Of a stretch of 64,000 nucleotides of DNA, positions 1 to 64,000 are shown one piece after another. The stretch lies in contig NZ_KK073875.1 in NCBI RefSeq assembly GCF_000585395.1, positions 5,671,519-5,735,518 on the forward strand. The letters are read 5' to 3'. Position numbers and translations under genes: made by a program. The DNA comes from Saccharibacillus sacchari DSM 19268. Lineage in GTDB: Bacteria; Bacillota; Bacilli; Paenibacillales; Paenibacillaceae. The first letter of the stretch is position 1. Each line of letters opens with the position of its first letter. Below the pieces are notes generated by a model. It was given only the letters and a program-made list of their open reading frames with translations, made no database searches and was not told the DNA's origin.

Positions 1-737
1 GTCGGCAGTGCGCCCATTGCGGCGGATTGGCTCATGAGTCCCCATAGGAAGGATACGGCGCGTCCCGCCTGTTTGCCGGAGCCGCGCGAGATCAGGTTCG
101 TATTCGATACGCCGGGATGGCAAGCTACGCTGATTGTGCTCGCTCCGATCGCGGATAAGTGCTTTTGAAGCTCGCGGGCAAACAACAGGTTGGCTAGCTT
201 GCTTTGACCGTAGAATTTCATGGCGCTGTAGCCGAGCCGGCCGTCCAGATTGTTGAAATAGATATATCCGCTCTTGGCCGCGATGCTGCTCAACGTCACA
301 ATACGGGATTGCGGCGTTTTGAGCAGCAGAGGCAGCAATCGTCCCGTCAGCGCGAAGTGTCCCAAGTGGTTGCTGCCGAACTGAAGCTCGAAACCGTCTT
401 TGGTTTTGCCGAAAGGAGGAATCATCACGCCCGCGTTGTTCACCAAAATATGCAGCGCATCGTACTTGGCGATAAAGCGCGCGGCGAATCCTTCGATGCT
501 GGACAGGTCGGCCAGATCGAGACGCATGACTTCGACGCTCGCCTGCGGGAACTTTTTGAGCAAACCGCCTGCCGCCTGATGCCCTTTTTCCAGATTGCGC
601 ACGGCCAGGATGATCTCCGCGCCTTTCTCGGCGAATCCGTAGGCCGTCTCCAGCCCCAGTCCGCCGCTTCCTCCTGTAATCACAACCCGTTTACCGTTCA
701 TGTCGGGCATATCATTGATCGTCCATTGTCCGTTCAT
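1..737 (-). CDS. SDR family NAD(P)-dependent oxidoreductase, partial (C-terminus off the left edge)
   Basis: Reading leftward from an ATG at 737, with GGAGG about 3-8 bases upstream, gives an open frame to the window edge. The visible part (about 245 residues) is a short-chain dehydrogenase/reductase of the retinol-dehydrogenase-like type: the cofactor loop TGGSGGLG near residue 20, NNAGV in the middle, and a YGQSK active-site motif (YxxxK) near residue 205. A Rossmann-fold oxidoreductase acting on an unknown alcohol or carbonyl is expected. It is probably monocistronic, because repeat R1-A separates it from the next gene upstream. Confidence 0.88.
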   Translation of the reverse strand, partial: MNGQWTINDMPDMNGKRVVITGGSGGLGLETAYGFAEKGAEIILAVRNLEKGHQAAGGLLKKFPQASVEVMRLDLADLSSIEGFAARFIAKYDALHILVNNAGVMIPPFGKTKDGFELQFGSNHLGHFALTGRLLPLLLKTPQSRIVTLSSIAAKSGYIYFNNLDGRLGYSAMKFYGQSKLANLLFARELQKHLSAIGASTISVACHPGVSNTNLISRGSGKQAGRAVSFLWGLMSQSAAMGALP

Positions 738-872
738 CTATATTTCCTCCCTAATCGAGCGATTTCGTCTATGTACTCAGTGTGCCTGAATCCGAGACGT
801 TTTTCAAATTTGCTGTCTTTCTTCCAGTCATTGAAAAGAGGCGCCACCGCGGAGGGCCCCAATGCTGGCCTC

Positions 873-1150
873 GAAAGTCACTTTGACGTGGGAAACGAGA
901 AGACTGCGAGAAAAATTCGTTCAAGACACTGTTTCACTCGGAAAGTAGTACCTTGACCGCTTAAGATGTTAGGTTACGCCCTTCGAAAACCCGCTTGAAG
1001 CATGCGGGTTTCCGATGAACGTAAACCTTAGATTTGATGCGGTCAAGGTAGTAGATTGGATTTAAATTAAGGAATCTTTCCGAGTTTAAAGGCATCTCTC
1101 ACTGAATTTCTCTCTCCGTCTTCTCGCTTCCAGCTACGTCTGACTTTCTC
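873..1150. repeat. R1 intergenic inverted-repeat element, copy A (interrupted)
   Basis: Left arm 873-945 (GACTGCGAGAAAAATTCG, then TCACTCGGAAAG) and right arm about 1076-1150 (TTTCCGAG, then CTGAATTTCTCTCTCCGTC) form an imperfect inverted repeat. Further copies lie near 22739, 29226, 38996, 43311, 52216 and 61751. This copy is split by an R2 element at 951-1048. It fills most of the 477-base gap between neighbouring genes. Confidence 0.85.
951..1048. mobile_element. R2 palindromic element, copy a, nested inside R1-A
   Basis: Ends CCTTGACCGC (951-960) and GCGGTCAAGG (1039-1048) are perfect inverted repeats, and TAGTA stands directly on both outer sides (946-950, 1049-1053). Either TAGTA is a target-site duplication or part of it belongs to the terminus. 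The interior holds a second dyad, CGAAAACCCGC...GCGGGTTTCCG. Its reverse complement matches copy b at 20129-20228 over most of its length. No coding capacity. Confidence 0.72.
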
Positions 1151-1214
1151 GATGCATTGAGGCACTTCCGCTGAGGAACGCCTCTATTAACGACTGTCTC
1201 ACTTTAATATGGGT

Positions 1215-1415
1215 TTAGGAAAGAAGTAATAAAATCCCTAGCGACAATGATATAAACAAAAGGAAAAATCCGAGTGCGCGAAAAGCTTGGGATTGAAATC
1301 TGGCCGGTTCGGACAGTTCGCCGCCGGCCGGATCTCTCAGCGGATGAAGCAATCGGTCGGGACGTGCAATCACCAGTGGACACAGCAGCAAAAAAACTCC
1401 GATCAGCCAAAACAC
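1215..1415 (-). CDS. small two-helix membrane protein
   Basis: 66 codons. A longer frame is open upstream, but a GTG at 1415 has GAGGAGG eight bases before it, whereas upstream ATGs have no ribosome binding site, so I take the GTG. The product has a first membrane helix (FWLIGVFLLLCPLVI), a short polar loop rich in Pro/Glu/Arg, and a second helix (ALGFFLLFISLSLGILLLL). It resembles the small DUF6199-type proteins of Bacillota only in outline; function unknown. It is 172 bases downstream of another small membrane protein on the same strand. Confidence 0.6.
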   Translation of the reverse strand: MFWLIGVFLLLCPLVIARPDRLLHPLRDPAGGELSEPARFQSQAFRALGFFLLFISLSLGILLLLS

Positions 1416-1430
1416 TTGTGTCGCCTCCTC

Positions 1431-1469
1431 GGGTACCGGATTCGGACGGCGCGTCCGCATTGCGTACCC
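1431..1469. other. inverted repeat abutting the ribosome binding site of the 1215-1415 gene
   Basis: GGGTAC (1431-1436) pairs with GTACCC (1464-1469), with an inner CGGAC/GTCCG pair at 1443-1447 and 1453-1457. It ends one base from the GAGGAGG of the small membrane protein. There is no T-run, so it is not an intrinsic terminator. It could be a leader hairpin or a binding site. Confidence 0.4.
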
Positions 1470-1587
1470 ATCATATACCCGGAAAAGAGAGTGCAGTAAC
1501 GACTTGTCCATATCACGAACAGAGTCGGAGCCGAAAGCAAGGCTGCGCCCGCCCGATTGAAGTCTGACAAGCGGCTCGCTTCGGTTT

Positions 1588-1860
1588 TCACGAATTGCTC
1601 TTCTGCGGAGATTCTTCTGCCGAGGCTTCCAACCTTTTCAATCGTTCCTCTTGCTTGCGCATCAAACCGTTCAATTCCTGAAGCTGGCGGTCAAGAAGTT
1701 CAAAGCGGTCGTTTTGCTTGCGGTCCATATGGTTGAGCTGCGTGAGCACCAACCGGTCAAGCCGGCTTTCCACGATCGAAGAAACGATCGCGTACACGAT
1801 ACCGGCCAAGATCGCCAACATAAGCAAAATAAATCCGAGCGCCCAAATCCAATCGATCAT
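1588..1860 (-). CDS. small membrane-anchored coiled-coil protein
   Basis: 90 aa from an ATG at 1860 preceded by AAAGGAGGAAG. A frame extends 22 codons upstream but lacks a binding site. Residues about 3-30 form one membrane helix (ALGFILLMLAILAGIVYAIV), followed by a charged, heptad-like helix rich in Arg, Gln, Glu and Leu, ending in a Ser/Glu tail. The arrangement matches the gene at 2523-2801 (short hydrophobic anchor, then NRQADRFSALD-like versus RKQNDRFELLD here), so the two are paralogues. Function unknown. Confidence 0.68.
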   Translation of the reverse strand: MIDWIWALGFILLMLAILAGIVYAIVSSIVESRLDRLVLTQLNHMDRKQNDRFELLDRQLQELNGLMRKQEERLKRLEASAEESPQKSNS

Positions 1861-1876
1861 AAGACTTCCTCCTTTT

Positions 1877-2416
1877 TCAATAGAATCCTTCCAGATCGGT
1901 TTTGACGGCGCGCCGAATAGGATCATCGCGATCCGTTTCGATGCTTTGTCCGGTACGCGCGTCGCTTACTCTCAAGCAGATTGCGCATTCTTTGACGAGA
2001 ATTTCGATATCGGAATCGGCTTTTTTCCATACCCAATAAATCAACTCCCCCTGACAAAAGTCGCAAGATTCCTCGTAATCCCGACTGAAAAAGAGCAAGT
2101 TGTTAAATATTGCGGATAATCCGCCGAAAAAAGAACCGCATCCTTTTTTATCGTAACGCTCCTCTTTTAATCGTGCCCAAGAGCTTACGGCGTCCTTGTA
2201 CATGCTTTCCGAAATCACGAGCTCTTCGTCGCTGTAGATATAAGGCTCCAGCCATTCCCAGCCTTGCGGATTGATGTTTTTGCCGTAACGCCAAATCTCG
2301 GGCATGACCTCGCGCATGGACCGCACGATTTTTGACGGGTCCGGCACTTGGTCGGACGCGAACATCGAATGATCCAATTTTTCGATTAACCGATTCATGG
2401 ACGTATAAATGCTCAT
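1877..2416 (-). CDS. hypothetical protein with a CxxC...CxxC zinc-ribbon-like segment
   Basis: 179 aa from an ATG at 2416 with GGAGG eight bases upstream (a TTG at 2443 is also possible). The N-terminal two-thirds is acidic and aromatic and looks globular. Near residues 118-145 CDFC and CAIC are separated by about 20 residues, a plausible zinc-binding four-cysteine site. It lies 16 bases upstream of the small coiled-coil gene 1588-1860, so the pair is probably cotranscribed. I do not recognise the family. Confidence 0.65.
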   Translation of the reverse strand: MSIYTSMNRLIEKLDHSMFASDQVPDPSKIVRSMREVMPEIWRYGKNINPQGWEWLEPYIYSDEELVISESMYKDAVSSWARLKEERYDKKGCGSFFGGLSAIFNNLLFFSRDYEESCDFCQGELIYWVWKKADSDIEILVKECAICLRVSDARTGQSIETDRDDPIRRAVKTDLEGFY

Positions 2417-2471
2417 CCGGACAGCCTCCGTCTCTTTGATCAACCTACCTCTAATTTACCCTGTATATAAC

Positions 2472-2505
2472 AAAATCCCGCATACCCAACCGGTATACGG
2501 GATTT
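2472..2505 (-). terminator. intrinsic terminator after the 2523-2801 gene
   Basis: On the minus strand AAATCCCG-TATACC pairs with GGTAT-CGGGATTT and is followed by TTTTGTTATAT. It separates the 2523 gene from the 1877/1588 pair. Confidence 0.7.
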
Positions 2506-2522
2506 GATCGATACGGCGGGCA

Positions 2523-2801
2523 TTAAGAACGATCCCGCTCCGCGCGAAGCATCATTTCGTTCTGCTCGCGAAGCAGCTGGTTTTGCTGTTGAAAATGGGC
2601 ATCCAGCGCGCTGAAACGATCGGCTTGCCGGTTCTCCAACTCATTCAGATCCCGACGCAGCGCATAAATTTCGTCGGTAATATTGGATTTGTTGATAGCG
2701 CCTTTAATGATGAAATAATAGATGACATAGGGAACAACGATCGCAGCAATCGATAAGATTACGCCGATCAAGCCCGCTCCGTACATAAAATCGATATTCA
2801 A
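2523..2801 (-). CDS. small membrane-anchored coiled-coil protein, paralogue of 1588-1860
   Basis: 92 aa from a TTG at 2801, chosen because GGGGAGGG stands six bases before it; the upstream ATG at 2870 has no such site. Residues about 8-35 are one membrane helix (GAGLIGVILSIAAIVVPYVIY), followed by a long helix with heptad-like spacing (IYALRRDLNELENRQADRF, then repeated Gln/Leu/Glu). Downstream of the large activase gene on the same strand (132 bases), and closed by a terminator. Function unknown. Confidence 0.68.
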   Translation of the reverse strand: MNIDFMYGAGLIGVILSIAAIVVPYVIYYFIIKGAINKSNITDEIYALRRDLNELENRQADRFSALDAHFQQQNQLLREQNEMMLRAERDRS

Positions 2802-2933
2802 TGCTTTCCCTCCCCTGCTCGCTTCGTCGATCCCCGACATGCGGGATGCGAGTCTCTTCCTAAATAACAACGTTCAGAACGAACAAAAAGTTGGCTTTTC
2901 GGGATAAATTCGATCTTTTTGTACCGTACCGGG

Positions 2934-5900
2934 TCAATCGCTGCCCGCCGCCTCAACCGTCGAAGGCGCAGCTTCCGGGTTTCGCCGCAGTTCGACCGCA
3001 GCGAAACGTTCCGGCACGTCGGCCGTTATCGCAGGCAACGCGACTTTCTCGCCCTCCTGCTGCTGGCGCAGCGTCCGCATGGCGGTTGACAGCATCAGCT
3101 TGATTCGGTTGAGTTGATTGACTTCGGTCGCACTCGGATCATAATCCACCGCTGCCAGATTGGCCGACGGATGGAGTTTTTTGACAGACTTGAACACGCC
3201 GCGTCCCGTGATATGGTTCGGCAGGCAGGCGAAGGGTTGCAGGCAGACGACGTTGTTCACGCCGCTCTCCAGCAGTTCCAACATCTCGGCCGCGAGCAGC
3301 CAACCTTCTCCGCATTGGCTGCCGAGCGAAACGATGCTGCCGGCTTTCTCGGCCAATTCGTCGATCCGCAGCGGCTCGGAGAATCGCTCGCTCGCGCTCA
3401 GCGCGGCGCGCATCGGGCGACGGTACCATTCGATCACGCCGGTAAATGCCATACCCGTGAATCGTTTGCCGAGCGGCGCGCCCAAATTCCGCAAATTGAA
3501 GCCGCTGTCGTTGAAGCAGTACAGGAAAAAGTCCATAAAGTCGGGCAGAACGGCTTCAGCGCCTTCTTTTTCCAATAACCCAACCAGATCTCCGTTGGCT
3601 CCCGGATGGAACTTCAGCAGAATCTCGCCGACTACGCCGACCCGGGGTTTGCGCAGATCCAACAGCGGCAAACGATCAAAATCTTGCACGATGGCATGCG
3701 TGTTCGTGCGAAAAGTTCGCAGCGAGCCGCTTCGGATCGAAGCTTTGCACGGGGATATCCACGATTCGTATAAGCGATTAGCCGCTCCGACGTCAGCTTC
3801 ATACGGGCGCGTACGATATAGAAGACGCATAAGCAGATCACCATACAGAATGGCAATCAATGCTTTGTTCAGCAGCCCCGGCGTTATTTTAAAACCCGGC
3901 TGTTCGGCTGTCGGCGATGTGCCGAGCGCAATGACAGGCACGTTCGGGAAACCGGCATCTCGCAATGCTTTACGGATAAAGCCGATATAGTTCGTCGCCC
4001 GGCATCCGCCGCCCGTCTGCGTGATCAACACGGACGTCTGCTCGGGGTCGTAGCGTCCGGATTTTAACGCGGCGACCAACTGCCCCGTCACGATGATCGA
4101 CGGGAAGCAGGCGTCGTTGTTGACATGGCGCAGTCCCGTGCCGATCTCTTCTCCGCCCGCTTCGCGCAGTATTTCGAGCTTGTACCCCGAAGCGTTGAAC
4201 GCTTCTTCCAACAAATCGAAGTGCATCGGCGACATTTGCGGCGCAAGAATCGTATGCTTGTGTCGCATAGCCGCCGTGAAAGCCGGAGGCTGCGAAGCGG
4301 CATTGACATTGCGGTTGCCGGAGCGCGCTGCGGGTATGGAGGGATTCGATGAAGCATCGGCACCGGCAGCCGCAATTGGACGTTGCCCGCCCGCGCTTTC
4401 CAGCGATGCCCACGGAGCCGGAATTGCGGCGCTGCGTTCGCGCTGCTCCAGCACCGCCGCCTTCAACGAACGCAAGCGGATACGCGCCGCGCCCAGATTC
4501 GAGCCTTCGTCAATTTTCAACTGCGTATACAACCTTCCGTTGTTTTGCAGCAACTCGCTAACCTGGTCGCCCGTCACCGAATCCAGTCCGCAGCCAAATG
4601 AATTAAGCTGCACCAACTCCAGGCAATCATATTTGGCTACGGCGTCGGCAGCTTTGTACAGCCGCGAATGATACATCCATTGATCGACGAACGTAAGCGG
4701 CCGATCCGGTTCGCCCAGATGGGCGACCGAATCTTCGGTCAGCACCGCCATGCCGAGACTGGCGATCAGATCCGGGATACCGTGATGAATCTCGGGGTCG
4801 AGATGATAAGGACGCCCGGCCAGCACGACGCCTACTCCGCCCTCGGCCTGAAGACGGGCAATCGTCTGCTCGCCTTTGGCCCGAATATCGGCCTGTACGC
4901 GGCGCTCCTCCAATCTTGCTTCGGCTACCGCATCCTTGATCTCTGCAAGCGAAAGACCGAATTCTTTCAATTCCTCGTATAATCGTTGCGCCAACTTCTT
5001 GGTATCGTCAAACGGCAGGTACGGCGCCATATAGCGAACACCGGACAATGAATCGACATTGCTGCCTAGCACCTGCGGATAACCGGACACCACCGGACAG
5101 TTGAAGCAATCGTCTGCCTTCTTCGTTTCGCTGCGTTCGCGCGGAAGCGAAGGATAGAAAATAAAGTTCACGCCGCGCCGGACCAAACTTTCCGCGTGAC
5201 CATGTGCCAGCTTTGCCGGATAGCAGGCGGTATCGGACGGAATGCTTTCCAGGCCGCGTTGGTATATTTTTTTGGACGAACGCGGAGACAGCTCTACCCG
5301 GAATTGAAGCCGCGTGAAGAACGTGAACCAAAACGGATAATTTTCGTATAAATTCAGCACGCGCGGAATGCCGACCCGACCTCGCGGCGCCTGCTCCATC
5401 GGCAGCGGCTTGTAGCCGAACAATCGCTCCAGCTTATAGTCGAACAGATTCGGGATGCCTTCCGGGTTCTTCTCTCCGCCCGCGCCGCGTTCGCAGCGGT
5501 TGCCCGTAATGTATTCGCGGCCGTCGCCGAATCGGTTGACGGTCAGCATGCAGTTGTTCCCGCATAATCCGCAGCGGCGCATGGAAGACTCCGACTGGAA
5601 GACATCCAGCGCTGCCAGATCGGCGATTCCGCTGCGCATCAGCTCCGCCCCGCGTTCTCGCGCGATCAAAGCCGAGCCGAACGCGCCCATCAGACCCGCA
5701 ATATCCGGTCGCACGACCTCCCGGCCCACTTCGCGTTCAAAAGCACGCAATACCGCATCATTATGGAAGGTCCCGCCCTGAACGACGATATGCTCGCCCA
5801 AATCCTGCGGCCCCCGAATTTTGATCACTTTATACAACGCGTTTTTGACGACCGAACCGGACAACCCTGCCGAGATTTCGCCCAGTGTCGCGCCTTCTTT

Positions 5901-7391
5901 TTGCGCTTGTTTCACCCGCGAGTTCATAAATACCGTGCAGCGCGAACCGAGATCCAGCGGCCGTTTGGCTAGCAATGCCGCTTCCGCAAAATCCCGCACG
6001 TTCATTTTCAAGGATTCCGCAAAGGTCTCGATAAACGAACCGCATCCCGACGAACAAGCTTCATTCAGCAAAATGCTATCGATCGCCCCGTCCTTGACGC
6101 GCAAGCATTTCATATCCTGCCCGCCGATGTCCAGAATAAAGTCTGCGCCCGGCAGGAAATGATCCGCCGCCTTATAATGCGCTACCGTCTCGATCTCGCC
6201 AAAGTCCGCTCCCAACGCCGACTTGATCAAGCCTTCGCCGTACCCGGTCGCTCCCGTTCCGGCAATGACCGCTCCTGCCGGCATTTTCCCGTATAACGTC
6301 CGCAGCGCTTCAATCACCGATTGCAAAGGACGACCGCCGTTCGCTCCGTAATGCTCATGCAACAACCGTCCTTCTTCGTCGATCAAAGCCAGCTTCGTCG
6401 TCGTCGAACCGGCATCAATTCCCAAATAACAGCGGCCGCGCGCTTCCGACAACGCCGCCCGCTTGATCCGATTGCTTGCATGACGGGCGCGAAAAGCTTC
6501 CAACTGCTCCGCGTCTGCAAACAACGGGTCTAACCGCTCGGTATTTTCTTCGGCAGCGGTCGCAAGAGCAGGCAAACGCTGCGCCAATGCATCGAACGCA
6601 ATCGCAGCTTCCCGCTTCGCCGCGACCGCCGCACCTTTTGCCACGAACAATTCCGGCCGTTCCGGCAGCACGATCTCATCGGGCGTTACGCCGAGCGTCT
6701 TCACGAAGCGCGTCCGCAGCTCATCCAGATAATGCAGCGGCCCACCCAGAAACGCGATATGTCCGGTAATCTTTTTGCCGCAAGCCAGTCCGCCGATCGT
6801 CTGGTTGACGACCGCCTGCAACACGGACGCCGCGATGTCTTCGAGCGCCGCCCCTTCGTTCAGCAGCGGCTGCACGTCCGTTTTCGCGAATACGCCGCAG
6901 CGGGACGCGATTTCGTACATCGTGCGGCTGCCTTTGGCAAGCTCGTTCAATCCCGCGGCATCCGTCTGCATCAATGCCGCGATCTGGTCGATGAACGCTC
7001 CCGTACCGCCCGCGCACGAACCGTTCATGCGTTGATCGACCGTATTTTCGAAAAAGGTGATTTTGGAGTCCTCGCCGCCCAGCTCGATCGCCACGTCCGT
7101 ATGCGGAATAAAACGTTCCACCGCTTCCGCCCCGGCCGCGACTTCCTGAATAAAAGGCAGCTCCAACCATTTCGAGATCGCGATCCCGCCCGATCCGGTG
7201 ACGCTGATTCGGCATTTCGCCACAAGCGATCCGCTGCCGCCGTATAACGAACACGCCTCCTCCAGCACCCGGCGCACCGTTCCGCGAATATCCGAATAAT
7301 GACGCTCATACCGGCCATGCAGCAGTTCGAATTGTTCATCAAGTACCGCCAGCTTAACCGTCGTGGAACCGACATCCAGTCCGATCAACAT
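2934..7391 (-). CDS. 2-hydroxyacyl-CoA dehydratase activator-type protein (tandem BcrA/BadF ASKHA ATPase domains plus DUF2229-type region)
   Basis: 1485 aa. Two ASKHA ATPase domains lie in tandem. The first begins [16 protein letters not shown] (residues 3-18) with GGEDSKI and [11 protein letters not shown]; the second begins [16 protein letters not shown] near residue 320 with DIGGQDMK and ACSSGCGSF. Near residue 605 CGLCGNNC is a probable metal-cluster or zinc site. The remaining half is the DUF2229/CoA-substrate-specific-activase region, with conserved cysteines in [21 protein letters not shown] and GGGCRATNY. In anaerobes such activators reduce 2-hydroxyacyl-CoA dehydratases through a [4Fe-4S] cluster with ATP hydrolysis. 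No dehydratase subunits are in the window, so the substrate is unknown. Start ATG has AAAGGA upstream. Probably cotranscribed with the TetR gene 54 bases upstream. Confidence 0.88.
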
Positions 7392-7445
7392 GTCGCGTTC
7401 ATCCTTTCCCCTCTGTCTGTTAGTGTGGAGACGTTACTATGGGTA

Positions 7446-8204
7446 TTACTGCGCATCCGTAGGATTGCCTTCTCTCGGAATCAGGCCGTTAAACAAGATG
7501 TCCAGCATCAGATCCACTTCCCGCTCGTCGTTCCAGTCTCCCTCGGGTGCCAGCAAGGAACGAATTGTGGCATAAGCGCTCAACACCGGAACTATAACGC
7601 GCATGACGGTCGGAATCGGCAGATCGCGAATCTCTCCGCTATCGACGCCCGACTCGATGGAAGCGGAGATGATCGGAGCCAACTGATCCATCCACAGCCC
7701 CGTCACCGCATCCCGGTATTCGTCGCGAATCAGCAGTTCTTGCAGCGTCAGCTTGAGCATATCCGGGTTCTCCCTGGCAAAATGAACCCGTTCCAGCGCT
7801 GCGGCATGCATACGCGCCTTCAACGTGCTCGGCATGTGCTGCAAGGAAATGGCCTTTTCGTTAGCGGCGCCTATCCGGTGATCCGCACGCGGCCACTCAT
7901 CTGGAATTGCTTGTTCGTGACTTTCTTCACAAGAAATTTTAACAAGAGGGTCCAAAATATCGAGCAGCGTCGGATGGATCGCCTCGACGAAGAGCTGTTC
8001 TTTATTTTTGAAACGCTGAAATAGAGTCTTCTCCGATACCCCAGCCGTACGGGCAATCTCCAGCGTTTTCGCTCCCTGAAAGCCATGTCTGGCAAATACC
8101 TCTTTCGCCGCATCCAAAATCCTTCGATCGGTTCCTGTCGGTTTTCTAGTCTCCTGCTGCTCCAAAGGCGCATTCAATCGTTCTTTTAGCGGATAGGTCA
8201 TCAT
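7446..8204 (-). CDS. TetR/AcrR family transcriptional regulator
   Basis: 252 aa. The N-terminal helix-turn-helix is clear at about residues 25-75 (RRILDAAKEVFARHGF, then TLEIARTAGVSEKTLFQRF). The remaining 170 residues form the ligand and dimerisation domain with no recognisable ligand. Start is the first of two adjacent ATGs, with AAAGGGGAT upstream. The gene is divergent from the serine hydrolase at 8493 and directly upstream of the 1485-aa activase, so either or both may be its targets. An operator-like dyad lies at 8281-8304 in the divergent region. Confidence 0.92.
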   Translation of the reverse strand: MMTYPLKERLNAPLEQQETRKPTGTDRRILDAAKEVFARHGFQGAKTLEIARTAGVSEKTLFQRFKNKEQLFVEAIHPTLLDILDPLVKISCEESHEQAIPDEWPRADHRIGAANEKAISLQHMPSTLKARMHAAALERVHFARENPDMLKLTLQELLIRDEYRDAVTGLWMDQLAPIISASIESGVDSGEIRDLPIPTVMRVIVPVLSAYATIRSLLAPEGDWNDEREVDLMLDILFNGLIPREGNPTDAQ

Positions 8205-8280
8205 AGATCCCCTTTCGCTTTTTGTTTGCTCGTAAACAACGCCTTACTCGTGTTTATTTTAGCGCGCTCGGGGAGGTTCG

Positions 8281-8311
8281 AGTAAGTAAGTGGTTACTTT
8301 ACTTCTTGACA
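8281..8311. promoter_or_regulatory. operator-like dyad followed by a -35-like TTGACA
   Basis: AAGTAA-GTGG-TTACTT (8284-8299) is a perfect dyad within a longer imperfect one (AGTAA at both outer edges). TTGACA at 8306-8311 starts seven bases after it, without a good -10 at 16-18 bases. It lies between the divergent tetR and serine hydrolase genes, as expected for autoregulation. Confidence 0.45.
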
Positions 8312-8423
8312 ATTTAGTGTCTTTTGGAAAATGAAGGATGCGCAAAGCGAGCACGAACCTATCCGCAGGTCCAGGTCAGGGGTTGGCGCAAGACCGATCT
8401 GAATTTCAGGCCATCGGCCGATT

Positions 8424-8449
8424 TGAAGTTTGTAGGCGTTCGTTACAAT
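8424..8449 (+). promoter_or_regulatory. candidate promoter of the serine hydrolase gene
   Basis: TACAAT at 8444-8449 is a good -10 about 44 bases before the start codon. The nearest -35-like hexamer is TTGAAG (15-base spacer), so the match is only partial. Confidence 0.35.
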
Positions 8450-8492
8450 GGGGACAGCCTTTATAAAACCGTGATTGAAAGGATGTTTAACC

Positions 8493-10112
8493 ATGAATAT
8501 TGCCAAAAGGATGAAAGCCGCGTTGGCTGGAATATTGCTGGGTTCGTTTATCGGCGTGCCCGTTGCTTCTGCTGCTTCGGTCACTCCTAAAGCGGAGGAC
8601 TCTGCGGTTATTGCGGCCTGGACCCCCGAGCAAATCGATACGTATGCCGAAGCCGCGATGGAACGCCTGCATATTCCAGGCCTCGCTGTCGGTATCGTGC
8701 ATGACGGAGAGATTGCTTATATGCAAGGCTACGGCAGCGCGGGTCCAGGTGCTGGTCCCATGACGCCCCAGACGCCGCTGGTGATCGGATCGCTCACGAA
8801 ATCTTTTACGGCGCTTGCGATCATGCAATTGGTCGAAGCGGGCAAAGTCCAACTTGATGCACCCGTTACCGATTACCTTCCCGACTTCACTCTTGCGGAC
8901 GGCAATGCCTCCAACAAGATCACCGTAGCCGACCTGTTGCACCAAACGAGCGGCCTATCCACGTATGACGGCATTGCCTTTTTAGCACAGGGAGATACGA
9001 CGTTGATGCAGCATATCCGCAATCTGAAAAATGTCTCCCCCACAGAATCTGCCGGTGCGGTTTATCAGTATTCCAACTTGAACTACAATATCCTCGGCGC
9101 GATTGTCCAGCAAGTCTCGGGAGAAGCTTACGGGAACTATATGGATGAACAAATTTTGCAGCCGCTTGGCATGAGCAACAGCTTCGGATCGCCCGAACGG
9201 GCTAATGTCGCCTTATCCGAAAATTCCGATCTGCGTCCCCCTTCCGGCCATCAGCTGCTGTTCGGGCTCTCCGTGCCTACGCGATTGATGCAGCATTCGG
9301 CCACGACGCCGTCAGGCTATCTGGTCTCGAACGCCGAAGACATGTCCAAGTATCTGATGATGCAAATGAACGACGGCACGGCCGATAACGTGCGGCTGCT
9401 GTCTGCGGAAGGCATCCGGCGCATGCACGAACAAGGAGCGGACATGAGAGACGGCTCTTTTTACGGGATGGGCTGGATCAATAACGGCGACTATCTCTGG
9501 CATAACGGATCGACGGAAAATACGTATACCGAAATGCGCATTCACGACGACTACGGCATGTTCGTTCTGGCCAACAGCTCCGATCCGTTGATCGTCAGCT
9601 ACGCCGGAATTTTGCCCGGCATCGACGATATCGTGCACGGCCGGACCCCTTCGTTGGAAAGCCTGCCCGATTTTTTCAAGCTGTACGCGATCGCGGACGG
9701 CATCGTTGTCGCGGTGATTTTGCTGTTCTTGTTCTCGGTGCGCAGCTTGTTCCGTTGGCGCAAAGCATTCCGTCCCGTTGCCTGGAAAACCACGCTGAAT
9801 ATCGTTCTGCTGCTCGTTTGCAACGTCGCGTTCCCGCTGGCGATCCTGCATTTCGTTTCCGGACTCGCGCCGTGGAACATGGTCGTCACCTGGGCTCCCG
9901 GCATCGGTTGGGGACTGACGGTTCTGCCGTGGCTGCTTTTTGTTACCGGAGGCCTGAAGTTGATTCTGATGATTGCAGCCGCAATTGCGGCAAAAAGAAC
10001 CGAGCAAGCATCGAATACCTCCAAGCCAGCATTTGCGGAGACGAATACACAAGCGAGAAGTGCCTTTGTTTCCGGGAAGGAAAATTCGTTTAGCGGAGAA
10101 AATGCACATTAA
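8493..10112 (+). CDS. beta-lactamase-fold serine hydrolase with C-terminal membrane helices
   Basis: 539 aa from the ATG at 8493 behind GAAAGGATG; a TTG six codons upstream is less likely. A signal peptide (about residues 1-29, ending PVASAAS) is followed by a class C beta-lactamase/esterase domain: nucleophile motif SLTK in GSLTKSFTA near residue 102, YSN (YQYSNLNYN) as the YxN motif, and HNG near residue 337 in place of KTG. After about residue 385 three or four hydrophobic helices anchor the protein. The family contains D-Ala-D-Ala carboxypeptidase-like, esterase and FmtA/PbpX-like proteins; the substrate cannot be read from the sequence. The active domain should face outside. Confidence 0.9.
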   Translation: MNIAKRMKAALAGILLGSFIGVPVASAASVTPKAEDSAVIAAWTPEQIDTYAEAAMERLHIPGLAVGIVHDGEIAYMQGYGSAGPGAGPMTPQTPLVIGSLTKSFTALAIMQLVEAGKVQLDAPVTDYLPDFTLADGNASNKITVADLLHQTSGLSTYDGIAFLAQGDTTLMQHIRNLKNVSPTESAGAVYQYSNLNYNILGAIVQQVSGEAYGNYMDEQILQPLGMSNSFGSPERANVALSENSDLRPPSGHQLLFGLSVPTRLMQHSATTPSGYLVSNAEDMSKYLMMQMNDGTADNVRLLSAEGIRRMHEQGADMRDGSFYGMGWINNGDYLWHNGSTENTYTEMRIHDDYGMFVLANSSDPLIVSYAGILPGIDDIVHGRTPSLESLPDFFKLYAIADGIVVAVILLFLFSVRSLFRWRKAFRPVAWKTTLNIVLLLVCNVAFPLAILHFVSGLAPWNMVVTWAPGIGWGLTVLPWLLFVTGGLKLILMIAAAIAAKRTEQASNTSKPAFAETNTQARSAFVSGKENSFSGENAH

Positions 10113-10175
10113 AGGCGAACGACGCTTCATCCGCTGGATGATCTGCACCGCTGTTACGAAAAGCCCCCGCCTCAT

Positions 10176-10206
10176 ACAAAAGCGATCGAAATCCGATCGC
10201 TTTTGT
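10176..10206. terminator. intrinsic terminator after the serine hydrolase gene
   Basis: A perfect 13-bp stem, ACAAAAGCGATCG (10176-10188) with CGATCGCTTTTGT (10194-10206), and a five-base loop. A-run and T-run on the two sides allow use on either strand. Confidence 0.85.
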
Positions 10207-10233
10207 TCGTTTTCCAGACCTGTCATCTTTTTT

Positions 10234-10283
10234 TGAAAGCGTACGCTTTTCCCCTTGCCAACTATTGAAAACGGTGTTATTGT
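10234..10283 (+). promoter_or_regulatory. promoter of the licT-PTS operon with a CcpA cre-like site
   Basis: TTGCCA (10255-10260), a 17-base spacer and TATTGT (10278-10283) form a good sigma-A promoter, placing the transcript start at about 10290, the first base of the RAT. TGAAAGCGTACGCTTTT (10234-10250), with a perfect 14-bp palindrome core, fits a catabolite-responsive element directly upstream of the -35. Confidence 0.75.
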
Positions 10284-10289
10284 GGTTGT

Positions 10290-10316
10290 GGGATTGTTAC
10301 TGAAAAGGCAAAACCC
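10290..10316 (+). promoter_or_regulatory. RAT (ribonucleic antiterminator) 1, upstream of the antiterminator gene
   Basis: GGGATTGTTACTG (10290-10302) followed by GGCAAAACCC matches the LicT/SacY-class RAT consensus. It overlaps the 5' arm of the terminator stem at 10303-10353, so protein binding should prevent terminator formation. This implies autoregulation of the downstream antiterminator. Confidence 0.88.
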
Positions 10317-10355
10317 AAAACATGTGCCTAACGTGTTTTGGGTTTTGCCTTTTTA
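10303..10355 (+). terminator. RAT-controlled intrinsic terminator 1
   Basis: A perfect 20-bp stem: the strand 10303-10322 (AAAAGGCAAAACCCAAAACA) pairs with 10334-10353, with an 11-base loop and a terminal T-run. The 5' arm shares bases with the RAT. Confidence 0.9.
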
Positions 10356-10419
10356 TATACATTGTGCACAATGGTGTAATCCTTTACGAAGCAGCTTCGA
10401 TAAACAAGAGGTGAACGCA

Positions 10420-11250
10420 ATGCAAATTCTGAGGGTGCTCAACAACAACGTCATCACGTCGCTGGACGAGAACGGAACGGAAATCGTCGTGATGGGCCGA
10501 GGACTCGCCTTTCAAAAAAAGCCGGGAGATGAAGTCGAGACGGACAAGATCGAGAAGATCTTCCGTCCGGAAAGCAACGATTCATCCCGGAAGCTCAAGG
10601 AACTCTTGGAACAGATTCCGATGGAATACGTTCAGCTAACCGAGGATATCCGCAAGCTGGCAGCCCTTATGCTGGATAAGGAATTCGGGGACACGATCTA
10701 TCTCTCCCTGACGGACCATATTCACTTTGCGGTAGAGCGCCATCAGCGCGGACTCGATATCAAGAACGGTTTGCTTCTTGAGGTCAAGAGCCTGTACAAA
10801 GCCGAATATCAGGTCGGACGCTCCGCTCTTAATCTGATCAAAGACCGTCTGGGCGTCGAACTGCCGGACGACGAAGCCGGATTCATCGCGCTTCATCTGG
10901 TCAACGCGCAGCTCGGCGAAGAAATGCCCGTCCTGATGGACATCACCAAGATCATCCAGGATATTCTCGATCTTGTGCGCAAATATTTCGGGCTGAAGTA
11001 TAACGAAGATTCGATCAGCTACTATCGCTTCGTGACCCATCTGAAATTCTTCGCGCAGCGGCTGATCAGCGGCGACCATTCCGGCAATAACTACGACAGC
11101 CTATACGAAATCGTGAAGGAAAATTGTCCGGAAGCCTACCCTTGCACGGAGTTGATCGAGGCGTATATCGCCGAACATTACGATTACCGATTGAACAAGG
11201 AAGAAATGCTGTATCTCACGATTCATATCGACCGTATCGCCAAATCTTAA
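10420..11250 (+). CDS. licT: BglG/LicT-family transcriptional antiterminator
   Basis: 276 aa from the ATG at 10420 behind AAGAGGTGA; the frame extends upstream through the leader but that part is untranslated RAT/terminator sequence. Residues 1-55 are the RNA-binding CAT domain (MQILRVLNNNVITSLDENG, then MGRGLAFQKKPGD). PRD1 (about 70-170) contains HIHFAVERH and ALHLVNAQ; PRD2 (about 175-276) contains THLKFFAQR and TIHIDRI, with the expected PTS-phosphorylated histidines. Known members bind RAT RNA when the cognate sugar is present and PTS permease phosphorylation is relieved. Two RATs flank this gene, so it should control itself and the PTS permease. The symbol follows family and RAT type. 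Confidence 0.92.
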   Translation: MQILRVLNNNVITSLDENGTEIVVMGRGLAFQKKPGDEVETDKIEKIFRPESNDSSRKLKELLEQIPMEYVQLTEDIRKLAALMLDKEFGDTIYLSLTDHIHFAVERHQRGLDIKNGLLLEVKSLYKAEYQVGRSALNLIKDRLGVELPDDEAGFIALHLVNAQLGEEMPVLMDITKIIQDILDLVRKYFGLKYNEDSISYYRFVTHLKFFAQRLISGDHSGNNYDSLYEIVKENCPEAYPCTELIEAYIAEHYDYRLNKEEMLYLTIHIDRIAKS

Positions 11251-11258
11251 ACCAACCG

Positions 11259-11285
11259 GGATTGTTACTGCAAAGGCAAAACCCG
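11259..11285 (+). promoter_or_regulatory. RAT 2, upstream of the PTS permease gene
   Basis: GGGATTGTTACTGCAAAGG (11259-11277) then CAAAACCC repeats RAT 1 almost exactly. It overlaps the 5' arm of the following terminator. I see no promoter between licT and the permease, so read-through from the licT promoter must pass both switches. Confidence 0.86.
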
Positions 11286-11345
11286 GGTCGTCACCGATCG
11301 TCAGCCGGCTTTTTGCCGTACCTGCGTTGGGGCGCCCGGGTTTTT
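11278..11345 (+). terminator. RAT-controlled intrinsic terminator 2
   Basis: AAAACCCGGG (11278-11287) pairs with CCCGGGTTTT (11335-11344), followed by T-rich sequence. A smaller internal hairpin (CGGC...GCCG) fills the long loop. Confidence 0.75.
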
Positions 11346-11425
11346 CGTTTTGTCCGGGGTAACGCTGGCAGCGTCTACCCCGCCCCTGTACCATTCATTT
11401 TCCACATCAGAAAGGAAGGCTGAAC

Positions 11426-13366
11426 ATGAGCAAGCACGAGCAAACAGCCAAATCCGTCCTCGAAAAAATCGGCGGAGAATCCAACGTCAAAACAATGACC
11501 CACTGCATGACGCGCCTGCGTTTCGAACTGCGCGACAACGACAAAGCCGACCGCGCGGCACTGGAAAATACGCCGGGCGTTATGGGTACCAACATCGCAG
11601 GCACGCAGTTCCAGGTCATCATCGGCAACGATGTACCGAAAGTATACGAGCAAATCAACAAAATCGGCGCATTCGGCGGCGGCGGAGCCGCTCAAGACGA
11701 CGACGTGCCTAAAAAGAAAAGCAATCCGTTCTCGGCCTTGCTGGACATCATCTCCGGAATCTTCACGCCGCTGCTGCCCGCTCTTGCCGGCGCAGGTATG
11801 ATCAAAGCGCTGTTGTCCGTATCCGACGCGTTCGGATGGATGGCAGCCGACGGCAGCACGTACCAAATCCTGAAAGTAATCGGTGACGGTACATTCTTCT
11901 TCTTGCCGATCCTGATCGCGTTCAGCGCGGCGAAGAAGTTCGGCAGCAGTATGTTCTTAGCGGCTGCGATAGCCGGCGCCGTCCTTCACCCGGAACTGAC
12001 GGCCCTGTTCGGCAGCGGCGGAGATCTGAACTTCCTCGGATTACCCGTTACCGTCGTGACGTATTCATCGTCCGTTATTCCGATTCTGCTCGCAATCTGG
12101 GCATCTTCTTATGTCGAGAAATTCTTGGATAAAGTCATTCCGAGCGCACTGAAGTTACTGTTCGTTCCGATGCTTACCCTGCTGGTTATCGTACCGGCAA
12201 CCTTGATCGCTTTCGGTCCTGTCGGCAGCATCATCGGCGAAGGTCTGGCTGGCGGCATCACTTGGTTGCTTGATAACACGGGCATCTTCGGCGGTCTGGT
12301 TCTCGGTGGTACCATGTCGCTGATCATCATGACAGGTATGCACTGGGCACTCGTTCCAATCGCGATTCTCTCGCTGGCCGAACAAAATTTCGACTACATC
12401 TTGCCTATCATGTTCGCGGCCAACCTGGGTCAAGCAGGCGCTACATTCGGCGTATTCCTGCGCTCCCGCAACCCGCAATTCAAGGCTCTGTCGCTGTCGA
12501 CCAGCTTCTCGGCCATGATGGGTATCACGGAACCTGCGATGTACGGCGTTAACATGCGCCTGAAAAAACCTTTCGTTTCCGGCCTGATCGGCGGCGCGGC
12601 AGGCGGCGCGATCTACGGACTGTTCCACGTTAAGATTTATGTAATGGCAGGCGGCGCAGGTCTTCCGGGTATTCCGGCCATGATCGGTCCAACCTTCGTT
12701 TACGGCATGATCGGTATGGCTGTAGCCTTCGCCGTTGGTGCTGCCGTTACTTTCGTAATGGGCTTCAAAGATATAGCGGTCCCTGCATCCGAAACAGCCG
12801 CAGCAGCGGATGCTGTCGCTCCAGCTGCATCCGCAGAAGCTGCTCCTGTAGCAGCCGTAACGCCTGCAATCGTTGAAATTCGTAACACTGAACTGTCCAG
12901 CCCACTGACAGGTACGGTTAAAGCTCTGGCTGACGTGGACGACGCTACATTCGCCGGCGAATACATGGGCAAAGGTATTGCCGTTGTTCCTAGCGCAGGC
13001 GTCGTTACAGCTCCGGCTGACGGCATCGTGAACTCCCTGGCCGTAACCAAGCACGCCGTAGGCATGCAAACGGCAGACGGTACGGAACTTCTGATCCACA
13101 TCGGTCTGAACACCGTTCGTCTGAAAGGCCAACATTTCAACGTCCTCGTTGAAGAAGGACAAGCCGTAACCGCAGGTCAACCGCTGATTACCTTCAACAT
13201 GAACGCCATTCGCGCGGCAGGTTACGACCTGACCACGCCGATGATCGTGACCAACACGAAGGAATTCGAAGGCTTCACGGCACTGCACAGCAGCTCGATC
13301 GAAGCGGGTCAACCGCTTCTGAAGCTTGATGTCGCGACTCCGAAGCTTGAAGCGCTGGGCGACTGA
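11426..13366 (+). CDS. bglP: PTS beta-glucoside-type permease EIIBCA
   Basis: 646 aa, start preceded by AGAAAGGAAGG. Domain order is EIIB (1-85, phosphorylated Cys in THCMTRLRF near residue 27), EIIC with about ten membrane helices (105-460, including MGITEPAMYGV), an Ala/Pro linker, and EIIA (490-640, active His in LLIHIGLNTV). The B-C-A order and the LicT-type RAT indicate the beta-glucoside (BglP/BglF) branch; sucrose or trehalose specificity cannot be excluded. It takes up and phosphorylates the sugar at the membrane. No phospho-beta-glucosidase gene follows, so hydrolysis must be encoded elsewhere. Confidence 0.93.
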   Translation: MSKHEQTAKSVLEKIGGESNVKTMTHCMTRLRFELRDNDKADRAALENTPGVMGTNIAGTQFQVIIGNDVPKVYEQINKIGAFGGGGAAQDDDVPKKKSNPFSALLDIISGIFTPLLPALAGAGMIKALLSVSDAFGWMAADGSTYQILKVIGDGTFFFLPILIAFSAAKKFGSSMFLAAAIAGAVLHPELTALFGSGGDLNFLGLPVTVVTYSSSVIPILLAIWASSYVEKFLDKVIPSALKLLFVPMLTLLVIVPATLIAFGPVGSIIGEGLAGGITWLLDNTGIFGGLVLGGTMSLIIMTGMHWALVPIAILSLAEQNFDYILPIMFAANLGQAGATFGVFLRSRNPQFKALSLSTSFSAMMGITEPAMYGVNMRLKKPFVSGLIGGAAGGAIYGLFHVKIYVMAGGAGLPGIPAMIGPTFVYGMIGMAVAFAVGAAVTFVMGFKDIAVPASETAAAADAVAPAASAEAAPVAAVTPAIVEIRNTELSSPLTGTVKALADVDDATFAGEYMGKGIAVVPSAGVVTAPADGIVNSLAVTKHAVGMQTADGTELLIHIGLNTVRLKGQHFNVLVEEGQAVTAGQPLITFNMNAIRAAGYDLTTPMIVTNTKEFEGFTALHSSSIEAGQPLLKLDVATPKLEALGD

Positions 13367-13399
13367 TCTTGCACGGTAAGATGATTTGATTTTATTCAT

Positions 13400-13446
13400 A
13401 CTCCTGATTTTTCTCCCGAATCGCCGGGGAACAATCAGGAGTTTTT
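13400..13446 (+). terminator. intrinsic terminator of the PTS operon
   Basis: ACTCCTGATT (13400-13409) pairs with AATCAGGAGT (13433-13442), followed by TTTTATTT. Confidence 0.88.
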
Positions 13447-13523
13447 ATTTGTGCGGCTTTTTCCGATGCGGTTCGGACCGCATTGGACTGCATTAGGATT
13501 CCGTCCAGCCTGACTTTTGCGTC

Positions 13524-13715
13524 TAACGGATCGCATATCCTTTACAAGCCCGAATGAACGGCTTTTACGACTTTAACGGATTGTATATCCTTTAGCCGTT
13601 TTTTAGGGCTTTTTTTCCGTGCAAAACCCGCCTATTTTCATTCTAAGCGCTACCTGGTTCCGTTAGAATTTTCAAATCGCTTAAATTATGCGCTAAGCGT
13701 CGTCTCGATCCGTTA
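13524..13715. repeat. R4 four-unit phased repeat array, locus 1
   Basis: Four 22-base units of form TAACGGAT-N6-GACGCTTA (degenerate): starts 13524(+), 13574(+), 13644(-) and 13694(-), spacings 50, 70, 50. The plus units read TAACGGAT..., the minus units end in TCCGTTA. A second locus with the same geometry is at 23864-24056. This fills the gap between the PTS terminator and the next gene. Confidence 0.8.
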
Positions 13716-13839
13716 AAATTTTTCCGACGTGCTATCGGTTTCGCAAACCGAAATCCGTTTATCCAAAACTCCTTTCGTTCTGCATGCGTCTATTCAGGTG
13801 AAATGCAGCATACGGATCAACGGGAAGGAGTCCTCTGTC

Positions 13840-14316
13840 ATGAACGGAAATCTCGATCGTGTACGTCGCAAGGAAATAGCCGATCTGGATCGCACGGCCT
13901 TCAAACGAATCCTGCTCGCCGCAGCTTCTTACATCGGCGGAGTGTTGGCTGTTGGCTGGGTCTCAAGCGGGCAAGAGGAATTCGATTGGGCATTCGCATG
14001 GATGAGCGGCTTGATTCCTTTCGGATTTTTAGCACTGCCTTTATACCACGTCGTTTGGGCGATCTGTTCCAGAGTCATCTCCCGTCTGTTGAAAAGTATC
14101 GCGCTTGCCGCGGCATGCATGCTTATCGGCCTGCTTCCCGCATTCGCGTCTCTGAAGATTTGGGGAGATCCTTTTTCTTTGATTCCGGATGCAGTGATGG
14201 GACGGACTTACTTGATGCAATTCGCCGTCTCCGGCATGATTTTCGGAATCGGGGCCGCTCTATGGAACGACAACCATAACAAGAAGACGAAAAAAGACCG
14301 CTCTCCGCGCCCCTAA
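13840..14316 (+). CDS. hypothetical membrane protein, four predicted helices
   Basis: 158 aa from the ATG at 13840 behind GGGAAGGAG; a longer frame upstream overlaps repeat-derived sequence and lacks a binding site. Residues about 25-45, 55-75, 88-108 and 130-150 are hydrophobic. The C-terminus is a basic tail (NKKTKKDRSPRP) whose codons form the 5' arm of the terminator. I do not recognise the family, and there is no operon partner. Confidence 0.65.
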   Translation: MNGNLDRVRRKEIADLDRTAFKRILLAAASYIGGVLAVGWVSSGQEEFDWAFAWMSGLIPFGFLALPLYHVVWAICSRVISRLLKSIALAAACMLIGLLPAFASLKIWGDPFSLIPDAVMGRTYLMQFAVSGMIFGIGAALWNDNHNKKTKKDRSPRP

Positions 14317-14338
14317 GGGCAGCGGAAAGCGGTCTTTT
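14292..14338. terminator. bidirectional terminator between convergent genes
   Basis: AAAAGACCGCT-TCCGC (14292-14308) pairs with GCGGA-AGCGGTCTTTT (14322-14338), with A- and T-runs on both sides. It overlaps the last codons of the upstream gene. Confidence 0.85.
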
Positions 14339-14386
14339 CGGTTCGCGTTCACGATTTTCGTTCGCGCTGCCCGATCTTTTCTCGCC

Positions 14387-14860
14387 TTACTTGATCGAAT
14401 CGCCGACCCACAGCGTTTCGTTGGCTTTATCCCATTTGATGGATTCGCCTACGCCGCGGACGATGATGCCGACCGGAACGCGCAGCACGCCGCGTTTGAA
14501 CGTCGGCGAGCCTTGCAGCTTCACTTCTTTGCCGTTCACCCACGCGATGTTGCTGTCGGCCATCACTTTGACTACGTTGTCGCCGCGCGTGTACGTGTAC
14601 GTCTTGGTCTTTTGATCCCACGAGATCATCAAACCGTCGATGTCGAGCTGCTTGATGACGTCAGCCGTCGCATACAGCGTGCTCTTGATAAAGAACGGGT
14701 ACGCGCTTGGCGTTACCAGACCGTCGTTGCCGTAGATCATCGCGGCAGGTTCGGATGCCGGAGTCATCGTCGCTGCGGGAGTCGTGGCCGGAGCGGCTTG
14801 AGCGGCGGATGCGCCCAGAACGGCGGAGCCGAGCAGCGAAGCAATCAGGATTTTTTTCAT
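14387..14860 (-). CDS. secreted copper amine oxidase N-terminal-type domain protein
   Basis: 157 aa, ATG preceded by GAGGAGG. Signal peptide at residues 1-22 (MKKILIASLLGSAVLGASAAQA), an Ala/Pro/Thr-rich linker, then one module resembling the copper-amine-oxidase N-domain (stalk domain) common in Paenibacillus exported proteins: a WDQKTKTYTYTRGDNVVKV strand pair, VNGKEVKL and VGIIVRGVGESIKWD. There is no catalytic domain, so a structural or cell-surface role is likely. Monocistronic. Confidence 0.75.
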   Translation of the reverse strand: MKKILIASLLGSAVLGASAAQAAPATTPAATMTPASEPAAMIYGNDGLVTPSAYPFFIKSTLYATADVIKQLDIDGLMISWDQKTKTYTYTRGDNVVKVMADSNIAWVNGKEVKLQGSPTFKRGVLRVPVGIIVRGVGESIKWDKANETLWVGDSIK

Positions 14861-15068
14861 GGGAAAAGTCCTCCTCTATAAATGCGATTATTAAGATGCG
14901 GTGGAAAAACACCCTACCCTTATATATAAACCTTTCCTCGCATGATTTAGTTGCAGTTCTGACACTACACGGGAAAATTTTTGTAAGCAGAGGGCTGAGC
15001 GGCTCGGCATGAAGCGCCTTTTTTGGATCGCGACCGCAAATTATCCTTGATTTTGCGGCTCAAGTCGG

Positions 15069-16139
15069 TCAAACCGTAAAATTGCGCACGTCGATGCCGG
15101 CTTCATTCGATACAGGGATCAGCTGCCCTGCCGTCGTCCATCTCACCGCGTGCCGCTTCTCGCCGTAACCGTCCAGCAGCAGCCGAACCGCCGACCTGCA
15201 CATTCGTTTTTTGTCCGCGCGAATCGTGACGTACAGGCCGGAATCCGGGGCGCAGGCCTGCTCCAATCCGTCGAATCCGGCCACCTTAATCTGCTCCGGT
15301 ACCGATATGCCGATCGCGCGCAGTCTTCGGATCAGCAGCAGAGCGATCCGATCGTTGCCGCAGAAAAAGGCGGTCGGCAGCGCATCCGTCGCGACGAGCC
15401 TTGCCAAAAAGGCACCGATTTGCTGTTCGTTTTTCACCTCGTCAAAATCATCGGCCTCCAACAGAGTGATTCGCTCCTCGATCGGCAGCCCCGCTTCACG
15501 CATCGCCCGCCAATACCCGAACCACCGCTCTTCATGGCTCGTCGTCAGATTGGCCGGACCGATAAACCCGATCTTCCGATGCCCGCGTTCGATCAACAGC
15601 CGCACCACCGATTCGGCGCCCTCCGTGTTGGCCGAAACGGCAGCGGCGCAGTTCATGTCCCGATAATACGAATCCAGCATGACCAGCGGCACGCCCGTTT
15701 CCCAAACCATATGCGCATACGGCTTGGCGATGATCCCGAACAAAATGATTCCGATATGCTCCAGCTCTCCGTATAAGCTCGGAAGTTCCAGGCGTTCTTC
15801 CATTCGGCGGTCAATCCGAACGATTACCGCGCTGCAGCCGTGCGCACGAACCGTTTCCTCCAGAATCCACAGCATATCATGGAAAAAACGAAAATGTTCG
15901 CTATCCTCATGGCTGACGACCCGTTCCGGCACGAGCAGTAAAATGTTCCGGCTCGACGCTTCCGGCTTGGCCGCGGCACCCGGAGGAACGTACCCCATCT
16001 CCTCCGCTTTATGTCGGACGATCAACCGCACTTGCTCGCTGACGCCGCTTTTTCCCGACAAAGCCAACGATACCGCATTTTTCGAAATCCCCAGCTGATC
16101 CGCGATATCCTGCATGGACACTTTTTTCGGTCTGGCCAT
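15069..16139 (-). CDS. LacI family transcriptional regulator
   Basis: 356 aa, ATG preceded by AAGGAGG. The DNA-binding domain is typical (residues 1-55: SMQDIADQLGISKNAVSLALSGKSGVSE), followed by a periplasmic-binding-protein-like sensor domain to about residue 345. It is divergent from the ROK kinase gene, with 129 bases between them, and probably represses the kinase/manA unit; the effector would then be a hexose or derivative. The sensor domain does not reveal the ligand. Confidence 0.92.
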   Translation of the reverse strand: MARPKKVSMQDIADQLGISKNAVSLALSGKSGVSEQVRLIVRHKAEEMGYVPPGAAAKPEASSRNILLLVPERVVSHEDSEHFRFFHDMLWILEETVRAHGCSAVIVRIDRRMEERLELPSLYGELEHIGIILFGIIAKPYAHMVWETGVPLVMLDSYYRDMNCAAAVSANTEGAESVVRLLIERGHRKIGFIGPANLTTSHEERWFGYWRAMREAGLPIEERITLLEADDFDEVKNEQQIGAFLARLVATDALPTAFFCGNDRIALLLIRRLRAIGISVPEQIKVAGFDGLEQACAPDSGLYVTIRADKKRMCRSAVRLLLDGYGEKRHAVRWTTAGQLIPVSNEAGIDVRNFTV

Positions 16140-16155
16140 CCTTTTCCTCCTTGAA

Positions 16156-16254
16156 TGAAAACGCTATTCGCCCGCGCTGAATTATGCTATGCTGGTTCCA
16201 TGTTACTTTACAGAAATTAATTTCGTCAAGTTTTGTCAAGTTAAAGCGTATAAT
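16156..16254 (+). promoter_or_regulatory. divergent control region of the LacI and ROK kinase genes
   Basis: TATAAT at 16249-16254 is a perfect -10 ending 14 bases before the ROK start codon. The -35 zone is weak and occupied by a direct repeat (GTCAAGTTTT then GTCAAGTTAA, 16225-16244). TGAAAACGCTATTC at 16156-16169, close to the lacI start, is cre/LacI-operator-like. A weak -35 with nearby repeats suits regulated transcription. Confidence 0.5.
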
Positions 16255-16268
16255 CGAGGAGGACTATC

Positions 16269-17171
16269 ATGATCGCTATCGGAATCGACATCGGCGGTAC
16301 CAAGATCGCTATCGGACTCGTAGACGAGACCGGAACCGTTCTGGCGCAGCAATCGTTGAAAACAGACCCTGCCAAAACCCCTTCGCAGCTGATCGAGGAA
16401 ACCGCTCAGGCCGTTAACGGCCTGTTGGAGCAGCAGAACATTGCTCCGGCAGACGTCAAAGGCATCGGCGTCGGTGCACCGGGACCGCTCGACGCCAAAA
16501 ACGGACGTCTGGACAGCCCGCCCAACCTGCCTTCCTGGCACGGCTTCGGCGTCGTCGACGAGCTTCGCAAACACTTCGGCGCATGGCCGATCCATTTTCA
16601 GAATGATGCGACGGCAGCGACTTTGGCCGAAAAATGGCTGGGCGCGGCGCAAGAAGCGGACAACTTTATTTTCATCACCGTGAGCACGGGAATCGGCGCC
16701 GGCATCTACATGCACGGGCGACTGATTACGGGCGCATCCGGCAACGCGGGCGACGTCGGCTTCATCATGGTCGAGCCGGGCGCGGCGGGAACCGAAGGGT
16801 ATTGGGAGCAGATCGCTTCCGGCACGGCAATCGCGCGCCAGGCTTCCGAGCTGCTGGGACGTCCGGTCGGCACGAAAGAAGCGTTCGACCTGGCCGCGGA
16901 CGGCGATGCCCAAATGCGCGAACTGATCGATGTCACCTACAAGCGTCTCGGCATGGGCTGCGTTTCGCTGATCAACACGCTCGATCCCGAGCTGCTCGTG
17001 ATCGGCGGCGGCGTATCGCAGATCGGCGAGCCGTTGTTCGACGCGATTCGCGGCTACGTCTCGCAGCACGCGCTCAGCCCGTCAGGCCGCCGCACGGCGA
17101 TCGTTCCGGCAGCGTTGAGCCAAAATGCCGGATTGATCGGCGCGGCGTCGTTGGTGCATCAGGCGTACTGA
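16269..17171 (+). CDS. ROK family sugar kinase lacking the usual zinc motif
   Basis: 300 aa. Phosphate-binding motif GIDIGGTKIAIG at residues 5-16 and catalytic FQNDATAAT near 102 are present, as is the second phosphate loop VSTGIGAGIY. Most ROK proteins carry ExGH and a CxCGxxGCxE zinc site after it; here the region reads NAGDVGFIMVEPGAAGTEGYWEQ with no Cys or His. It is therefore a zinc-free variant, and glucose/fructose specificity should not be assumed. Manganese-free inference aside, an ATP-dependent sugar kinase is likely. Its position before manA, interrupted only by an AT-rich gene, suggests mannose or fructose metabolism. Confidence 0.87.
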   Translation: MIAIGIDIGGTKIAIGLVDETGTVLAQQSLKTDPAKTPSQLIEETAQAVNGLLEQQNIAPADVKGIGVGAPGPLDAKNGRLDSPPNLPSWHGFGVVDELRKHFGAWPIHFQNDATAATLAEKWLGAAQEADNFIFITVSTGIGAGIYMHGRLITGASGNAGDVGFIMVEPGAAGTEGYWEQIASGTAIARQASELLGRPVGTKEAFDLAADGDAQMRELIDVTYKRLGMGCVSLINTLDPELLVIGGGVSQIGEPLFDAIRGYVSQHALSPSGRRTAIVPAALSQNAGLIGAASLVHQAY

Positions 17172-17290
17172 TTTTCAACTTTTTTAAAAAACTTCAGCTC
17201 GTTTCTGCATTTACTTTTTTACTATGATTCCAAACGAAAATCGAAATCAATCAAACGGAATAGTGTAATATGATAGAGGAGGTGAATCAA

Positions 17291-18910
17291 ATGCTTGAAT
17301 ACAATCGAATTTCCTTCCCCAATAGGGCAGAAGACATGAGATACAATGAAAAGTACCAGCATTCTTATCGTATTTATTTAGATCATTGGGATTCATTTTT
17401 AGCTTTTTTGTCTGATTCCTTACAAAAGGTCGTTTCGAGAGATTCTTCTCACGCATTAGCTATATACGGGCCGCAAGGTGCAGGTAAAACTCTATTTAGC
17501 GACAAATTAGAGAATGATTTTTTGAAAGTAAGAAAAGCAATTCAAAGAAACGAATTAGAATATAGAAACGACAATATTTGGCAGAAAATCGTAATGAGAA
17601 ATCCTAAAGACTTAGGCATTTTAGAAAGAATAACTAGAACTTGTGAATTTATCAATATTACTGACAAACAAAATTGGCTAGAGGAACTGAATAGTTATAG
17701 TAGCGACGCGGTTAAAATCGTTATCGCTGATAATGCTGAAAGAGCATACTTCGGAGCTGCGTTAGCAGGTGTTTCACAAACAGACTTCCTTGCTAATCGC
17801 GCAGGAATGGGCGAACATGTAGCTCAACAATTTGTAAGACTGGCTAGAACAGATTTGAGAAAAACCTTGTTCATTATTTTAGGAAACGTTCCAGAATACT
17901 TAAAATCTTTTTACGACGAATGCGAACGTCAACATTCAAAAATGGCTAGTTACTATGAATTGGATTTGCCTACTCCTTCCGAAAAAGAAAGTATTATTAG
18001 AAGAAACATCAACCGTTTGAATAGTTCTTCTTATTGGAAGTATATTGACTCTATTGATGCAAGTAAAAAAACCAGCTTATATACCGAGCTTCAAGAGGAA
18101 GAAACGACTATTCCAAAAGTATTTGATGCAATTGATGAAGCATTTAGTACTTCCACAAGGCGAGGAGGCCGTCCAGCCAATAAATGCACATTATCATTCG
18201 TGTTAGTGACGGAAGAATTAAATCAAGCAAACGAAATTGCAAGCTCGCTGGCAGGAAGATATATAGACCACGCGGATTATGAATACTCTAATTTGGTCCG
18301 CACTTACAATATTCCAGAAAACTATGCTATTAACATCATGGATAAAGACATAGACAAATATAAAATGTTAGAATCTGAATTTAATTTTCAATTTATTATA
18401 TTTAGTAATGAATGGATAAAAAGGTTATTAAGTATAGATGTTCTTGTTCAACAACTCGCAGTAAAATGTTTAAAACAAATGTTAGAAGAACCCAAAATAG
18501 GAATTCCGATAAAAGCTAAGCAAAAGCGTAAATTAGAAAGAGATATTTCATGCGATACTCTTATAGAAAAAGGAGGAGTTCAGCAGTCTTTTTTATCTTC
18601 TTTTTGGAATTTAGGAGCAAGAAGAGGATCACAATATGAAGATATTTTGAGAGGTCATTTTGAAGGATACAATACTACCAACAGCACAGGAAGCACCAGC
18701 AAAAAGAGACCTGATATTGTTTTGAAAAGTTACAACCCTTGTTCTATATTGGAAGCTGAAGACGAAACATCAAAGCAAATCGTTCAGGCTATTGTAAGAG
18801 AGTATCATGCAGTGGAAATCACCACGATAAAAAATGCAACTACAAAAAAAGTAATGGATTACTTGGACGATAAAATCCCTAACTATGTGGAATTATTACA
18901 AAATCATTGA
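17291..18910 (+). CDS. AAA+-type ATPase with a possible C-terminal PD-(D/E)xK-like domain, in an AT-rich island
   Basis: 539 aa from the ATG at 17291, directly behind GAGGAGGTGA (an in-frame ATG at 17270 lies upstream of that site). Walker A GPQGAGKT is at residues 60-67, a Walker-B-like VKIVIAD at 141-147, and a sensor-1-like FIILGN at 194-199. Near the C-terminus PDIVL (474-478) and ILEAE (486-490) followed by an amphipathic helix (SKQIVQAIVREY) resemble a PD-(D/E)xK nuclease core with ExE instead of ExK; this is a weak inference. Base composition is far lower in G+C than both neighbours, and Arg is mostly AGA rather than CGC, which indicates horizontal transfer. It splits the kinase from manA. 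No partner gene is present. An antiphage function is possible but unproven. Confidence 0.72.
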   Translation: MLEYNRISFPNRAEDMRYNEKYQHSYRIYLDHWDSFLAFLSDSLQKVVSRDSSHALAIYGPQGAGKTLFSDKLENDFLKVRKAIQRNELEYRNDNIWQKIVMRNPKDLGILERITRTCEFINITDKQNWLEELNSYSSDAVKIVIADNAERAYFGAALAGVSQTDFLANRAGMGEHVAQQFVRLARTDLRKTLFIILGNVPEYLKSFYDECERQHSKMASYYELDLPTPSEKESIIRRNINRLNSSSYWKYIDSIDASKKTSLYTELQEEETTIPKVFDAIDEAFSTSTRRGGRPANKCTLSFVLVTEELNQANEIASSLAGRYIDHADYEYSNLVRTYNIPENYAINIMDKDIDKYKMLESEFNFQFIIFSNEWIKRLLSIDVLVQQLAVKCLKQMLEEPKIGIPIKAKQKRKLERDISCDTLIEKGGVQQSFLSSFWNLGARRGSQYEDILRGHFEGYNTTNSTGSTSKKRPDIVLKSYNPCSILEAEDETSKQIVQAIVREYHAVEITTIKNATTKKVMDYLDDKIPNYVELLQNH

Positions 18911-18990
18911 TTTTAAAAGTTATATGACCTAAATATATTATTTCCTTCTGTTGGTTATCTTACACAAGTATTAAAAAGGAGCGAAAACCC

Positions 18991-19950
18991 ATGCCAGAAA
19001 CCGTACGCGAACCGCTTTTCCTCACTCCCGTTTTCCAGGAACGCATCTGGGGCGGCACCAAGCTGAACACCCTGTTCGGCTACGATATTCCCAATGACAA
19101 GACCGGCGAATGCTGGGCGGTATCGGGACATCCGAACGGACAAAGCATCGTACATAACGGACCTTACGCAGGAACCAAGCTGGGCGATCTGTGGACCGAT
19201 CATCCCGAGCTGTTCGGCGATTCGGAGTCCGACGTCTTCCCGCTGTTGACCAAAATTCTCGACGCTTCCGACGACCTATCGGTGCAAGTACACCCGGACG
19301 ACGCTTACGCGCGCGAATTCGAGAACGGCGAGCTGGGCAAAACGGAATGCTGGTACATCGTCGATGCCGAGCCGGGTGCTTCCATCGTCTACGGCCACAA
19401 CGCCCAGTCCCATGAGGAGCTGCGTTCGATGATCGAAGCCGGGCAATGGGATACGCTGCTGACGAAGATCGAAGTGAAGCCGGGCGATTTCTTCTACGTG
19501 CCGAGCGGAACGATCCACGCTTTGGGCGCGGGCATCGTGGTTCTGGAAACCCAGCAAAGCTCCGATACCACCTACCGCGTCTATGATTACGACCGCAAAG
19601 ATGCCAACGGCCAAGGCCGCGAGCTGCATCTGGAAAAAGCGATCGAAGTCACGACCGTGCCGCAATCCTACACGGGCGGCGCGTACGAGACGGACCACGT
19701 GGACGGCGCGACGATTACCAAGTTCGTATCGAACTCCTTTTTCACCGTGGAAAAATGGGAAGTGGACGGCACGGCGAAATTCGAAGGCCGCGAACGTTAC
19801 ACGATCGTGAGTATTCTGGACGGCGAAGGCACGCTGAAAGGCGGAGACGGCGAATATGCGCTGAAAAAAGGCGATCACTTCATCCTCCCTGCCGGATTCG
19901 GGGCTTATAAGATTGAAGGCACGTTGACGACGATCTCTTCGTGGGAGTAA
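18991..19950 (+). CDS. manA: mannose-6-phosphate isomerase, class I
   Basis: 319 aa, start preceded by AAAAAGGAGCG. It interconverts mannose-6-phosphate and fructose-6-phosphate in the cytoplasm. The cupin zinc ligands are visible: VQVHPDD near residue 94, ECWYIVD near 116, and the GTIHALGAGIVVLE segment near 172, followed by the catalytic-arginine region TYRVYDYDR. Length is usual for the short bacterial class I type. Its original partner is probably the ROK kinase upstream, as in the gmuE-gmuF pair of Bacillus subtilis. Confidence 0.95.
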   Translation: MPETVREPLFLTPVFQERIWGGTKLNTLFGYDIPNDKTGECWAVSGHPNGQSIVHNGPYAGTKLGDLWTDHPELFGDSESDVFPLLTKILDASDDLSVQVHPDDAYAREFENGELGKTECWYIVDAEPGASIVYGHNAQSHEELRSMIEAGQWDTLLTKIEVKPGDFFYVPSGTIHALGAGIVVLETQQSSDTTYRVYDYDRKDANGQGRELHLEKAIEVTTVPQSYTGGAYETDHVDGATITKFVSNSFFTVEKWEVDGTAKFEGRERYTIVSILDGEGTLKGGDGEYALKKGDHFILPAGFGAYKIEGTLTTISSWE

Positions 19951-19967
19951 TGTTCGCGTGAGATAGT

Positions 19968-20007
19968 AAAACCGCTTTTCGGCATGGGATGCCGGAGAGC
20001 GGTTTTT
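19968..20007 (+). terminator. intrinsic terminator after manA
   Basis: AAAACCGCT-CGGCAT pairs with ATGCCG-AGCGGTTTTT, ending in a T-run. Confidence 0.85.
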
Positions 20008-20128
20008 GTTTCGGATAAAAACAGACAACAACTATCGTTTCCCAAAATATCCTTCAAAACCATAATCGCCTTCTTGAAACCTTTTATCTCCAAATCCCGT
20101 AATAGTGCAGGAAAGCAGGTAAGTTAGC

Positions 20129-20228
20129 ACTTTGACCGCATTCTATTTAAGATTTGCGTCCCTTGGAAACACGCACGCTTCAAGCGGGTTTTCGAAAGTC
20201 GTAACTTAACGTCATTACCGGTCAACGT
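20129..20228. mobile_element. R2 palindromic element, copy b
   Basis: Ends ACTTTGACCG and CGGTCAACGT are imperfect inverted repeats. The interior (ACGCTTCAAGCGGGTTTTCG and flanks) matches the reverse complement of copy a at 951-1048 over about 80 bases with moderate divergence. No obvious target duplication. It lies in the 405-base gap between manA and the M13 peptidase gene; the rest of that gap shows nothing. Confidence 0.68.
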
Positions 20229-20355
20229 AATAAGTTTTTATCTTTTTCCTGACTTCTTGCCGTTCCGTTGTTTATTCCGTTGCCGTATTTTATCAAATAC
20301 GCAAGCGCGATTCTCGACAACACGACCTATTCATTCATTTCTAGGAGGGTTTCAA

Positions 20356-22710
20356 GTGAAAAAAGCTGCAAAACTGATCTTAGCTTCATCCTTGCTGCTC
20401 GCAGCAATGCCGACAACAGGCCTGACGCATGCGGAAGAAGCGACGCTCACCCGGGCTCAGGTCGTCGATTATCTGCTTAGCATTACGGACGATTATTCGC
20501 CTGACTTGAGTAAATCGGATATTTTAAAAGGAGATGCCCAAGGCAATATCGCGGAAAGTCGCTCCGTTTCCCGCATCGAAGCATTGGTCATGCTCGGCCG
20601 CGCGTTTCCTAATCTCCCAACACCGACAGGCAACGACCTGCGCCAGATCGGCACGGCTCCTACTTTCAGCGATGTTCCGACTTGGGCACAGAACGAGCTG
20701 GCCCGGCTTGCCGATGCGGGCATCGTGGCAGGCACTGCGGACGGCGAGTTAGGTTCCTCCGATCCGGTCACTCTGGAGCAGCTCGAGACTTTTACGCATC
20801 GGGCCATGGCTTTGGAGGGTACCAATCCGCGTGACGACTACTACGAATACATAAATAAAGACTGGCTGAACAAGTCGACGATCGATGCCGGCGAAGCGAC
20901 GAACGGCGTATTTAACGAATTGTCCGTCGCCAACGAAAAACGTCTCAACGAAATGATCACCCGGATCGCCGCCGGTCCACAAACGTCCGGCTCCGTCGAA
21001 CAAAAAATCGCGGATTTTTACAGCAACGCGCTCGACGTCGAGCATCGCAATCAACAAGGCATTCAGCCGATCGAAAAGTATTTGAAATCGATCGATCAGG
21101 CGACCAGCGTGCAGCAGTTGTTCGATGCGACATTGGAAATCGAAAGCAAGATCGGAACCGGATCGCTGCTTGGCTTCGGCGTCATGAGCGATGCCAAGGA
21201 CAGCAACACGAACGCGCTCTATTTCAGTGCACTCGGAGTAAGTCTGGATAAGAACAGCTACACTTCCGAGGACACGAGAGTCAAAGAAGCCTTTATCGGT
21301 TATCTGGCCAATCTGCTCAAACTGTCCGGCGTCGAGGAAAACAGCGCTCAAGCACAAGCCGAATCGATGTTCGAACTGGAGAAACAACTGTCGGCGGCCT
21401 CCATGGATGCGCAGGATCAGGCTGACGTAAGCAAATACTACAACCCGTACACCAAAGCGCAATTCAAAGCTCTTTTCCCAAGCATCGATACCGATAACCT
21501 ATTAAAAGAGCTGGGTCTGGACAAAGCGGATAAAATCATTGTCACAGACGTAGGCTTAGCCAAAAAATCGGCAGAGCTGCTAACCGACGAAAATCTGAGC
21601 GCATTGAAAACTTACGCCAAAACGTCGCTGCTGAGCAGTATGGGCGGCGTGTTATCCGAAGACTTGGAGAAGCTGGCCCAAGATTACCAAGCTCAACTGT
21701 ATGGCGTGGTCGGCGAGAAAACCCGGCAGCAAAAAGCGATCGCGCTGACCCAAAGCGTCATGAGCGACTATCTGGGACAAACGTTCGCGGAGCGCTACTT
21801 CAGCCCTGAAGCCAAGCAGGACGTCGAAAAAATGGCGGAACAGTTTATCGGCGTGTACAAACAGCGGATTCAGGATCTCGATTGGATGTCCGAAGCCACC
21901 AAGGCTAAAGCGCTCAAAAAGCTCGATACGATGAAAATCAAAGTCGGTTACCCGGACAAAGCCAAAGACAACCTGAAGAACGTGCAGATCGTATCCGTCC
22001 AAAACGACGGTTCGTTATTCGAGAATGCGATCGCGATTACCAAAGCTTCCAACAAAGAAGTCGTCGAGTCTTTGGGCAAGCCCGTCGACAAAGATGCTTG
22101 GTCAACCAGCGTTTATACGGTCAACGCCTTCTACAGTCCGCTGAACAATGAAATTGTTTTCCCGGCCGGCATTCTGCAGGCACCGTTCTATGATATCGAC
22201 GCGAAGCATGAAACGAATATGGGCGCGATCGGTATGGTTATTGCGCACGAAATCAGTCACGCCTTCGATAACCTGGGCTCCGCTTATGACGAAAACGGCA
22301 ACGCCGTGAATTGGTGGACCGAAGAGGATTACGCACAATTCCAGCAAAAGCTTCAGCGCGTGGTGGAGTATTATGACGGCGTGGAAATTTTGCCGGGTGT
22401 TGAAAATAACGGCGCATTGACCGTCAGCGAAAACGTCGCCGATCTCGGCGGCATGGCTACGTCTCTTCAGGTCCTGTCGCAGACGGAAAACCCGGATTAC
22501 AAAGCCTACTTCGAAGGATATGCTACCATTTGGCGTTCCACGATGAATCGCGAATACGCGGCTTACGTCTCTTCCGTCGATACCCACTCGGCCAACAAAG
22601 TCCGCGTGAACCGCACCATCGGCAACTTCCCGCAGTTCTACGAAGCTTACGGCGTCACGGAGAAAGACGCGATGTACGTCGCTCCGGAGGAGCGGGTTAG
22701 CATCTGGTAA
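20356..22710 (+). CDS. secreted M13 family metallopeptidase with N-terminal SLH-like domain
   Basis: 784 aa from a GTG at 20356 behind CTAGGAGGG; the frame extends 33 codons upstream without a binding site. Signal peptide at residues 1-26 (LILASSLLLAAMPTTGLTHA). Residues about 35-155 form one or two S-layer-homology-like modules (FSDVPTWAQNELARLADAGI). The neprilysin/PepO-like peptidase follows: NxxFNELS-type start, zinc motif HEISH at residues 631-635 and ENVADLGG near 692, and the usual C-terminal RVSIW. It should cleave peptides outside the cell, possibly wall-bound through the N-terminal modules. Fusion with SLH modules is uncommon for M13. Confidence 0.92.
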   Translation: MKKAAKLILASSLLLAAMPTTGLTHAEEATLTRAQVVDYLLSITDDYSPDLSKSDILKGDAQGNIAESRSVSRIEALVMLGRAFPNLPTPTGNDLRQIGTAPTFSDVPTWAQNELARLADAGIVAGTADGELGSSDPVTLEQLETFTHRAMALEGTNPRDDYYEYINKDWLNKSTIDAGEATNGVFNELSVANEKRLNEMITRIAAGPQTSGSVEQKIADFYSNALDVEHRNQQGIQPIEKYLKSIDQATSVQQLFDATLEIESKIGTGSLLGFGVMSDAKDSNTNALYFSALGVSLDKNSYTSEDTRVKEAFIGYLANLLKLSGVEENSAQAQAESMFELEKQLSAASMDAQDQADVSKYYNPYTKAQFKALFPSIDTDNLLKELGLDKADKIIVTDVGLAKKSAELLTDENLSALKTYAKTSLLSSMGGVLSEDLEKLAQDYQAQLYGVVGEKTRQQKAIALTQSVMSDYLGQTFAERYFSPEAKQDVEKMAEQFIGVYKQRIQDLDWMSEATKAKALKKLDTMKIKVGYPDKAKDNLKNVQIVSVQNDGSLFENAIAITKASNKEVVESLGKPVDKDAWSTSVYTVNAFYSPLNNEIVFPAGILQAPFYDIDAKHETNMGAIGMVIAHEISHAFDNLGSAYDENGNAVNWWTEEDYAQFQQKLQRVVEYYDGVEILPGVENNGALTVSENVADLGGMATSLQVLSQTENPDYKAYFEGYATIWRSTMNREYAAYVSSVDTHSANKVRVNRTIGNFPQFYEAYGVTEKDAMYVAPEERVSIW

Positions 22711-22738
22711 CCCGTTCCTCTGGGCCAAAGTCTCAGTG

Positions 22739-22933
22739 TGTCGAGAAAGTTACGTATGCGCGGGGAAGCGAAAAGACTGCGAGAGAAATTCGTTCCGGTC
22801 GCGTGTTGAAATCTGAAAAAAGGATTGAAGTTTTATTTGTATTTTCCCGATTTCAAAGGCGAGCGCTAACGCTCCTGCACTGAATTTCTCTCTCCGTCTT
22901 CTCGCTTCCAGCTACGTTGGGCTTTCTAGACAC
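22739..22933. repeat. R1 intergenic inverted-repeat element, copy B
   Basis: Arms run from TCGAGAAAGTTACG at the left to ACGTTGGGCTTTCTAGA at the right, containing ACTGCGAGAGAAATTCGTTC and CTGAATTTCTCTCTCCGTC. It follows the M13 gene directly. Confidence 0.8.
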
Positions 22934-22936
22934 GTC

Positions 22937-22968
22937 GACTTCGATCCTTCGGATCGAAGTCTTTTTTT
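22937..22968 (+). terminator. intrinsic terminator downstream of the M13 gene and R1-B
   Basis: GACTTCGATCC, loop TTC, GGATCGAAGTC, then seven T. The R1-B element lies between the stop codon and this terminator, so R1-B should be transcribed. Confidence 0.9.
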
Positions 22969-22987
22969 GTATGGGATAATTTTAAGT

Positions 22988-23032
22988 GCGACGAGGTACA
23001 ATCACTTACGATCCGCGGTTGTACCTCGCCGC
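22988..23032. other. long hairpin at the nitroreductase 3' end
   Basis: GCG-CGAGGTACAA (22988-23001) pairs with TTGTACCTCG-CGC (23019-23032). There is no T-run on either strand, so it is a weak or factor-assisted terminator, or an mRNA 3' barrier. Confidence 0.5.
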
Positions 23033-23035
23033 GAT

Positions 23036-23671
23036 TTAACGCCAGAACGTAATTTGCTCGGGCGTGAGGCGTACGGACTCATAGCCCGTTTCGTCTGCTT
23101 GGCCAAGAGATAAGATGACGACCGGGCTGTATCGTTCAGGGTCGAGATCGAAAGCTTCCGCCAGTCGATCGGCTTCGAATCCGCCGATCGGGTTGGTATC
23201 GTAGCCGTAAGCTTTGGCTGTCAACATCAACTGCATCGCGAAAAAGGCGCTGTCGATCTTCAAGACTTCGTTCAGCTTGTCTGCCGGGAGCTGCGGATAG
23301 TGCGCGTTAATCGCTCCCAATTGCTGGTCGCGCACCTCTGCCGGCATTTTGCCTTCTTCGACCGCTTTGTTAAAAATATAATCCGACTGCTTATAATGCT
23401 GAGTGTCCGCAAAAATGAGAAGCATCGCGGAAGACGTATCGTTTTGCAGAGTGTTGAACATCACGAGCGGACGCAGCTTGGCTTTGCCTTCTTCGCTTTC
23501 GACGACCACGACGCGCCACGGTTGCAGATTGGCCGAAGAAGGCGCCGACGAAGCCTCTTCGATCATACGCGTTAATTCTTCTTTTGAAATTTTATGGTCC
23601 GTACGGTATTTTCGGATTGAGCGGCGTCCTTTCATCAGGTCGCGCAGGTAGTTTTGTTGAGTGGTTTCCAT
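23036..23671 (-). CDS. nitroreductase family protein
   Basis: 211 aa, ATG preceded by AAAGGAG. FMN-binding features of the family are present: RRSIRKY near residue 16, SAPSSANLQPWRVVVV near 45, and GYDTNPIGGF near 155. It is an FMN-dependent NAD(P)H oxidoreductase acting on nitro, quinone or similar electrophiles. A 20-bp perfect palindrome sits between its apparent -35 and -10, suggesting control by an electrophile- or redox-sensing repressor not encoded next to it. Confidence 0.92.
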   Translation of the reverse strand: METTQQNYLRDLMKGRRSIRKYRTDHKISKEELTRMIEEASSAPSSANLQPWRVVVVESEEGKAKLRPLVMFNTLQNDTSSAMLLIFADTQHYKQSDYIFNKAVEEGKMPAEVRDQQLGAINAHYPQLPADKLNEVLKIDSAFFAMQLMLTAKAYGYDTNPIGGFEADRLAEAFDLDPERYSPVVILSLGQADETGYESVRLTPEQITFWR

Positions 23672-23739
23672 GTTTCAGACTCCTTTGAATTGAATTTATG
23701 GTAAGGTGTGAGGGTCGATTACCGTCTCACAAATAGGAG

Positions 23740-23771
23740 TCTAAACTATAAACCATGGTTTATAGCAAGCG
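23740..23771 (-). promoter_or_regulatory. nitroreductase promoter with a 20-bp palindromic operator
   Basis: CTATAAACCATGGTTTATAG (23746-23765) is a perfect palindrome. On the minus strand TTGCTA and TTTAGA are exactly 17 bases apart and the palindrome fills the spacer, so a bound repressor would occlude RNA polymerase. HxlR/MarR/TetR-type control is plausible. Confidence 0.7.
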
Positions 23772-23815
23772 CGGCATGTCGACCGAATTGATTTTATAGT
23801 TTGCGTTCGATTCGA

Positions 23816-23864
23816 ACGAAAATTCGGCAGCATCCACATCCGTCGAGGTTTGAAGAAACGCCCT
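23816..23864. repeat. R3 element remnant (one end only)
   Basis: ACGAAAATTCGGCA, then CCGTCGAGGTTTGAAG and ACGCCCT, match the right end of the MITE-like R3 element at 41852-42055. The other end is absent. It abuts the R4 array. Confidence 0.6.
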
Positions 23865-24056
23865 AACGGATCGCATATCCGCTGGGACACTCATTTTCGC
23901 GATCTAAAATTTGTAACGGATCGTAGGGACGCTTAAACTGAAAAAGCGGGTGAAATGAGTACGAAAATCGGCCTTTTTCACCGCTAAGCGTCGCCTCGTT
24001 CCGTTACAAATCTCAATTCCCCAATTTGGAGCGCTAAGCGTCATGTCGATCCGCTA
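23864..24056. repeat. R4 four-unit phased repeat array, locus 2
   Basis: Units at 23864(+), 23914(+), 23985(-) and 24035(-), 22 bases each, spacings 50, 71, 50. Best-conserved unit: TAACGGAT-CGTAGG-GACGCTTA. The centre holds an extra hairpin, AGCGGGTGAAA with TTTCACCGCT. Same geometry as the locus at 13524. Confidence 0.82.
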
Positions 24057-24188
24057 CACGTCGTCTGCTCCGGATTACGCTCGCCCGATCAGGTTGAATG
24101 CATCGATGCGGAGCGGATCTTGATAGATGGACGGACCACGCTGAACCTAAAATGGAATGCGTTCAACGTATTAGAAACGGAGGGTTTC

Positions 24189-24557
24189 ATGAAAATTAGC
24201 GAAGTCTCGAAAGCCGCCGAATTGCCAATCTCTACGATTCGTTATTATGAAAGAATGGGCATTATCCCTGATGAGTATATGCTGCGCGATCCGAATAATT
24301 ACCGGGTCTATGACGCAGATATTTTGCGCCATCTGGATGTCGTGAAGACCAGCCTGGACATCGGATTCTCTATTGGAGAGATCCGCTCGATGATTACCGG
24401 AATGGGCTGCTCGATAGAAGAACAGCATCATTTGCTAGAAGAAAAAATCACCGAAATCAAGCATGCCCAGCAAAAGCTGGAAGAAGCCAAACAATATCTT
24501 CAAAGCCTGATACAAACGGGGATCGTGTGTGCGGAAGGATTCGGAAAATCTTCCTGA
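24189..24557 (+). CDS. MerR family transcriptional regulator
   Basis: 122 aa from the ATG at 24189 behind GGAGGG; 23 further upstream codons lack a binding site. The winged-helix domain is typical (KISEVSKAAELPISTIRYYERMGI at residues 2-25, then NYRVYD), followed by a dimerisation helix (residues 75-110). The short C-terminus has two Cys (GMGC, IVCAEG) but no clear metal site. No target gene can be assigned; it is convergent with the PBP gene. Confidence 0.9.
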   Translation: MKISEVSKAAELPISTIRYYERMGIIPDEYMLRDPNNYRVYDADILRHLDVVKTSLDIGFSIGEIRSMITGMGCSIEEQHHLLEEKITEIKHAQQKLEEAKQYLQSLIQTGIVCAEGFGKSS

Positions 24558-24647
24558 GCCCGTATCGAAAACAGGACGGAATTCTGCGGAAACAGCCAAT
24601 CCTTCACCCGCCGCTTCCTGTTATGACGATTAGGCCAAACACTGCGC

Positions 24648-26582
24648 TTATCGCCCGGCCAACATCCTCCCCATCGCTGTCGAAAATAATCCGGCGGCGG
24701 CCGAACCCGATACCGTCAGATAATGCCCGGAGTCCGTTCGATCGAATCCCATCCATACCGCCGCCGTCCACTCCGGCGTGAAGCCTGCAAACCAGACGTC
24801 CCGATTGGCGGCTTGCGGGACTCCTTTCACTGCCAGAGCGACCGTTCCGGTCTTCCCGCCGACAATGCGATTCGGAAGTCGGGCCGCTCGGCCCGTTCCT
24901 TCGGCAACAGCGTTACGCAACATGGAGGCAAGTGCTGCCGAAGTCCAAGCAGACATCGCGGGTCTGCTCTCCGCTTCCGGATCAAAGCGGTAAATCTCTT
25001 GCCCTTGCGCGTCCGTGACGGAGCGAACGAAGTGCGCGGAACGAAACGTGCCTCCGTTTGCAATAGCGCTGTACGCCTGGGCAAGCTGAAGGGGCGAGAC
25101 CCCTTCGTGCAGACCGCCAAGGGCAATCGCCAAATGTTCGTCCTCCGGCCCAAGTTCGATGCCCAGACGAGCAGCAAACTCGATCGCTTGCGAAATTCCG
25201 GTCTGATTCAGCAGCCAGACCGCCGGGCCGTTGATCGAACGCGTTAGCGCTTCGGTCATGGTCAAACTGCCGCGATACACCCCGCCGACGTTACGCGGCG
25301 AATACCCGCCGTACGTCTGCGGCACGTCCGGCAAGACCGAATCCGGCGAGAATCCGCCGGATTCCAGCGCGGGCCCGTAAGCGATGACCGGCTTGAAAGC
25401 CGATCCGGGCTGGCGCTGCATACCGACGGCGCGGTTCAGCCCCGCGCCGTCCCCGTTTCGGCCGCCTGCAAGCGCCCGAACCTCCCCGTCGCGATGGTCG
25501 ACTACTACCATCGCCGCTTCCGCTTGCTGCCCGCCCATATCCGGCGGGAAATAGGCGTCTTCCGCGAAGACGCCCGTCAACGCTGCCTGCGCAGCAGCGT
25601 CCAGACCGGTCTCGATGCGGTAGCCGCCGCTGCGCAGCCGCTCCTCCGGCAGACCGGTCTTCCGCGCGGCTTCGCGCAGCGCGGCAACGGCATACGCGGC
25701 CGTGCCCGCCGCGTCTCCCGCACTCTGACGCGGCGCTTCGTACGCCGCCGCCCGGGCAACCGCCGAGTCCGCTTCCGCGGCGGTAATCACGCCCTGCTCA
25801 GCCATCAGGCCAAGCACGACTTCCGCTCTTGCGGCCGCCCGCTCGGGATCGTCGACCGGATTATAAGCAGAAGGCGCCTTCGGAATTCCGGCCAGGATCG
25901 CGATCTGCCACAACTCCAACCGGTTAAGCTCCGCCGTGCCGAAGTAACGGCGGGACGCCGCCTTGATCCCGTATTGTCCCCGGCCCATATAGATTTCGTT
26001 CAGATACATCGTCAGGATCTCGTCCTTGGCGTAATGGCGTTCCAATGCCAGCGCAATCGAAGCCTCGTTCAGCTTGCGTATCCAGGTCTGATTCAGCGTC
26101 AGGTAGACGTTGCGCGCAAGCTGCTGGGTGATGCTGCTGCCGCCTTCAGCCATGCCCGCACTTCGAATATTGACCGCCGCCGCTCTGACGATTCCCGTAT
26201 AATCGATCCCTTCATGCAAGGCATAGCGCCGATCTTCTGTCGCGATAAAAGCTTGCTTAATCAACAAAGGAATCTCCGCGGCGGATGCAACTTCCCGATA
26301 GCCGCCTTCGGGCAGGGAAGCACGCCATACCGCCGTTCCTGTCCGGTCCTGGATCACGGCAGAAGAAGCCGCCTGAAGCGCATCGGCCCGATGATCCACT
26401 ACCCATTCCCCGTAGAAACGCATGTACATCAGTACCCCTAATGCCAACACGGCCGTTACTACCGTCAAGTCAAATAACCCATACAGGCCCCAGCGTACTC
26501 TCCGAGAAAAGTGTCCCGTCCTCCCTTGCCGTATCGCCCTGGTGGATTCGGCTACCTGCTCAATCTTCGCCATGCGCTCCAC
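24648..26582 (-). CDS. class A penicillin-binding protein (PBP1A family)
   Basis: 644 aa. A GTG at 26582 (AGGAG nine bases upstream) or an ATG three codons later may be the start. One membrane anchor (about residues 32-55) is followed by a GT51 transglycosylase (EDRRYALHEGID, GGSSITQQLARN, LNEIYMGRGQYGI) and a transpeptidase with SxxK in PGSAFKPV, SxN in TRSINGP and KTG in GGKTGTV. It polymerises and cross-links peptidoglycan outside the membrane. It starts three bases after the stop of a kinase-less sensor paralogue, suggesting translational coupling and membership of the two-component unit upstream. Confidence 0.93.
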   Translation of the reverse strand: MERMAKIEQVAESTRAIRQGRTGHFSRRVRWGLYGLFDLTVVTAVLALGVLMYMRFYGEWVVDHRADALQAASSAVIQDRTGTAVWRASLPEGGYREVASAAEIPLLIKQAFIATEDRRYALHEGIDYTGIVRAAAVNIRSAGMAEGGSSITQQLARNVYLTLNQTWIRKLNEASIALALERHYAKDEILTMYLNEIYMGRGQYGIKAASRRYFGTAELNRLELWQIAILAGIPKAPSAYNPVDDPERAAARAEVVLGLMAEQGVITAAEADSAVARAAAYEAPRQSAGDAAGTAAYAVAALREAARKTGLPEERLRSGGYRIETGLDAAAQAALTGVFAEDAYFPPDMGGQQAEAAMVVVDHRDGEVRALAGGRNGDGAGLNRAVGMQRQPGSAFKPVIAYGPALESGGFSPDSVLPDVPQTYGGYSPRNVGGVYRGSLTMTEALTRSINGPAVWLLNQTGISQAIEFAARLGIELGPEDEHLAIALGGLHEGVSPLQLAQAYSAIANGGTFRSAHFVRSVTDAQGQEIYRFDPEAESRPAMSAWTSAALASMLRNAVAEGTGRAARLPNRIVGGKTGTVALAVKGVPQAANRDVWFAGFTPEWTAAVWMGFDRTDSGHYLTVSGSAAAGLFSTAMGRMLAGR

Positions 26583-26584
26583 CC

Positions 26585-27121
26585 TTACAATCTCCTGCCG
26601 AAGCGCGGACGATTGGGCGTATACGCATGCTCTTGAGCAGAATCATAGACTTTAACTTCCTCGACAGGACCCGCCAGCTCGAATCCTTCCAACTCACGCA
26701 TTCGTCGATCGGCCCGCTGCAACTGTTGCGCAAGTTCATGCAGTTCCCCGCTGGACAGCACTTGAGCCGGACGCACCGGCACGCCGTCCGCCAACTCTCG
26801 CGCCGCACGCGACAACTCGCGCAGGTCGCCGTCCAATTTCCCTGCACGCAGCCAAAATAACAAGGCGCCTATTCCCAGAAAACCCAGCACCGACATCGGT
26901 CTCATCCCGACATGGTTCACGCCCCATCGCAAGGCGCGTGCCGCAAAATGCGCGGAATGGGGCATCGTCCGAATCACCCAACTTGCCGCTTGTTGAGCCG
27001 TAATCGTCAGCATCCCGGCCAATAATAAACAACTCGCGGCAATCGCCGCATATCGGGCTCGGACCGTTGCGGTACCGCTCCTGTATTCTCCACCTTTGCG
27101 CATCATCCGTTCGATCCCCAT
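26585..27121 (-). CDS. membrane protein resembling a sensor-kinase N-terminus (HAMP-like, no kinase domain)
   Basis: 178 aa, start behind AAGGCGG. Two membrane helices (about 25-47 and 80-97) enclose a short outer loop, followed by a HAMP-like segment (LRELSRAARELADGVPVRPA, then SGELHELAQQLQRADRRMREL). This follows the N-terminal layout of the VanS-like kinase at 27318-28439, but no H-box or ATPase domain follows; the reading frame ends cleanly in an Arg-rich tail. It could modulate the kinase or couple it to the PBP. It may be a truncated duplicate. Confidence 0.7.
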   Translation of the reverse strand: MGIERMMRKGGEYRSGTATVRARYAAIAASCLLLAGMLTITAQQAASWVIRTMPHSAHFAARALRWGVNHVGMRPMSVLGFLGIGALLFWLRAGKLDGDLRELSRAARELADGVPVRPAQVLSSGELHELAQQLQRADRRMRELEGFELAGPVEEVKVYDSAQEHAYTPNRPRFGRRL

Positions 27122-27256
27122 TCGACTCGCCGCCTTTTCCGTTGATCTTTGTTCAAAGCTGGATCATCGCGATCAGCTGTTTCTCGTATAGGCTACCAAC
27201 GGATTCTTAACGAATAGTGCGCGGATTCCTTAAGATTTCCTGATGTTCTTCTTCAT

Positions 27257-27289
27257 GACAAAAACCGCCCTTTTTATAAAAAGACGGTT
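27257..27289 (-). terminator. intrinsic terminator after the sensor kinase gene
   Basis: On the minus strand AACCG-CTTTTT pairs with AAAAAG-CGGTT, then TTTGTC. It closes the response regulator/kinase transcript. Confidence 0.6.
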
Positions 27290-27317
27290 CTGCATATATT
27301 CCGACATTCGATTCCCG

Positions 27318-28439
27318 CTAAGCCAACGGTAGCCTTAATACGAAATCAGTGCGATCCGAGTCGCTGAACACCTCAATCGTACCGCCGTGCAGTTCCACAA
27401 TCGTCCGGGTAATCGCCAGCCCCAAGCCGCTGCCGCCCGTATGCTGCGAACGCGAAGCGTCAACCCGGTAAAAACGATCGAACACATGCGGCAAATCCCG
27501 TTCCGGGATCGGTTCGCCGAAATTGCTGACCGTCACCCGAGCCAGGGTTCCTTCGCGCGCTACGTCCAGCTCGACAAGTTCTCCGTCGCTGCCGTACCTT
27601 GCGGCATTGCTGAGCAAATTCTCAAACACCCGGACAAGCTCGATCGGCGACGCGTTCACTCGAAGCTCGTCTTCCGTTCCGGTCACCTCGTAGCTCATCC
27701 CCGCAGCTTCAAGCATCGGCATCGCTTCCTCCGCAGCCTGGTGTACCAAGCGGCCCAGATTCAACGGCACGAATTCAACCGGCAGGCCTCCGCTTAGACG
27801 GGTATACTCGAACAGATCGTCGATCAGCTTTTTGAGCATCAGCGCTTTTTCATAAGCAATGTTCACATAATAACGCATCTCCGTCTCGTCCTGATACCGA
27901 TCCTTTTCCACGTACTCCAAAAAGCCCAAAATCGACGTCAGCGGTGTCCGCAAATCGTGCGAAACGCCCGTGATCAGCTCGTTTTTGGCTTTGGCCGCTG
28001 CCCGTTCCTCCGCGATCGACTGCTCCAGACGCTCCGCCATCGTATTCAGCCCTTTGGCGACCTGACCGAATTCGTCCGACGAGGTGACCTCCAGCCGATG
28101 CGACAAATCCCCTTCCGCCATTCGCTCGATGCCCTGCGCGATCTCCTCCAATCCGCTGATGATTCTTCTGGAAAAAAAGAAAAATAACAGCACGAATGCC
28201 GCTACGCCCACCACGGCCATAATCGGACCCGAGCCTACGCTTTCGATTGCCCAGTTCAGCAGACGTTTGTCCGGCGAATTGACCGGGGAGTAGTCCAGGC
28301 GCACGATCAGATTGACCGATTGATAGCCGACGAGCAGCAGCGCGGCCGTGCCCAAGGCGCTGAGCAAGAAAGCGTACATGAATCGCCATCTCACGCTATG
28401 TATGATTTTTGAAGGCATAAACGTTTGTCCTTTCCGCAT
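27318..28439 (-). CDS. VanS-like sensor histidine kinase
   Basis: 373 aa from ATG 28439 (AAAGGG upstream); ATG 28418 with AAAGGA is an alternative. Two membrane helices (about 21-45, 72-91) flank a short outer loop, then HAMP (92-145), the H-box SHDLRTPLTS with His161, the N-box ENLLSNAARYG and the G-box GSGLGLAIT. It autophosphorylates and passes phosphate to the response regulator encoded 12 bases upstream. The short outer loop suggests intramembrane or lipid-linked signal sensing, as in envelope-stress kinases. Confidence 0.94.
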   Translation of the reverse strand: MRKGQTFMPSKIIHSVRWRFMYAFLLSALGTAALLLVGYQSVNLIVRLDYSPVNSPDKRLLNWAIESVGSGPIMAVVGVAAFVLLFFFFSRRIISGLEEIAQGIERMAEGDLSHRLEVTSSDEFGQVAKGLNTMAERLEQSIAEERAAAKAKNELITGVSHDLRTPLTSILGFLEYVEKDRYQDETEMRYYVNIAYEKALMLKKLIDDLFEYTRLSGGLPVEFVPLNLGRLVHQAAEEAMPMLEAAGMSYEVTGTEDELRVNASPIELVRVFENLLSNAARYGSDGELVELDVAREGTLARVTVSNFGEPIPERDLPHVFDRFYRVDASRSQHTGGSGLGLAITRTIVELHGGTIEVFSDSDRTDFVLRLPLA

Positions 28440-28451
28440 TCCGCTAACCCT

Positions 28452-29153
28452 TTAGTCCGTCGGGATGAACTTGTACCCCACGCCCCATACTGTCTGGATA
28501 TACTGCGGCTTTTTGGAATCGCGTTCGATCTTTTCCCGGATTTTGCGTACATGCACCATCACCGTGTTGGCCGACTCCATAAAAGGCTCGTTCCACACTT
28601 TCGCGTAAATCTGCTCGGTGCTGAATACCTGTCCCGGACTGCGCGCCAGCATCTCCAGAATAGCGAACTCGCGCGGCGTCAAATGAATTTCGGTTCCCTC
28701 CACAGTTACGCGATGGCTCGCCGTATCGACCGTCAGCTCATCCGCTACGATCTCGTGCTCGCCGGTTGGTTTTTTCGCGCCCAAGCGGTTGTATCGGCGC
28801 AGCTGGGACTTGGCACGTGCAAGCACCTCCAGCGGATTGAACGGCTTGGCGACATAATCGTCCGCGCCGATGCTGAGTCCCGTAATCTTGTCCATGTCCT
28901 GACCTTTCGCAGACAGCATAATCACGGGCATATTGTAGCGCTCGCGGATTTTGATGCAGGTCTGAATGCCGTCGAGGATCGGCATCATGACGTCGAGCAC
29001 GACCAGATCCACGTTTTCCCGATCCAGCGTCTCCAATGCCTGTTTGCCATCGGACGCGGTCAACAGCCGATAGCCTTCGTTGCCGAAATAAATACTGAGC
29101 AGCTGCAAAATCTCTTTCTCGTCGTCGACGAGCAGCACCGTTTCCGTAGCCAT
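28452..29153 (-). CDS. OmpR/VanR-family response regulator
   Basis: 233 aa. Receiver domain 1-120 has acidic residues in LVDDEKE, the phospho-acceptor in VVLDVMMP (near Asp54), and the conserved Lys in VAKPFNP. The winged-helix DNA-binding domain covers about 135-230 (LTPREFAILEMLAR, then VMVHVRKIREKI). It is first in the transcript before the kinase, and a likely regulator of the PBP and its neighbours. Confidence 0.95.
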   Translation of the reverse strand: MATETVLLVDDEKEILQLLSIYFGNEGYRLLTASDGKQALETLDRENVDLVVLDVMMPILDGIQTCIKIRERYNMPVIMLSAKGQDMDKITGLSIGADDYVAKPFNPLEVLARAKSQLRRYNRLGAKKPTGEHEIVADELTVDTASHRVTVEGTEIHLTPREFAILEMLARSPGQVFSTEQIYAKVWNEPFMESANTVMVHVRKIREKIERDSKKPQYIQTVWGVGYKFIPTD

Positions 29154-29225
29154 TGTCTTTCGCCTCGCTTTCTCTCTTCTTCATACTACCAGATTACGGG
29201 AGAAAAACGGCGGGACGCGGAAAAA

Positions 29226-29372
29226 GCGTGCGGGAAGCGGCGCTGCGGGAAAAATTCGGTTAAAACGCTGTTTCACTCGGAAAGTTGTAAGGGAATTCAG
29301 GGTGTAGCTTTCCGAGTTCAAAGGCGTTTTAACCTGAATTTCTCCCTCCGCTACGCTTGCCGACGCTTGGGA
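29226..29372. repeat. R1 intergenic inverted-repeat element, copy C
   Basis: Left arm GCTGCGGGAAAAATTCGG, then TTTCACTCGGAAAG; right arm CTTTCCGAG, then CCTGAATTTCTCCCTCCG. It fills the gap between the response regulator start and the SDR stop. Confidence 0.8.
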
Positions 29373-29383
29373 TTTAAAAGCTT

Positions 29384-30136
29384 TTAAAAGGGCCATTCCC
29401 TGCCCTGATAGTCGCGCATCACCAGCTGATCTTCGTCGATCGCATGCGGTTTTCCGTCCCAGGGCAGCGTGCTGCCGAGAAAATAGTTTAAAGCGGGCTC
29501 CGCCGATTCGGACGGCTCAAGCTCGGCTTCTTCGTTAAGAGTGCCGGACATGTAGGTGCGCAGCCAGCCCGGGTGATACAGGCGGAAGCTGTAGCCATCC
29601 GGGCGCAGGCGGTCGAATAGCTGGTGAACGCCGCGGTTAAGCGCGGCTTTGGACATGCAGTAGCCGAACCAGGCGGTGCGTTCGGCTTTGGCGATGCTGC
29701 CGGCTTCGGAAGAGACGTAGCATAACCGTTTGAGTTCGCCCTGTTCAAGCAGCGGCAGGAAAGCTTCGCTGACTTGGATCGGGCCGAGCGCATTGACTTG
29801 GTACAAGCGGATCATTTCATCATAATCCTGAGTCATACGAATCGAATCGTCATTTCGGTCGGTGATGACGCCTGCGTTATTGATGAGCAGATCGATGCGT
29901 CGCGTCCGCTCTTCCACCGCCGCGGCGGCGGACAGGATCGAAGAATCGGAAGAGACGTCGAGCGGCAGGTTGACCAGCAGATCCGGATATCGCGATTGCA
30001 GTTCGGCCAGTTGGGGCCAGTCCGGAAGATAGCTGCCCGCGAATACGTGCCAGCCGCGTTCAAGCAATCCTTCGGTCAGCGCGAAGCCGAGTCCGCGGTC
30101 GGCACCGGTCACGACAGCATAACGGGTTGTATTCAT
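29384..30136 (-). CDS. SDR family oxidoreductase
   Basis: 250 aa, ATG preceded by AAGGAGG. Cofactor motif TGADRGLGFALTEG near residue 11, NNAGV in the middle, and active site YCMSK (YxxxK). Third gene of a minus-strand run after ThuA and a degenerate SDR. It ends LVMRDYQGREWPF, and the degenerate SDR ends LVLTGSRGEEWPF, so the two are clearly paralogues. Substrate unknown; the ThuA context suggests a sugar-derived keto or alcohol group. Confidence 0.9.
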   Translation of the reverse strand: MNTTRYAVVTGADRGLGFALTEGLLERGWHVFAGSYLPDWPQLAELQSRYPDLLVNLPLDVSSDSSILSAAAAVEERTRRIDLLINNAGVITDRNDDSIRMTQDYDEMIRLYQVNALGPIQVSEAFLPLLEQGELKRLCYVSSEAGSIAKAERTAWFGYCMSKAALNRGVHQLFDRLRPDGYSFRLYHPGWLRTYMSGTLNEEAELEPSESAEPALNYFLGSTLPWDGKPHAIDEDQLVMRDYQGREWPF

Positions 30137-30167
30137 GAGATGTGCCTCCTTATGGATAAGCGATCAG

Positions 30168-30204
30168 TACCTTGACCAAGTTAAATATAAGGTTGGTCAG
30201 GGTA
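30168..30204. repeat. short hairpin with R2-like ends
   Basis: TACCTTGACCAA (30168-30179) pairs with TTGGTCAGGGTA (30193-30204). The outer bases TACCTTGACC equal the terminus of R2 copy a. It may be a solo or internally deleted R2, and lies between the two SDR genes. Confidence 0.45.
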
Positions 30205-31194
30205 TTAGAACGGCCATTCTTCGCCGCGGCTGCCGGTCAGCACCAGACGCTCTTCGTCGGCATGCGGGTTGGTGAAAAAGCCTGCGGCAAAACGGGCTGA
30301 TTCTGCCACTTTTCCCGGTATGGATCCCATCAGCTCATCGGACGACGGAACGGAAGATCGCGACAGGCCGGGGTCGTACAAACGGAACGTATAACCGCTT
30401 CTCCGAAGATCGTTAAACAACAGCTTCGCCTGCATATGCAGGGCGGTCCGCGCCATTGCTTGCCCGATCGGAGCAGAAGCTCCGCCCGCCGAGATGCTGC
30501 CTTCATGCGATGAAATGAAGCAGATTCGTTTCAAGCGGTCCTCTGCCTCCATAAGCGGAAGCAGCTTTTCAACGATGCGAAGCGGCGTCAAAGCATAAGT
30601 CTCGTAATCATATAGACGGCTTTCCACGGTCTCAGGCATCGAGAAGCCTGTTTCTTTTTCGCGGAATGCCGCCGCGTCGGTCGGGAAGATCGGGCGCCCT
30701 CCCGTCTCCGACGATTCGTCCGTATTCAATATTAGCAAATCGATATGCGTCGCAAGTTCGGCCGTAGCTTGTACAGCCTGTTCCAGTTCTCCCGGTTGAT
30801 CGGGATTTAGCGGAAAGGCTTTCAATTTCCCGTGTTCCGGCAGCGGATTGTCGGCAGAAAGCGGATCACCGCGATCCGTTAACGCATCACCCTTCGAATG
30901 TTCAGATTGCGCTTCGCTTTTTTTCACGACCGACCGTCCGTTTGTTTCAGGTCCGAATGCCATCGAACCTTCAAAATCCTCGAATCCCGAAGACCCGCTT
31001 CCTGTGGGAACGTCGGGATTTTCTCCGATCTTTTCGCCTTCTGCGGGGCCGCTTCCGCGCTGCGCTTCGCTATTCGGCTGTTCTTGTTCGCCGGGATCGC
31101 CGCCGAGTACTTTCCAACCTCGCGAAACCAGCTCGCGTCCCAACGCTGCTCCGAACGGTTCACGCAAATTCAGAATCCATGCTGTTCGATCCAT
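30205..31194 (-). CDS. degenerate SDR paralogue (pseudo-enzyme) with a disordered insert
   Basis: 329 aa. Both ends align with the SDR encoded downstream, but the TGxxxGxG loop is replaced (LREPFGAALGRE) and the active-site Tyr and Lys become Gln and Arg (GQAMAR against GYCMSK). Residues about 36-115 are a Gly/Ser/Glu/Asp-rich low-complexity insertion. The frame is intact, so selection for a non-catalytic role (for example as a partner of the active SDR) is possible. It lies 28 bases after the ThuA stop and is probably cotranscribed. Confidence 0.75.
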   Translation of the reverse strand: MDRTAWILNLREPFGAALGRELVSRGWKVLGGDPGEQEQPNSEAQRGSGPAEGEKIGENPDVPTGSGSSGFEDFEGSMAFGPETNGRSVVKKSEAQSEHSKGDALTDRGDPLSADNPLPEHGKLKAFPLNPDQPGELEQAVQATAELATHIDLLILNTDESSETGGRPIFPTDAAAFREKETGFSMPETVESRLYDYETYALTPLRIVEKLLPLMEAEDRLKRICFISSHEGSISAGGASAPIGQAMARTALHMQAKLLFNDLRRSGYTFRLYDPGLSRSSVPSSDELMGSIPGKVAESARFAAGFFTNPHADEERLVLTGSRGEEWPF

Positions 31195-31222
31195 GGTCTG
31201 CGCCTCCTTCGCTTATTTTTGA

Positions 31223-31876
31223 TCATTGCGCGTGATTTTCCGCTGCACCCTTCTGCGTACACCAGTACAACGCGTTGCGCAGCAGCTTCTGATACGTCGG
31301 GTGCGTCCACACTTCTGCCTCATGTCCCGGAGTCAGCACGCAAACGCGCCCTCGTCCGTAGGTTCGCGTCCAGCCGCCCGGCTGCGCGCCGTGCTCCGAT
31401 ACCGTGGTCATAATCAAGTCCGCGACCGGATCTTCCCATTCCATGAAATAATGCTCGTCGTGCACCGAAAATTCCTCGACGCCTTCGGCGATCGGATGCT
31501 GCTTGTCCGGATGGATCGTGACCGTGCATGCTTCCGGGTGATGCACGAACGCGCCGCCGATCAGACGCCGAAATACTCCCGGTTCTTTATACCCTGCCGT
31601 TCCGGCATGCACTGCAAGCAGCGAACCGCCGCGCTCGACGTAATGTTCGAACGCTTGTTGAACCGCCTCGTTCATCCAGAATTCTTTTTCCTCATCCGAT
31701 TGGCTGTTCGCCCTGCATACCATGACAATCGGATAATCTTTCAATCGTTCGGCGTCGAACTCTTCAAGTCGCTCGGTGATCGCAAATTGAAATTCGCCGT
31801 TCTCCAGCCGATCCAATCCTTGCCGAACCGTATCCGTCGGATGCCAGCGATCTCCGCAGATTGCCCATACCTTCAT
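31223..31876 (-). CDS. ThuA domain-containing protein
   Basis: 217 aa. This glutamine-amidotransferase-like fold (PF06283) is involved in trehalose or other sugar utilisation. Visible features: MKVWAICGDRWHPTD at the N-terminus, GGSLLAVHAGTAGY near residue 85, FVHHPE, HDEHYFMEWED, and GRGRVCVLTPGHEAEVWTHP near the C-terminus. First gene of the run with the two SDR paralogues, suggesting oxidation or reduction of a sugar derivative. ThuA proteins have no firmly established biochemistry. Confidence 0.88.
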   Translation of the reverse strand: MKVWAICGDRWHPTDTVRQGLDRLENGEFQFAITERLEEFDAERLKDYPIVMVCRANSQSDEEKEFWMNEAVQQAFEHYVERGGSLLAVHAGTAGYKEPGVFRRLIGGAFVHHPEACTVTIHPDKQHPIAEGVEEFSVHDEHYFMEWEDPVADLIMTTVSEHGAQPGGWTRTYGRGRVCVLTPGHEAEVWTHPTYQKLLRNALYWCTQKGAAENHAQ

Positions 31877-32039
31877 TGCTTCGTCCTCCTTTTTTGCATC
31901 ATCGTTCGACCGTTACTTCAACCATTAAACGTAAACAAGCCCGTTGTCTACGCAGAGCGCCAAAGATTCGCAACAAAAAAAGCCATCTTCGACATACAGA
32001 CAGCTTTTAAAGCATCGATTTTCGGCTTGCAGGCATGCG

Positions 32040-32873
32040 CTACGGAAGACGAACCTGCCTTCTGTAATCGGTCGGCGTTGCGCCTGCGTGCTTTTTGAAC
32101 TGTTTGGAAAAATAAAACATATCATTAAATCCAAGCTGCTCCGAAATTTCCGTGACGGAAAGCGCGGTGAGCGCGAGCGACTGCTTGGCTTTTTCGATCT
32201 TTTTATGCGTGATGTACTGAATCGGAGGCATGCCCGCATATTGTTTGAACAGGCGGATAAACGAATTGGGATGCATATAGACGATTCCGGCGAGTTCTTC
32301 GACCGTCATGTTTTGCGCGATATGCTCATCGATGTAATCCAGCACTTCGGCCAGCTTGTTTACCGTAGGCGTTTGTTGAAAAGACACGCTGTCCGCATCG
32401 AGCTTCAAATTCATCAGATAACAGGCGATAAGCTCCATCAGTTTGCTTTTGGCGAGCAGTTTGGCATACACCGCGTCGGAACCGGAATGATTCACGATTT
32501 CGCTGAACACCTTCGTCAAAAGCTCGGGCTGCTGCGGCGCGCATCGCGGATTCAAATCCAGCAGCTTGAACAAATTAATGCCCCCCACCTGAGCCGTGAA
32601 ATGACACCAGTATTTGCGAAAAGGACGCTCGCTGATAAACGAATACGATTGCTCGACCCCTTCCGGCATCAAAAAAAGTTCTCCGGGCCGCGGATAATAC
32701 TCTTTTCCTCCGATTCGCAGCCAGCCTTCGCCTTCGCAGATCCAATAAAACTTGCTGTAATCGGGGGTGTAATTCAAATCTCTCCAATCGGGCGCGCACA
32801 GATTATGATCCGCGGTAATCAGGTCGACTTCCAGATTGGCGAGAACATTCGAAAGCAACGTGCGGTTGTCCAT
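32040..32873 (-). CDS. AraC family transcriptional regulator
   Basis: 277 aa. An N-terminal cupin-like sensor domain (about 1-150) precedes the two helix-turn-helix motifs at about 175-272 (MTVEELAGIVYMHPNSFIRLF, then LSVTEISEQLGFNDMFYFSK). Divergent from the alpha-L-fucosidase gene with 142 bases between starts, so it probably activates that gene in response to a fucosyl sugar. Confidence 0.92.
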   Translation of the reverse strand: MDNRTLLSNVLANLEVDLITADHNLCAPDWRDLNYTPDYSKFYWICEGEGWLRIGGKEYYPRPGELFLMPEGVEQSYSFISERPFRKYWCHFTAQVGGINLFKLLDLNPRCAPQQPELLTKVFSEIVNHSGSDAVYAKLLAKSKLMELIACYLMNLKLDADSVSFQQTPTVNKLAEVLDYIDEHIAQNMTVEELAGIVYMHPNSFIRLFKQYAGMPPIQYITHKKIEKAKQSLALTALSVTEISEQLGFNDMFYFSKQFKKHAGATPTDYRRQVRLP

Positions 32874-33015
32874 CTCTTTTCCACTGCCTCTCCTGCTATT
32901 TTTGTACAGGTCAGAGTTACTAATCTACATTCTAACGCATGATCCGCTTCCGTATACTGGGACGTGCATAGAGTCACCGAAGTCAATTCGAAAACGGGAA
33001 GGACATGTGGGCAAA

Positions 33016-34473
33016 ATGGATAGAAGTTCTTACTTGAAACAAATCCGGCAAACGATCGAACGCGGCAGATTCAAAGACGATTGGGAATCGTTGAGCCAAT
33101 TTGAAGTCCCTCAGTGGTACAAGCAGGCCAAATTCGGGATTTTCATTCACTGGGGCTTGTATTCCGTGCCGGCTTACGACAGCGAATGGTATTCCCGCAA
33201 TATGTATATTCAAGATTCCAAAGCTTACGAACATCACGTCAAAACATATGGAAAGCATGCAGAATTCGGCTACAAAGACTTTATTCCGATGTTCACGGCC
33301 GACAAATTCGATGCTTCCGAGTGGGCGAATTTGTTCAAGCAGGCCGGCGCGCGATATATCATGCCGGTCGCGGAACACCATGACGGATTTCAAATGTACA
33401 AAAGCGAGGTATCGACGTATAACGCTTTTGATATGGGTCCCAAACGCGATCTGCTCGGCGAAATGAAGCAGGCGTTCGACGAAAAAGAATTGGTGCTGTG
33501 CGCTTCTTCCCATCGGGCGGAGCATTGGTTCTTCATGTCTCACGGCAAACACTTCGAATCGGATATCCGGGAACCTTTGGAAATCGGAGACTTTTACTGG
33601 CCTGCCGCTCCCGAACCGGACCATCACGACCTGTTCAGCCCTGCTCCGAGCGAAGAATTTTTGGAAGACTGGCTGATCCGCACCTGCGAAATCGTGGACG
33701 CGTACCGACCGAAGGTCATGTATTTCGATTGGTGGATTCAACACTCCGCGTTCAAGCCTTATCTCAAAACGTTCGCAGCCTACTATTACAACAAAGGCGA
33801 AGAATGGGGTACTCCGGTCGCGATCAATTACAAGCACGACGCGTATATGTTCGGCTCGGCCGTTCCCGACGTGGAGCGCGGGCAATTTGCCGAACTCAAG
33901 CCCTACTACTGGCAGACCGACACCGCCGTCGCCAAAAACTCCTGGTGCTACACGGAAGGCAACGACTACAAAGCATCCGTCGAAATCATTCGCGACCTGG
34001 TTGATATCGTAAGCAAAAACGGCAATCTGCTGCTGAACGTCGGCCCCAAAGCAGACGGCAGCATCCCGGAAGAAGACCGTCAAATTTTGCTCGATATCGG
34101 CGCTTGGCTGCATGCCAACGGCGAAGCGATCTACGATACCACCTATTGGCGAATCTCCGGCGAAGGCCCTACGCAGATCGTCGAAGGCCAATTCACGGAC
34201 GGCGAAACCAAACTCTATACGCCGGAAGATATTCGCTTTACGTTAAAAGGTTCGACGCTGTATGCGACAGTCCTGGTTTATCCGGAAAACGGCCGCGTCG
34301 CGATTCGCTCTTTGAAGTCGGATTCGCATCATTTTGCCGGCTTGATTCGGGAGATCAGCATTCTTGGATTTGACGAAAAAGTCGCTTGGGAACGTACATC
34401 CGAAGCCTTGATTCTCCAAACGTCTTCAGTGACAAGCTCTGTTCCGGTCGTCTTTAAAATCCAACTGGATTAA
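33016..34473 (+). CDS. GH29 family alpha-L-fucosidase
   Basis: 485 aa from the ATG at 33016; GGAAGGA lies 12 bases upstream, and a GTG at 33007 is an alternative. No signal peptide, so cytoplasmic. GH29 features: FGIFIHWGLYSVPAYDSEWY near residue 36, AEHHDGFQMY near 118, and the likely nucleophile Asp in VMYFDWW near 232. It removes alpha-L-fucose from oligosaccharides. The family acid/base residue is not certain by eye. Controlled presumably by the divergent AraC protein; no fucose transporter or isomerase genes are in the window. Confidence 0.92.
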   Translation: MDRSSYLKQIRQTIERGRFKDDWESLSQFEVPQWYKQAKFGIFIHWGLYSVPAYDSEWYSRNMYIQDSKAYEHHVKTYGKHAEFGYKDFIPMFTADKFDASEWANLFKQAGARYIMPVAEHHDGFQMYKSEVSTYNAFDMGPKRDLLGEMKQAFDEKELVLCASSHRAEHWFFMSHGKHFESDIREPLEIGDFYWPAAPEPDHHDLFSPAPSEEFLEDWLIRTCEIVDAYRPKVMYFDWWIQHSAFKPYLKTFAAYYYNKGEEWGTPVAINYKHDAYMFGSAVPDVERGQFAELKPYYWQTDTAVAKNSWCYTEGNDYKASVEIIRDLVDIVSKNGNLLLNVGPKADGSIPEEDRQILLDIGAWLHANGEAIYDTTYWRISGEGPTQIVEGQFTDGETKLYTPEDIRFTLKGSTLYATVLVYPENGRVAIRSLKSDSHHFAGLIREISILGFDEKVAWERTSEALILQTSSVTSSVPVVFKIQLD

Positions 34474-34565
34474 CGAATAACGAATCGCCAATACCGGAAA
34501 TCGGCATTGAATGCTCGGCTTGTTTTACGGATAATGGAGAAAAGCTTTTCTGCGGAGGTTTGAAT

Positions 34566-35054
34566 ATGCCGAATTCGACGGTTTATACCGTAATGACAGC
34601 CGTTAATTTCTGGTGGGGCGCATACGGGTTGGACGAGCCCCCGGACAGCGAATACGTATGGATTTACGATAACCCGGACGAATCCGGCGAAGCTTTGGCC
34701 CGGATCGAAGTCGGTTCGAAGCAGCGGCTGCGGGATATTGACGAACGCGGCATTCTGCCGGCCATGATTCAAATCATTCCTCCGTCGCCGTATTTGGAAC
34801 GGGAAGCGCTTGAACGGTCGGTACTGTTTTTTTGCGAAAAATTTCTGGGTATCCGCGCGCAAAAAGTCGTGCATCTGCGCTTCCTGAGCGTCGAAGAAGC
34901 GATCGGCAGTTATGTGGATTTCACGTCCGACATGTACGGACAGCCCAAATTTTCCGACGAACGGATCCGGGAGATCGCCGAAAAATCGGACAAAAGCGAG
35001 AACGACATCCTCAAGTTCGTGACCAGAGCGCTGCAAAAAAAGGCTGACGAATAA
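34566..35054 (+). CDS. hypothetical protein
   Basis: 162 aa from the ATG at 34566 with GGAGG seven bases upstream. No signal peptide or membrane segment. It has an aromatic N-terminus (VNFWWGAYGLDE), an acidic middle and a Lys-rich C-terminal helix. I do not recognise the family. It lies 92 bases after the fucosidase on the same strand and closes at a strong terminator, so cotranscription is possible. Confidence 0.7.
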   Translation: MPNSTVYTVMTAVNFWWGAYGLDEPPDSEYVWIYDNPDESGEALARIEVGSKQRLRDIDERGILPAMIQIIPPSPYLEREALERSVLFFCEKFLGIRAQKVVHLRFLSVEEAIGSYVDFTSDMYGQPKFSDERIREIAEKSDKSENDILKFVTRALQKKADE

Positions 35055-35057
35055 ACG

Positions 35058-35108
35058 AAAAAGCCCGTTTGCCGCCGGAGAAAACCGGACGGACAAACGG
35101 GCTTTTTT
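35058..35108. terminator. bidirectional terminator between convergent genes
   Basis: AAAAAGCCCGTTTG (35058-35071) pairs perfectly with CAAACGGGCTTTTT; the loop contains a second CCGG hairpin. Confidence 0.9.
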
Positions 35109-35189
35109 CTATGCGCATCAAGCATGGACCGGCAGCTTTTTCGACCGATCATTGAACGATACCGTGTCCGGTTCGAAGCGAATTGCGAT

Positions 35190-36611
35190 TTACACCGAGG
35201 GAGCAGGCGGAGGCACCAGGCTCTCACTTGGTTCAGTCTCGTTATGCTGGACCAGCGAATGCTTTTTCCATACCCGGCTTTTCCAGCGCACATACATCAC
35301 GCCGACGCGAATCCATTCGTCCACGGCGATCGCCAGCCAGATTCCCGGCAGTCCCATGTTCCATTGGAACACGAAGAGGTAACCGAGCGGCAAGCTGATT
35401 CCCACCATCGTAACAAGACCGACGTACACGGGGAATTTGGCATCGCCCGCCGCGCGCAGCGATCCGATCACGATCATGTTGAACGTACGCGCCGTCTCCA
35501 GCACGATACTGAGCACGAGAACCTGCGTCGCCATGCGGATAATCTCCGCATCGTCGGTGAAAAGACCCACGAGCGGATGACGCAGCGCGATGACGACGAG
35601 ATCGACGATTACCGTGATGACGATCGCGCGCTTCACGCTGCTCCATACTTGGTGATACGCGTCTTCCTTGCGGTTCGCGCCGACCAATCGGCCGACGATA
35701 ATCCCCGTGCCGATCGCCACAGCGACCGCGAACAGGTAGATGAACATCGAGATGTTCGTCGCGTATTGACGGGCAGCCAGCGCTTGGGCGCCGAGGAACG
35801 TCGCGTAGAAGAAGAAAATCATCTGACAAGACTGATACGTAATCTGCTCAAGCGCGGACGGCACGCCGATGCGCAGAATTTTCATAATATATTCGCGCGT
35901 CAGATTCAGGTAGAACTTGAATTGAATCCGCACTTCCATGACCTGATACAGCATCCAGAACAGTACAACGGCTGCAACGGCGCGGCTGATGACCGTTGAA
36001 ATTGCCGCACCCTCGACGCCCATCGCCGGAAAGCCCAGATGGCCGAAGATCATGACATACCCGCCCGCCACGCTCAAAATGTTCATGCCGAGCGCGACGA
36101 ACATCGTCAGTTTCGTTTGTCCGTACGTGCGAATCGTCGCCGACAGCATGTTGATCAGAGCTTGCAAGAAGATCGCTCCGCCGACGATGTGCATGTAAGA
36201 CTTCGCATAGACGAGAATATCGCCGTGCAGGTTGAGCGCCACCATCAGATGATGTCCGAAGGCGAGGAAGATCGCGCTCATCGTGACGCCCAGCATCAGA
36301 TTCAGCGTCAGGGACAAACCGGAGATTTTGGCGGCTTCGTAATGGTTGCGAGCCCCCAGATATTGCGCGATAACGATAGCGGCACCGTTACCGACGACCT
36401 CAAGTATGAGGATGGCGATCGAGATGACCTGGTTGGCCGCGCCTACCGCCGCCACCGCGTCATCCGACACGCCGCTGAGCATCATCGTATCGGTGATCCC
36501 CATTAACATAAATAAAAAGACTTCCAGGAATATCGGCCAGGTTAAACGGAACAGATTGAACTCGCGCTCCAGCGGAAGCTTGGCAGCAGCGGTCCCGTTC
36601 TTCGTTTTCAT
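35190..36611 (-). CDS. MATE family efflux transporter
   Basis: 473 aa from the ATG at 36611 behind GGAGGG. Twelve hydrophobic segments and the family's N-terminal signature (RLTWPIFLEVFLFMLMGITD) and GAANQ/GMG-type loops are present. It exports drugs or metabolites coupled to Na+ or H+. A dyad directly upstream of its ribosome binding site suggests repressor control. The C-terminus is a Pro/Glu-rich tail. Confidence 0.94.
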   Translation of the reverse strand: MKTKNGTAAAKLPLEREFNLFRLTWPIFLEVFLFMLMGITDTMMLSGVSDDAVAAVGAANQVISIAILILEVVGNGAAIVIAQYLGARNHYEAAKISGLSLTLNLMLGVTMSAIFLAFGHHLMVALNLHGDILVYAKSYMHIVGGAIFLQALINMLSATIRTYGQTKLTMFVALGMNILSVAGGYVMIFGHLGFPAMGVEGAAISTVISRAVAAVVLFWMLYQVMEVRIQFKFYLNLTREYIMKILRIGVPSALEQITYQSCQMIFFFYATFLGAQALAARQYATNISMFIYLFAVAVAIGTGIIVGRLVGANRKEDAYHQVWSSVKRAIVITVIVDLVVIALRHPLVGLFTDDAEIIRMATQVLVLSIVLETARTFNMIVIGSLRAAGDAKFPVYVGLVTMVGISLPLGYLFVFQWNMGLPGIWLAIAVDEWIRVGVMYVRWKSRVWKKHSLVQHNETEPSESLVPPPAPSV

Positions 36612-36628
36612 CTCTTCACCCTCCTTCA

Positions 36629-36659
36629 ATACGTTTGTTTATTTCAAAACAAAACGTAT
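36629..36659 (-). promoter_or_regulatory. operator-like dyad upstream of the MATE gene
   Basis: ATACGTTT (36629-36636) pairs with AAACGTAT (36652-36659), with offset inner GTTT/AAAC pairs. On the minus strand TAAGAT just upstream is a possible -10, which would put this dyad at the transcript start. Confidence 0.5.
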
Positions 36660-36763
36660 CTTAGCACGGCGAAGTTGAAAAAGCATCATTTTTCTTGAAA
36701 TTTCCTGAAAATTATATGGCTCGTTCTCAAAGTTTCCTTTTTTGCATATTCAGCTTGCGATAT

Positions 36764-37945
36764 TCAAATCCGAACATAGTCGTATTCCCGCGTTTCCGGT
36801 GCTTCGAAATGCTGTTCGGCACGTTGAATGCGATTACGTCCCGCGCGCTTGGCTTCATACAAAGCCATGTCGCAGCACTTGTAAATGCGGTCCAGATCCG
36901 AACGATGCTCGGGTACGAATGTCAGTGCGCCGATGCTCAACGTATAAGAACCTTCGGCAGCCACCCGAATACGTTCCGCCAACAACGTCGACTCGGCGCG
37001 CGAAGCACCCGGCAGCAGAATCGCGAATTCGTCGCCGCCGTAGCGTCCGAATAAATCGTGCGGCCCAAGCTGCTTGGATACGACGGCACTCATCTCGCGC
37101 AGCACGCGGTCGCCGATATCATGCCCGTATGTATCGTTGATGCTTTTGAACCCGTCGATATCGAACAGTAAAAAAGACACCGGAAGACGGCGCTTGGCAT
37201 ACTGATCGAGAACCGCCTCCGCTTTATAAATAAAAGTACGTCGATTCCAGATCTGAGTCAGATCGTCGACGCTGGCCAGACGAAACAGCTCGTCATCCGA
37301 CTTTTGCTTGGCAAGCAGCACGAAGCCTGTATTCGCGAGCATCATGGTCATATAAGCCGAGATCGAGAACAGATTCTGACTGACGGTCGCAGCGAGCAGC
37401 GCCGCCGGTCCTTCAGCCAATAAAGCAGCACTCGCCCGAATCGCTAAAGCGGCAGCCAAAAAAGTATATAACCCTCCCATTAATCTGCGCAATGCCGGAG
37501 CTTTTCGCTGCAGGAGGAGCCGAAGCGCCGGCGGAGCAATTAACAGAGCGCAGAAGGTCGAAGCAATCGCGATGCGAAGTCCTTCGCCATTATAGAAAAA
37601 GAGAACCAAGTTAAATAATAGAATAGCCGTCAACATGACGATAATGCCCATCTTGCGCGTGCGCGGCGTCAATACGCCTTGCAGCCGAAGCAATGCCGCC
37701 GACTCGAAAGCCGTTCCCAGAAACAAAAAGGTATTGCTCAGCGAAATAACGGCCAGATCCCCGAGACTTCCTTTTAACAGCATCAGCGACCAAGCTCCTG
37801 CCTGAAGTAACTTTGCCGTAAAAAAGATAGAAATCGACGCGTCCCTACTCTCGCTTCGCCGGTAAGCACTCAAAAGTATAATCGTTAACACATGCCCGCA
37901 GATCAAAGAAACGTAAACGGTTTGCGGGTCCAGATGAAAGCTCAT
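36764..37945 (-). CDS. membrane diguanylate cyclase (GGDEF)
   Basis: 393 aa. The N-terminal half has about six or seven membrane helices (residues 10-205), followed by a GGDEF domain (215-380) with intact RYGGDEF and SFLLFDIDGFKSINDTYGHDIGD. It makes cyclic-di-GMP. The inhibitory RxxD site upstream of GGDEF reads GPHD, so feedback inhibition is probably absent. Monocistronic. Confidence 0.93.
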   Translation of the reverse strand: MSFHLDPQTVYVSLICGHVLTIILLSAYRRSESRDASISIFFTAKLLQAGAWSLMLLKGSLGDLAVISLSNTFLFLGTAFESAALLRLQGVLTPRTRKMGIIVMLTAILLFNLVLFFYNGEGLRIAIASTFCALLIAPPALRLLLQRKAPALRRLMGGLYTFLAAALAIRASAALLAEGPAALLAATVSQNLFSISAYMTMMLANTGFVLLAKQKSDDELFRLASVDDLTQIWNRRTFIYKAEAVLDQYAKRRLPVSFLLFDIDGFKSINDTYGHDIGDRVLREMSAVVSKQLGPHDLFGRYGGDEFAILLPGASRAESTLLAERIRVAAEGSYTLSIGALTFVPEHRSDLDRIYKCCDMALYEAKRAGRNRIQRAEQHFEAPETREYDYVRI

Positions 37946-37966
37946 GATGGGTTCTCACTCTTCCCT

Positions 37967-38488
37967 TCAAATCGTTAACCCGGCAATATCCCGCCAATAC
38001 AAAGCAATCTCGGTGAAACTCTCTTCCCCGATTCGAATCTCTTTGCGTTCCGCTTCTTCGCCGCCAAGGCGTTTATAAAAATGCACGGCCGGATTTTGTT
38101 CCAGCACCCAGACCATCAATGAACGGTATTCGCGCGTCTTCAACTCATTCAACAAGCTTTGAAACATTTTGCGGCCGATCCCTTTGCGTTGTTCGCTTTG
38201 CAGCAGATAGACGGCGTATAGCTCCGCTTCGTACACGCGTCCGGTTTCGCGGTCCACGCCGTAATCCAGAAATCCGCAAATTTGCCCTCGTTCATTTTCG
38301 GCTACCATTACCCCTTCGCCATGCTCCGGATCTTTCAGACGTTTCTCCCAATGCGTCCAACGCTGCTCGACGGACAGGCTATCCAGATAAGCGTCCGCAA
38401 TGATGCCTTTATACGTAGTCTTCCAACTGTCGACATGAACCTGCGCAATGCCCGCGGCATCTTCAGGTCTGGCGAATCTGATCTTCAT
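37967..38488 (-). CDS. GNAT family N-acetyltransferase
   Basis: 173 aa from the ATG at 38488 behind GAGGAG; 16 upstream codons of the open frame lack a binding site. The acetyl-CoA loop is QRKGIGRKMFQSLL near residue 96 and motif B NPAVHFYKRLGGEE follows. The start IRFARPEDAAGIAQVHVDSWKTTYKG is typical of the family's YhbS/RimI-like members. Substrate unknown. Confidence 0.9.
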   Translation of the reverse strand: MKIRFARPEDAAGIAQVHVDSWKTTYKGIIADAYLDSLSVEQRWTHWEKRLKDPEHGEGVMVAENERGQICGFLDYGVDRETGRVYEAELYAVYLLQSEQRKGIGRKMFQSLLNELKTREYRSLMVWVLEQNPAVHFYKRLGGEEAERKEIRIGEESFTEIALYWRDIAGLTI

Positions 38489-38747
38489 TGGGGTCGCTCC
38501 TCTACAAAAAGTTTCAAGCAACGGGGACGTTCCCATGCCGCCCCTTGCGGCCGGGATTATGCAATCAAGATTTACAGTTATCGTATGAAATTAAAAAACG
38601 TTAAGCATATAGGATTCGGCGGACTTTCGCAAATCCCTGCTGGAAAAAGCAAGTTATTTCCAAAGTGAGGAGGAGGGGGAAGGGTAGATATTAAAGAGAA
38701 CATTAGAGAAAGGCTTGCAATGAATAGATTTCATTGGGGCAACTGCG

Positions 38748-38932
38748 ATTGTTGCGGATAAGCAAAAATCAGAAGGCCATAGAGTCTAATTCGTGATCAT
38801 TGTTGCTAAAAGGCAAGAATTTGGGAGTATTTGAGCTTTTATACGCTTTTTAGAGAGAAATTGTTGCTTATATGCAGGAAGCTGGCATTTTAAGCTGCTT
38901 AGCAAGTGAAATTCTTGCGTATACGCAAGAAT
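38748..38932. repeat. R5 four-unit phased repeat array, locus 1
   Basis: Four 22-base units ATTGTTGC-N6-GCAAGAAT (degenerate) start at 38748, 38799, 38860 and 38911, spacings 51, 61, 51. The last unit is a perfect palindrome. Identical spacing recurs at 61981-62165. It occupies part of the 657-base gap upstream of the GNAT gene; nothing else is seen from 38489 to 38747. Confidence 0.85.
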
Positions 38933-38940
38933 AATAAATA

Positions 38941-38966
38941 GCAAAAAGCCGCTCCTGAGAGCGGCT
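38941..38966 (-). terminator. intrinsic terminator of glgP
   Basis: On the minus strand AGCCGCTC, loop TCAG, GAGCGGCT then TTTTTGC. R1-D lies between the glgP stop and this terminator and should be part of the transcript. Confidence 0.8.
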
Positions 38967-38995
38967 CGATGTTAAGCAAAGTTGATTCCAAATGA

Positions 38996-39125
38996 AGCCT
39001 CAGCGAAGGGGAAAATTCAGTGAATGACGCCTTTGAACTTGGAAAACCTCCATCATAAATTTCATTCCAGTTTTCCAAGTGAGACAGCGTCTTGAACGAA
39101 TTTTTCCCGCAGCGCCCGAGCTTCT
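38996..39125. repeat. R1 intergenic inverted-repeat element, copy D
   Basis: Inverse orientation: GGGGAAAATTCAGTGAATG, ACGCCTTTGAACTTGGAAAA, then TTTTCCAAGTGAGACAGCG, TCTTGAACGAATTTTTCCCG. Directly after glgP. Confidence 0.8.
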
Positions 39126-39145
39126 TAACCGAATAGGATTTTAAA

Positions 39146-41587
39146 TTAACGGCTGCCGATGTTCACCGGCTTGATGTCCCAGATTTCCGTGGCATATTCG
39201 TTAATCGTGCGATCTCCGGCGAATCGGCCGGACTTCGCAATATTCAAGATCGATTTTTCCGTCCATAGCTTCGTATCGCGATAATCGAGGCCGATTTGCT
39301 GTTGAGCGTCGGCATAACTTGCGAAATCTCGCAGCACGAAGTATTCGTCATTGTGGCTGAGCAGGGAATGGTAGATCGAATCGAAGCTTTGACCGTTTTG
39401 GCAGAACGGACCCGGGTGAATCAGCTGATCCAGCACTCTTTTCAAGCGATCGTCACTATGATAGATTGCCGGTGCCGAGTACCCGCCTTCGCGGTAATAC
39501 TTCTCGACTTCTTCTATGCGCAGGCCGAACAGATACATGCCTTCGTCGCCAAGCGATTCGTACATTTCGACGTTCGCGCCATCCAGCGTACCGACAGTCA
39601 GCGCGCCGTTCATCATCAATTTCATATTGCCCGTGCCGGATGCTTCCTTGCCCGCCGTCGAGATCTGCTCGCTGACATCGGCTGCCGGAATGATCTTTTC
39701 CGCCAGCGATACCGAATAGTTCTCCAGGAAGAAGACGTTCAGCAGATCTTTCGTTTGCGGGTCATTATTGACGGTAGCCGCGATATTATTAATCAGCTTG
39801 ATGATTTGTTTCGCCATATAGTAACCCGGAGCGGCCTTGGCGCCAAAAATGAACGTACGCGGCGTAAATTCAAGCGTAGGCTGTTCTTTGATCCGGTTGT
39901 ACATGTCCATGATATGGAGCGCGTTCAGCAATTGGCGCTTGTAGGCATGGAGACGCTTGACCTGCACGTCGAAAATGGAGCTGGTGTCTACAGCCACGCC
40001 ATGCTTTTTGTAGATGTAGGCAGCCAAACGTTCCTTGTTCTTATGCTTCACTCCGCGAATCTTTTCTTGGAACGCGGCATCTCCGGCATGTCCCAACAGA
40101 TCCGTCAAACGGCTCGGATGCGTCTTCCACTCGGAACCGATCGCGCCTTCGATCAGCCCGGCCAAGTCCGGATTGGCATGCATCAGCCAGCGGCGGTGCG
40201 TGATGCCGTTCGTTTTATTATTAAAACGATCCGGGTACAATTCATAAAATTCTTTCATCTCGCGGTTCTTAAGAATGTCGGTATGCAGCGCGGCTACGCC
40301 GTTGATGCTATGGCTGCCGTGAATCGCCAGATGCGCCATCTTGATCTGTCCGTCCGCGATGATCGCCATGCGGGAAACGCGCTTCTGATCTTTCGGATTT
40401 TCTTCAAGCAACGAAGCACAGAAGCGTCTGTTTACCTCTTCGATAATCATGTAAAGGCGAGGCAGCAAATCGCGAACCATTTGTTCCGGCCACGTTTCGA
40501 GCGCTTCGCTCAGAATCGTGTGGTTCGTATAGGATACGACGCGGGATACGATGTCCCAAGCCTCTTTCCATCCGAAACTTTTTTCGTCCAGCAGAATGCG
40601 CATCAACTCCGGAATGACCAAAGTCGGATGCGTATCATTGATATGAATCGCGACTTTCTCCGGCAGGCGGTCATACGGTAAGCCAAGCTTCTCGAATGTA
40701 CGAAGCACGCTTTGCACGCCAGCCGAACAGAGGAAGTATTCTTGTTTCAAACGCAGCAGCTTGCCTTCATATTGAGAATCATCGGGGTAAAGGAATTCGG
40801 ACACCGTCTCGACCGAACGTTTGTAATCGAGGAAGTTATAGTAGTTGCCATTCGGACCGCCGAAGCCGCGAGCGGGATCGGCCGTCGATTCCGCACTCCA
40901 TAAGCGTAACGTATTTACGGTCTCGTTTTCGTAGCCTACGATCGGAACGTCGTAAGGGATAGCCAATACATCCTCGCCGTTTTTCGTTTCGTACGTATAG
41001 TTGCCGTCCGCTGTTTCGACGACTTCGACATTCCCCCAGAAGCGAACATTTACTTTGTTATCGTCGCGGCGAACTTCCCAGACATTTCCTTTTTGCAGCC
41101 AATAATCAGGCAGTTCCACTTGGTGGCCGTCAATGATCTTCTGTTCGAACAGCCCGTATTTGTAACGAATCCCGTTGCCATGCCCAGCGTAGCCAAGCGA
41201 AGCCAAAGAGTCGAGGAAGCAGGCAGCCAGACGTCCGAGACCTCCGTTGCCCAAGCCTGCATCGGCTTCATATTCTTCGATATCTTCCAAATCCCAACCC
41301 AGTTCGCTGAGTGCTTCCCGTACCATTTCCAATACGCTTAGGTTCAGCAGATTATTGCCGAGTAAGCGTCCCATCAGAAACTCCATGGAGAAGTAGTAGA
41401 CCTGGCGTTCTCCTTGTTCCATGTATGCGCGGTTAGTAGCAGCCCAGTCTTGACCGATTCGCTCGCGAATCATGCTGCCGAGAGCGGCATAGACGTCATC
41501 TTCCGTAATCTTCTGAATCTGACGGCCGCTTGTACCGATCAAGCGCTGTTCGAATTCTTTTTTGAAATTTTCTTTATTAGTGAACAC
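39146..41587 (-). CDS. glgP: glycogen phosphorylase
   Basis: 813 aa from a GTG at 41587 with AAAGGGG nine bases upstream. GT35 phosphorylase, releasing glucose-1-phosphate from glycogen or maltodextrin. The pyridoxal-phosphate lysine is in EASGTGNMKLMMNGALTVG near residue 660; the N-terminal GNGGLGRLAACFLDS and HINDTHP segments are also typical. It has its own terminator and apparent promoter, separate from glgCD. Confidence 0.96.
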   Translation of the reverse strand: MFTNKENFKKEFEQRLIGTSGRQIQKITEDDVYAALGSMIRERIGQDWAATNRAYMEQGERQVYYFSMEFLMGRLLGNNLLNLSVLEMVREALSELGWDLEDIEEYEADAGLGNGGLGRLAACFLDSLASLGYAGHGNGIRYKYGLFEQKIIDGHQVELPDYWLQKGNVWEVRRDDNKVNVRFWGNVEVVETADGNYTYETKNGEDVLAIPYDVPIVGYENETVNTLRLWSAESTADPARGFGGPNGNYYNFLDYKRSVETVSEFLYPDDSQYEGKLLRLKQEYFLCSAGVQSVLRTFEKLGLPYDRLPEKVAIHINDTHPTLVIPELMRILLDEKSFGWKEAWDIVSRVVSYTNHTILSEALETWPEQMVRDLLPRLYMIIEEVNRRFCASLLEENPKDQKRVSRMAIIADGQIKMAHLAIHGSHSINGVAALHTDILKNREMKEFYELYPDRFNNKTNGITHRRWLMHANPDLAGLIEGAIGSEWKTHPSRLTDLLGHAGDAAFQEKIRGVKHKNKERLAAYIYKKHGVAVDTSSIFDVQVKRLHAYKRQLLNALHIMDMYNRIKEQPTLEFTPRTFIFGAKAAPGYYMAKQIIKLINNIAATVNNDPQTKDLLNVFFLENYSVSLAEKIIPAADVSEQISTAGKEASGTGNMKLMMNGALTVGTLDGANVEMYESLGDEGMYLFGLRIEEVEKYYREGGYSAPAIYHSDDRLKRVLDQLIHPGPFCQNGQSFDSIYHSLLSHNDEYFVLRDFASYADAQQQIGLDYRDTKLWTEKSILNIAKSGRFAGDRTINEYATEIWDIKPVNIGSR

Positions 41588-41687
41588 GGGTAAGCCCCTT
41601 TCCCATTTCGCCGGAAGCGGTGTCCGACGGCGGACGAATTAAAGTATAGTTTCTCTAAAATGATTCGTTCATAAGGATTTCGATACG

Positions 41688-41716
41688 ATTATAGCAGGAA
41701 CTAAAAAAGCCTTCCA
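41688..41716 (-). promoter_or_regulatory. candidate glgP promoter
   Basis: On the minus strand TGGAAG, 17 bases, TATAAT, about 100 bases before the start codon. The -10 is perfect; the -35 is weak. Confidence 0.55.
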
Positions 41717-41760
41717 CAACCAGGTTCTCTCTTAAGGAACCTGGTATAGAAGACCTGTGG
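41703..41760 (-). terminator. terminator hairpin upstream of glgP
   Basis: On the minus strand CCACA, then CCAGGTTC...GAACCTGG, then TGTGG, ending CTTTTTT. It would stop read-through from glgD; its tail overlaps the glgP promoter spacer. Confidence 0.65.
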
Positions 41761-41851
41761 GTTGGATTATATATCGGTGAGAAACCGCTTTTTTTAAACC
41801 CTTTATATGGCGAAGCATGTCGAACTTTTACAGAAGGCTATGCCTTTCGAT

Positions 41852-42055
41852 CTAGGGCGTATCTTCAAACCGGCCAACGTGCATCTTTTACCGCCTTTTC
41901 GCCCTGCCCCGAATTCGTACCTAAAGCGTGTACGATTCCGGCAACGCAGCGTCACTTTCCCTTGACGTGCCCCGGCACGCCTGCGGAAAAGTTCCTTGTT
42001 CAGCACGAAAATTCGGCAAAATCTGCTTCCGTCGAGGTTTGAAGACACGCCCTAG
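41852..42055. mobile_element. R3 MITE-like element flanked by CTAG
   Basis: Between CTAG at 41852-41855 and CTAG at 42052-42055 lie 196 bases whose ends are inverted repeats: GGGCGTATCTTCAAACC against GGGCGTGTCTTCAAACC, continuing more weakly to about 50 bases. CTAG is a usual target duplication for IS5-group elements, but no transposase is encoded. A one-ended relative is at 23816-23864. Confidence 0.75.
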
Positions 42056-42162
42056 TACTCTGTATCACCTCAAATAGTAGGTTTACGTTTGGCCGAAACG
42101 CACATGGGTCTAGTGCGTTTCGGACGAGCGTAACCGTACATTCATCTGATACAGAGTACTAG
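42052..42162. mobile_element. R2 palindromic element, copy d (divergent ends)
   Basis: CTAGTACTCTGTATCA (42052-42067) and TGATACAGAGTACTAG (42147-42162) are perfect 16-bp inverted repeats. The inner GGTTTACG...CGAAACGCAC...GTGCGTTTCG...GCGTAACC follows copies a and b. Its left end shares CTAG with R3. It stops four bases before the glgD stop codon. Confidence 0.7.
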
Positions 42163-42165
42163 TTT

Positions 42166-43269
42166 TTACAACAAGCTGCGTTTGGCGATAACGAAAGGTC
42201 TGCGCGAATCGCCGACCAGCGTGCGATTCGCGGTCAATTGGACATCCTTGTCCAAAATAACGTTCTCGACGATGGCGCCCGCTTCGATCACGCATTTCTG
42301 CATGATGATCGAATTGATAACTTTGGCGCCTTTTTCGACTTTGACGCCGCGGAAGAGCACGCTGCCTTCGACCTCGCCCGCGATCCGGCATCCGTTAGCC
42401 ACCAAAGAGTTGCGTACGTCCGCGCCTTCGAGATATTTGGTCGGCGCTTCGTATTTGATTTTCGTGTGCACCGGCATGTCCGGCGAAAATAGCTGCTTGT
42501 ACTTCTCGGGGTCAAGCAGTTCCAGGCTGTTCTTGTAATAGCTCGCGACCGAGTTGATTACGGCGTGATAGCCTTTATACTCGTAGCCCGCGATCTTCAA
42601 GCCGCTCGGATTGCGCAAAACGGCATCGCGGAAAAAGTAGCTGTCGCCGTGCGCGATGCAATATTCCATCTGCTGCATGAACAGGTTTTTCTCCATGATG
42701 AACAGGTCGATGTACACGTTGTGATGGCCTTTTTCGTTATGAATGCCTTTGACCGAACCGTCTTCCGCTATCTCCACCCGGAAGCAAGGATCATGCTCGG
42801 GTTCGAGCAGGTCGACATGTTTGTACACGACTGTCACGTCCGCGCCCGAAGCTTTATGCTTCGCCGCCAGATCGCAAAAGTCCACTTTGGACAAGTGCTG
42901 GCTGCCCGAGTGAACCACGTATTCGCCGCTGCTGCGGGCGAAGAAGTCTCGGTTATTGTGCATATGCTGGAGGTCGCCCGCCGAGATGTCGGTCGGGTCG
43001 TTCCAGTCCGGAGGCAGAATGAACAATCCGCCGCGTTTGCGATCCAGGTCCCACGGACGGCCTTCGCCCAGATGATCGAGCAGCGAACGATACTTGCGGC
43101 GCACGAACAAAGCGATGTCCTGCACGCCGGCGCTCATCATATTGGAAAGCGCGAAGTCGATCAGGCGGTAGCGTCCCGCGAAAGGAACGGCCGCGCCCGC
43201 GCGGAAGTACGTCAGCTCGTTTAATTGGTCCAATTCGTGGTCCAAATTGATTACACCCATGAGTTTCAT
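42166..43269 (-). CDS. glgD: glucose-1-phosphate adenylyltransferase subunit GlgD
   Basis: 367 aa from the ATG at 43269 (MKLMGVINLDHE) behind AAGGGACGGTGG; the open frame extends 41 codons upstream into R1-E. GlgC paralogue with a nucleotidyltransferase domain and C-terminal left-handed beta-helix, but the GGxGxRL nucleotide loop is missing, as usual for the regulatory GlgD subunit. It pairs with GlgC to make ADP-glucose for glycogen synthesis. Confidence 0.94.
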   Translation of the reverse strand: MKLMGVINLDHELDQLNELTYFRAGAAVPFAGRYRLIDFALSNMMSAGVQDIALFVRRKYRSLLDHLGEGRPWDLDRKRGGLFILPPDWNDPTDISAGDLQHMHNNRDFFARSSGEYVVHSGSQHLSKVDFCDLAAKHKASGADVTVVYKHVDLLEPEHDPCFRVEIAEDGSVKGIHNEKGHHNVYIDLFIMEKNLFMQQMEYCIAHGDSYFFRDAVLRNPSGLKIAGYEYKGYHAVINSVASYYKNSLELLDPEKYKQLFSPDMPVHTKIKYEAPTKYLEGADVRNSLVANGCRIAGEVEGSVLFRGVKVEKGAKVINSIIMQKCVIEAGAIVENVILDKDVQLTANRTLVGDSRRPFVIAKRSLL

Positions 43270-43310
43270 GGTTCCACCGTCCCTTGTATGCTGTGTTGGG
43301 CGGTTAAGGA

Positions 43311-43440
43311 GTTTCGGCCGCGGAAGGCGCTGCGGGAGAAATTCGTTCAAGACGCTGTTTCGCGCAGAAAGCCTACGGCTTTCCGCGCTCAAAGGCGTCT
43401 TTCACTGAATTTCTCCCTCCGCTGCTCCGACGCGAACGCA
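43311..43440. repeat. R1 intergenic inverted-repeat element, copy E
   Basis: GCTGCGGGAGAAATTCGTTC, then GACGCTGTTTCGCGCAGAAA; right arm TTTCCGCGCTCAAAGGCG, CACTGAATTTCTCCCTCCG. Both sides of the centre have changed together (TCACTCGGAAA to TCGCGCAGAAA, and TTTCCGAG to TTTCCGCG), so pairing is partly kept. It lies between glgC and glgD. Confidence 0.8.
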
Positions 43441-43570
43441 AACTTCTCAACCTGGTTTTTTATGTTTTGAATCGATGCGTTCGAAATGGATAGTTGCCGC
43501 TGACTCGTTTCTCGTCAGAATGGCGAATCGCCGTTTCGGCGATGAGTTCGCGCTTTTGATCCTGTTGGGA

Positions 43571-44713
43571 TCAGAACGGCGAATCGCCGTTAATCAACAA
43601 GATTTCGTTCGGGTCTTCGCGGTCTTCGCCGATGACGGTGTTGTCGGGAATGACTTTGCCCTGATCGACGATGGCGCGGTGAATGCGAACGTTTTTGCCG
43701 ATTTTGACTTCAGGCATGATAACCGATTCGGAGATGATGCTGCCTTCGCCGACTTCGACGCCGTAGAACAGAACGGAACGGTCGACTTCGCCGTAAACGG
43801 AGCAGCCTTCGTTAACCATGCAGTTTTTCAGCTTGGCATCGGGCGAGATGTATTGGGCAGGCTCGTTCGGATTGCGGGTATAAATCCGCCAGTCCGGATC
43901 GTTCAGGTTCAACTCCGGATCGTCCTTGAGCAGATCCATGTTGGCTTCCCACAGGCTCGGGATCGTGCCCACGTCGCGCCAATATCCTTCGAACGGATAC
44001 GCGTACAGCGCCAGTTCGTCGGCCAGCATTTTCGGTACGATGTCTTTGCCGAAGTCGTGCGAAGATTCGGAATCCGGTTTATCGATGTCTTCCGTGAGGT
44101 ATTTGCGCAGCACGTCCCATTTGAAAATGTAGACGCCCATCGAAGCCAGCGTGCTTTTCGGCTGCTTCGGCTTTTCGTCGAACTCGTAAATTTTCAAGTC
44201 TTCGTGCGTATTGATCATGCCGAAGCTTGGCGCTTCTTCCAGCGTGACGTTGATGACGGAAATGGTGCAATCCGCGCCTTTTTCCTTATGGTAATCAAGC
44301 AACTTCGTATAATCCATTTTATAGACATGATCGCCCGACAGTACCAGAAGATGCTCCGGGTCGTATTGGTCGATAAATTTGAGGTTCCGCGAGATGGCGT
44401 CCGCCGTCCCCCGATACCAGCTGCTTCCGTCCTCGCGTTCGTGCGGAGGCAGGACGAATACGCCGCCGTTCTTGCGATCCATGTCCCAATCGCTTCCGAC
44501 GCCTATGTAAGAGTGGAGCACGAGCGGTTCGTACTGAGTCAGTACGCCTACGGTGTCAATGCCGGAATTCGTGCAGTTACTAAGCGGAAAATCGATAATT
44601 CGATAGGTTCCTCCAAAGTAGACGGCAGGCTTGGCCAAAGACTTCGTCAGCCCTTTCAATCTCTTCCCCTGTCCGCCGGCAAGCAGCATGGCGATCATTT
44701 CTTTTTTCTTCAT
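43571..44713 (-). CDS. glgC: glucose-1-phosphate adenylyltransferase
   Basis: 380 aa, ATG preceded by GAGGAGG. Catalytic subunit making ADP-glucose from glucose-1-phosphate and ATP. The nucleotide loop [20 protein letters not shown] (residues 10-29), the sugar-binding YxGTADA (WYRGTADAI near 100) and [12 protein letters not shown] are intact, with a C-terminal beta-helix. First of glgC-glgD. glgA and glgB are not in the window. Confidence 0.96.
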
Positions 44714-45052
44714 TCAGACGAACCTCCTCGGCAATATATAAAGCTGTGCTCGTGGCGGAAGCGATCTCCGCAGATGTGTGGATGCCCCTTGGCGGGACCC
44801 TTACGACTTGCCAGGATTGAAAACAGGACGGGCAACCGAGTTAGACAGGATAAAACCACATACACTTCTTTAACCCCTACCGGAGGTTTGGAATCGTCGG
44901 TTGCTGGGATTTTTAGAAGAAAAACGTGATCTTGGAGATGAAAAAGCGGTGAAACGATTGGAATCGGTGAAACAGGCAGAAATTGAGTAATCGGTTTGTT
45001 TCATAATACCATATCTTGTAAAAAGTAAAAGGGCATGTAAGCTATTGTATAG
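44714..45052. other. intergenic region without recognisable content
   Basis: Upstream region of glgC. I see no gene, repeat family member or convincing promoter here. Confidence 0.5.
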
Positions 45053-45111
45053 AAAAAGACGGTTCCCCAATGTGTTCGAAAAATTCGAATCGTCGGTGGA
45101 GCCGTCTTTTT
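45053..45111. terminator. bidirectional terminator downstream of ykoC
   Basis: AAAAAGACGG-TCC pairs with GGA-CCGTCTTTTT around a long loop with its own TTCGA dyad. It ends the ykoEDC transcript. Confidence 0.82.
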
Positions 45112-45139
45112 CCATCTGCCTACCCCTCAGTATCTCGTT

Positions 45140-45946
45140 TCAAGGATTCATTCGCATATCTCCCAATTCGAAGATCGGCAAGTTCTGGGCCAGCAGCGCA
45201 GCAGCAAGAACGGCCGCAAGCATGACCAGAAACGCTCCCGCATCATACTTCGTCACCGGCGAATCATAATAGTACGTGCGCCGCCTTCCGGCATCGAAAC
45301 GCTTGACCTCCATAGCCGCCGCCGTACGTTGAGCGCGGCGTATACTCTGGGCAAGCAACGGCAGCGCGTATAATTCAGGCATTTGCAGCAGTCGGCTTGC
45401 TCCCTTTTTCCCTCCTGCTCCCCGCACGGCGAGCGCATCCCGCCGAATACGCAGTTCTTCCAACGCCATTGGCAGCAACCGAATCGACGCCATGAAACTG
45501 TAGGCGTATTTCGGACTTAATCGAACACGCTGCATCAAGGCATAAAATAACCCGGTCGATGTAGTCGTCAATACGAACAGCAAGCCTTGGCAGCCGAAAG
45601 CAATAGAACGAAAGCCCAGGTGCAAGCCGCGATAAAAGCTTTCTTTCGAAATCGAGACCGGCCCCCACGACCACCAGATCTCGCTCCCTTTACCGAATAA
45701 AATCATCGTCACCGATGCCGAAGCAAAAGCCAACGCAAAACCGGACGCAAGTAGCGCCGTTTTCCACAGCGGATATCCGGATGCGAAGAAAAGCAGCAGC
45801 AAAAATAGACAGGCCAAGTAGAATGAAGCGTCGATTCGGTGCGTAAGCACGGTCCAGACAAACAGTCCGACAAACACAGCCAGTTTCAGCGCAGGATTCG
45901 AACGATGCAACCAAGTCTTTCTATCCGGTTCAAAAAAACGTTTCAT
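45140..45946 (-). CDS. ykoC: ECF transporter transmembrane (T) component, YkoC-like
   Basis: 268 aa with about five to six membrane helices. The coupling motifs of ECF T components are present in the cytoplasmic region (SIRLLPMALEELRIRRDALAVRGA, then RAQRTAAAMEVKRFD). It joins the S component to the ATPase. It overlaps the ATPase gene by 17 bases, so the pair is translationally coupled. Part of a TPP-controlled thiamine/HMP-type uptake system. Confidence 0.9.
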   Translation of the reverse strand: MKRFFEPDRKTWLHRSNPALKLAVFVGLFVWTVLTHRIDASFYLACLFLLLLFFASGYPLWKTALLASGFALAFASASVTMILFGKGSEIWWSWGPVSISKESFYRGLHLGFRSIAFGCQGLLFVLTTTSTGLFYALMQRVRLSPKYAYSFMASIRLLPMALEELRIRRDALAVRGAGGKKGASRLLQMPELYALPLLAQSIRRAQRTAAAMEVKRFDAGRRRTYYYDSPVTKYDAGAFLVMLAAVLAAALLAQNLPIFELGDMRMNP

Positions 45947-47615
45947 CAGCGTCCCCCATGACTAACCGCGTACCGTCCGTGCAGGAACGCGCGGTAGATC
46001 GATCGTCGACAAGTTTTCCGTTCTCGACGCGCCACACTCGTGTAGCCAACCGCTGGGCGATTTCGGTCTCATGCGTAATCATCAGCACGGCATGGCCTGA
46101 AGCCCGCAGTTCCTCGCAAAGATTCAACATGGCAAAGGTATTTCGAGCGTCCTGTCCAAAAGTCGGTTCGTCGAGCAGCAGCAGCGGCTTGGCCGATACG
46201 ACTGCGGAAGCAACGCTAAGGCGACGTTTCTGCCCCAGCGACAAGAGATAAGGATGCCGCTCCGCATAGTCTGCCAGCCCGAACCTGTGCAGAAACTCCA
46301 ATGCGCGGCGTTCGATCTTTCCCTCGTCTTCGGCAGTCAATCGGCCCCGGCGTACAAACGGCCAACCGATTCGTGCCGACCCGCCTCTCCGCTCTTGTTG
46401 AAGGTTGTGCTCAGCTTCACTGCGCAGTGTGAACGATACTTCATCCAGCACACGATTCGTGACGAACTGAAACTCGGGATTTTGGAACACGAACGCCATG
46501 TGCTTGGCCGCCGCCTCTCGTTCTGCCCGACGGCCTTCAGGAAGATATTCGCCATATCGACATAGCCCCCGACGAGGCAGCAAGCCCATCAGCCCGAGCA
46601 AAAGCGAGCTTTTCCCGGCACCGTTGGGCCCGGTCACCGCGATCAGATCTCCAGGCAAAACGATAGCCGAATCCACCCTGCACGCCTCTTTTCCGCCGCG
46701 AAGCACGGAAAATTGTTCGAGCCGCAGCAAAGGTTGAAGCTCGGATTCAAGCCGGGGGGCGCTCGAATTCGGACAATCCGCTTGATCCTCGATAGGATCC
46801 GCGAGTGCCGGCGATTTGCTTTCGGTGATCGGAGCATAAGCGTCCGACCAAGCCTCCGGGTACCAAATTCCGTATTCGCGCAACTGATTTCGGTGGCGAC
46901 GGAATATCGACTCTGCCGGGCCGTCCGCGACCAGACTGCCGTCAGCCTGAAAAACGATGACTCGGTCGACCCAATCGATCACTTCTTCAATGCGATGCTC
47001 GACGATCACAATCGTGCGCCGGTCCGAGACGTTGCGTACCGCTTCCCAAATCGTTCGCCGGCCTTCCGGGTCTAGCAGGGCCGAAGGCTCATCGAGCAGC
47101 AGCGTCTCCGGTTCCAGAAGAAGAGCCGAAGCCAATGCCAACCGCTGTTTCATCCCCTGCGACAGATTGCCGATCGGGATATGGGCATCAGGCAGATTCA
47201 ACCCGACCTGTCGCAGCGCAGCCTCGATTCGAGGTCGCATTTCCTGCACCGGAACCGCCAAGTTTTCCAAGACAAAGGCTAGTTCTTCATCCACATGCGG
47301 CATGCAAAACTGCGTCTCCGGGTCTTGAAATACAAAGCCTACGGACTCCGGAACTTCCAGCCTGGCCGCTTTCATCGGAACTTCCGTCACGCGCGGAATC
47401 ATTCCGCCCAACACTTGAAGCAGCGTTGATTTACCGCATCCGCTCGGCCCGAGCAGCAGAACCTTTTCCCCCCGAAGGATCTTGACCGACAAGTCGCGAA
47501 ACAACAAGTCGGCTGCCCCCGGAAACTTTAAGCGAAGCCCTTGAATGTCCGCAGCCGTCTCTTCTTTCTGTTCGACAAGAGGCATGCGTGCCTCGCTATC
47601 CGTCCAGTGCATCAT
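45930..47615 (-). CDS. ykoD: ECF transporter duplicated ATPase, YkoD-like
   Basis: 561 aa with two ABC domains: Walker A GPSGCGKSTL near residue 57 and GPNGAGKSSL near 332; signatures LSQGMKQRLALA and LSLGQKRRLSVA; Walker B LLLDEPSA and LLLDEPTF. Fusion of both ATPases in one chain is the YkoD arrangement. It energises uptake of the thiamine precursor bound by YkoE. It overlaps ykoE by 20 bases. Confidence 0.93.
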   Translation of the reverse strand: MMHWTDSEARMPLVEQKEETAADIQGLRLKFPGAADLLFRDLSVKILRGEKVLLLGPSGCGKSTLLQVLGGMIPRVTEVPMKAARLEVPESVGFVFQDPETQFCMPHVDEELAFVLENLAVPVQEMRPRIEAALRQVGLNLPDAHIPIGNLSQGMKQRLALASALLLEPETLLLDEPSALLDPEGRRTIWEAVRNVSDRRTIVIVEHRIEEVIDWVDRVIVFQADGSLVADGPAESIFRRHRNQLREYGIWYPEAWSDAYAPITESKSPALADPIEDQADCPNSSAPRLESELQPLLRLEQFSVLRGGKEACRVDSAIVLPGDLIAVTGPNGAGKSSLLLGLMGLLPRRGLCRYGEYLPEGRRAEREAAAKHMAFVFQNPEFQFVTNRVLDEVSFTLRSEAEHNLQQERRGGSARIGWPFVRRGRLTAEDEGKIERRALEFLHRFGLADYAERHPYLLSLGQKRRLSVASAVVSAKPLLLLDEPTFGQDARNTFAMLNLCEELRASGHAVLMITHETEIAQRLATRVWRVENGKLVDDRSTARSCTDGTRLVMGDADETFF

Positions 47616-48213
47616 ATTCTTTCCGGTCCACGGGACGCAGCGATTGGGTCACGCCCGCACGCTCCAGCAGTTTGGCCAATCCATACATCAACCAGCCTGC
47701 GATGACAAAAGAACTGATCGCGCGCAGCGAATATTTGAGCACGATTACCCAGGTTGCGTATTCCGTGACATAGCCGTAATAAATGTCGGCAAGCAGAGAC
47801 CCTGCCGCAGCAGCCACGCCCGCCAGACCCGCCACGACCGCGCTTGTGTTCCGATAACGAAAAGCCGCGAATATCAATTCGGCGGCAAGACCTTGCAAGA
47901 CGCTGTAGAGCAGCAGTTGAATCCCGTAGGCGCTGCCGAACGCGATCTCCAGATGCGCGGCCGCGATCTCCGCGATCAAAGCGACGCCAGGCTTGCGAAT
48001 CAGCAAAAACGCTAATGTCGAGGCGGCGAACCACATGCCGTATACCAATTCGTCGGACTGAATGAACAATAATCCGGCGATGCTCGATACCGAAGCCCAT
48101 ACGTGATAAACAACGCCCAGCACCAGCGATACGACCACCGTTACCAACACGTCGGTCAGCGTCAATCCTTTGCGGCGCGAAGCCGCAGGCGAACCTTTTG
48201 CACTCATCTTCAT
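47596..48213 (-). CDS. ykoE: ECF transporter substrate-binding (S) component, YkoE-like
   Basis: 205 aa, ATG preceded by GGGGAGAA. Five to six membrane helices beginning TLTDVLVTVVVSLVLGVVYHVW. The order ykoE-ykoD-ykoC and the TPP riboswitch in its leader identify it as the S component for thiamine or its hydroxymethylpyrimidine precursor. The exact ligand is inferred from this context. Confidence 0.92.
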   Translation of the reverse strand: MKMSAKGSPAASRRKGLTLTDVLVTVVVSLVLGVVYHVWASVSSIAGLLFIQSDELVYGMWFAASTLAFLLIRKPGVALIAEIAAAHLEIAFGSAYGIQLLLYSVLQGLAAELIFAAFRYRNTSAVVAGLAGVAAAAGSLLADIYYGYVTEYATWVIVLKYSLRAISSFVIAGWLMYGLAKLLERAGVTQSLRPVDRKEYDALDG

Positions 48214-48342
48214 CGTTCTCCCCGCTGTTTGAAATGCAGCCTTCGCGGTCCGGTCAGTTGGGGCTGGCGGACCGGCAAAAGCCGTTTGGTTCCCTGCGCT
48301 AACGAACGATGGTTCGACCGATATGATCGGCAGCCATGAACG

Positions 48343-48387
48343 GCAAAAAACGGCTTTCCGGCATAAAAAATGCGCAGAAAGCCGTTA
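48343..48387 (-). terminator. riboswitch expression-platform terminator
   Basis: On the minus strand AACGGCTTTC pairs with GGAAAGCCGTT followed by TTTTT, 20-60 bases after the TPP aptamer and before ykoE. TPP binding should favour this terminator and switch the operon off. Confidence 0.85.
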
Positions 48388-48404
48388 GTTTCACGGACGG
48401 TTAC

Positions 48405-48500
48405 GAATTCTCTACGCTGGCATGACCCAGATCAGATTAACGGTCAGAAGCGGATGGTTCGGCTTCAGTCTCAGCCCGGCTACCCCGGACCCCCGTATCG
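48405..48500 (-). promoter_or_regulatory. TPP (THI-box) riboswitch aptamer
   Basis: On the minus strand the conserved pieces appear in order: GGGGGTCCGGGGTAGCC, GGCTGAGA, then TAATCTGATCTGGGTCATGC, CAGCGTAGAGA. These match the THI-box consensus (CTGAGA, ACCTGATCTGG, ATGCCAGCG) apart from an unusual third-stem region. It lies 190 bases upstream of ykoE. Confidence 0.93.
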
Positions 48501-48564
48501 TTATGCAGTTGCTTTTTACCCTACACCGTTTTGTTCCGGGACGCAACCACGAATTTTCAGCCGT

Positions 48565-49542
48565 TCATTTCTTCATGCCGCGATGCAAAATTCGCAGCAT
48601 GATCGCCTGTACCAGTCGAAACGGGGCTCTTTTTTTCAATGCGACAAGCAAAGCCGCGCCGCGCGGAAGCACGTAACGGAAGCGTCCGCGCCCTTTTTTC
48701 CCGAGAGCCAAATCCGCCGCCAGCTTCGCCACGGTTCTCGGATCGCCGCCGCCTTCCGCACTGGCGCGCGACATGTCCAGCATTCGATTCAGCGCGGCTT
48801 CATTCGGCGATCCGTCTGCCTTGTGAATGCCTGCAAAGCCTTTTTCCCAGATGTCCGTCTTGTACGAGGCCGGCTCCAACACGTAGGTGCGAATCCCGTA
48901 AGGCGCCGTCTCCAACGCCAACGATTCGCTGAATCCTTCAATCGCAAACTTTGAGGATACGTAAGGGCCGTATCCCGGCAGTCCGATCGCCCCGCTCACG
49001 CTGCTGATCTGAATAATGCAGCCGCTCCGGGCTTCTCGCATATGCGGAACGACCGCCCCCGTCATGGCGATCAGGCCGAACACGTTGACCGCAAACTGTT
49101 CGCGCCAGCCTTCCATCGGCACTTCGCCGACAAATCCGCCCATCGCCATGCCCGCATTATTGACCAAAATATCGATCCGTCCGAACGTACCGATCACCGC
49201 TTCCACCGCTTCCCGCACCCGGTCGTCGTCACATACGTCGAGCGTGATCGGACGGATCAGACTCGACACCGGACCGTTCCCCAATGCTTCTAACTCTCCC
49301 GTAAAAAGAAGCTCTGCCGCCTCGCCGGTTCCGCCTTGTTCCCGATCCGCCGCCGCAGCCGCTTCGACCAGTTTCCCTGCGGCTTCGGGACGCCTCATGC
49401 CTGCCGCGACAAGTACGCCGGCCTTCGCCAATTCAATACCGATATGCAATCCGAAGCCGCTCGACGTCCCCGTCACGATCGCGACTTTCAACGCCTGATT
49501 GTTCGGTTCTATTTTCTGCGGCTGCCCTTCGGCTCCTGCCAT
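48565..49542 (-). CDS. classical SDR family oxidoreductase
   Basis: 325 aa, ATG preceded by ACGGAGGAA. Cofactor motif TGTSSGFGLHIG near residue 24, NNAGMAMGG near 132, catalytic Ser in ISSVSGAIG and YVSSK near 178. An acidic Ala/Glu-rich insert (residues 57-90) sits between beta-2 and beta-3. The C-terminal basic stretch suggests membrane association. Substrate unknown; monocistronic. Confidence 0.92.
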   Translation of the reverse strand: MAGAEGQPQKIEPNNQALKVAIVTGTSSGFGLHIGIELAKAGVLVAAGMRRPEAAGKLVEAAAAADREQGGTGEAAELLFTGELEALGNGPVSSLIRPITLDVCDDDRVREAVEAVIGTFGRIDILVNNAGMAMGGFVGEVPMEGWREQFAVNVFGLIAMTGAVVPHMREARSGCIIQISSVSGAIGLPGYGPYVSSKFAIEGFSESLALETAPYGIRTYVLEPASYKTDIWEKGFAGIHKADGSPNEAALNRMLDMSRASAEGGGDPRTVAKLAADLALGKKGRGRFRYVLPRGAALLVALKKRAPFRLVQAIMLRILHRGMKK

Positions 49543-49632
49543 CCGAGATTCCTCCGTTCTTCCGTTTCCTACGCTCCCATTGTAGCAGGTGAGTCGCGAC
49601 TTTTCGAAGACGCTTTTCTCCGTGAAACGTCA

Positions 49633-49670
49633 AACAGCCTTTCAGCAAAATTCCCCGCTGAAAGGCTGTT
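49633..49670. terminator. terminator-like hairpin
   Basis: AACAGCCTTTCAGC (49633-49646) pairs perfectly with GCTGAAAGGCTGTT (49657-49670). The T-run is short (TTT on the minus strand), so strength is uncertain. It would serve the small gene at 49824. Confidence 0.55.
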
Positions 49671-49823
49671 CCAAAGTCCGTTGAACGCGGCTCGCATTCA
49701 TTCGCAAACCGCTGCTTGTTATGTACACTCCCGGCGCGCTCCATATCCAAATCGGGGCGCGGTGTGCGTACCTTGCTTATCAGGCATCTATGGTCGAATC
49801 ATTATAGGCATCCGTTGGGGTTC

Positions 49824-49937
49824 TTAGAACCAAAGCTCGCTTTGCTCGGCGGCTTTTACGCGGCGCAGACGATTGCGGAAGATGGCACTGCCCCCGGTGC
49901 GTCCTGCTCCGCTGCGAATCCGTCTTTTGTTAAACAT
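49824..49937 (-). CDS. small basic protein (37 aa)
   Basis: Starts at an ATG at 49937 with a strong AAGGAGGAG eight bases upstream: MFNKRRIRSGAGRTGGS followed by an Arg-rich segment and a C-terminal Trp-Phe. The open frame continues further upstream, but the binding site favours this start. Very basic, no membrane helix. The good binding site is the main support; family unknown. Confidence 0.42.
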   Translation of the reverse strand: MFNKRRIRSGAGRTGGSAIFRNRLRRVKAAEQSELWF

Positions 49938-50070
49938 TTCGGCTCCTCCTTCCTCATCCCGGCGCTCTGGCGTCTCGGGAATGAAAGCTAACGAGTGTTT
50001 ACCCGACTGCGTCAATTCTCAAACAGGCGGGCAGGCGAAATGAAAAATTCCGAACGAATTTGCAAGGGTT

Positions 50071-50856
50071 TCAACGAATTTCCGAAGGACTTTTGCCGGT
50101 GTATTGCTTGAATTGGCGGCTGAAGAAAAAGATATCGCGATACCCTAGCGCTTCGGCAACCTCCGTCACGTTCATGCCCGCATGGCCGAGCAGATGCTGC
50201 GCCCGCTCGATACGCATGCGAATAATATACGACTGCACCGAAGCGCCGACCAGCTCTTTGAACTTGGCGGAAAAGTATCTCGGCGACAAGCCCGCACGCG
50301 CCGCGAGATCCTCCACCCGGTGAGCCAGGCTCGGATGCTGCCGAACGTAATTGGCCGCCTCCTGCACCACCTCGTACAGATGATTGCTGCCCCGGCGTTC
50401 CGACGGTTCTTCGCGGTCGCCGCGCAGCAATTGGATCATCATTTGCTTCAGCAGCAGCTTGGCTTCCTCGTCCGCGCCGTACGTCTCGCTCAAGAACAAA
50501 CGCACATAACGGGACAGCAAATATTCGAAGTCAACGGTCTCTCCGAGCACGCGATAAGCATGCGGAATCTCGGATGTCTCGCCTTCGATGTTAAAGTGAA
50601 TATAAGTCAGCACAAGCGGCTTCTGCGGATTATGCGTCGCGCTGGTATGGTCGCCCGGCCGGAACAGGAAACAGCTTCCTTTCCCGATCTCGTGCGGTTC
50701 GTCGTTCAGCAGCAAACGGCCTTCCCCGCTCCATACGTAGAACAGGTCGTAGTTCTGAAGCGGCTGCTCACGTTTTTGCCATTTCCAGCCCGGCTCGCAA
50801 GCGATTTTCGCCACATAGGGCGTTAGGATAAAAGAGGACGGCGGCACGTTCAACAA
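50071..50856 (-). CDS. AraC family transcriptional regulator
   Basis: About 261 aa from a TTG at 50856 with AAAGGAG nine bases upstream; an ATG at 50916 opens the same frame but has no binding site. Cupin sensor domain (about 1-140; YVWSGEGRLLLN, LFRPGDHTSATHN) and two helix-turn-helix motifs at about 165-255 (VEDLAARAGLSPRYFSAKF, then MNVTEVAEALGYRDIFFFSR). No adjacent sugar gene reveals the target. Confidence 0.9.
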   Translation of the reverse strand: MLNVPPSSFILTPYVAKIACEPGWKWQKREQPLQNYDLFYVWSGEGRLLLNDEPHEIGKGSCFLFRPGDHTSATHNPQKPLVLTYIHFNIEGETSEIPHAYRVLGETVDFEYLLSRYVRLFLSETYGADEEAKLLLKQMMIQLLRGDREEPSERRGSNHLYEVVQEAANYVRQHPSLAHRVEDLAARAGLSPRYFSAKFKELVGASVQSYIIRMRIERAQHLLGHAGMNVTEVAEALGYRDIFFFSRQFKQYTGKSPSEIR

Positions 50857-50928
50857 CGGCACCCGCTCCTTTCTGTATATAAAATAGGGGAATCTATATC
50901 CGCGATAGGCGTACATGCAGGGACAGGG

Positions 50929-51618
50929 TTAATCAGGCTTTCGATCCTCGGATTGCTTGCCTTCCAAGTTACGCTTCGCGTCCTGCTCGGCACTCTCCTC
51001 ATAGGTCCAAAGCGAGACTTGACGGGCAGGCTCCGCACTCTCTTTTTGCTCGGAAAAGGGTTCGTTCACTTGTGCGTTTTCCTGCGACGATTCTGCGTCT
51101 TGACGCTTGTCGTCCAAGTCTTGCTCTTGAGATTCGGCAGCGATCAAGCGGTTGTAGTACTCATGAATATAGGGGCGCCGACCGCCTTTTTGCACGAAAC
51201 GCCAATCCTTTTCCACGTTAAGCCGAACCCGATACAGCATATCCAGAAGTTGAGCCGTCTCGTCCGGGGATAGTCCGCGCAGCGAAGACTCGTCCGAATA
51301 TTCGCCCTCGTCTTGAATAAACAAGTACGCGGATTTGCCCGTCTCCGTCGGGTAGACTCTCTTGTCTTTGCGCAGATTCGGAGCTTCACGCAATACGACC
51401 AACCCTTCGTCTTCCAGCTTTTGCAGCGCGCGCGAAGCCGCGGCGCGCTTGACTTTCAATCGGTCAGGCACCGTTCCGGCAGGTTCGCCGGGATTCTCGC
51501 AAATGAACGTCAAATACAAATGCAGCCCGCGCGACAGCTTGAGATGCTTGAATTCGATGCTGCTGATCGCTTCCGAACAGCGCGCAATCGCCTCGACTTC
51601 GCGAAGCACTTCCTTCAC
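50929..51618 (-). CDS. MarR family transcriptional regulator with acidic C-terminal tail
   Basis: 229 aa from a GTG at 51618 with AAGGAGG eight bases upstream. The winged helix is clear (residues 45-110: LKVKRAAASRALQKLEDEGLVV, then DKRVYPTETGK). Residues after about 165 are low-complexity Glu/Gln/Ser/Asp, unusual for MarR. Divergent from the GNAT gene, a likely target. Confidence 0.86.
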   Translation of the reverse strand: MKEVLREVEAIARCSEAISSIEFKHLKLSRGLHLYLTFICENPGEPAGTVPDRLKVKRAAASRALQKLEDEGLVVLREAPNLRKDKRVYPTETGKSAYLFIQDEGEYSDESSLRGLSPDETAQLLDMLYRVRLNVEKDWRFVQKGGRRPYIHEYYNRLIAAESQEQDLDDKRQDAESSQENAQVNEPFSEQKESAEPARQVSLWTYEESAEQDAKRNLEGKQSEDRKPD

Positions 51619-51651
51619 GACGCAGACCTCCTTCATCAACCAAATATGACT

Positions 51652-51681
51652 TTGCCCGCATAGACGAGACTAAGATATAAT
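51652..51681 (+). promoter_or_regulatory. promoter of the GNAT gene
   Basis: TTGCCC (51652-51657), an 18-base spacer and TATAAT (51676-51681), 90 bases before the start codon. It lies directly upstream of the divergent marR. Confidence 0.6.
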
Positions 51682-51771
51682 CATAGCTTCATTTCGAACT
51701 CCAGCAAATCTATAACAGTTCGATGATCATCCAAACATTCATTCCCATTATATCAGAAAGAAGGTCCTATC

Positions 51772-52209
51772 ATGCAATTTCAACTACTCGACGTTATAAC
51801 GGAGCAACAACTTCAATCCTGCCGCGATATTCGCGTTACTGTTTTTGTCGAGGAACAAGGCGTGCCGCTTGACGACGAATTCGATCAGTGGGACGCGCTG
51901 CGTCCTGAAGCCAAACATATTGTTGCGCTAAACGAAGAGCTGCCTGTCGCCACTTCGCGGTTGCGATTCGTGGACGGTCATGCCAAGTTCGAGCGGATCT
52001 GCATTTTGCCGGCTTATCGCAAATACGGGTTGGGGCGGCGGCTGCTTGCCCGGCTGGAAGAATCGGCTCGGGAAGAAGGCGCGGGAAAAGCGGTTCTGCA
52101 CGGACAGGTGCAAGCGGAAGGATTTTATAAAAAACTGGGCTATTCGCGGGAAGGCGAGGTTTTTGACGAAGACGGGATTTTGCATGTGAAAATGGTGAAG
52201 TTTTTATAA
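51772..52209 (+). CDS. GNAT family N-acetyltransferase
   Basis: 145 aa, start behind AGAAAGAAGG. The ElaA/YjcF-type start (DIRVTVFVEEQGVPLDDEFD), the acetyl-CoA loop (RKYGLGRRLLARLE near residue 82) and the motif B AEGFYKKLGYSREG are present. Small-molecule acetyltransferase of unknown substrate. R1-F follows the stop codon. Confidence 0.92.
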   Translation: MQFQLLDVITEQQLQSCRDIRVTVFVEEQGVPLDDEFDQWDALRPEAKHIVALNEELPVATSRLRFVDGHAKFERICILPAYRKYGLGRRLLARLEESAREEGAGKAVLHGQVQAEGFYKKLGYSREGEVFDEDGILHVKMVKFL

Positions 52210-52215
52210 GGATTT

Positions 52216-52406
52216 TAAGCTGAACGCGAAAGTTACTTTGGCGGGGGGGAAGCGAGAAGACTGCGAGAAAAATTCGTTCAAGACGCTGTCTCACTCGGAA
52301 AACGGGATTGGAATTTAAGTTGCGGTTTTCCGAGTTCAAAGGCGTCTTTCACTGAATTTTTCTCTCCGTCTGCTCGCTTCCAGTTACGTTGGGGTTTCGC
52401 GTTAAG
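52216..52406. repeat. R1 intergenic inverted-repeat element, copy F (most complete)
   Basis: Reads inward from both edges as CGCGAAA...GGAAGCGAG-AGAC and its complement: left CGAGAAAAATTCGTTCAAGA, right CTTTCACTGAATTTTTCTC. The centre ACTCGGAAAACGGGATTGG corresponds to the R1-A sequence around the R2 insertion. The following 52407-52600 shows no convincing gene. Confidence 0.85.
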
Positions 52407-52600
52407 TTGAAATCCTTATCAAAAGTTTCTTTGGGTGGGGGAATAGATATATTCAGAAGTTCTGCGTAATCTCGTTCCAATAGCGCAATCGTCTCCTGCG
52501 CGAAGCTTGAGCACAGGGGTGGTTTTCGCGCATATAGGACGAATCGGCTTATGCAGTTCAAGTTCAGGTTCTTCGGCAGAACGGGATTGACGGTTGAAGT

Positions 52601-52629
52601 TTGATGAATCCAAGGCGAGCGGTTACAAT
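52601..52629 (+). promoter_or_regulatory. promoter of the BadF-type kinase gene
   Basis: TTGATG (52601-52606), 17 bases, TACAAT (52624-52629), 47 bases before the start codon. Confidence 0.65.
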
Positions 52630-52675
52630 TCGAATCATTGAAGCATATATTCATCCATCTTTGAGGAGGCTTTTC

Positions 52676-53668
52676 ATGCTGGAGAAAATCAATGCCGACT
52701 CCGTCGTCGCGGGTGTCGATATGGGCGGAACGAATGTACGGATCATGATCGCCGATCTTGCCGGGCAGGTGCGGGCATTCATCAAAAAAGAAACGGACGA
52801 GCTTCCCCGCAGGCGTACGGATATGGCTCCGCTTGCGGCTCTAATGCGCGAAGCGGTCCGAGAAGCCGAATGCGAAGCGGGCGATATCGCTTTTCTGGCT
52901 GTAGGGATTGCAGGTCTCGATAACGAATCGGACAAATCTTGGGCAGAGCGCCTGGCCGAAGGCTTCGGGCTTTCCTGTCCGAGCCGAGTCGTGAACGACG
53001 CCGTGATCGCGCATCGCGGCGCTTTGGCCGGAGGGCCCGGCATCTTGGTCGCTTCGGGCACGGGGTCGATTCTGTTGGCCCATACCGAGCACGGGAAATG
53101 GCTGCGAAATTACGATTTCGGCCATTACGCGGCCAGCGCCGCACGCTTTCTGGCTTATCAGGCCGTCTACGACGTTCTGGCAGGACGGGAAACTCCGGGC
53201 GACGGCGTGCTTGTCCGCGACATGCTGCGCTTTTTCCGTACGCCCAGCCTGCGCGACTTGACTGAAGCCGCCGGCCGGAGCTTCAGCCTGGACAGCGAAC
53301 GGCGGGATAGACTGTTCGGATTGTTTGCGCCTATCGTGACCCGGGAAGCCGAGGCCGGTTCACCGATCGCGGTGCGCGTCTGCGAGGACGCCCTGCGGCA
53401 GATCGGCGTCGGAGCCGATCTGCTCGCCTCCTTTTTCGCGGGACCCGATATTCCGATCTCGCAAACCGGCAGCGTAGCCGGCAGCGATTATTTCCTGAAC
53501 GGCCTGCAAGAGTTGGTGTGCGCGCAGCCCGGCCGGCGTTTTGTCTGGACGGAGCCTCGTCTGACGCCGGCCGCAGGCGCGGTACTGATTGCTTACGAAT
53601 CGCTGGGATTGTCTTTCGGAGACAGCATGGCCGAAGCGCTGGAAAACAGTCCGCACGCGCGTCTTTGA
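52676..53668 (+). CDS. BadF/BadG/BcrA/BcrD-type ATPase, N-acetylglucosamine kinase-like
   Basis: 330 aa from the ATG at 52676 behind GAGGAGG. ASKHA fold: phosphate 1 loop VAGVDMGGTNVRIM (residues 12-25), catalytic region VVNDAVIAHRGAL near 105, phosphate 2 loop VASGTGSILLA near 123. This branch includes N-acetylglucosamine kinases and glucosamine kinases; it lacks the cysteines of dehydratase activators. Likely phosphorylates an amino sugar from wall recycling or chitin. Monocistronic. Confidence 0.88.
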   Translation: MLEKINADSVVAGVDMGGTNVRIMIADLAGQVRAFIKKETDELPRRRTDMAPLAALMREAVREAECEAGDIAFLAVGIAGLDNESDKSWAERLAEGFGLSCPSRVVNDAVIAHRGALAGGPGILVASGTGSILLAHTEHGKWLRNYDFGHYAASAARFLAYQAVYDVLAGRETPGDGVLVRDMLRFFRTPSLRDLTEAAGRSFSLDSERRDRLFGLFAPIVTREAEAGSPIAVRVCEDALRQIGVGADLLASFFAGPDIPISQTGSVAGSDYFLNGLQELVCAQPGRRFVWTEPRLTPAAGAVLIAYESLGLSFGDSMAEALENSPHARL

Positions 53669-53882
53669 TTTCGATAGGAGCCTGTTCAGCTTTGGAGTCG
53701 ATCAGCAAACGTCTTGGGAAAAGGCAACTATTTACTTTCTTGAAGCGTCTATGAAGCAGTTCGTTCTCGTCAAACTCTTTTCGGCTGCGAGCTGATCATT
53801 CCGGATAGAATGCGCAAACTCGTCAACTTTCGCTGTGTTCGCGGTTTGCGCATACATTCCTATTCGATGCGGAGGTTGCCTC

Positions 53883-56258
53883 ATGCACATCATACATACC
53901 GAAAAAAAGTTCCGGCGCTTTACGGTCACCCTGCTCATCGCCGGATTGCTGATCGTCTCGCCGATTCCGGGCGGCCGAAACTCGGGCCATTTCGCCCAAG
54001 CCGCCGCTCCCGATTCCGCAACAACAGAAGCCGCAACTTCCCGAGCACCTGCCGTGATCGAGACAGTCGATCTACAAGCATCTGCCCCTATTCTTCGTTA
54101 TCGCCCGACCGCCGCCGCAAACTGGCGCAATCTGATCGCTCATGATTACTGGGCGGAAGACAGCGAGGTAAAGGTGTTGGACCGAGAAGGCGATTGGCTG
54201 CGCGTCAAACAAAACGGAGACAACGGCTGGATTCCGACTTGGTACGCAGAAGCAAAATCCGACCGAATCGAAACCCTGCCTGCCGTGCGATTGACCCCTT
54301 CTTCGACGGCCAAACTTCATGCATCGCCCGACAGCGAAGCGGCCTGGGTTTACGACGGCGCTCCGTCGATCTCGATGCTGCGTTTCGGCGATTGGTACGG
54401 CGTCTCGCCTTATTCCGGCCGAACCGCAGGCAAAACCGATTCCCATGCGATGCTGCTGTGGTTACATGCGGACGACGTCACCGAATCCGTTGCTCTTGAA
54501 AGAGGCTTGCTCGCCGCCGACTCCGACTTGTCGATGAATACCCTTCGTGCCGCGCTGGACGGACAACTGCGGGCGGGGGTTGACGCGGAAACGGTGCGCA
54601 GCCTGCTGGGCGAGCCTTTTTCCGCCATGGACGCACCCATGTTGTACCCTAATGACCTGGGCGAAGACGGTCGGTATCACTGGAAAAACGACGGCACGGA
54701 GTGGCGGTACGAGCTTCCCGGCGCGCATCTGCTGGTACATATCTCCGAGCAAGACCGCTTAATCGGCCTAAACTGGGTTCTGCCGTTGACCGCTTACGAC
54801 CAACAGCTTCTCCAAAGCGCTTGGCTGGAGGAAGCCGACTTTGATGCGTTGTATCAAAAACTGCCGATTCTGCCTTCTTTGTCCGTCGATTTCGATTGGC
54901 GCACCCGGGTGGATACGAACTACGCGTATTCGGTTTACGCCAACGACGATACCTTGCTTGTGTACAGCGATGACGAAGGGTTCAGCGGCTTTCACTACAG
55001 TTCCCTGCTTTATGCCATGGATCGGAAAGACGGCAGCGTTCGCTGGAAATACGACGCCGGCTATTCAGGGTTCCGTTTTTTCCCGAATTCCACAGGCGAA
55101 AGCGTAACGATTGACAACTATGGCGCAACAGGCGACGGGCAAAACAAAGGAACGTTGGCTCATTTGCGCCTGAGCGACGGCAAAGTGCTGTGGACATACG
55201 ATTGGCCGGGCCTGGTTAGGCCGTCCGCGTATGCCGCAGGCGATTCGATTCTGCTGCTGAGCGATGCGGCCAAACGCGGTGACGACGGCGTACTGATCGC
55301 CCTCGATGAAAAAACAGGCAAAAAAAGATGGAAAAAGCAGGTCAGCCCTCCTTACGATCTGGTCAATCGCGGCTCGGACGATCCTTATGTGCTGCTGTCC
55401 CAAGGCGGGACATTACAAGCTCTTGACCCGCTTACCGGAGAAAAAGTCTGGAGCGTCGCTTCGGATAAAGGTCGGATCGATTCCGGCGAGTCGCTGGTTT
55501 ATGATCCGAACACTTCGCCGGCGTTAACCGAAACCGACGGAACGCGCTGGATCAAATTCGACGGCGAAGACTGGCGGAAGATCGATACGATCAGCGGTCA
55601 AACGTTAGCCCGTTACGCTGCGGAAGAAAACGACGCAGTGGAAGAGTTAGGCGGCGGCTACCTGCTGGTTCAACACGAAACCGATACGCGAAATCTTCGC
55701 AATCCGTACGTTCGCGATTATGAGACTTCGTTGATCGAGGCTTCTTCCGGCGACGTGCTGTGGACCCGTTCGGATCTGATGCAAAGCGGCATGGTAGACG
55801 GCGATACCTTGTACGCCGTCATTAACCGGATTCCCGCCGCGGTTGATTTGAAGACCGGCGTCACTCTCTGGGAAGCCCGGACCAACGGGATGTATCCCAA
55901 CTCGGAATTCCGATTCGGCGTCGGTCCTTTCGCCCGGCTCGGCGATTACCTGCTGCTTCCTTACGATAGGGATCTGCTGGCATTCGACAAAAAGACGGGA
56001 CGGCAGCTCGGTCGGATCGACGGACTGCGTTTCGGCTATCCCGAAACGCAAGAGCGCCTTTCCCTTCAATCGCTGCTGAACGAAAAGGACGGCAAGCTGT
56101 ATATCGGATCGGCGTCGCGCGCTTTGGCCGTATTGGATGTCGGGAAGTTGACGGAGGTACTGGACGAAGCTGTCGCTTCCGGTCGAGGCATAGCGGCGGT
56201 TACGCCTGCTATGCGTGCAGCGGAAAATTCAGCCTGGTATCCCGCGCAGACGCAATAA
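53883..56258 (+). CDS. secreted PQQ-type beta-propeller protein with SH3-like N-domains
   Basis: 791 aa from the ATG at 53883 behind CGGAGG. N-terminal signal or anchor (FTVTLLIAGLLIVSPIPG). Residues about 55-215 have SH3-like turns (VKVLDREGDWLRVKQNGDNGWI), then a linker domain (to about 340), and from about 350 a propeller of PQQ-like repeats: DGSVRWKYD, DGKVLWTYDW, TGKKRWKK, TGEKVWSV, SGDVLWTR, TGVTLWEA. No quinoprotein dehydrogenase residues are seen. A surface scaffold or wall-associated sensor is likely; no partner gene. Confidence 0.82.
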   Translation: MHIIHTEKKFRRFTVTLLIAGLLIVSPIPGGRNSGHFAQAAAPDSATTEAATSRAPAVIETVDLQASAPILRYRPTAAANWRNLIAHDYWAEDSEVKVLDREGDWLRVKQNGDNGWIPTWYAEAKSDRIETLPAVRLTPSSTAKLHASPDSEAAWVYDGAPSISMLRFGDWYGVSPYSGRTAGKTDSHAMLLWLHADDVTESVALERGLLAADSDLSMNTLRAALDGQLRAGVDAETVRSLLGEPFSAMDAPMLYPNDLGEDGRYHWKNDGTEWRYELPGAHLLVHISEQDRLIGLNWVLPLTAYDQQLLQSAWLEEADFDALYQKLPILPSLSVDFDWRTRVDTNYAYSVYANDDTLLVYSDDEGFSGFHYSSLLYAMDRKDGSVRWKYDAGYSGFRFFPNSTGESVTIDNYGATGDGQNKGTLAHLRLSDGKVLWTYDWPGLVRPSAYAAGDSILLLSDAAKRGDDGVLIALDEKTGKKRWKKQVSPPYDLVNRGSDDPYVLLSQGGTLQALDPLTGEKVWSVASDKGRIDSGESLVYDPNTSPALTETDGTRWIKFDGEDWRKIDTISGQTLARYAAEENDAVEELGGGYLLVQHETDTRNLRNPYVRDYETSLIEASSGDVLWTRSDLMQSGMVDGDTLYAVINRIPAAVDLKTGVTLWEARTNGMYPNSEFRFGVGPFARLGDYLLLPYDRDLLAFDKKTGRQLGRIDGLRFGYPETQERLSLQSLLNEKDGKLYIGSASRALAVLDVGKLTEVLDEAVASGRGIAAVTPAMRAAENSAWYPAQTQ

Positions 56259-56394
56259 GCAGGTTTGACGAAATGCTGCGTCCAAGCGTGCAGAATCGGG
56301 AATCGAAAGCTTGCTCTCCCGCGCTCCCGGTTCGCTCACGCGGAGCCCGGCGCCTTACGGCGCGCCGGGTTCCCGCGTACGCCTGCACGCAGCA

Positions 56395-56442
56395 AAAAGG
56401 CCGTGCCCGGCGTCGCTGCAACGCGACCCGGCACGGCCTTTT
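56395..56442. terminator. bidirectional terminator between convergent genes
   Basis: AAAAGGCCGTGCC (56395-56407) pairs with GGCACGGCCTTTT (56430-56442). A second GC-rich hairpin (CCCGGCGC...GCGCCGGG, 56341-56371) lies just before it. Confidence 0.88.
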
Positions 56443-56461
56443 CCCATACCCTTATCCGATT

Positions 56462-57328
56462 TTATTTCTCCAACCCGTTCATGAAATACTCCACCGCTTC
56501 GACCAAATCTTCCGGCAGCGCCTCGTTCTCGGCCAATTCAAGCTCCACGCGCAGATCGCGCTCGACCGCTTCCGGATTCAGCCCGTGCCGCAGCACCTGA
56601 CGGGCCAGCAGTTCGTACCGACGCACGTCGCCGTAAAACTCCTCGCGCGACATCGGACGTCCATGCGATTCGATCAGCACGTTCGCGCCGTACGCAAACA
56701 CGGTATCGAGCAGCGCAAGGAATTTGCCCGTCGTATATTTCATCGGACCGTCGTAGACGGACTGCGCAAGCGCGTCGCCGAGGAACAACGTCCCTTCTTC
56801 CTTCACGTACACGACGCACGAATCTTCCGCATGATCGCCGCCCACGTACCGAATTTCGCACGTCAGCCCGCCCAAATGCACGTCGATAAAGCGTTCGAAC
56901 ACGATGTTCGGTTCTTCGACGCGGATACGGGTCAAATCCCCTCCGTATTCGGCCAGCATATCCTTTTTCGTACGCTCGCTGATCACGCCTTCGGCAACCA
57001 ACCGGTCTACCGTATCTGCGTTCCATTTCAATTCCGCGAACCCGCGCAAAATTTCGGCCGTTTTCTTCTGGGCGATCGTCGGCAGGCTCCACTCGGCCAG
57101 GCCGAAAGAGTGGTCCCAGTGATGATGCGTGAGCACCATCACGTCGGGAGGACGCACGCCTTCTTTTTCCAAGTAGTCACGAAAAGCAGCCGCGTGCGCC
57201 GAAGAGTTGCCTCCGTCGATCAACAGCGTCCGGCTATGTCCGACCACTGCGGCCAACATCGGACGATCCGTATCGTGCTCAGCATGCATCATATAAATAT
57301 GTTCACTGATACGTTCAAATTCAGGCAT
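56462..57328 (-). CDS. MBL-fold metallohydrolase
   Basis: 288 aa from the ATG at 57328 with GGAGG nine bases upstream. The metal motif HxHxDH appears as LTHHHWDHSFG near residue 68; further ligands are plausible in YVGGDHAEDS and IESHGRPM. Metallo-beta-lactamase fold hydrolase, cytoplasmic. Substrate unknown; the family covers thioesterases, lactonases and others. Confidence 0.9.
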   Translation of the reverse strand: MPEFERISEHIYMMHAEHDTDRPMLAAVVGHSRTLLIDGGNSSAHAAAFRDYLEKEGVRPPDVMVLTHHHWDHSFGLAEWSLPTIAQKKTAEILRGFAELKWNADTVDRLVAEGVISERTKKDMLAEYGGDLTRIRVEEPNIVFERFIDVHLGGLTCEIRYVGGDHAEDSCVVYVKEEGTLFLGDALAQSVYDGPMKYTTGKFLALLDTVFAYGANVLIESHGRPMSREEFYGDVRRYELLARQVLRHGLNPEAVERDLRVELELAENEALPEDLVEAVEYFMNGLEK

Positions 57329-57538
57329 TACGCTCAACCTCCAACATACGATTTGAAAAATAACGGGAATCTTGCTATCACGTCACTCTGCTTTATTTTA
57401 CCATCGCCACCCCTTAACGACCAAGGCTCGAACCGAAAATATGCAGAAATGATCCCTCGTACAAAAAAACGATCGGTTGGCGTTGCTATTGTCGGGTAAA
57501 AAACATCTATATCCGAATAAACAAAAGGAGGAACCCCT

Positions 57539-58759
57539 TTGCTTACAAAATGGAACGGAAAAGCATTGGCCGCACCGCTGCTCGTATTGTCGCTTGCCGC
57601 CTGCTCCGGTCAAACCGGCGCTCCCGTCGGAGCCGTGCCGGATGCCCAGTCTCCTGTACAAACGCCGAATGCCGGAAATGAAGCCGTTGACGATGCGCTC
57701 AACGAAACGCCTGCCGAAGAATCAACGGACGCGTCTCCTGAAGAAAATGCCGCGACAAGCGACGAATCCGGCATCACGGACGGACTGACGGGAGAAGTCG
57801 AAACGGTGACGAACAATCTGGATACGCCATGGGAAATTCAGTTCGACGGCGATCTTATTTATATGACGCTGCGCGGCGGTTCGATCGTCAAGCTTGAAAA
57901 CGGCGAACGGATCGAGCAGCCGATTGCCATGAATCCGGAAGTGTTGGAGGAAGGCGAAGGCGGATTGCTGGGTTTCGCTTTGGATCGGGATTTTGAACAG
58001 TCGCGCACTGCTTATGTATATCACACGTACGGAGAAGGCGACGGCATTCGCAATCGGGTGATTCGGATCGAAGAAGCCGCAGACGGCGCAAGCTGGAGCG
58101 AAACGGCCGTCCTGCTGGACGATATACCGGGCGCGCGCGTGCACGACGGCGGACGGATCGCAATAGGACCGGACGGCATGCTGTACGTCACGACCGGAGA
58201 CGCGCAGGATGAGAGTTCGTCGCAGAATGTCGATAGCGTAGCCGGGAAAATTTTACGGATGACGACGGAAGGCGAAGTTCCCGAGGATAATCCGATCGAA
58301 GGTTCTTTCGTGTATTCGTACGGCCACCGCAACTCGCAGGGCATCGCTTGGCTCGAAGACGGCACAATGTACGCTTCCGAGCACGGTCCGAGCGGCAATC
58401 CGGGCGGTCATGACGAGATGAACGAAATTCGGGCGGGTGCCAATTACGGCTGGCCGGATGTCATGGGCGACGAGACGGGCGACGGATTCACTCCTCCTCT
58501 GTATCACACCGGGGAAACGGCGATCGCTCCTTCGGGAATCGCGGCGACGCCGGACGGCAAACTGCTGGTTGCGAATTTGCGGGGAGAAAGCCTGACGGCG
58601 TTCGATCCGGCTTCCGGCGAAATGACGGAAATTCTGAGCGGCGTCGGACGTATTCGGGACGTGGCCGTGAAAGAAGGCGAAATCTATATTCTGACCAACA
58701 ATACGGACGGGCGCGGTTCGCCTGCCGAAGACGATGATAAATTGCTTATTTTACGATAG
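57539..58759 (+). CDS. PQQ-dependent sugar dehydrogenase family lipoprotein
   Basis: 406 aa from a TTG at 57539 with AAAGGAGG seven bases upstream. Lipobox LAAC at residues 18-21, an acidic Ser/Glu/Asn-rich linker to about 90, and a six-bladed glucose/sorbosone dehydrogenase-type propeller (PF07995): TPWEIQF, EGGLLGFALDRDF, HDGGRIAIGPDGMLYVTTGD, HRNSQGIAW, HGPSGNPGG, NYGWPD. Outer-face anchored. Soluble aldose dehydrogenases need PQQ, whose biosynthesis genes are not seen here. Tandem paralogue follows. Confidence 0.9.
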   Translation: MLTKWNGKALAAPLLVLSLAACSGQTGAPVGAVPDAQSPVQTPNAGNEAVDDALNETPAEESTDASPEENAATSDESGITDGLTGEVETVTNNLDTPWEIQFDGDLIYMTLRGGSIVKLENGERIEQPIAMNPEVLEEGEGGLLGFALDRDFEQSRTAYVYHTYGEGDGIRNRVIRIEEAADGASWSETAVLLDDIPGARVHDGGRIAIGPDGMLYVTTGDAQDESSSQNVDSVAGKILRMTTEGEVPEDNPIEGSFVYSYGHRNSQGIAWLEDGTMYASEHGPSGNPGGHDEMNEIRAGANYGWPDVMGDETGDGFTPPLYHTGETAIAPSGIAATPDGKLLVANLRGESLTAFDPASGEMTEILSGVGRIRDVAVKEGEIYILTNNTDGRGSPAEDDDKLLILR

Positions 58760-58840
58760 GGTATAAAAAAACCTCCTTTCTGCTCCGAAACCGATTAAGG
58801 TTGGACTGACCGGGTAAAAATGGAAAAAGAAGGAGGGGGA

Positions 58841-60058
58841 ATGACCATGCCAACCTCGAAAGGAAAAGCGATAACCGTCGCGTTACTTTTGGCCGTACCG
58901 ATCTCAATCTATGCGTCCGAGCAGCGCGAAGACGAACAAACCGCCGTTCAACAGACCGAATCGTCTTGGGAAGGACCCAAACTGCTGGCTGCCGGATCGG
59001 GAGGATCAACGGCATCCGCTGCCGAAGCCGTTCCGGTACGTATCGCCGCGGCTTCGCTGACCGACCCGTTGCAGGGCGGATACGATGTCGCGGCCACGAA
59101 GCTGAAAGTGCCGTGGTCGATGCAGTTTGCCGGAGACGCGGTCTACATCACGCAGCGCGGCGGCGGCATCGTCGAAGTGAAGAACGGCAAGCAGACGGTT
59201 CAGGAGCTTCGCACCAAAAAGACGCTGCGCGTCGTCGGCGAAGCCGGACTGACCGGATTCGTGCTCGACGACAATTTTGCGAAAAATAAATACGCCTATG
59301 TCTATCATGCTTACGAGGAAAAAGGAAAAGCGCTGAATCGGATCGTCAAAGTCAAGTTGGTCAACGGCGTCTGGCGCGAGCAAAAAGAACTGTTGTCCGG
59401 CATTCCGGGCGGACGGATTCACGAAGGCGGACGTCTCGCGATCGGACCCGACGGCATGCTCTACAGCACCTCCGGAGATGCCAATCAACGCGAGCTTTCT
59501 CAGGACCTCTCCAGCTACGGCGGCAAGGTGCTGCGCATGACGACGAGCGGCATGGTTCCGAAAGACAATCCGTTTAAAAATTCCTATGTATACGCCTATG
59601 GTCTGCGCAATTCCCAAGGGTTAGCCTGGACATCCAGCGGTACGCTGTATGCCTCCGATCACGGTCCGAGCGGCGCTCCGATCCCGGGCGGCGGCACGGA
59701 CACGACGGGATTGGACGAAATCAACGTCATCACGCCGGGCGGCAACTACGGCTGGCCGACTATTCAGGGAACCCAGACCGCACCAGGGCTGATCTCTCCT
59801 TATTACGTCGCCGGCCCGCAGGCTATCGCGCCTTCCGGAATCGCCGCAACGCCGGATAATAAAATTCTGGTCGCGACCTTGGCCGGCCAAAGCCTGAAAC
59901 AATTCGACCCGATCACCAAAACGATGACCGATGTATTGACGGGCGAAGGTCGTATCCGCGATGTCGCGGTGCATGACGGCAAAATCTACGTCCTGACCAA
60001 CAATACGTCGGGCGGTACGCCGGGCGCGGACGACGATCGGCTGCTGATTTTGAAATAA
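58841..60058 (+). CDS. PQQ-dependent sugar dehydrogenase family protein, secreted paralogue
   Basis: 405 aa from the ATG at 58841 behind GGAGGGGG (the next Met, two codons on, is also possible). Signal peptide-like N-terminus (AITVALLLAVPISIYA) without a lipobox, then the same propeller as the upstream gene: VPWSMQF, HEGGRLAIGPDGMLYSTSGD, LRNSQGLAW, DHGPSGAPIPGG, NYGWPT. It is released or non-lipid-anchored, in contrast to its neighbour 81 bases upstream, from which it probably arose by duplication. Probably one transcript. Confidence 0.9.
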   Translation: MTMPTSKGKAITVALLLAVPISIYASEQREDEQTAVQQTESSWEGPKLLAAGSGGSTASAAEAVPVRIAAASLTDPLQGGYDVAATKLKVPWSMQFAGDAVYITQRGGGIVEVKNGKQTVQELRTKKTLRVVGEAGLTGFVLDDNFAKNKYAYVYHAYEEKGKALNRIVKVKLVNGVWREQKELLSGIPGGRIHEGGRLAIGPDGMLYSTSGDANQRELSQDLSSYGGKVLRMTTSGMVPKDNPFKNSYVYAYGLRNSQGLAWTSSGTLYASDHGPSGAPIPGGGTDTTGLDEINVITPGGNYGWPTIQGTQTAPGLISPYYVAGPQAIAPSGIAATPDNKILVATLAGQSLKQFDPITKTMTDVLTGEGRIRDVAVHDGKIYVLTNNTSGGTPGADDDRLLILK

Positions 60059-60168
60059 AACGCGAACGGCAGTCTGCAATCGCGGAGACGTTGGCCAAAG
60101 GCGATAAACAAGTAAATCACACAGCAAACGATTCGGCAAAAAGCGTCGATTGATCGCAGCGGAAAGAA

Positions 60169-60351
60169 AATGTTGCGTGCTTCCCGCATTTTTCGTTAGA
60201 TGAGCAGATTCAAACTGAAATGTTGCAGACATCCATCAATTTTTCGCTTTTCCGACGATTAGTAGGAAACTGGCGCAAAATGATGGACGTTCGCAACATT
60301 TTTTGGTGTAAACCGCTGCTTTGGCCGAAAATGATGGATAGCCGCAACATT
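60169..60351. repeat. R6 four-unit phased repeat array
   Basis: 22-base units AATGTTGC-N6-CCATCATT at 60169(+), 60219(+), 60279(-) and 60330(-), spacings 50, 60, 51. The minus units read AATGATGG-N6-GCAACATT. Same geometry as R4 and R5 with a different sequence. It lies in the 575-base gap before the MurG-type gene. Confidence 0.85.
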
Positions 60352-60529
60352 TTGCGCAAACGGTCGCGGCTTTTGGCGGCCTTTTACATCTGTTCCCCGC
60401 GAATCTATGCGCCGAATGCGTTCGGCGGAAGCTTTCTTTCCAATCCGACCGTATCTTTATTCGAACGCTCCCCGTTGCAAGCACGTGCATGCAGCGCGTT
60501 TTCGCGCAGTTCGTTTTCTGTTCGGCCTC

Positions 60530-60558
60530 TTGGTTTTTCCGTCTTCCGGTCGTACAAT
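60530..60558 (+). promoter_or_regulatory. promoter of the MurG-type gene
   Basis: TTGGTT (60530-60535), 17 bases, TACAAT (60553-60558), 76 bases before the start codon. The remaining 60352-60529 shows no feature. Confidence 0.6.
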
Positions 60559-60633
60559 AGAGCTTGCGTGCGGTGGCAGCTGTTTGCCTTGTCCGCCGAA
60601 TTCACCGTTTCCATCAAAGGAGATTTTCAAATT

Positions 60634-61749
60634 ATGATTTCTCATTCACAACCCTATACATCTGCTCAAACTACCGAAGATTCCAAACGAATCGTGCTGA
60701 CCGGAGGCGGTTCGGCCGGACACGTCGCGGTCAATCTGGCGCTTATTCCCGAACTGCGCGAACAGGGCTGGGCAATCGATTATATCGGCTCGGAGACGGG
60801 CATCGAAAAAGAATTGGTCGAAGGACTGCCCGGCGTCTCCTACCATGCGATCGCTACAGGCAAGCTGCGGCGTTATTTTTCGTTGCAAAATTTCTCCGAT
60901 CCGTTCCGCATTTTAAAAGGAGTCGGTCAATCCGGACGTCTGATCCGTCGATTGAAGCCGTCCGTCGTCTTTTCCAAAGGCGGGTTCGTCTCGGTTCCCG
61001 TCGTGCTGGGCGCATGGATGAACCGCGTACCTGCGCTGATTCACGAATCCGATTATTCTCCCGGCTTGGCGAACAAACTTGCCCTTCCGTTCGCAGCCGC
61101 CCTGTGCACCACTTTCCCGGAAACGGCTTCCGCGGTCAAAACGGGCAAAGCGGTGCAAATCGGCTCTGTCGTGCGCCCCGAATTGAAAGAAGGCGAAGCC
61201 TCCCGCGGTCTGGAACTGCTAGGATTTGACGGGGAAAAGCCTGTGCTGCTGGCCGCCGGCGGCAGTCTGGGCTCGCGTGCGCTGAACGCAAATTTGCGCC
61301 GGAATCTGGATACGCTGCTGGAGCGCTTCGATATCGTGCATCTTTGCGGGAAAAAGGGGCTCGACGATTCGCTGTCGGATCGGAAGGGATATCGGCAGTT
61401 TGAATACGTGAACGAAGGCATGGCCGATATTCTGGCGGCGGCCGATATCGTGTTCAGCCGGGCCGGGTCCAACGCGATCTTCGAATACCTGGCGCTCGGA
61501 AAGCCAATGCTGCTATGTCCGCTCGGACGGAAGCAAAGCCGCGGCGATCAGATTTTGAACGCCGACTCTTTTGTCCGTGCGGGTTATGCGGAGATGATCG
61601 ATGAAGAGCATTGGGATGATGAGCGTTTCGTGATCAAGCTTGAGGAATTGTACAGTAAGCGGAATCGGTATATTGCGCGGATGCGGACGGCAGAGGAAGG
61701 AGATCCGTTGAAGCTGTTGCTCCGGGAGATCGCGAAGGTGGCGGGGTAA
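60634..61749 (+). CDS. murG: MurG-type UDP-N-acetylglucosamine transferase
   Basis: 371 aa from the ATG at 60634 (AAAGGAG eleven bases upstream); the frame is open 138 codons further upstream across repeat and promoter sequence, which I do not take as coding. GT28 features: GGGSAGHVAVNLALIPEL near residue 20 (usual GGTxGH), IHESDYSPGLANKLA near 145, GGSLGSRALN near 210, and SRAGSNAIFEYLALGKPMLL near 280. Transfers GlcNAc to lipid I to make lipid II at the membrane. No other mur genes are nearby and the first loop differs (SAGH), so it may be a second MurG rather than the dcw-cluster enzyme. Confidence 0.88.
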   Translation: MISHSQPYTSAQTTEDSKRIVLTGGGSAGHVAVNLALIPELREQGWAIDYIGSETGIEKELVEGLPGVSYHAIATGKLRRYFSLQNFSDPFRILKGVGQSGRLIRRLKPSVVFSKGGFVSVPVVLGAWMNRVPALIHESDYSPGLANKLALPFAAALCTTFPETASAVKTGKAVQIGSVVRPELKEGEASRGLELLGFDGEKPVLLAAGGSLGSRALNANLRRNLDTLLERFDIVHLCGKKGLDDSLSDRKGYRQFEYVNEGMADILAAADIVFSRAGSNAIFEYLALGKPMLLCPLGRKQSRGDQILNADSFVRAGYAEMIDEEHWDDERFVIKLEELYSKRNRYIARMRTAEEGDPLKLLLREIAKVAG

Positions 61750-61750
61750 C

Positions 61751-61850
61751 GACGCTGCGGGAGAAATTCGTTCAATACGCTGTCTCACGAAGAAAGCTTT
61801 CAGCTTTCCTCGTTCAAAGGCGTCTTTCACTGAATTTCTCCCTCCGCTGG
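61751..61850. repeat. R1 intergenic inverted-repeat element, copy G (short)
   Basis: GCTGCGGGAGAAATTCGTTC, ACGAAGAAAGCTT; right arm AGCTTTCCTCGTTCAAAGG, CACTGAATTTCTCCCTCCG. It begins right after the murG stop and before its terminator. Confidence 0.8.
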
Positions 61851-61891
61851 TGCGCACGTTCGCGATCAGTTTAGGGAAGAGAAAAAGATTT

Positions 61892-61934
61892 AAAAAAAGG
61901 CTGTCCCAAAGGTAAGTTTTGGGACAGCTTTTTT
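61892..61934 (+). terminator. intrinsic terminator after murG and R1-G
   Basis: AAAAAGGCTGTCCCAAA pairs with TTTTGGGACAGC followed by six T. Confidence 0.88.
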
Positions 61935-61980
61935 AACGTTTTTTCAAGATTGATAAAGCGCTTTGGGTGCATGTTGTTTC

Positions 61981-62165
61981 ATTGTTGCGAAAAAGCAAGA
62001 ATGATTAGGGATTGAGCTTGGAATTGAGATCATTGTTGCTAAAAAGCAACAATTCTCGACTGAAAAAGGCGTTTTAGGCTTTTAAGGGCAGCATTATTGC
62101 TTGTTCGCAACAATGACGTTCTCTTGCCCGGTTTATCGCCTAAATTGTTGCTTATACGCAGGAAT
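61981..62165. repeat. R5 four-unit phased repeat array, locus 2
   Basis: Units start at 61981, 62032, 62093 and 62144, spacings 51, 61, 51, identical to locus 1. Unit 2, ATTGTTGC-TAAAAA-GCAACAAT, is palindromic outside the N6. Confidence 0.87.
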
Positions 62166-62265
62166 GACTATGACGTGGCTGGATGTGCCGCAATCTATTA
62201 AGTCTGTTTAGAAGCAAATCTGCCTATTGGGCGATTTTCGTTCTTCCCTATGCGCAAATCCTGTT

Positions 62266-63234
62266 CTACGTTTGCTTGCGCAATACCGCCTCAAACTTGG
62301 ACACCAGTTCGCGCAATTCGTCCAGCTTGGCGATCTGGGATAGCCATTCGGGCGGGATGGAAGATTCGCCATACAGGATACCCGCCAAGCCGCCGACTAC
62401 GGCTGCGGTAGTGTCGGTGTCTTCGCCCAGATTGACGGCTTTCAAAGCGGTCTCGCGGTAGCTGTCGGCAGTGAGCAGGCACCATGCGGCGGCTTCCAGC
62501 GTATCGACGACGTAGCCGCTTGAGCGGATTTCGTCTCTTTTTAACGAGGCTAATTCGCCGTTCAGCACGCGCTCGAATGCTGCCAGCTCTGCATGTCCGG
62601 CGTGACGTTCGTTGATTGCCGCGACGGTTGCTTGATACGCTTGTTCCGCAGACTGTCCTTCCAACAATTTCAGCGCCATTTCCACATAGATCTGGCAGGC
62701 CAGCAGGGAGCGGGGGTGTCTGTGCGTGACGGACGAGACTTCGTTCACGAGGCGTTCGCGTTCTGTAGGTTCCAGATTCTGCGTGTAAAAAGCCATCGGC
62801 AAGATGCGCATCAGCGAGCCGTTGCCGTTGGAACGTTCATGCGTAAGTCCTGCGAATTTGGCCCAGACGGCTTCGGTCCGGTAGCGTTCCAGCGCTTCGC
62901 GCGTCGCGTTGCCGATATCGAACAGCTCGTTGTATGGCGTCATATACCCGTGCGTCAGCCAACGGACAAAGCGGCCTGCCATGTCTTCGGTATCGCACTC
63001 GCCTTGCAAAGCCAGACTTTCCACCGTGCACCAGGTCATCGTGCTGTCGTCCGACCATGTGCCCGGCGGCTGGTTATACGTGCCGTAGCCGAACATGTCC
63101 GTGACGGGGTCGCGATCCAAAGCGCTTCTGGATCGAAACTCGACCGGAACGCCCAGCGCATCGGCTACGGTTAGTCCCAGCAGCGCGCCGTGCAATCGAT
63201 CGGGCGTCAAGTGTCCTTTATACGAATTGCTCAT
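62266..63234 (-). CDS. ADP-ribosylglycohydrolase family protein
   Basis: 322 aa, ATG preceded by AGGAGG. The dimagnesium-site motifs of DraG/ARH enzymes are complete: GTWSDDSTMT near residue 58 and GEDTDTTAAVVGGLAG near 275, with GALLGLTVADALGVPVEF at the N-terminus. It removes ADP-ribose from proteins or small molecules. Followed on the same strand by two DUF1877 genes lying upstream in transcription; no toxin partner is visible. Confidence 0.94.
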   Translation of the reverse strand: MSNSYKGHLTPDRLHGALLGLTVADALGVPVEFRSRSALDRDPVTDMFGYGTYNQPPGTWSDDSTMTWCTVESLALQGECDTEDMAGRFVRWLTHGYMTPYNELFDIGNATREALERYRTEAVWAKFAGLTHERSNGNGSLMRILPMAFYTQNLEPTERERLVNEVSSVTHRHPRSLLACQIYVEMALKLLEGQSAEQAYQATVAAINERHAGHAELAAFERVLNGELASLKRDEIRSSGYVVDTLEAAAWCLLTADSYRETALKAVNLGEDTDTTAAVVGGLAGILYGESSIPPEWLSQIAKLDELRELVSKFEAVLRKQT

Positions 63235-63277
63235 TTCTCCTCCTGTTCCCGAAACTTCCTTGTTCGGCTCAAGTTGC

Positions 63278-63760
63278 TTACGAGACGTAGATTAACATGC
63301 CTTCGCCGTTTTCTGCCGCTTGATGGTAGTAGGCCTTCATCGGCCCGTAATAGCTCAGCAGATAATCCAACTCTCCCGCATCGTTCCAATCCGGCGCCGG
63401 ATAGACGCCCGCTTCGTTCATGTCGTCGGGCGCAAAGCCTTTTTTCAACGCATCGTCGTCGAGGACTTCCAGCGCTCCGGAAACTTCGCGCACTTGATCG
63501 GGCGTCAGATAACGAACGATAATGTCTTCCGTTTCTTCTTCGTTAATCGGCTGGCCGCCCATAAGCGCGTTGTAGAGCGGTCCTTTTCCTCCGAAAGCAT
63601 CTCCGCACAGCAGATAATGCAGGCCGTGCCAAGCCTTGTCGAGATCCAGCTCGTCTTCGGCTTCGTCGCCAAAAACGTACTCGTCCAACGTTGCCGTTTT
63701 GTCGATCAAGGCAGCTAACAGCTCCGCCGGTACCCTTTTCAAATAACCGATCATTCCCAT
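63278..63760 (-). CDS. DUF1877 (YfbM-like) family protein
   Basis: 160 aa, ATG preceded by AGGAGG. Family features: MGMIGYLKRVPAELL at the N-terminus, LDLDKAWHGLHYLLCG in the middle, and YGPMKAYYHQAAENGEGML at the C-terminus. Function unknown, cytoplasmic. It lies 43 bases upstream of the ADP-ribosylglycohydrolase start, probably the same transcript. Confidence 0.9.
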   Translation of the reverse strand: MGMIGYLKRVPAELLAALIDKTATLDEYVFGDEAEDELDLDKAWHGLHYLLCGDAFGGKGPLYNALMGGQPINEEETEDIIVRYLTPDQVREVSGALEVLDDDALKKGFAPDDMNEAGVYPAPDWNDAGELDYLLSYYGPMKAYYHQAAENGEGMLIYVS

Positions 63761-63781
63761 CTCGAATAACCTCCTTGTGGT

Positions 63782-64000
63782 CTAAAATGAATACAGCAGC
63801 ATTCCTTCGCCGTTCTCGGCCGCCGCTCGGTAATACGCCGTCAATGCCCGATAACGTTCCAGCAAATGATCCAGCTCGCCGGGAGCGCTCCAATCCGCCG
63901 ACGGATACACGCCCTCTTCGTTCATTCGCTGAGGGTTGAATCCCGCCGTCAGCTCCGCTTCCGACTTGGCCTGCAGCGCCTGCGCGACTTCGCGGGTCTG
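63782..64000 (-). CDS. DUF1877 family protein, partial (N-terminus off the right edge)
   Basis: The last 72 residues are visible, ending at TAG (63784-63782). The segment MNEEGVYPSADWSAPGELD and the end YYRAAAENGEGMLLYSF match the neighbouring DUF1877 protein closely (MNEAGVYPAPDWNDAGELD, YYHQAAENGEGMLIYVS), so this is a tandem duplicate. It ends 21 bases before the next start codon. Confidence 0.88.
   Translation of the reverse strand, partial: QTREVAQALQAKSEAELTAGFNPQRMNEEGVYPSADWSAPGELDHLLERYRALTAYYRAAAENGEGMLLYSF

What the first reader, a model, noticed from the sequence alone, without database searches (positions are those of the whole stretch)
60169..60351. R6: four 22-bp units in ++-- order at 50/60/51-bp spacing; the same architecture as two unrelated families in this window
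Seen: units AATGTTGC-N6-CCATCATT start at 60169, 60219, 60279, 60330, the last two inverted. R4 (13524, 23864) and R5 (38748, 61981) have different unit sequences but the same form: 22 bp as 8-N6-8, four copies, spacings about 50, 60-71, 50. All the spacings are close to multiples of 10 bp, so units would sit on nearly the same DNA face. Each unit has partly dyad-related half-sites, like a dimer operator. Inference: three lineages of one undescribed element or protein-binding platform whose recognition sequence diverged while the geometry was conserved.
Basis: partly seen in the sequence, partly recalled or inferred. Interest (0 to 1): 0.85.

Follow-up and report, generated by a model that had tools for sequence, protein, structure and literature searches.

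The report
Repeated four-site DNA-wrapping elements
Between genes of Saccharibacillus, Paenibacillus and relatives lie many short DNA stretches in which four copies of a protein-binding-like site stand at fixed helical distances on DNA that looks built to bend around something; the site sequence differs from family to family while the geometry stays the same, and no such class of element turned up in the papers searched.

Summary
R6 (60167-60353) has four dyad units in ++-- order at 50/60/51 bp; R4 and R5 share the form. R6 recurs with the same spacing in four other Saccharibacillus genomes and Paenibacillus soyae. A sequence-blind scan with free pair spacing (28-85 bp) found 44 intergenic tetrads in samples totalling 1.34 Mb from five genomes; in 37 both spacings are 49-53 bp, and shuffled DNA gave none. 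Families differ in sequence. In the 76 of 109 tetrads with a clear dyad, centre distances are 51, 60-62 or 71-72 bp, i.e. whole helical turns. New here: the spacers, not conserved in sequence, carry a 10-bp AT/GC alternation in phase with the sites, ending near the outer units, as in DNA bent or wrapped round a protein. Unit arms show almost no compensatory changes, so this is duplex DNA, not a hairpin. Elements are intergenic, enriched between convergent genes; in three of four orthologous pairs units are better kept than spacers. No RAYT-type transposase was found in the host genome. Best reading: a family-specific protein binds as four dimers and wraps about 187 bp. Protein and role are unknown.

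The parts
60167..60353 (.). R6 element, four-unit ++-- array (the finding)
   Evidence: orthologue in G071 at the same place
60167..60192 (+). R6 unit 1 (right half degenerate)
60217..60242 (+). R6 unit 2
60277..60302 (-). R6 unit 3
60328..60353 (-). R6 unit 4
60193..60216 (.). spacer 1-2; the two between-unit spacers of R6 together show AT phasing that 22 of 500 shuffles reach
   Evidence: family-wide
60243..60276 (.). central spacer 2-3; AT phasing that 16 of 500 shuffles reach
   Evidence: family-wide
60303..60327 (.). spacer 3-4 (see spacer 1-2)
   Evidence: family-wide
13524..13715 (.). R4 element, units at 13524+, 13574+, 13644-, 13694- (50/70/50)
23864..24056 (.). R4 element, units at 23864+, 23914+, 23985-, 24035- (50/71/50); shares about 110 bp of further right-hand sequence with the young R4 copies
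38748..38932 (.). R5 element, units at 38748+, 38799+, 38860-, 38911- (51/61/51)
61981..62165 (.). R5 element, units at 61981+, 62032+, 62093-, 62144- (51/61/51), between convergent genes

Best explanation
Each element is a duplex-DNA platform of about 187 bp. A family-specific DNA-binding protein (unidentified) occupies four dyad sites as dimers, two in direct order and two inverted. The sites are 5, 6 (or 7) and 5 helical turns apart, so the dimers lie on one face, and the DNA between them, whose sequence matters mainly through its phased AT/GC steps, is bent or wrapped around the assembly, much as in a nucleosome. The elements are dispersed repeats without a gene of their own that have been copied in the past and lie outside coding DNA, often between convergent genes; there the complex most likely acts as a topological or transcription barrier. 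SHOWN: the sites, the geometry, the spacer phasing, dispersal, intergenic and convergent bias, better conservation of units than spacers in three of four orthologous pairs. INFERRED: the protein, the wrapping itself, the role.
For: Free-spacing scan: 37 of 44 tetrads have both pair spacings 49-53, 0 shuffled hits. Of 76 tetrads with a clear dyad (of 109; some are orthologues of each other) centre distances are 51 (3), 60-62 (68), 71-72 (5), nothing else. Spacer AT content oscillates at about 10 bp: amplitude 0.096 between units and 0.144 in the centre against maxima of 0.019 and 0.026 in 100 shuffles, flank 0.020; WW 0.57 at +19/+20 versus 0.07 at +24, SS the opposite, while spacers average 26-30% identity to each other in the four groups measured; 95 chance hits of the same scan give 0.002 and 0.004, 36 real ones 0.065 and 0.110. 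Arms: 2 compensated cells among 1,440 in R6, R5 and the TTA family. Orthologues: units 293/335 identical, spacers 265/373 over four pairs. Context: 44 of 46 in intergenic regions of 200 bp or more, 18 of 44 convergent against 14.9% expected by bases.
Against: No protein was identified and no binding or wrapping was measured. Spacer phasing does not exceed the shuffle maximum in G417 (6 elements: 0.055 against 0.070), G364 (2), the 51-type P. soyae rows (3) and two 61-type rows at R4 loci; in G380 (3) and the two 71-type G284 rows only the between-unit part does. Substitutions between orthologous spacers do not preferentially keep the AT/GC class (17 of 88, flank 82 of 290), so selection for bendability at a fixed locus was not shown. 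At the closest pair (own vs G071) units and spacers are about equally conserved (83/88 vs 88/95), and the G071 orthologue of the R5 element at 61981 lacks part of the array. Seven of 44 blind tetrads have other spacings. The 56-57 bp centre of the G380 family does not fit the turn rule unless its dyad is misplaced.
Confidence: 0.6

Rival explanations
1. Non-autonomous transposons (MITE-like): each half (two sites 51 bp apart) is a transposon end, the family-specific protein is a transposase acting in trans, and the phased bending helps bring two ends only 187 bp apart together. Host function is not needed.
For: Dispersed copies with shared spacers at different loci: young R4 copies 82-89% identical over about 300 bp; own L077 and G071 L117 share an R6 element and about 60 bp beside it but not the wider flanks; R6 not found in the syntenic stretches of G061, G091 and G148, nor R5 in those of G061 and G091. 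Unit families differ as transposon ends do.
Against: No transposase gene flanked by half elements was noticed, but this was not searched systematically; the two cases with a gene between units look like secondary insertions of an IS3-type element (family name recalled; rve and HTH_21 domains). Shared sequence of the young R4 and G380 copies runs beyond the outer unit on one side. No target duplication was evident in the alignments, without a systematic search. Centre length is nearly fixed across unrelated families, and units outlast spacers in three of four orthologous pairs.
Confidence: 0.25
2. Strong DNA gyrase (or topoisomerase IV) sites placed between convergent genes to relieve supercoils, with gyrase as the wrapping core.
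For: Gyrase wraps DNA, its E. coli motif has phased G/C content, and BIME-2 repeats bind it (PMC6379681, passages); convergent bias here.
Against: The published motif is 130 bp: two 47-bp G/C-periodic regions around a 36-bp central region (PMC12393610, passages); here phasing runs through the centre, where it is strongest, over about 187 bp. Gyrase would not need 22-bp units that differ by family yet are nearly fixed within one.
Confidence: 0.07
3. REP/BIME-type repeats: hairpin-forming palindromes spread by a RAYT (Y1) transposase.
For: Extragenic, dyad-symmetric, grouped, several families per genome; an IS lies inside units of two R4 copies, and REPs are described as IS targets (PMC1525189, title in a search listing).
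Against: No Y1_Tnp (PF01797) match in the host genome; the same search rings in 5 of 14 control genomes. Arms show almost no compensation, whereas compensatory changes are called common in REPINs (PMC3116915 passage); R6 mostly keeps T:T and C:C or C:G at two arm positions.
Confidence: 0.03
4. A structured RNA with four hairpins (3' end element or terminator).
For: Location near gene ends; terminator-like hairpins beside some copies.
Against: No Rfam match in the window or in 11 element loci; no arm compensation; spacing in whole helical turns and AT phasing of spacers have no evident meaning for RNA.
Confidence: 0.02

Closest known systems
REPIN / BIME (repetitive extragenic palindromes)
   Same: Short dyad units, inverted grouping, extragenic, dispersed, less conserved spacers, several families per genome, binding platform for proteins
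   Different: Four units at fixed helical spacing, almost no hairpin compensation, no Y1 transposase found in the host genome, unit sequences unrelated between families with a common geometry
MITEs
   Same: Small, dispersed, inverted symmetry, no own gene
   Different: Two spaced sites per half at a spacing shared by unrelated families; near-fixed centre; units better kept than spacers in old copies; no cognate transposase or target duplication seen (not searched systematically)
Nucleosome-positioning DNA (10-bp WW/SS phasing)
   Same: Anti-phased WW and SS steps with a period near 10 bp over a stretch of similar length (nucleosome figures recalled, not from a call)
   Different: Bacterial, with four sequence-specific dyad sites; no histone-like protein identified
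AsnC/Lrp octamers and RemA rings
   Different: No link to these proteins was tested; 51-bp site spacing and many unrelated site families are not mentioned in the passages seen
Strong gyrase sites
   Same: Long phased AT/GC motif, wrapped DNA
   Different: Length, phasing through the centre, and sequence-specific units differ

Membership tests
REPIN/BIME with RAYT | Cognate Y1 (HUH) RAYT transposase in the genome | tested here: not met
   PF01797: 0 matches in G000; rings in 5 of 14 control genomes. Tested in the window's genome only
REPIN/BIME with RAYT | Hairpin-forming palindrome with compensatory arm changes | tested here: not met
   R6, 112 units: 139 one-sided changes, 5 two-sided, 2 of them paired; R5 (40 units) and TTA (28 units): 0 paired. 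Elements above a mismatch limit were dropped first (R6 28 of 43, R5 10 of 47, TTA 7 of 21 kept; the rest include cross-hits of the loose patterns)
REPIN/BIME with RAYT | Extragenic location, many copies | tested here: met
MITE | Terminal inverted repeats at the element's ends and target-site duplication | tested here: inconclusive
   Outer units are inverted, but young copies extend beyond them on one side; duplications were not searched systematically; no precise empty site obtained
MITE | Related autonomous element carrying the transposase | tested here: inconclusive
   None noticed in the loci looked at; rve genes inside two R4 copies look like secondary insertions. Not searched systematically
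Gyrase site | Two 47-bp G/C-periodic regions around a 36-bp central region, about 130 bp | tested here: inconclusive
   Here the centre is the most strongly periodic part and the stretch is about 187 bp; definition from passages only; no cleavage data
Tyrosine-recombinase site array | Recombinase gene content that follows presence of R6 | tested here: not met
   4-8 PF00589 matches in each of 16 Saccharibacillus genomes; R6 carriers 8, 4, 7, 6, 5, the rest 5-8
Known structured RNA | Match to an Rfam family | tested here: not met
   0 matches in the window and in 11 element loci
Lrp/AsnC or RemA wrapped site | Binding by the protein | not testable with these tools
   no binding data; these genes were not searched for

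The most novel reading that the evidence does not exclude
Paenibacillales chromosomes carry tens to (by extrapolation from G284) hundreds of sequence-programmed, nucleosome-like particles: each forms on a 187-bp element with four sequence-specific dimer sites and spacers coded only for bending, and a genome holds several parallel families with different recognition sequences but one geometry, acting as insulators or supercoil barriers between genes.
Probability: 0.35. Interest if true: 0.95.

Novelty: categorically new. Interest (0 to 1): 0.88.

Why it matters
It would be a widespread, apparently undescribed class of bacterial DNA element in which geometry and bendability, not sequence, define the class, and it points to an unknown DNA-wrapping protein system in common soil bacteria. 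It makes a question testable that is usually approached through abundant unspecific proteins: whether bacteria have sequence-placed chromatin particles. That it is not in print rests only on the short listings in one open-access library; some of those queries were broad (one search matched 70,713 papers, 12 listed), so an older or closed description could have been missed.

Tried and rejected
Rejected: chance (shuffles; chance-hit control). RNA or single-strand hairpins. REP/RAYT. Tyrosine recombinases as the partner, suggested by the arm-N6-arm form (counts do not follow R6). A cluster of AAA proteins near two R5 loci looked like a candidate but is a mixed set of AAA ATPases. CRISPR-like spacers: spacers are shared in young copies and drift, so they do not look acquired. 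Gyrase motif: fits poorly. The R6 pair pattern in viral contigs: none. Inner units better kept than outer ones: no difference. Selection for W/S class in orthologous spacers: not seen. Literature: searches listed nothing of this kind; of the papers named I saw search listings and, for PMC3733652, PMC3116915, PMC2817692, PMC6379681, PMC8481266 and PMC12393610, passages only.

Open: the 56-57 bp centre of the G380 family may break the turn rule or reflect an ambiguous dyad; 33 of 109 rows with a weak dyad were dropped, among them most R4 and G380 elements. Of the 10 genomes ringing, tetrads were seen in own, G071 (L113), G417, G408 and G367; G386 gave only a doubtful hit (77) and G012, G032, G394 and G413 were not followed. 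Outside the order the same pattern rang once each in 2 of 112 genomes and its reversed form in none.

Sampling to know: stretches of own genome, G108, G050, G284 and G364 were placed at even steps; G364 was picked because a pattern had rung in it, G108 and G050 as single-contig genomes without R6. Of the 20 P. soyae stretches 13 contain a hit, so that sample is biased towards elements. One G216 stretch (L281) was fetched outside these sets and has no hit. The 84 rows were selected loci; the context count used is. Genes are from a home-made hexamer caller, not an annotation. Protein cluster labels are my reading.

Full report
1. The observation. R6 is real: four 22-bp (26 with A/T edges) dyad units at 60169, 60219, 60279 and 60330, ++--, spacings 50/60/51. 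R4 and R5 have other sequences and the same form. A scan that knows no sequence, only the ++-- arrangement, puts these families on top of the window.

2. Copies and relatives. In the host genome (one 6.08-Mb contig) R4, R5 and R6 queries give 53, 38 and 8 matching places, the query itself included (places are matches of units or parts, not elements). The genus is Saccharibacillus, judged from the titles of related records (13 of 14 loci Saccharibacillus, 1 Paenibacillus soyae). Of 295 genomes of the GTDB family 58 have some R6-unit match, but only five, all of the same genus, have more than three (own 7, G061 16, G071 13, G091 36, G148 29); the other 11 of that genus have 0-1. Of 20 R6 loci fetched from those four genomes 18 show four units, at 50-51/60-61/50-51; one has only the inner pair at 61 and one three units at 61/52. 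P. soyae has the same spacing, 51/61/51 (unit strands there are ambiguous, the units being nearly symmetric). With pair spacing allowed from 48 to 53 and centre from 58 to 64, the listed 42 of 43 R6-type elements fall on 49-51/60-61/50-51.

3. The geometry is general, the sequence is not. Scanning without sequence, new families appeared: two in 400 kb of the host, several in P. soyae. An order-wide pattern search (10 of 236 genomes) led to TTAATTGC-type elements in another GTDB family, seven of seven fetched loci at 50-51/60-61/50-51. The reversed control pattern of that search rang in 23 of the 236 genomes by my count, and in the eight genomes searched for it proved to be a further family of the same kind; in G380 12 of 13 such places are tetrads with 50-51 bp pairs. 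A genome of a third GTDB family, G301, has one too (L306). At a score of 78, where one shuffle of each sample gives nothing, hits are: own 8 in 464 kb, P. soyae 13 in 400 kb (one in a gene), G108 11 in 160 kb (two in genes, one a simple repeat), G284 14 in 160 kb, G364 7 in 160 kb (one a simple repeat), G050 none in 160 kb, E. coli none in 100 kb. Five 20-kb stretches from elsewhere in the class gave one hit, a 53-bp tandem repeat that I do not count. With pair spacings free from 28 to 85 bp, 37 of 44 intergenic tetrads have both pairs at 49-53 bp (50: 29, 51: 37, 52: 9 among all 88 spacings); shuffled intergenic DNA gave none. G284's density would mean several hundred per genome if even, an extrapolation.

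4. Helical phase. Dyad-centred, 76 clear tetrads have centre distances 51 (3), 60 (4), 61 (50), 62 (14), 71 (3), 72 (2) and pair distances 49-53 (33 rows with weak dyads left out, orthologues kept as separate rows). All are near multiples of 10.15-10.2 bp.

5. Bending code in the spacers. Averaged over 68 tetrads, AT content peaks every 10 bp from -90 to +90 around the midpoint and is flat outside. Restricted to positions 13-38 from a dyad, outside every unit, the amplitude is 0.096 (centre 0.144) against shuffle maxima of 0.019 (0.026); the flank, 0.020, is only just above its shuffles (maximum 0.016). WW and SS steps alternate in anti-phase although spacers average 26-30% identity in the four groups measured. 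Both parts exceed every one of 200 shuffles in own (6), G108 (6), G284 (7), the R6 loci (30), the 71-type R4 rows (3) and, narrowly, P. soyae (5); they do not in G364 (2), G417 (6), the 51-type rows (3) and two 61-type rows at R4 loci; G380 (3) and 71-type G284 (2) do so between units only. Ninety-five chance hits of the same scan show nothing (0.002, 0.004); in the window R6 alone is suggestive (22 and 16 of 500 shuffles), R5 and R4 are clear (at most 1 of 500). Selection here seems to see the shape of the DNA more than its letters.

6. Duplex sites, not hairpins. In 180 units (R6, R5, TTA) paired two-sided changes number 2 of 1,440 cells against many one-sided ones (elements with many mismatches had been dropped, see membership table). 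R4 was run too, with an uncertain frame, and shows 16 such cells of 1,116. Over four orthologous pairs units are 293/335 identical and spacers 265/373; the closest pair shows no real difference, the other three do.

7. Place and movement. 44 of 46 elements of the sample sets lie in intergenic stretches of 200 bp or more; convergent ones hold 18 against 15% of the bases (p about 3e-5; the P. soyae part of the sample is biased towards elements). Copies at different places with shared spacers show past copying: R4, R6 L077/L117. The syntenic stretches of G061, G091 and G148 have no R6; where own has R5 at 61981, G148 has a tetrad of another family (51/63/51 in the scan frame), G061 and G091 none.

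8. What it is. I take it as a duplex platform for four protein dimers with wrapped or bent DNA, spread as a repeat without a gene and retained between genes. It works like a positioned nucleoprotein particle; it is not shown to be a member of any known family. REP/RAYT fails two defining tests, gyrase sites fit poorly on the motif's form, MITE status is open. The partner protein is the missing piece: no element-specific neighbour gene was recognised, no Y1 transposase is found in the host, and tyrosine recombinase counts do not follow R6.

Noticed in passing
L069 1581-2869; L070 1914-3202 (own genome near 898.5 kb and 5847 kb): The same insertion sequence (97% identical copies, rve transposase; IS3-type by recall) sits inside a unit of two different R4 elements; it may favour these units as some IS favour REPs. 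Its copy number in the genome was not determined.
   Followed up: partly
L010 1351-1518 and 2033-2234; also L007: Another inverted-repeat element (CTAGGGCGTG...; 168-202 bp) lies flush against R4 units in L009, L010, L018 and L019.
   Followed up: partly
window 61753-61850 and about 22730-22940: Two highly repeated intergenic inverted-repeat stretches that look by eye like one family (GAGAAATTCGTTC...CACTGAATTTCTC); about 40 places of the first in G071, up to 96% identical; no Rfam match in the window.
   Followed up: no
L248 6436-6844 (G041 C13), L182 about 11750-12180 (P. soyae): Tandem arrays with a 51-bp period, about eight units each, so the 51-bp pair can expand.
   Followed up: partly
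L236, L237, L238, L242, L244, L245 (G380): Young copies carry a terminator-like palindrome of about 40-65 bp on one side of the four units, copied together with them.
   Followed up: partly
L111, L137, L141, L181, L269, L285, L287: In these seven loci two tetrads, mostly of different families, start 260-540 bp apart in one intergenic region.
   Followed up: no
G417/G408 elements, L224-L230: In most units arm asymmetry (TTAATTGC..GCAACTAA) runs ++++ while the purine-rich centres run ++--, so arms and centre seem to carry separate orientation signals.
   Followed up: no
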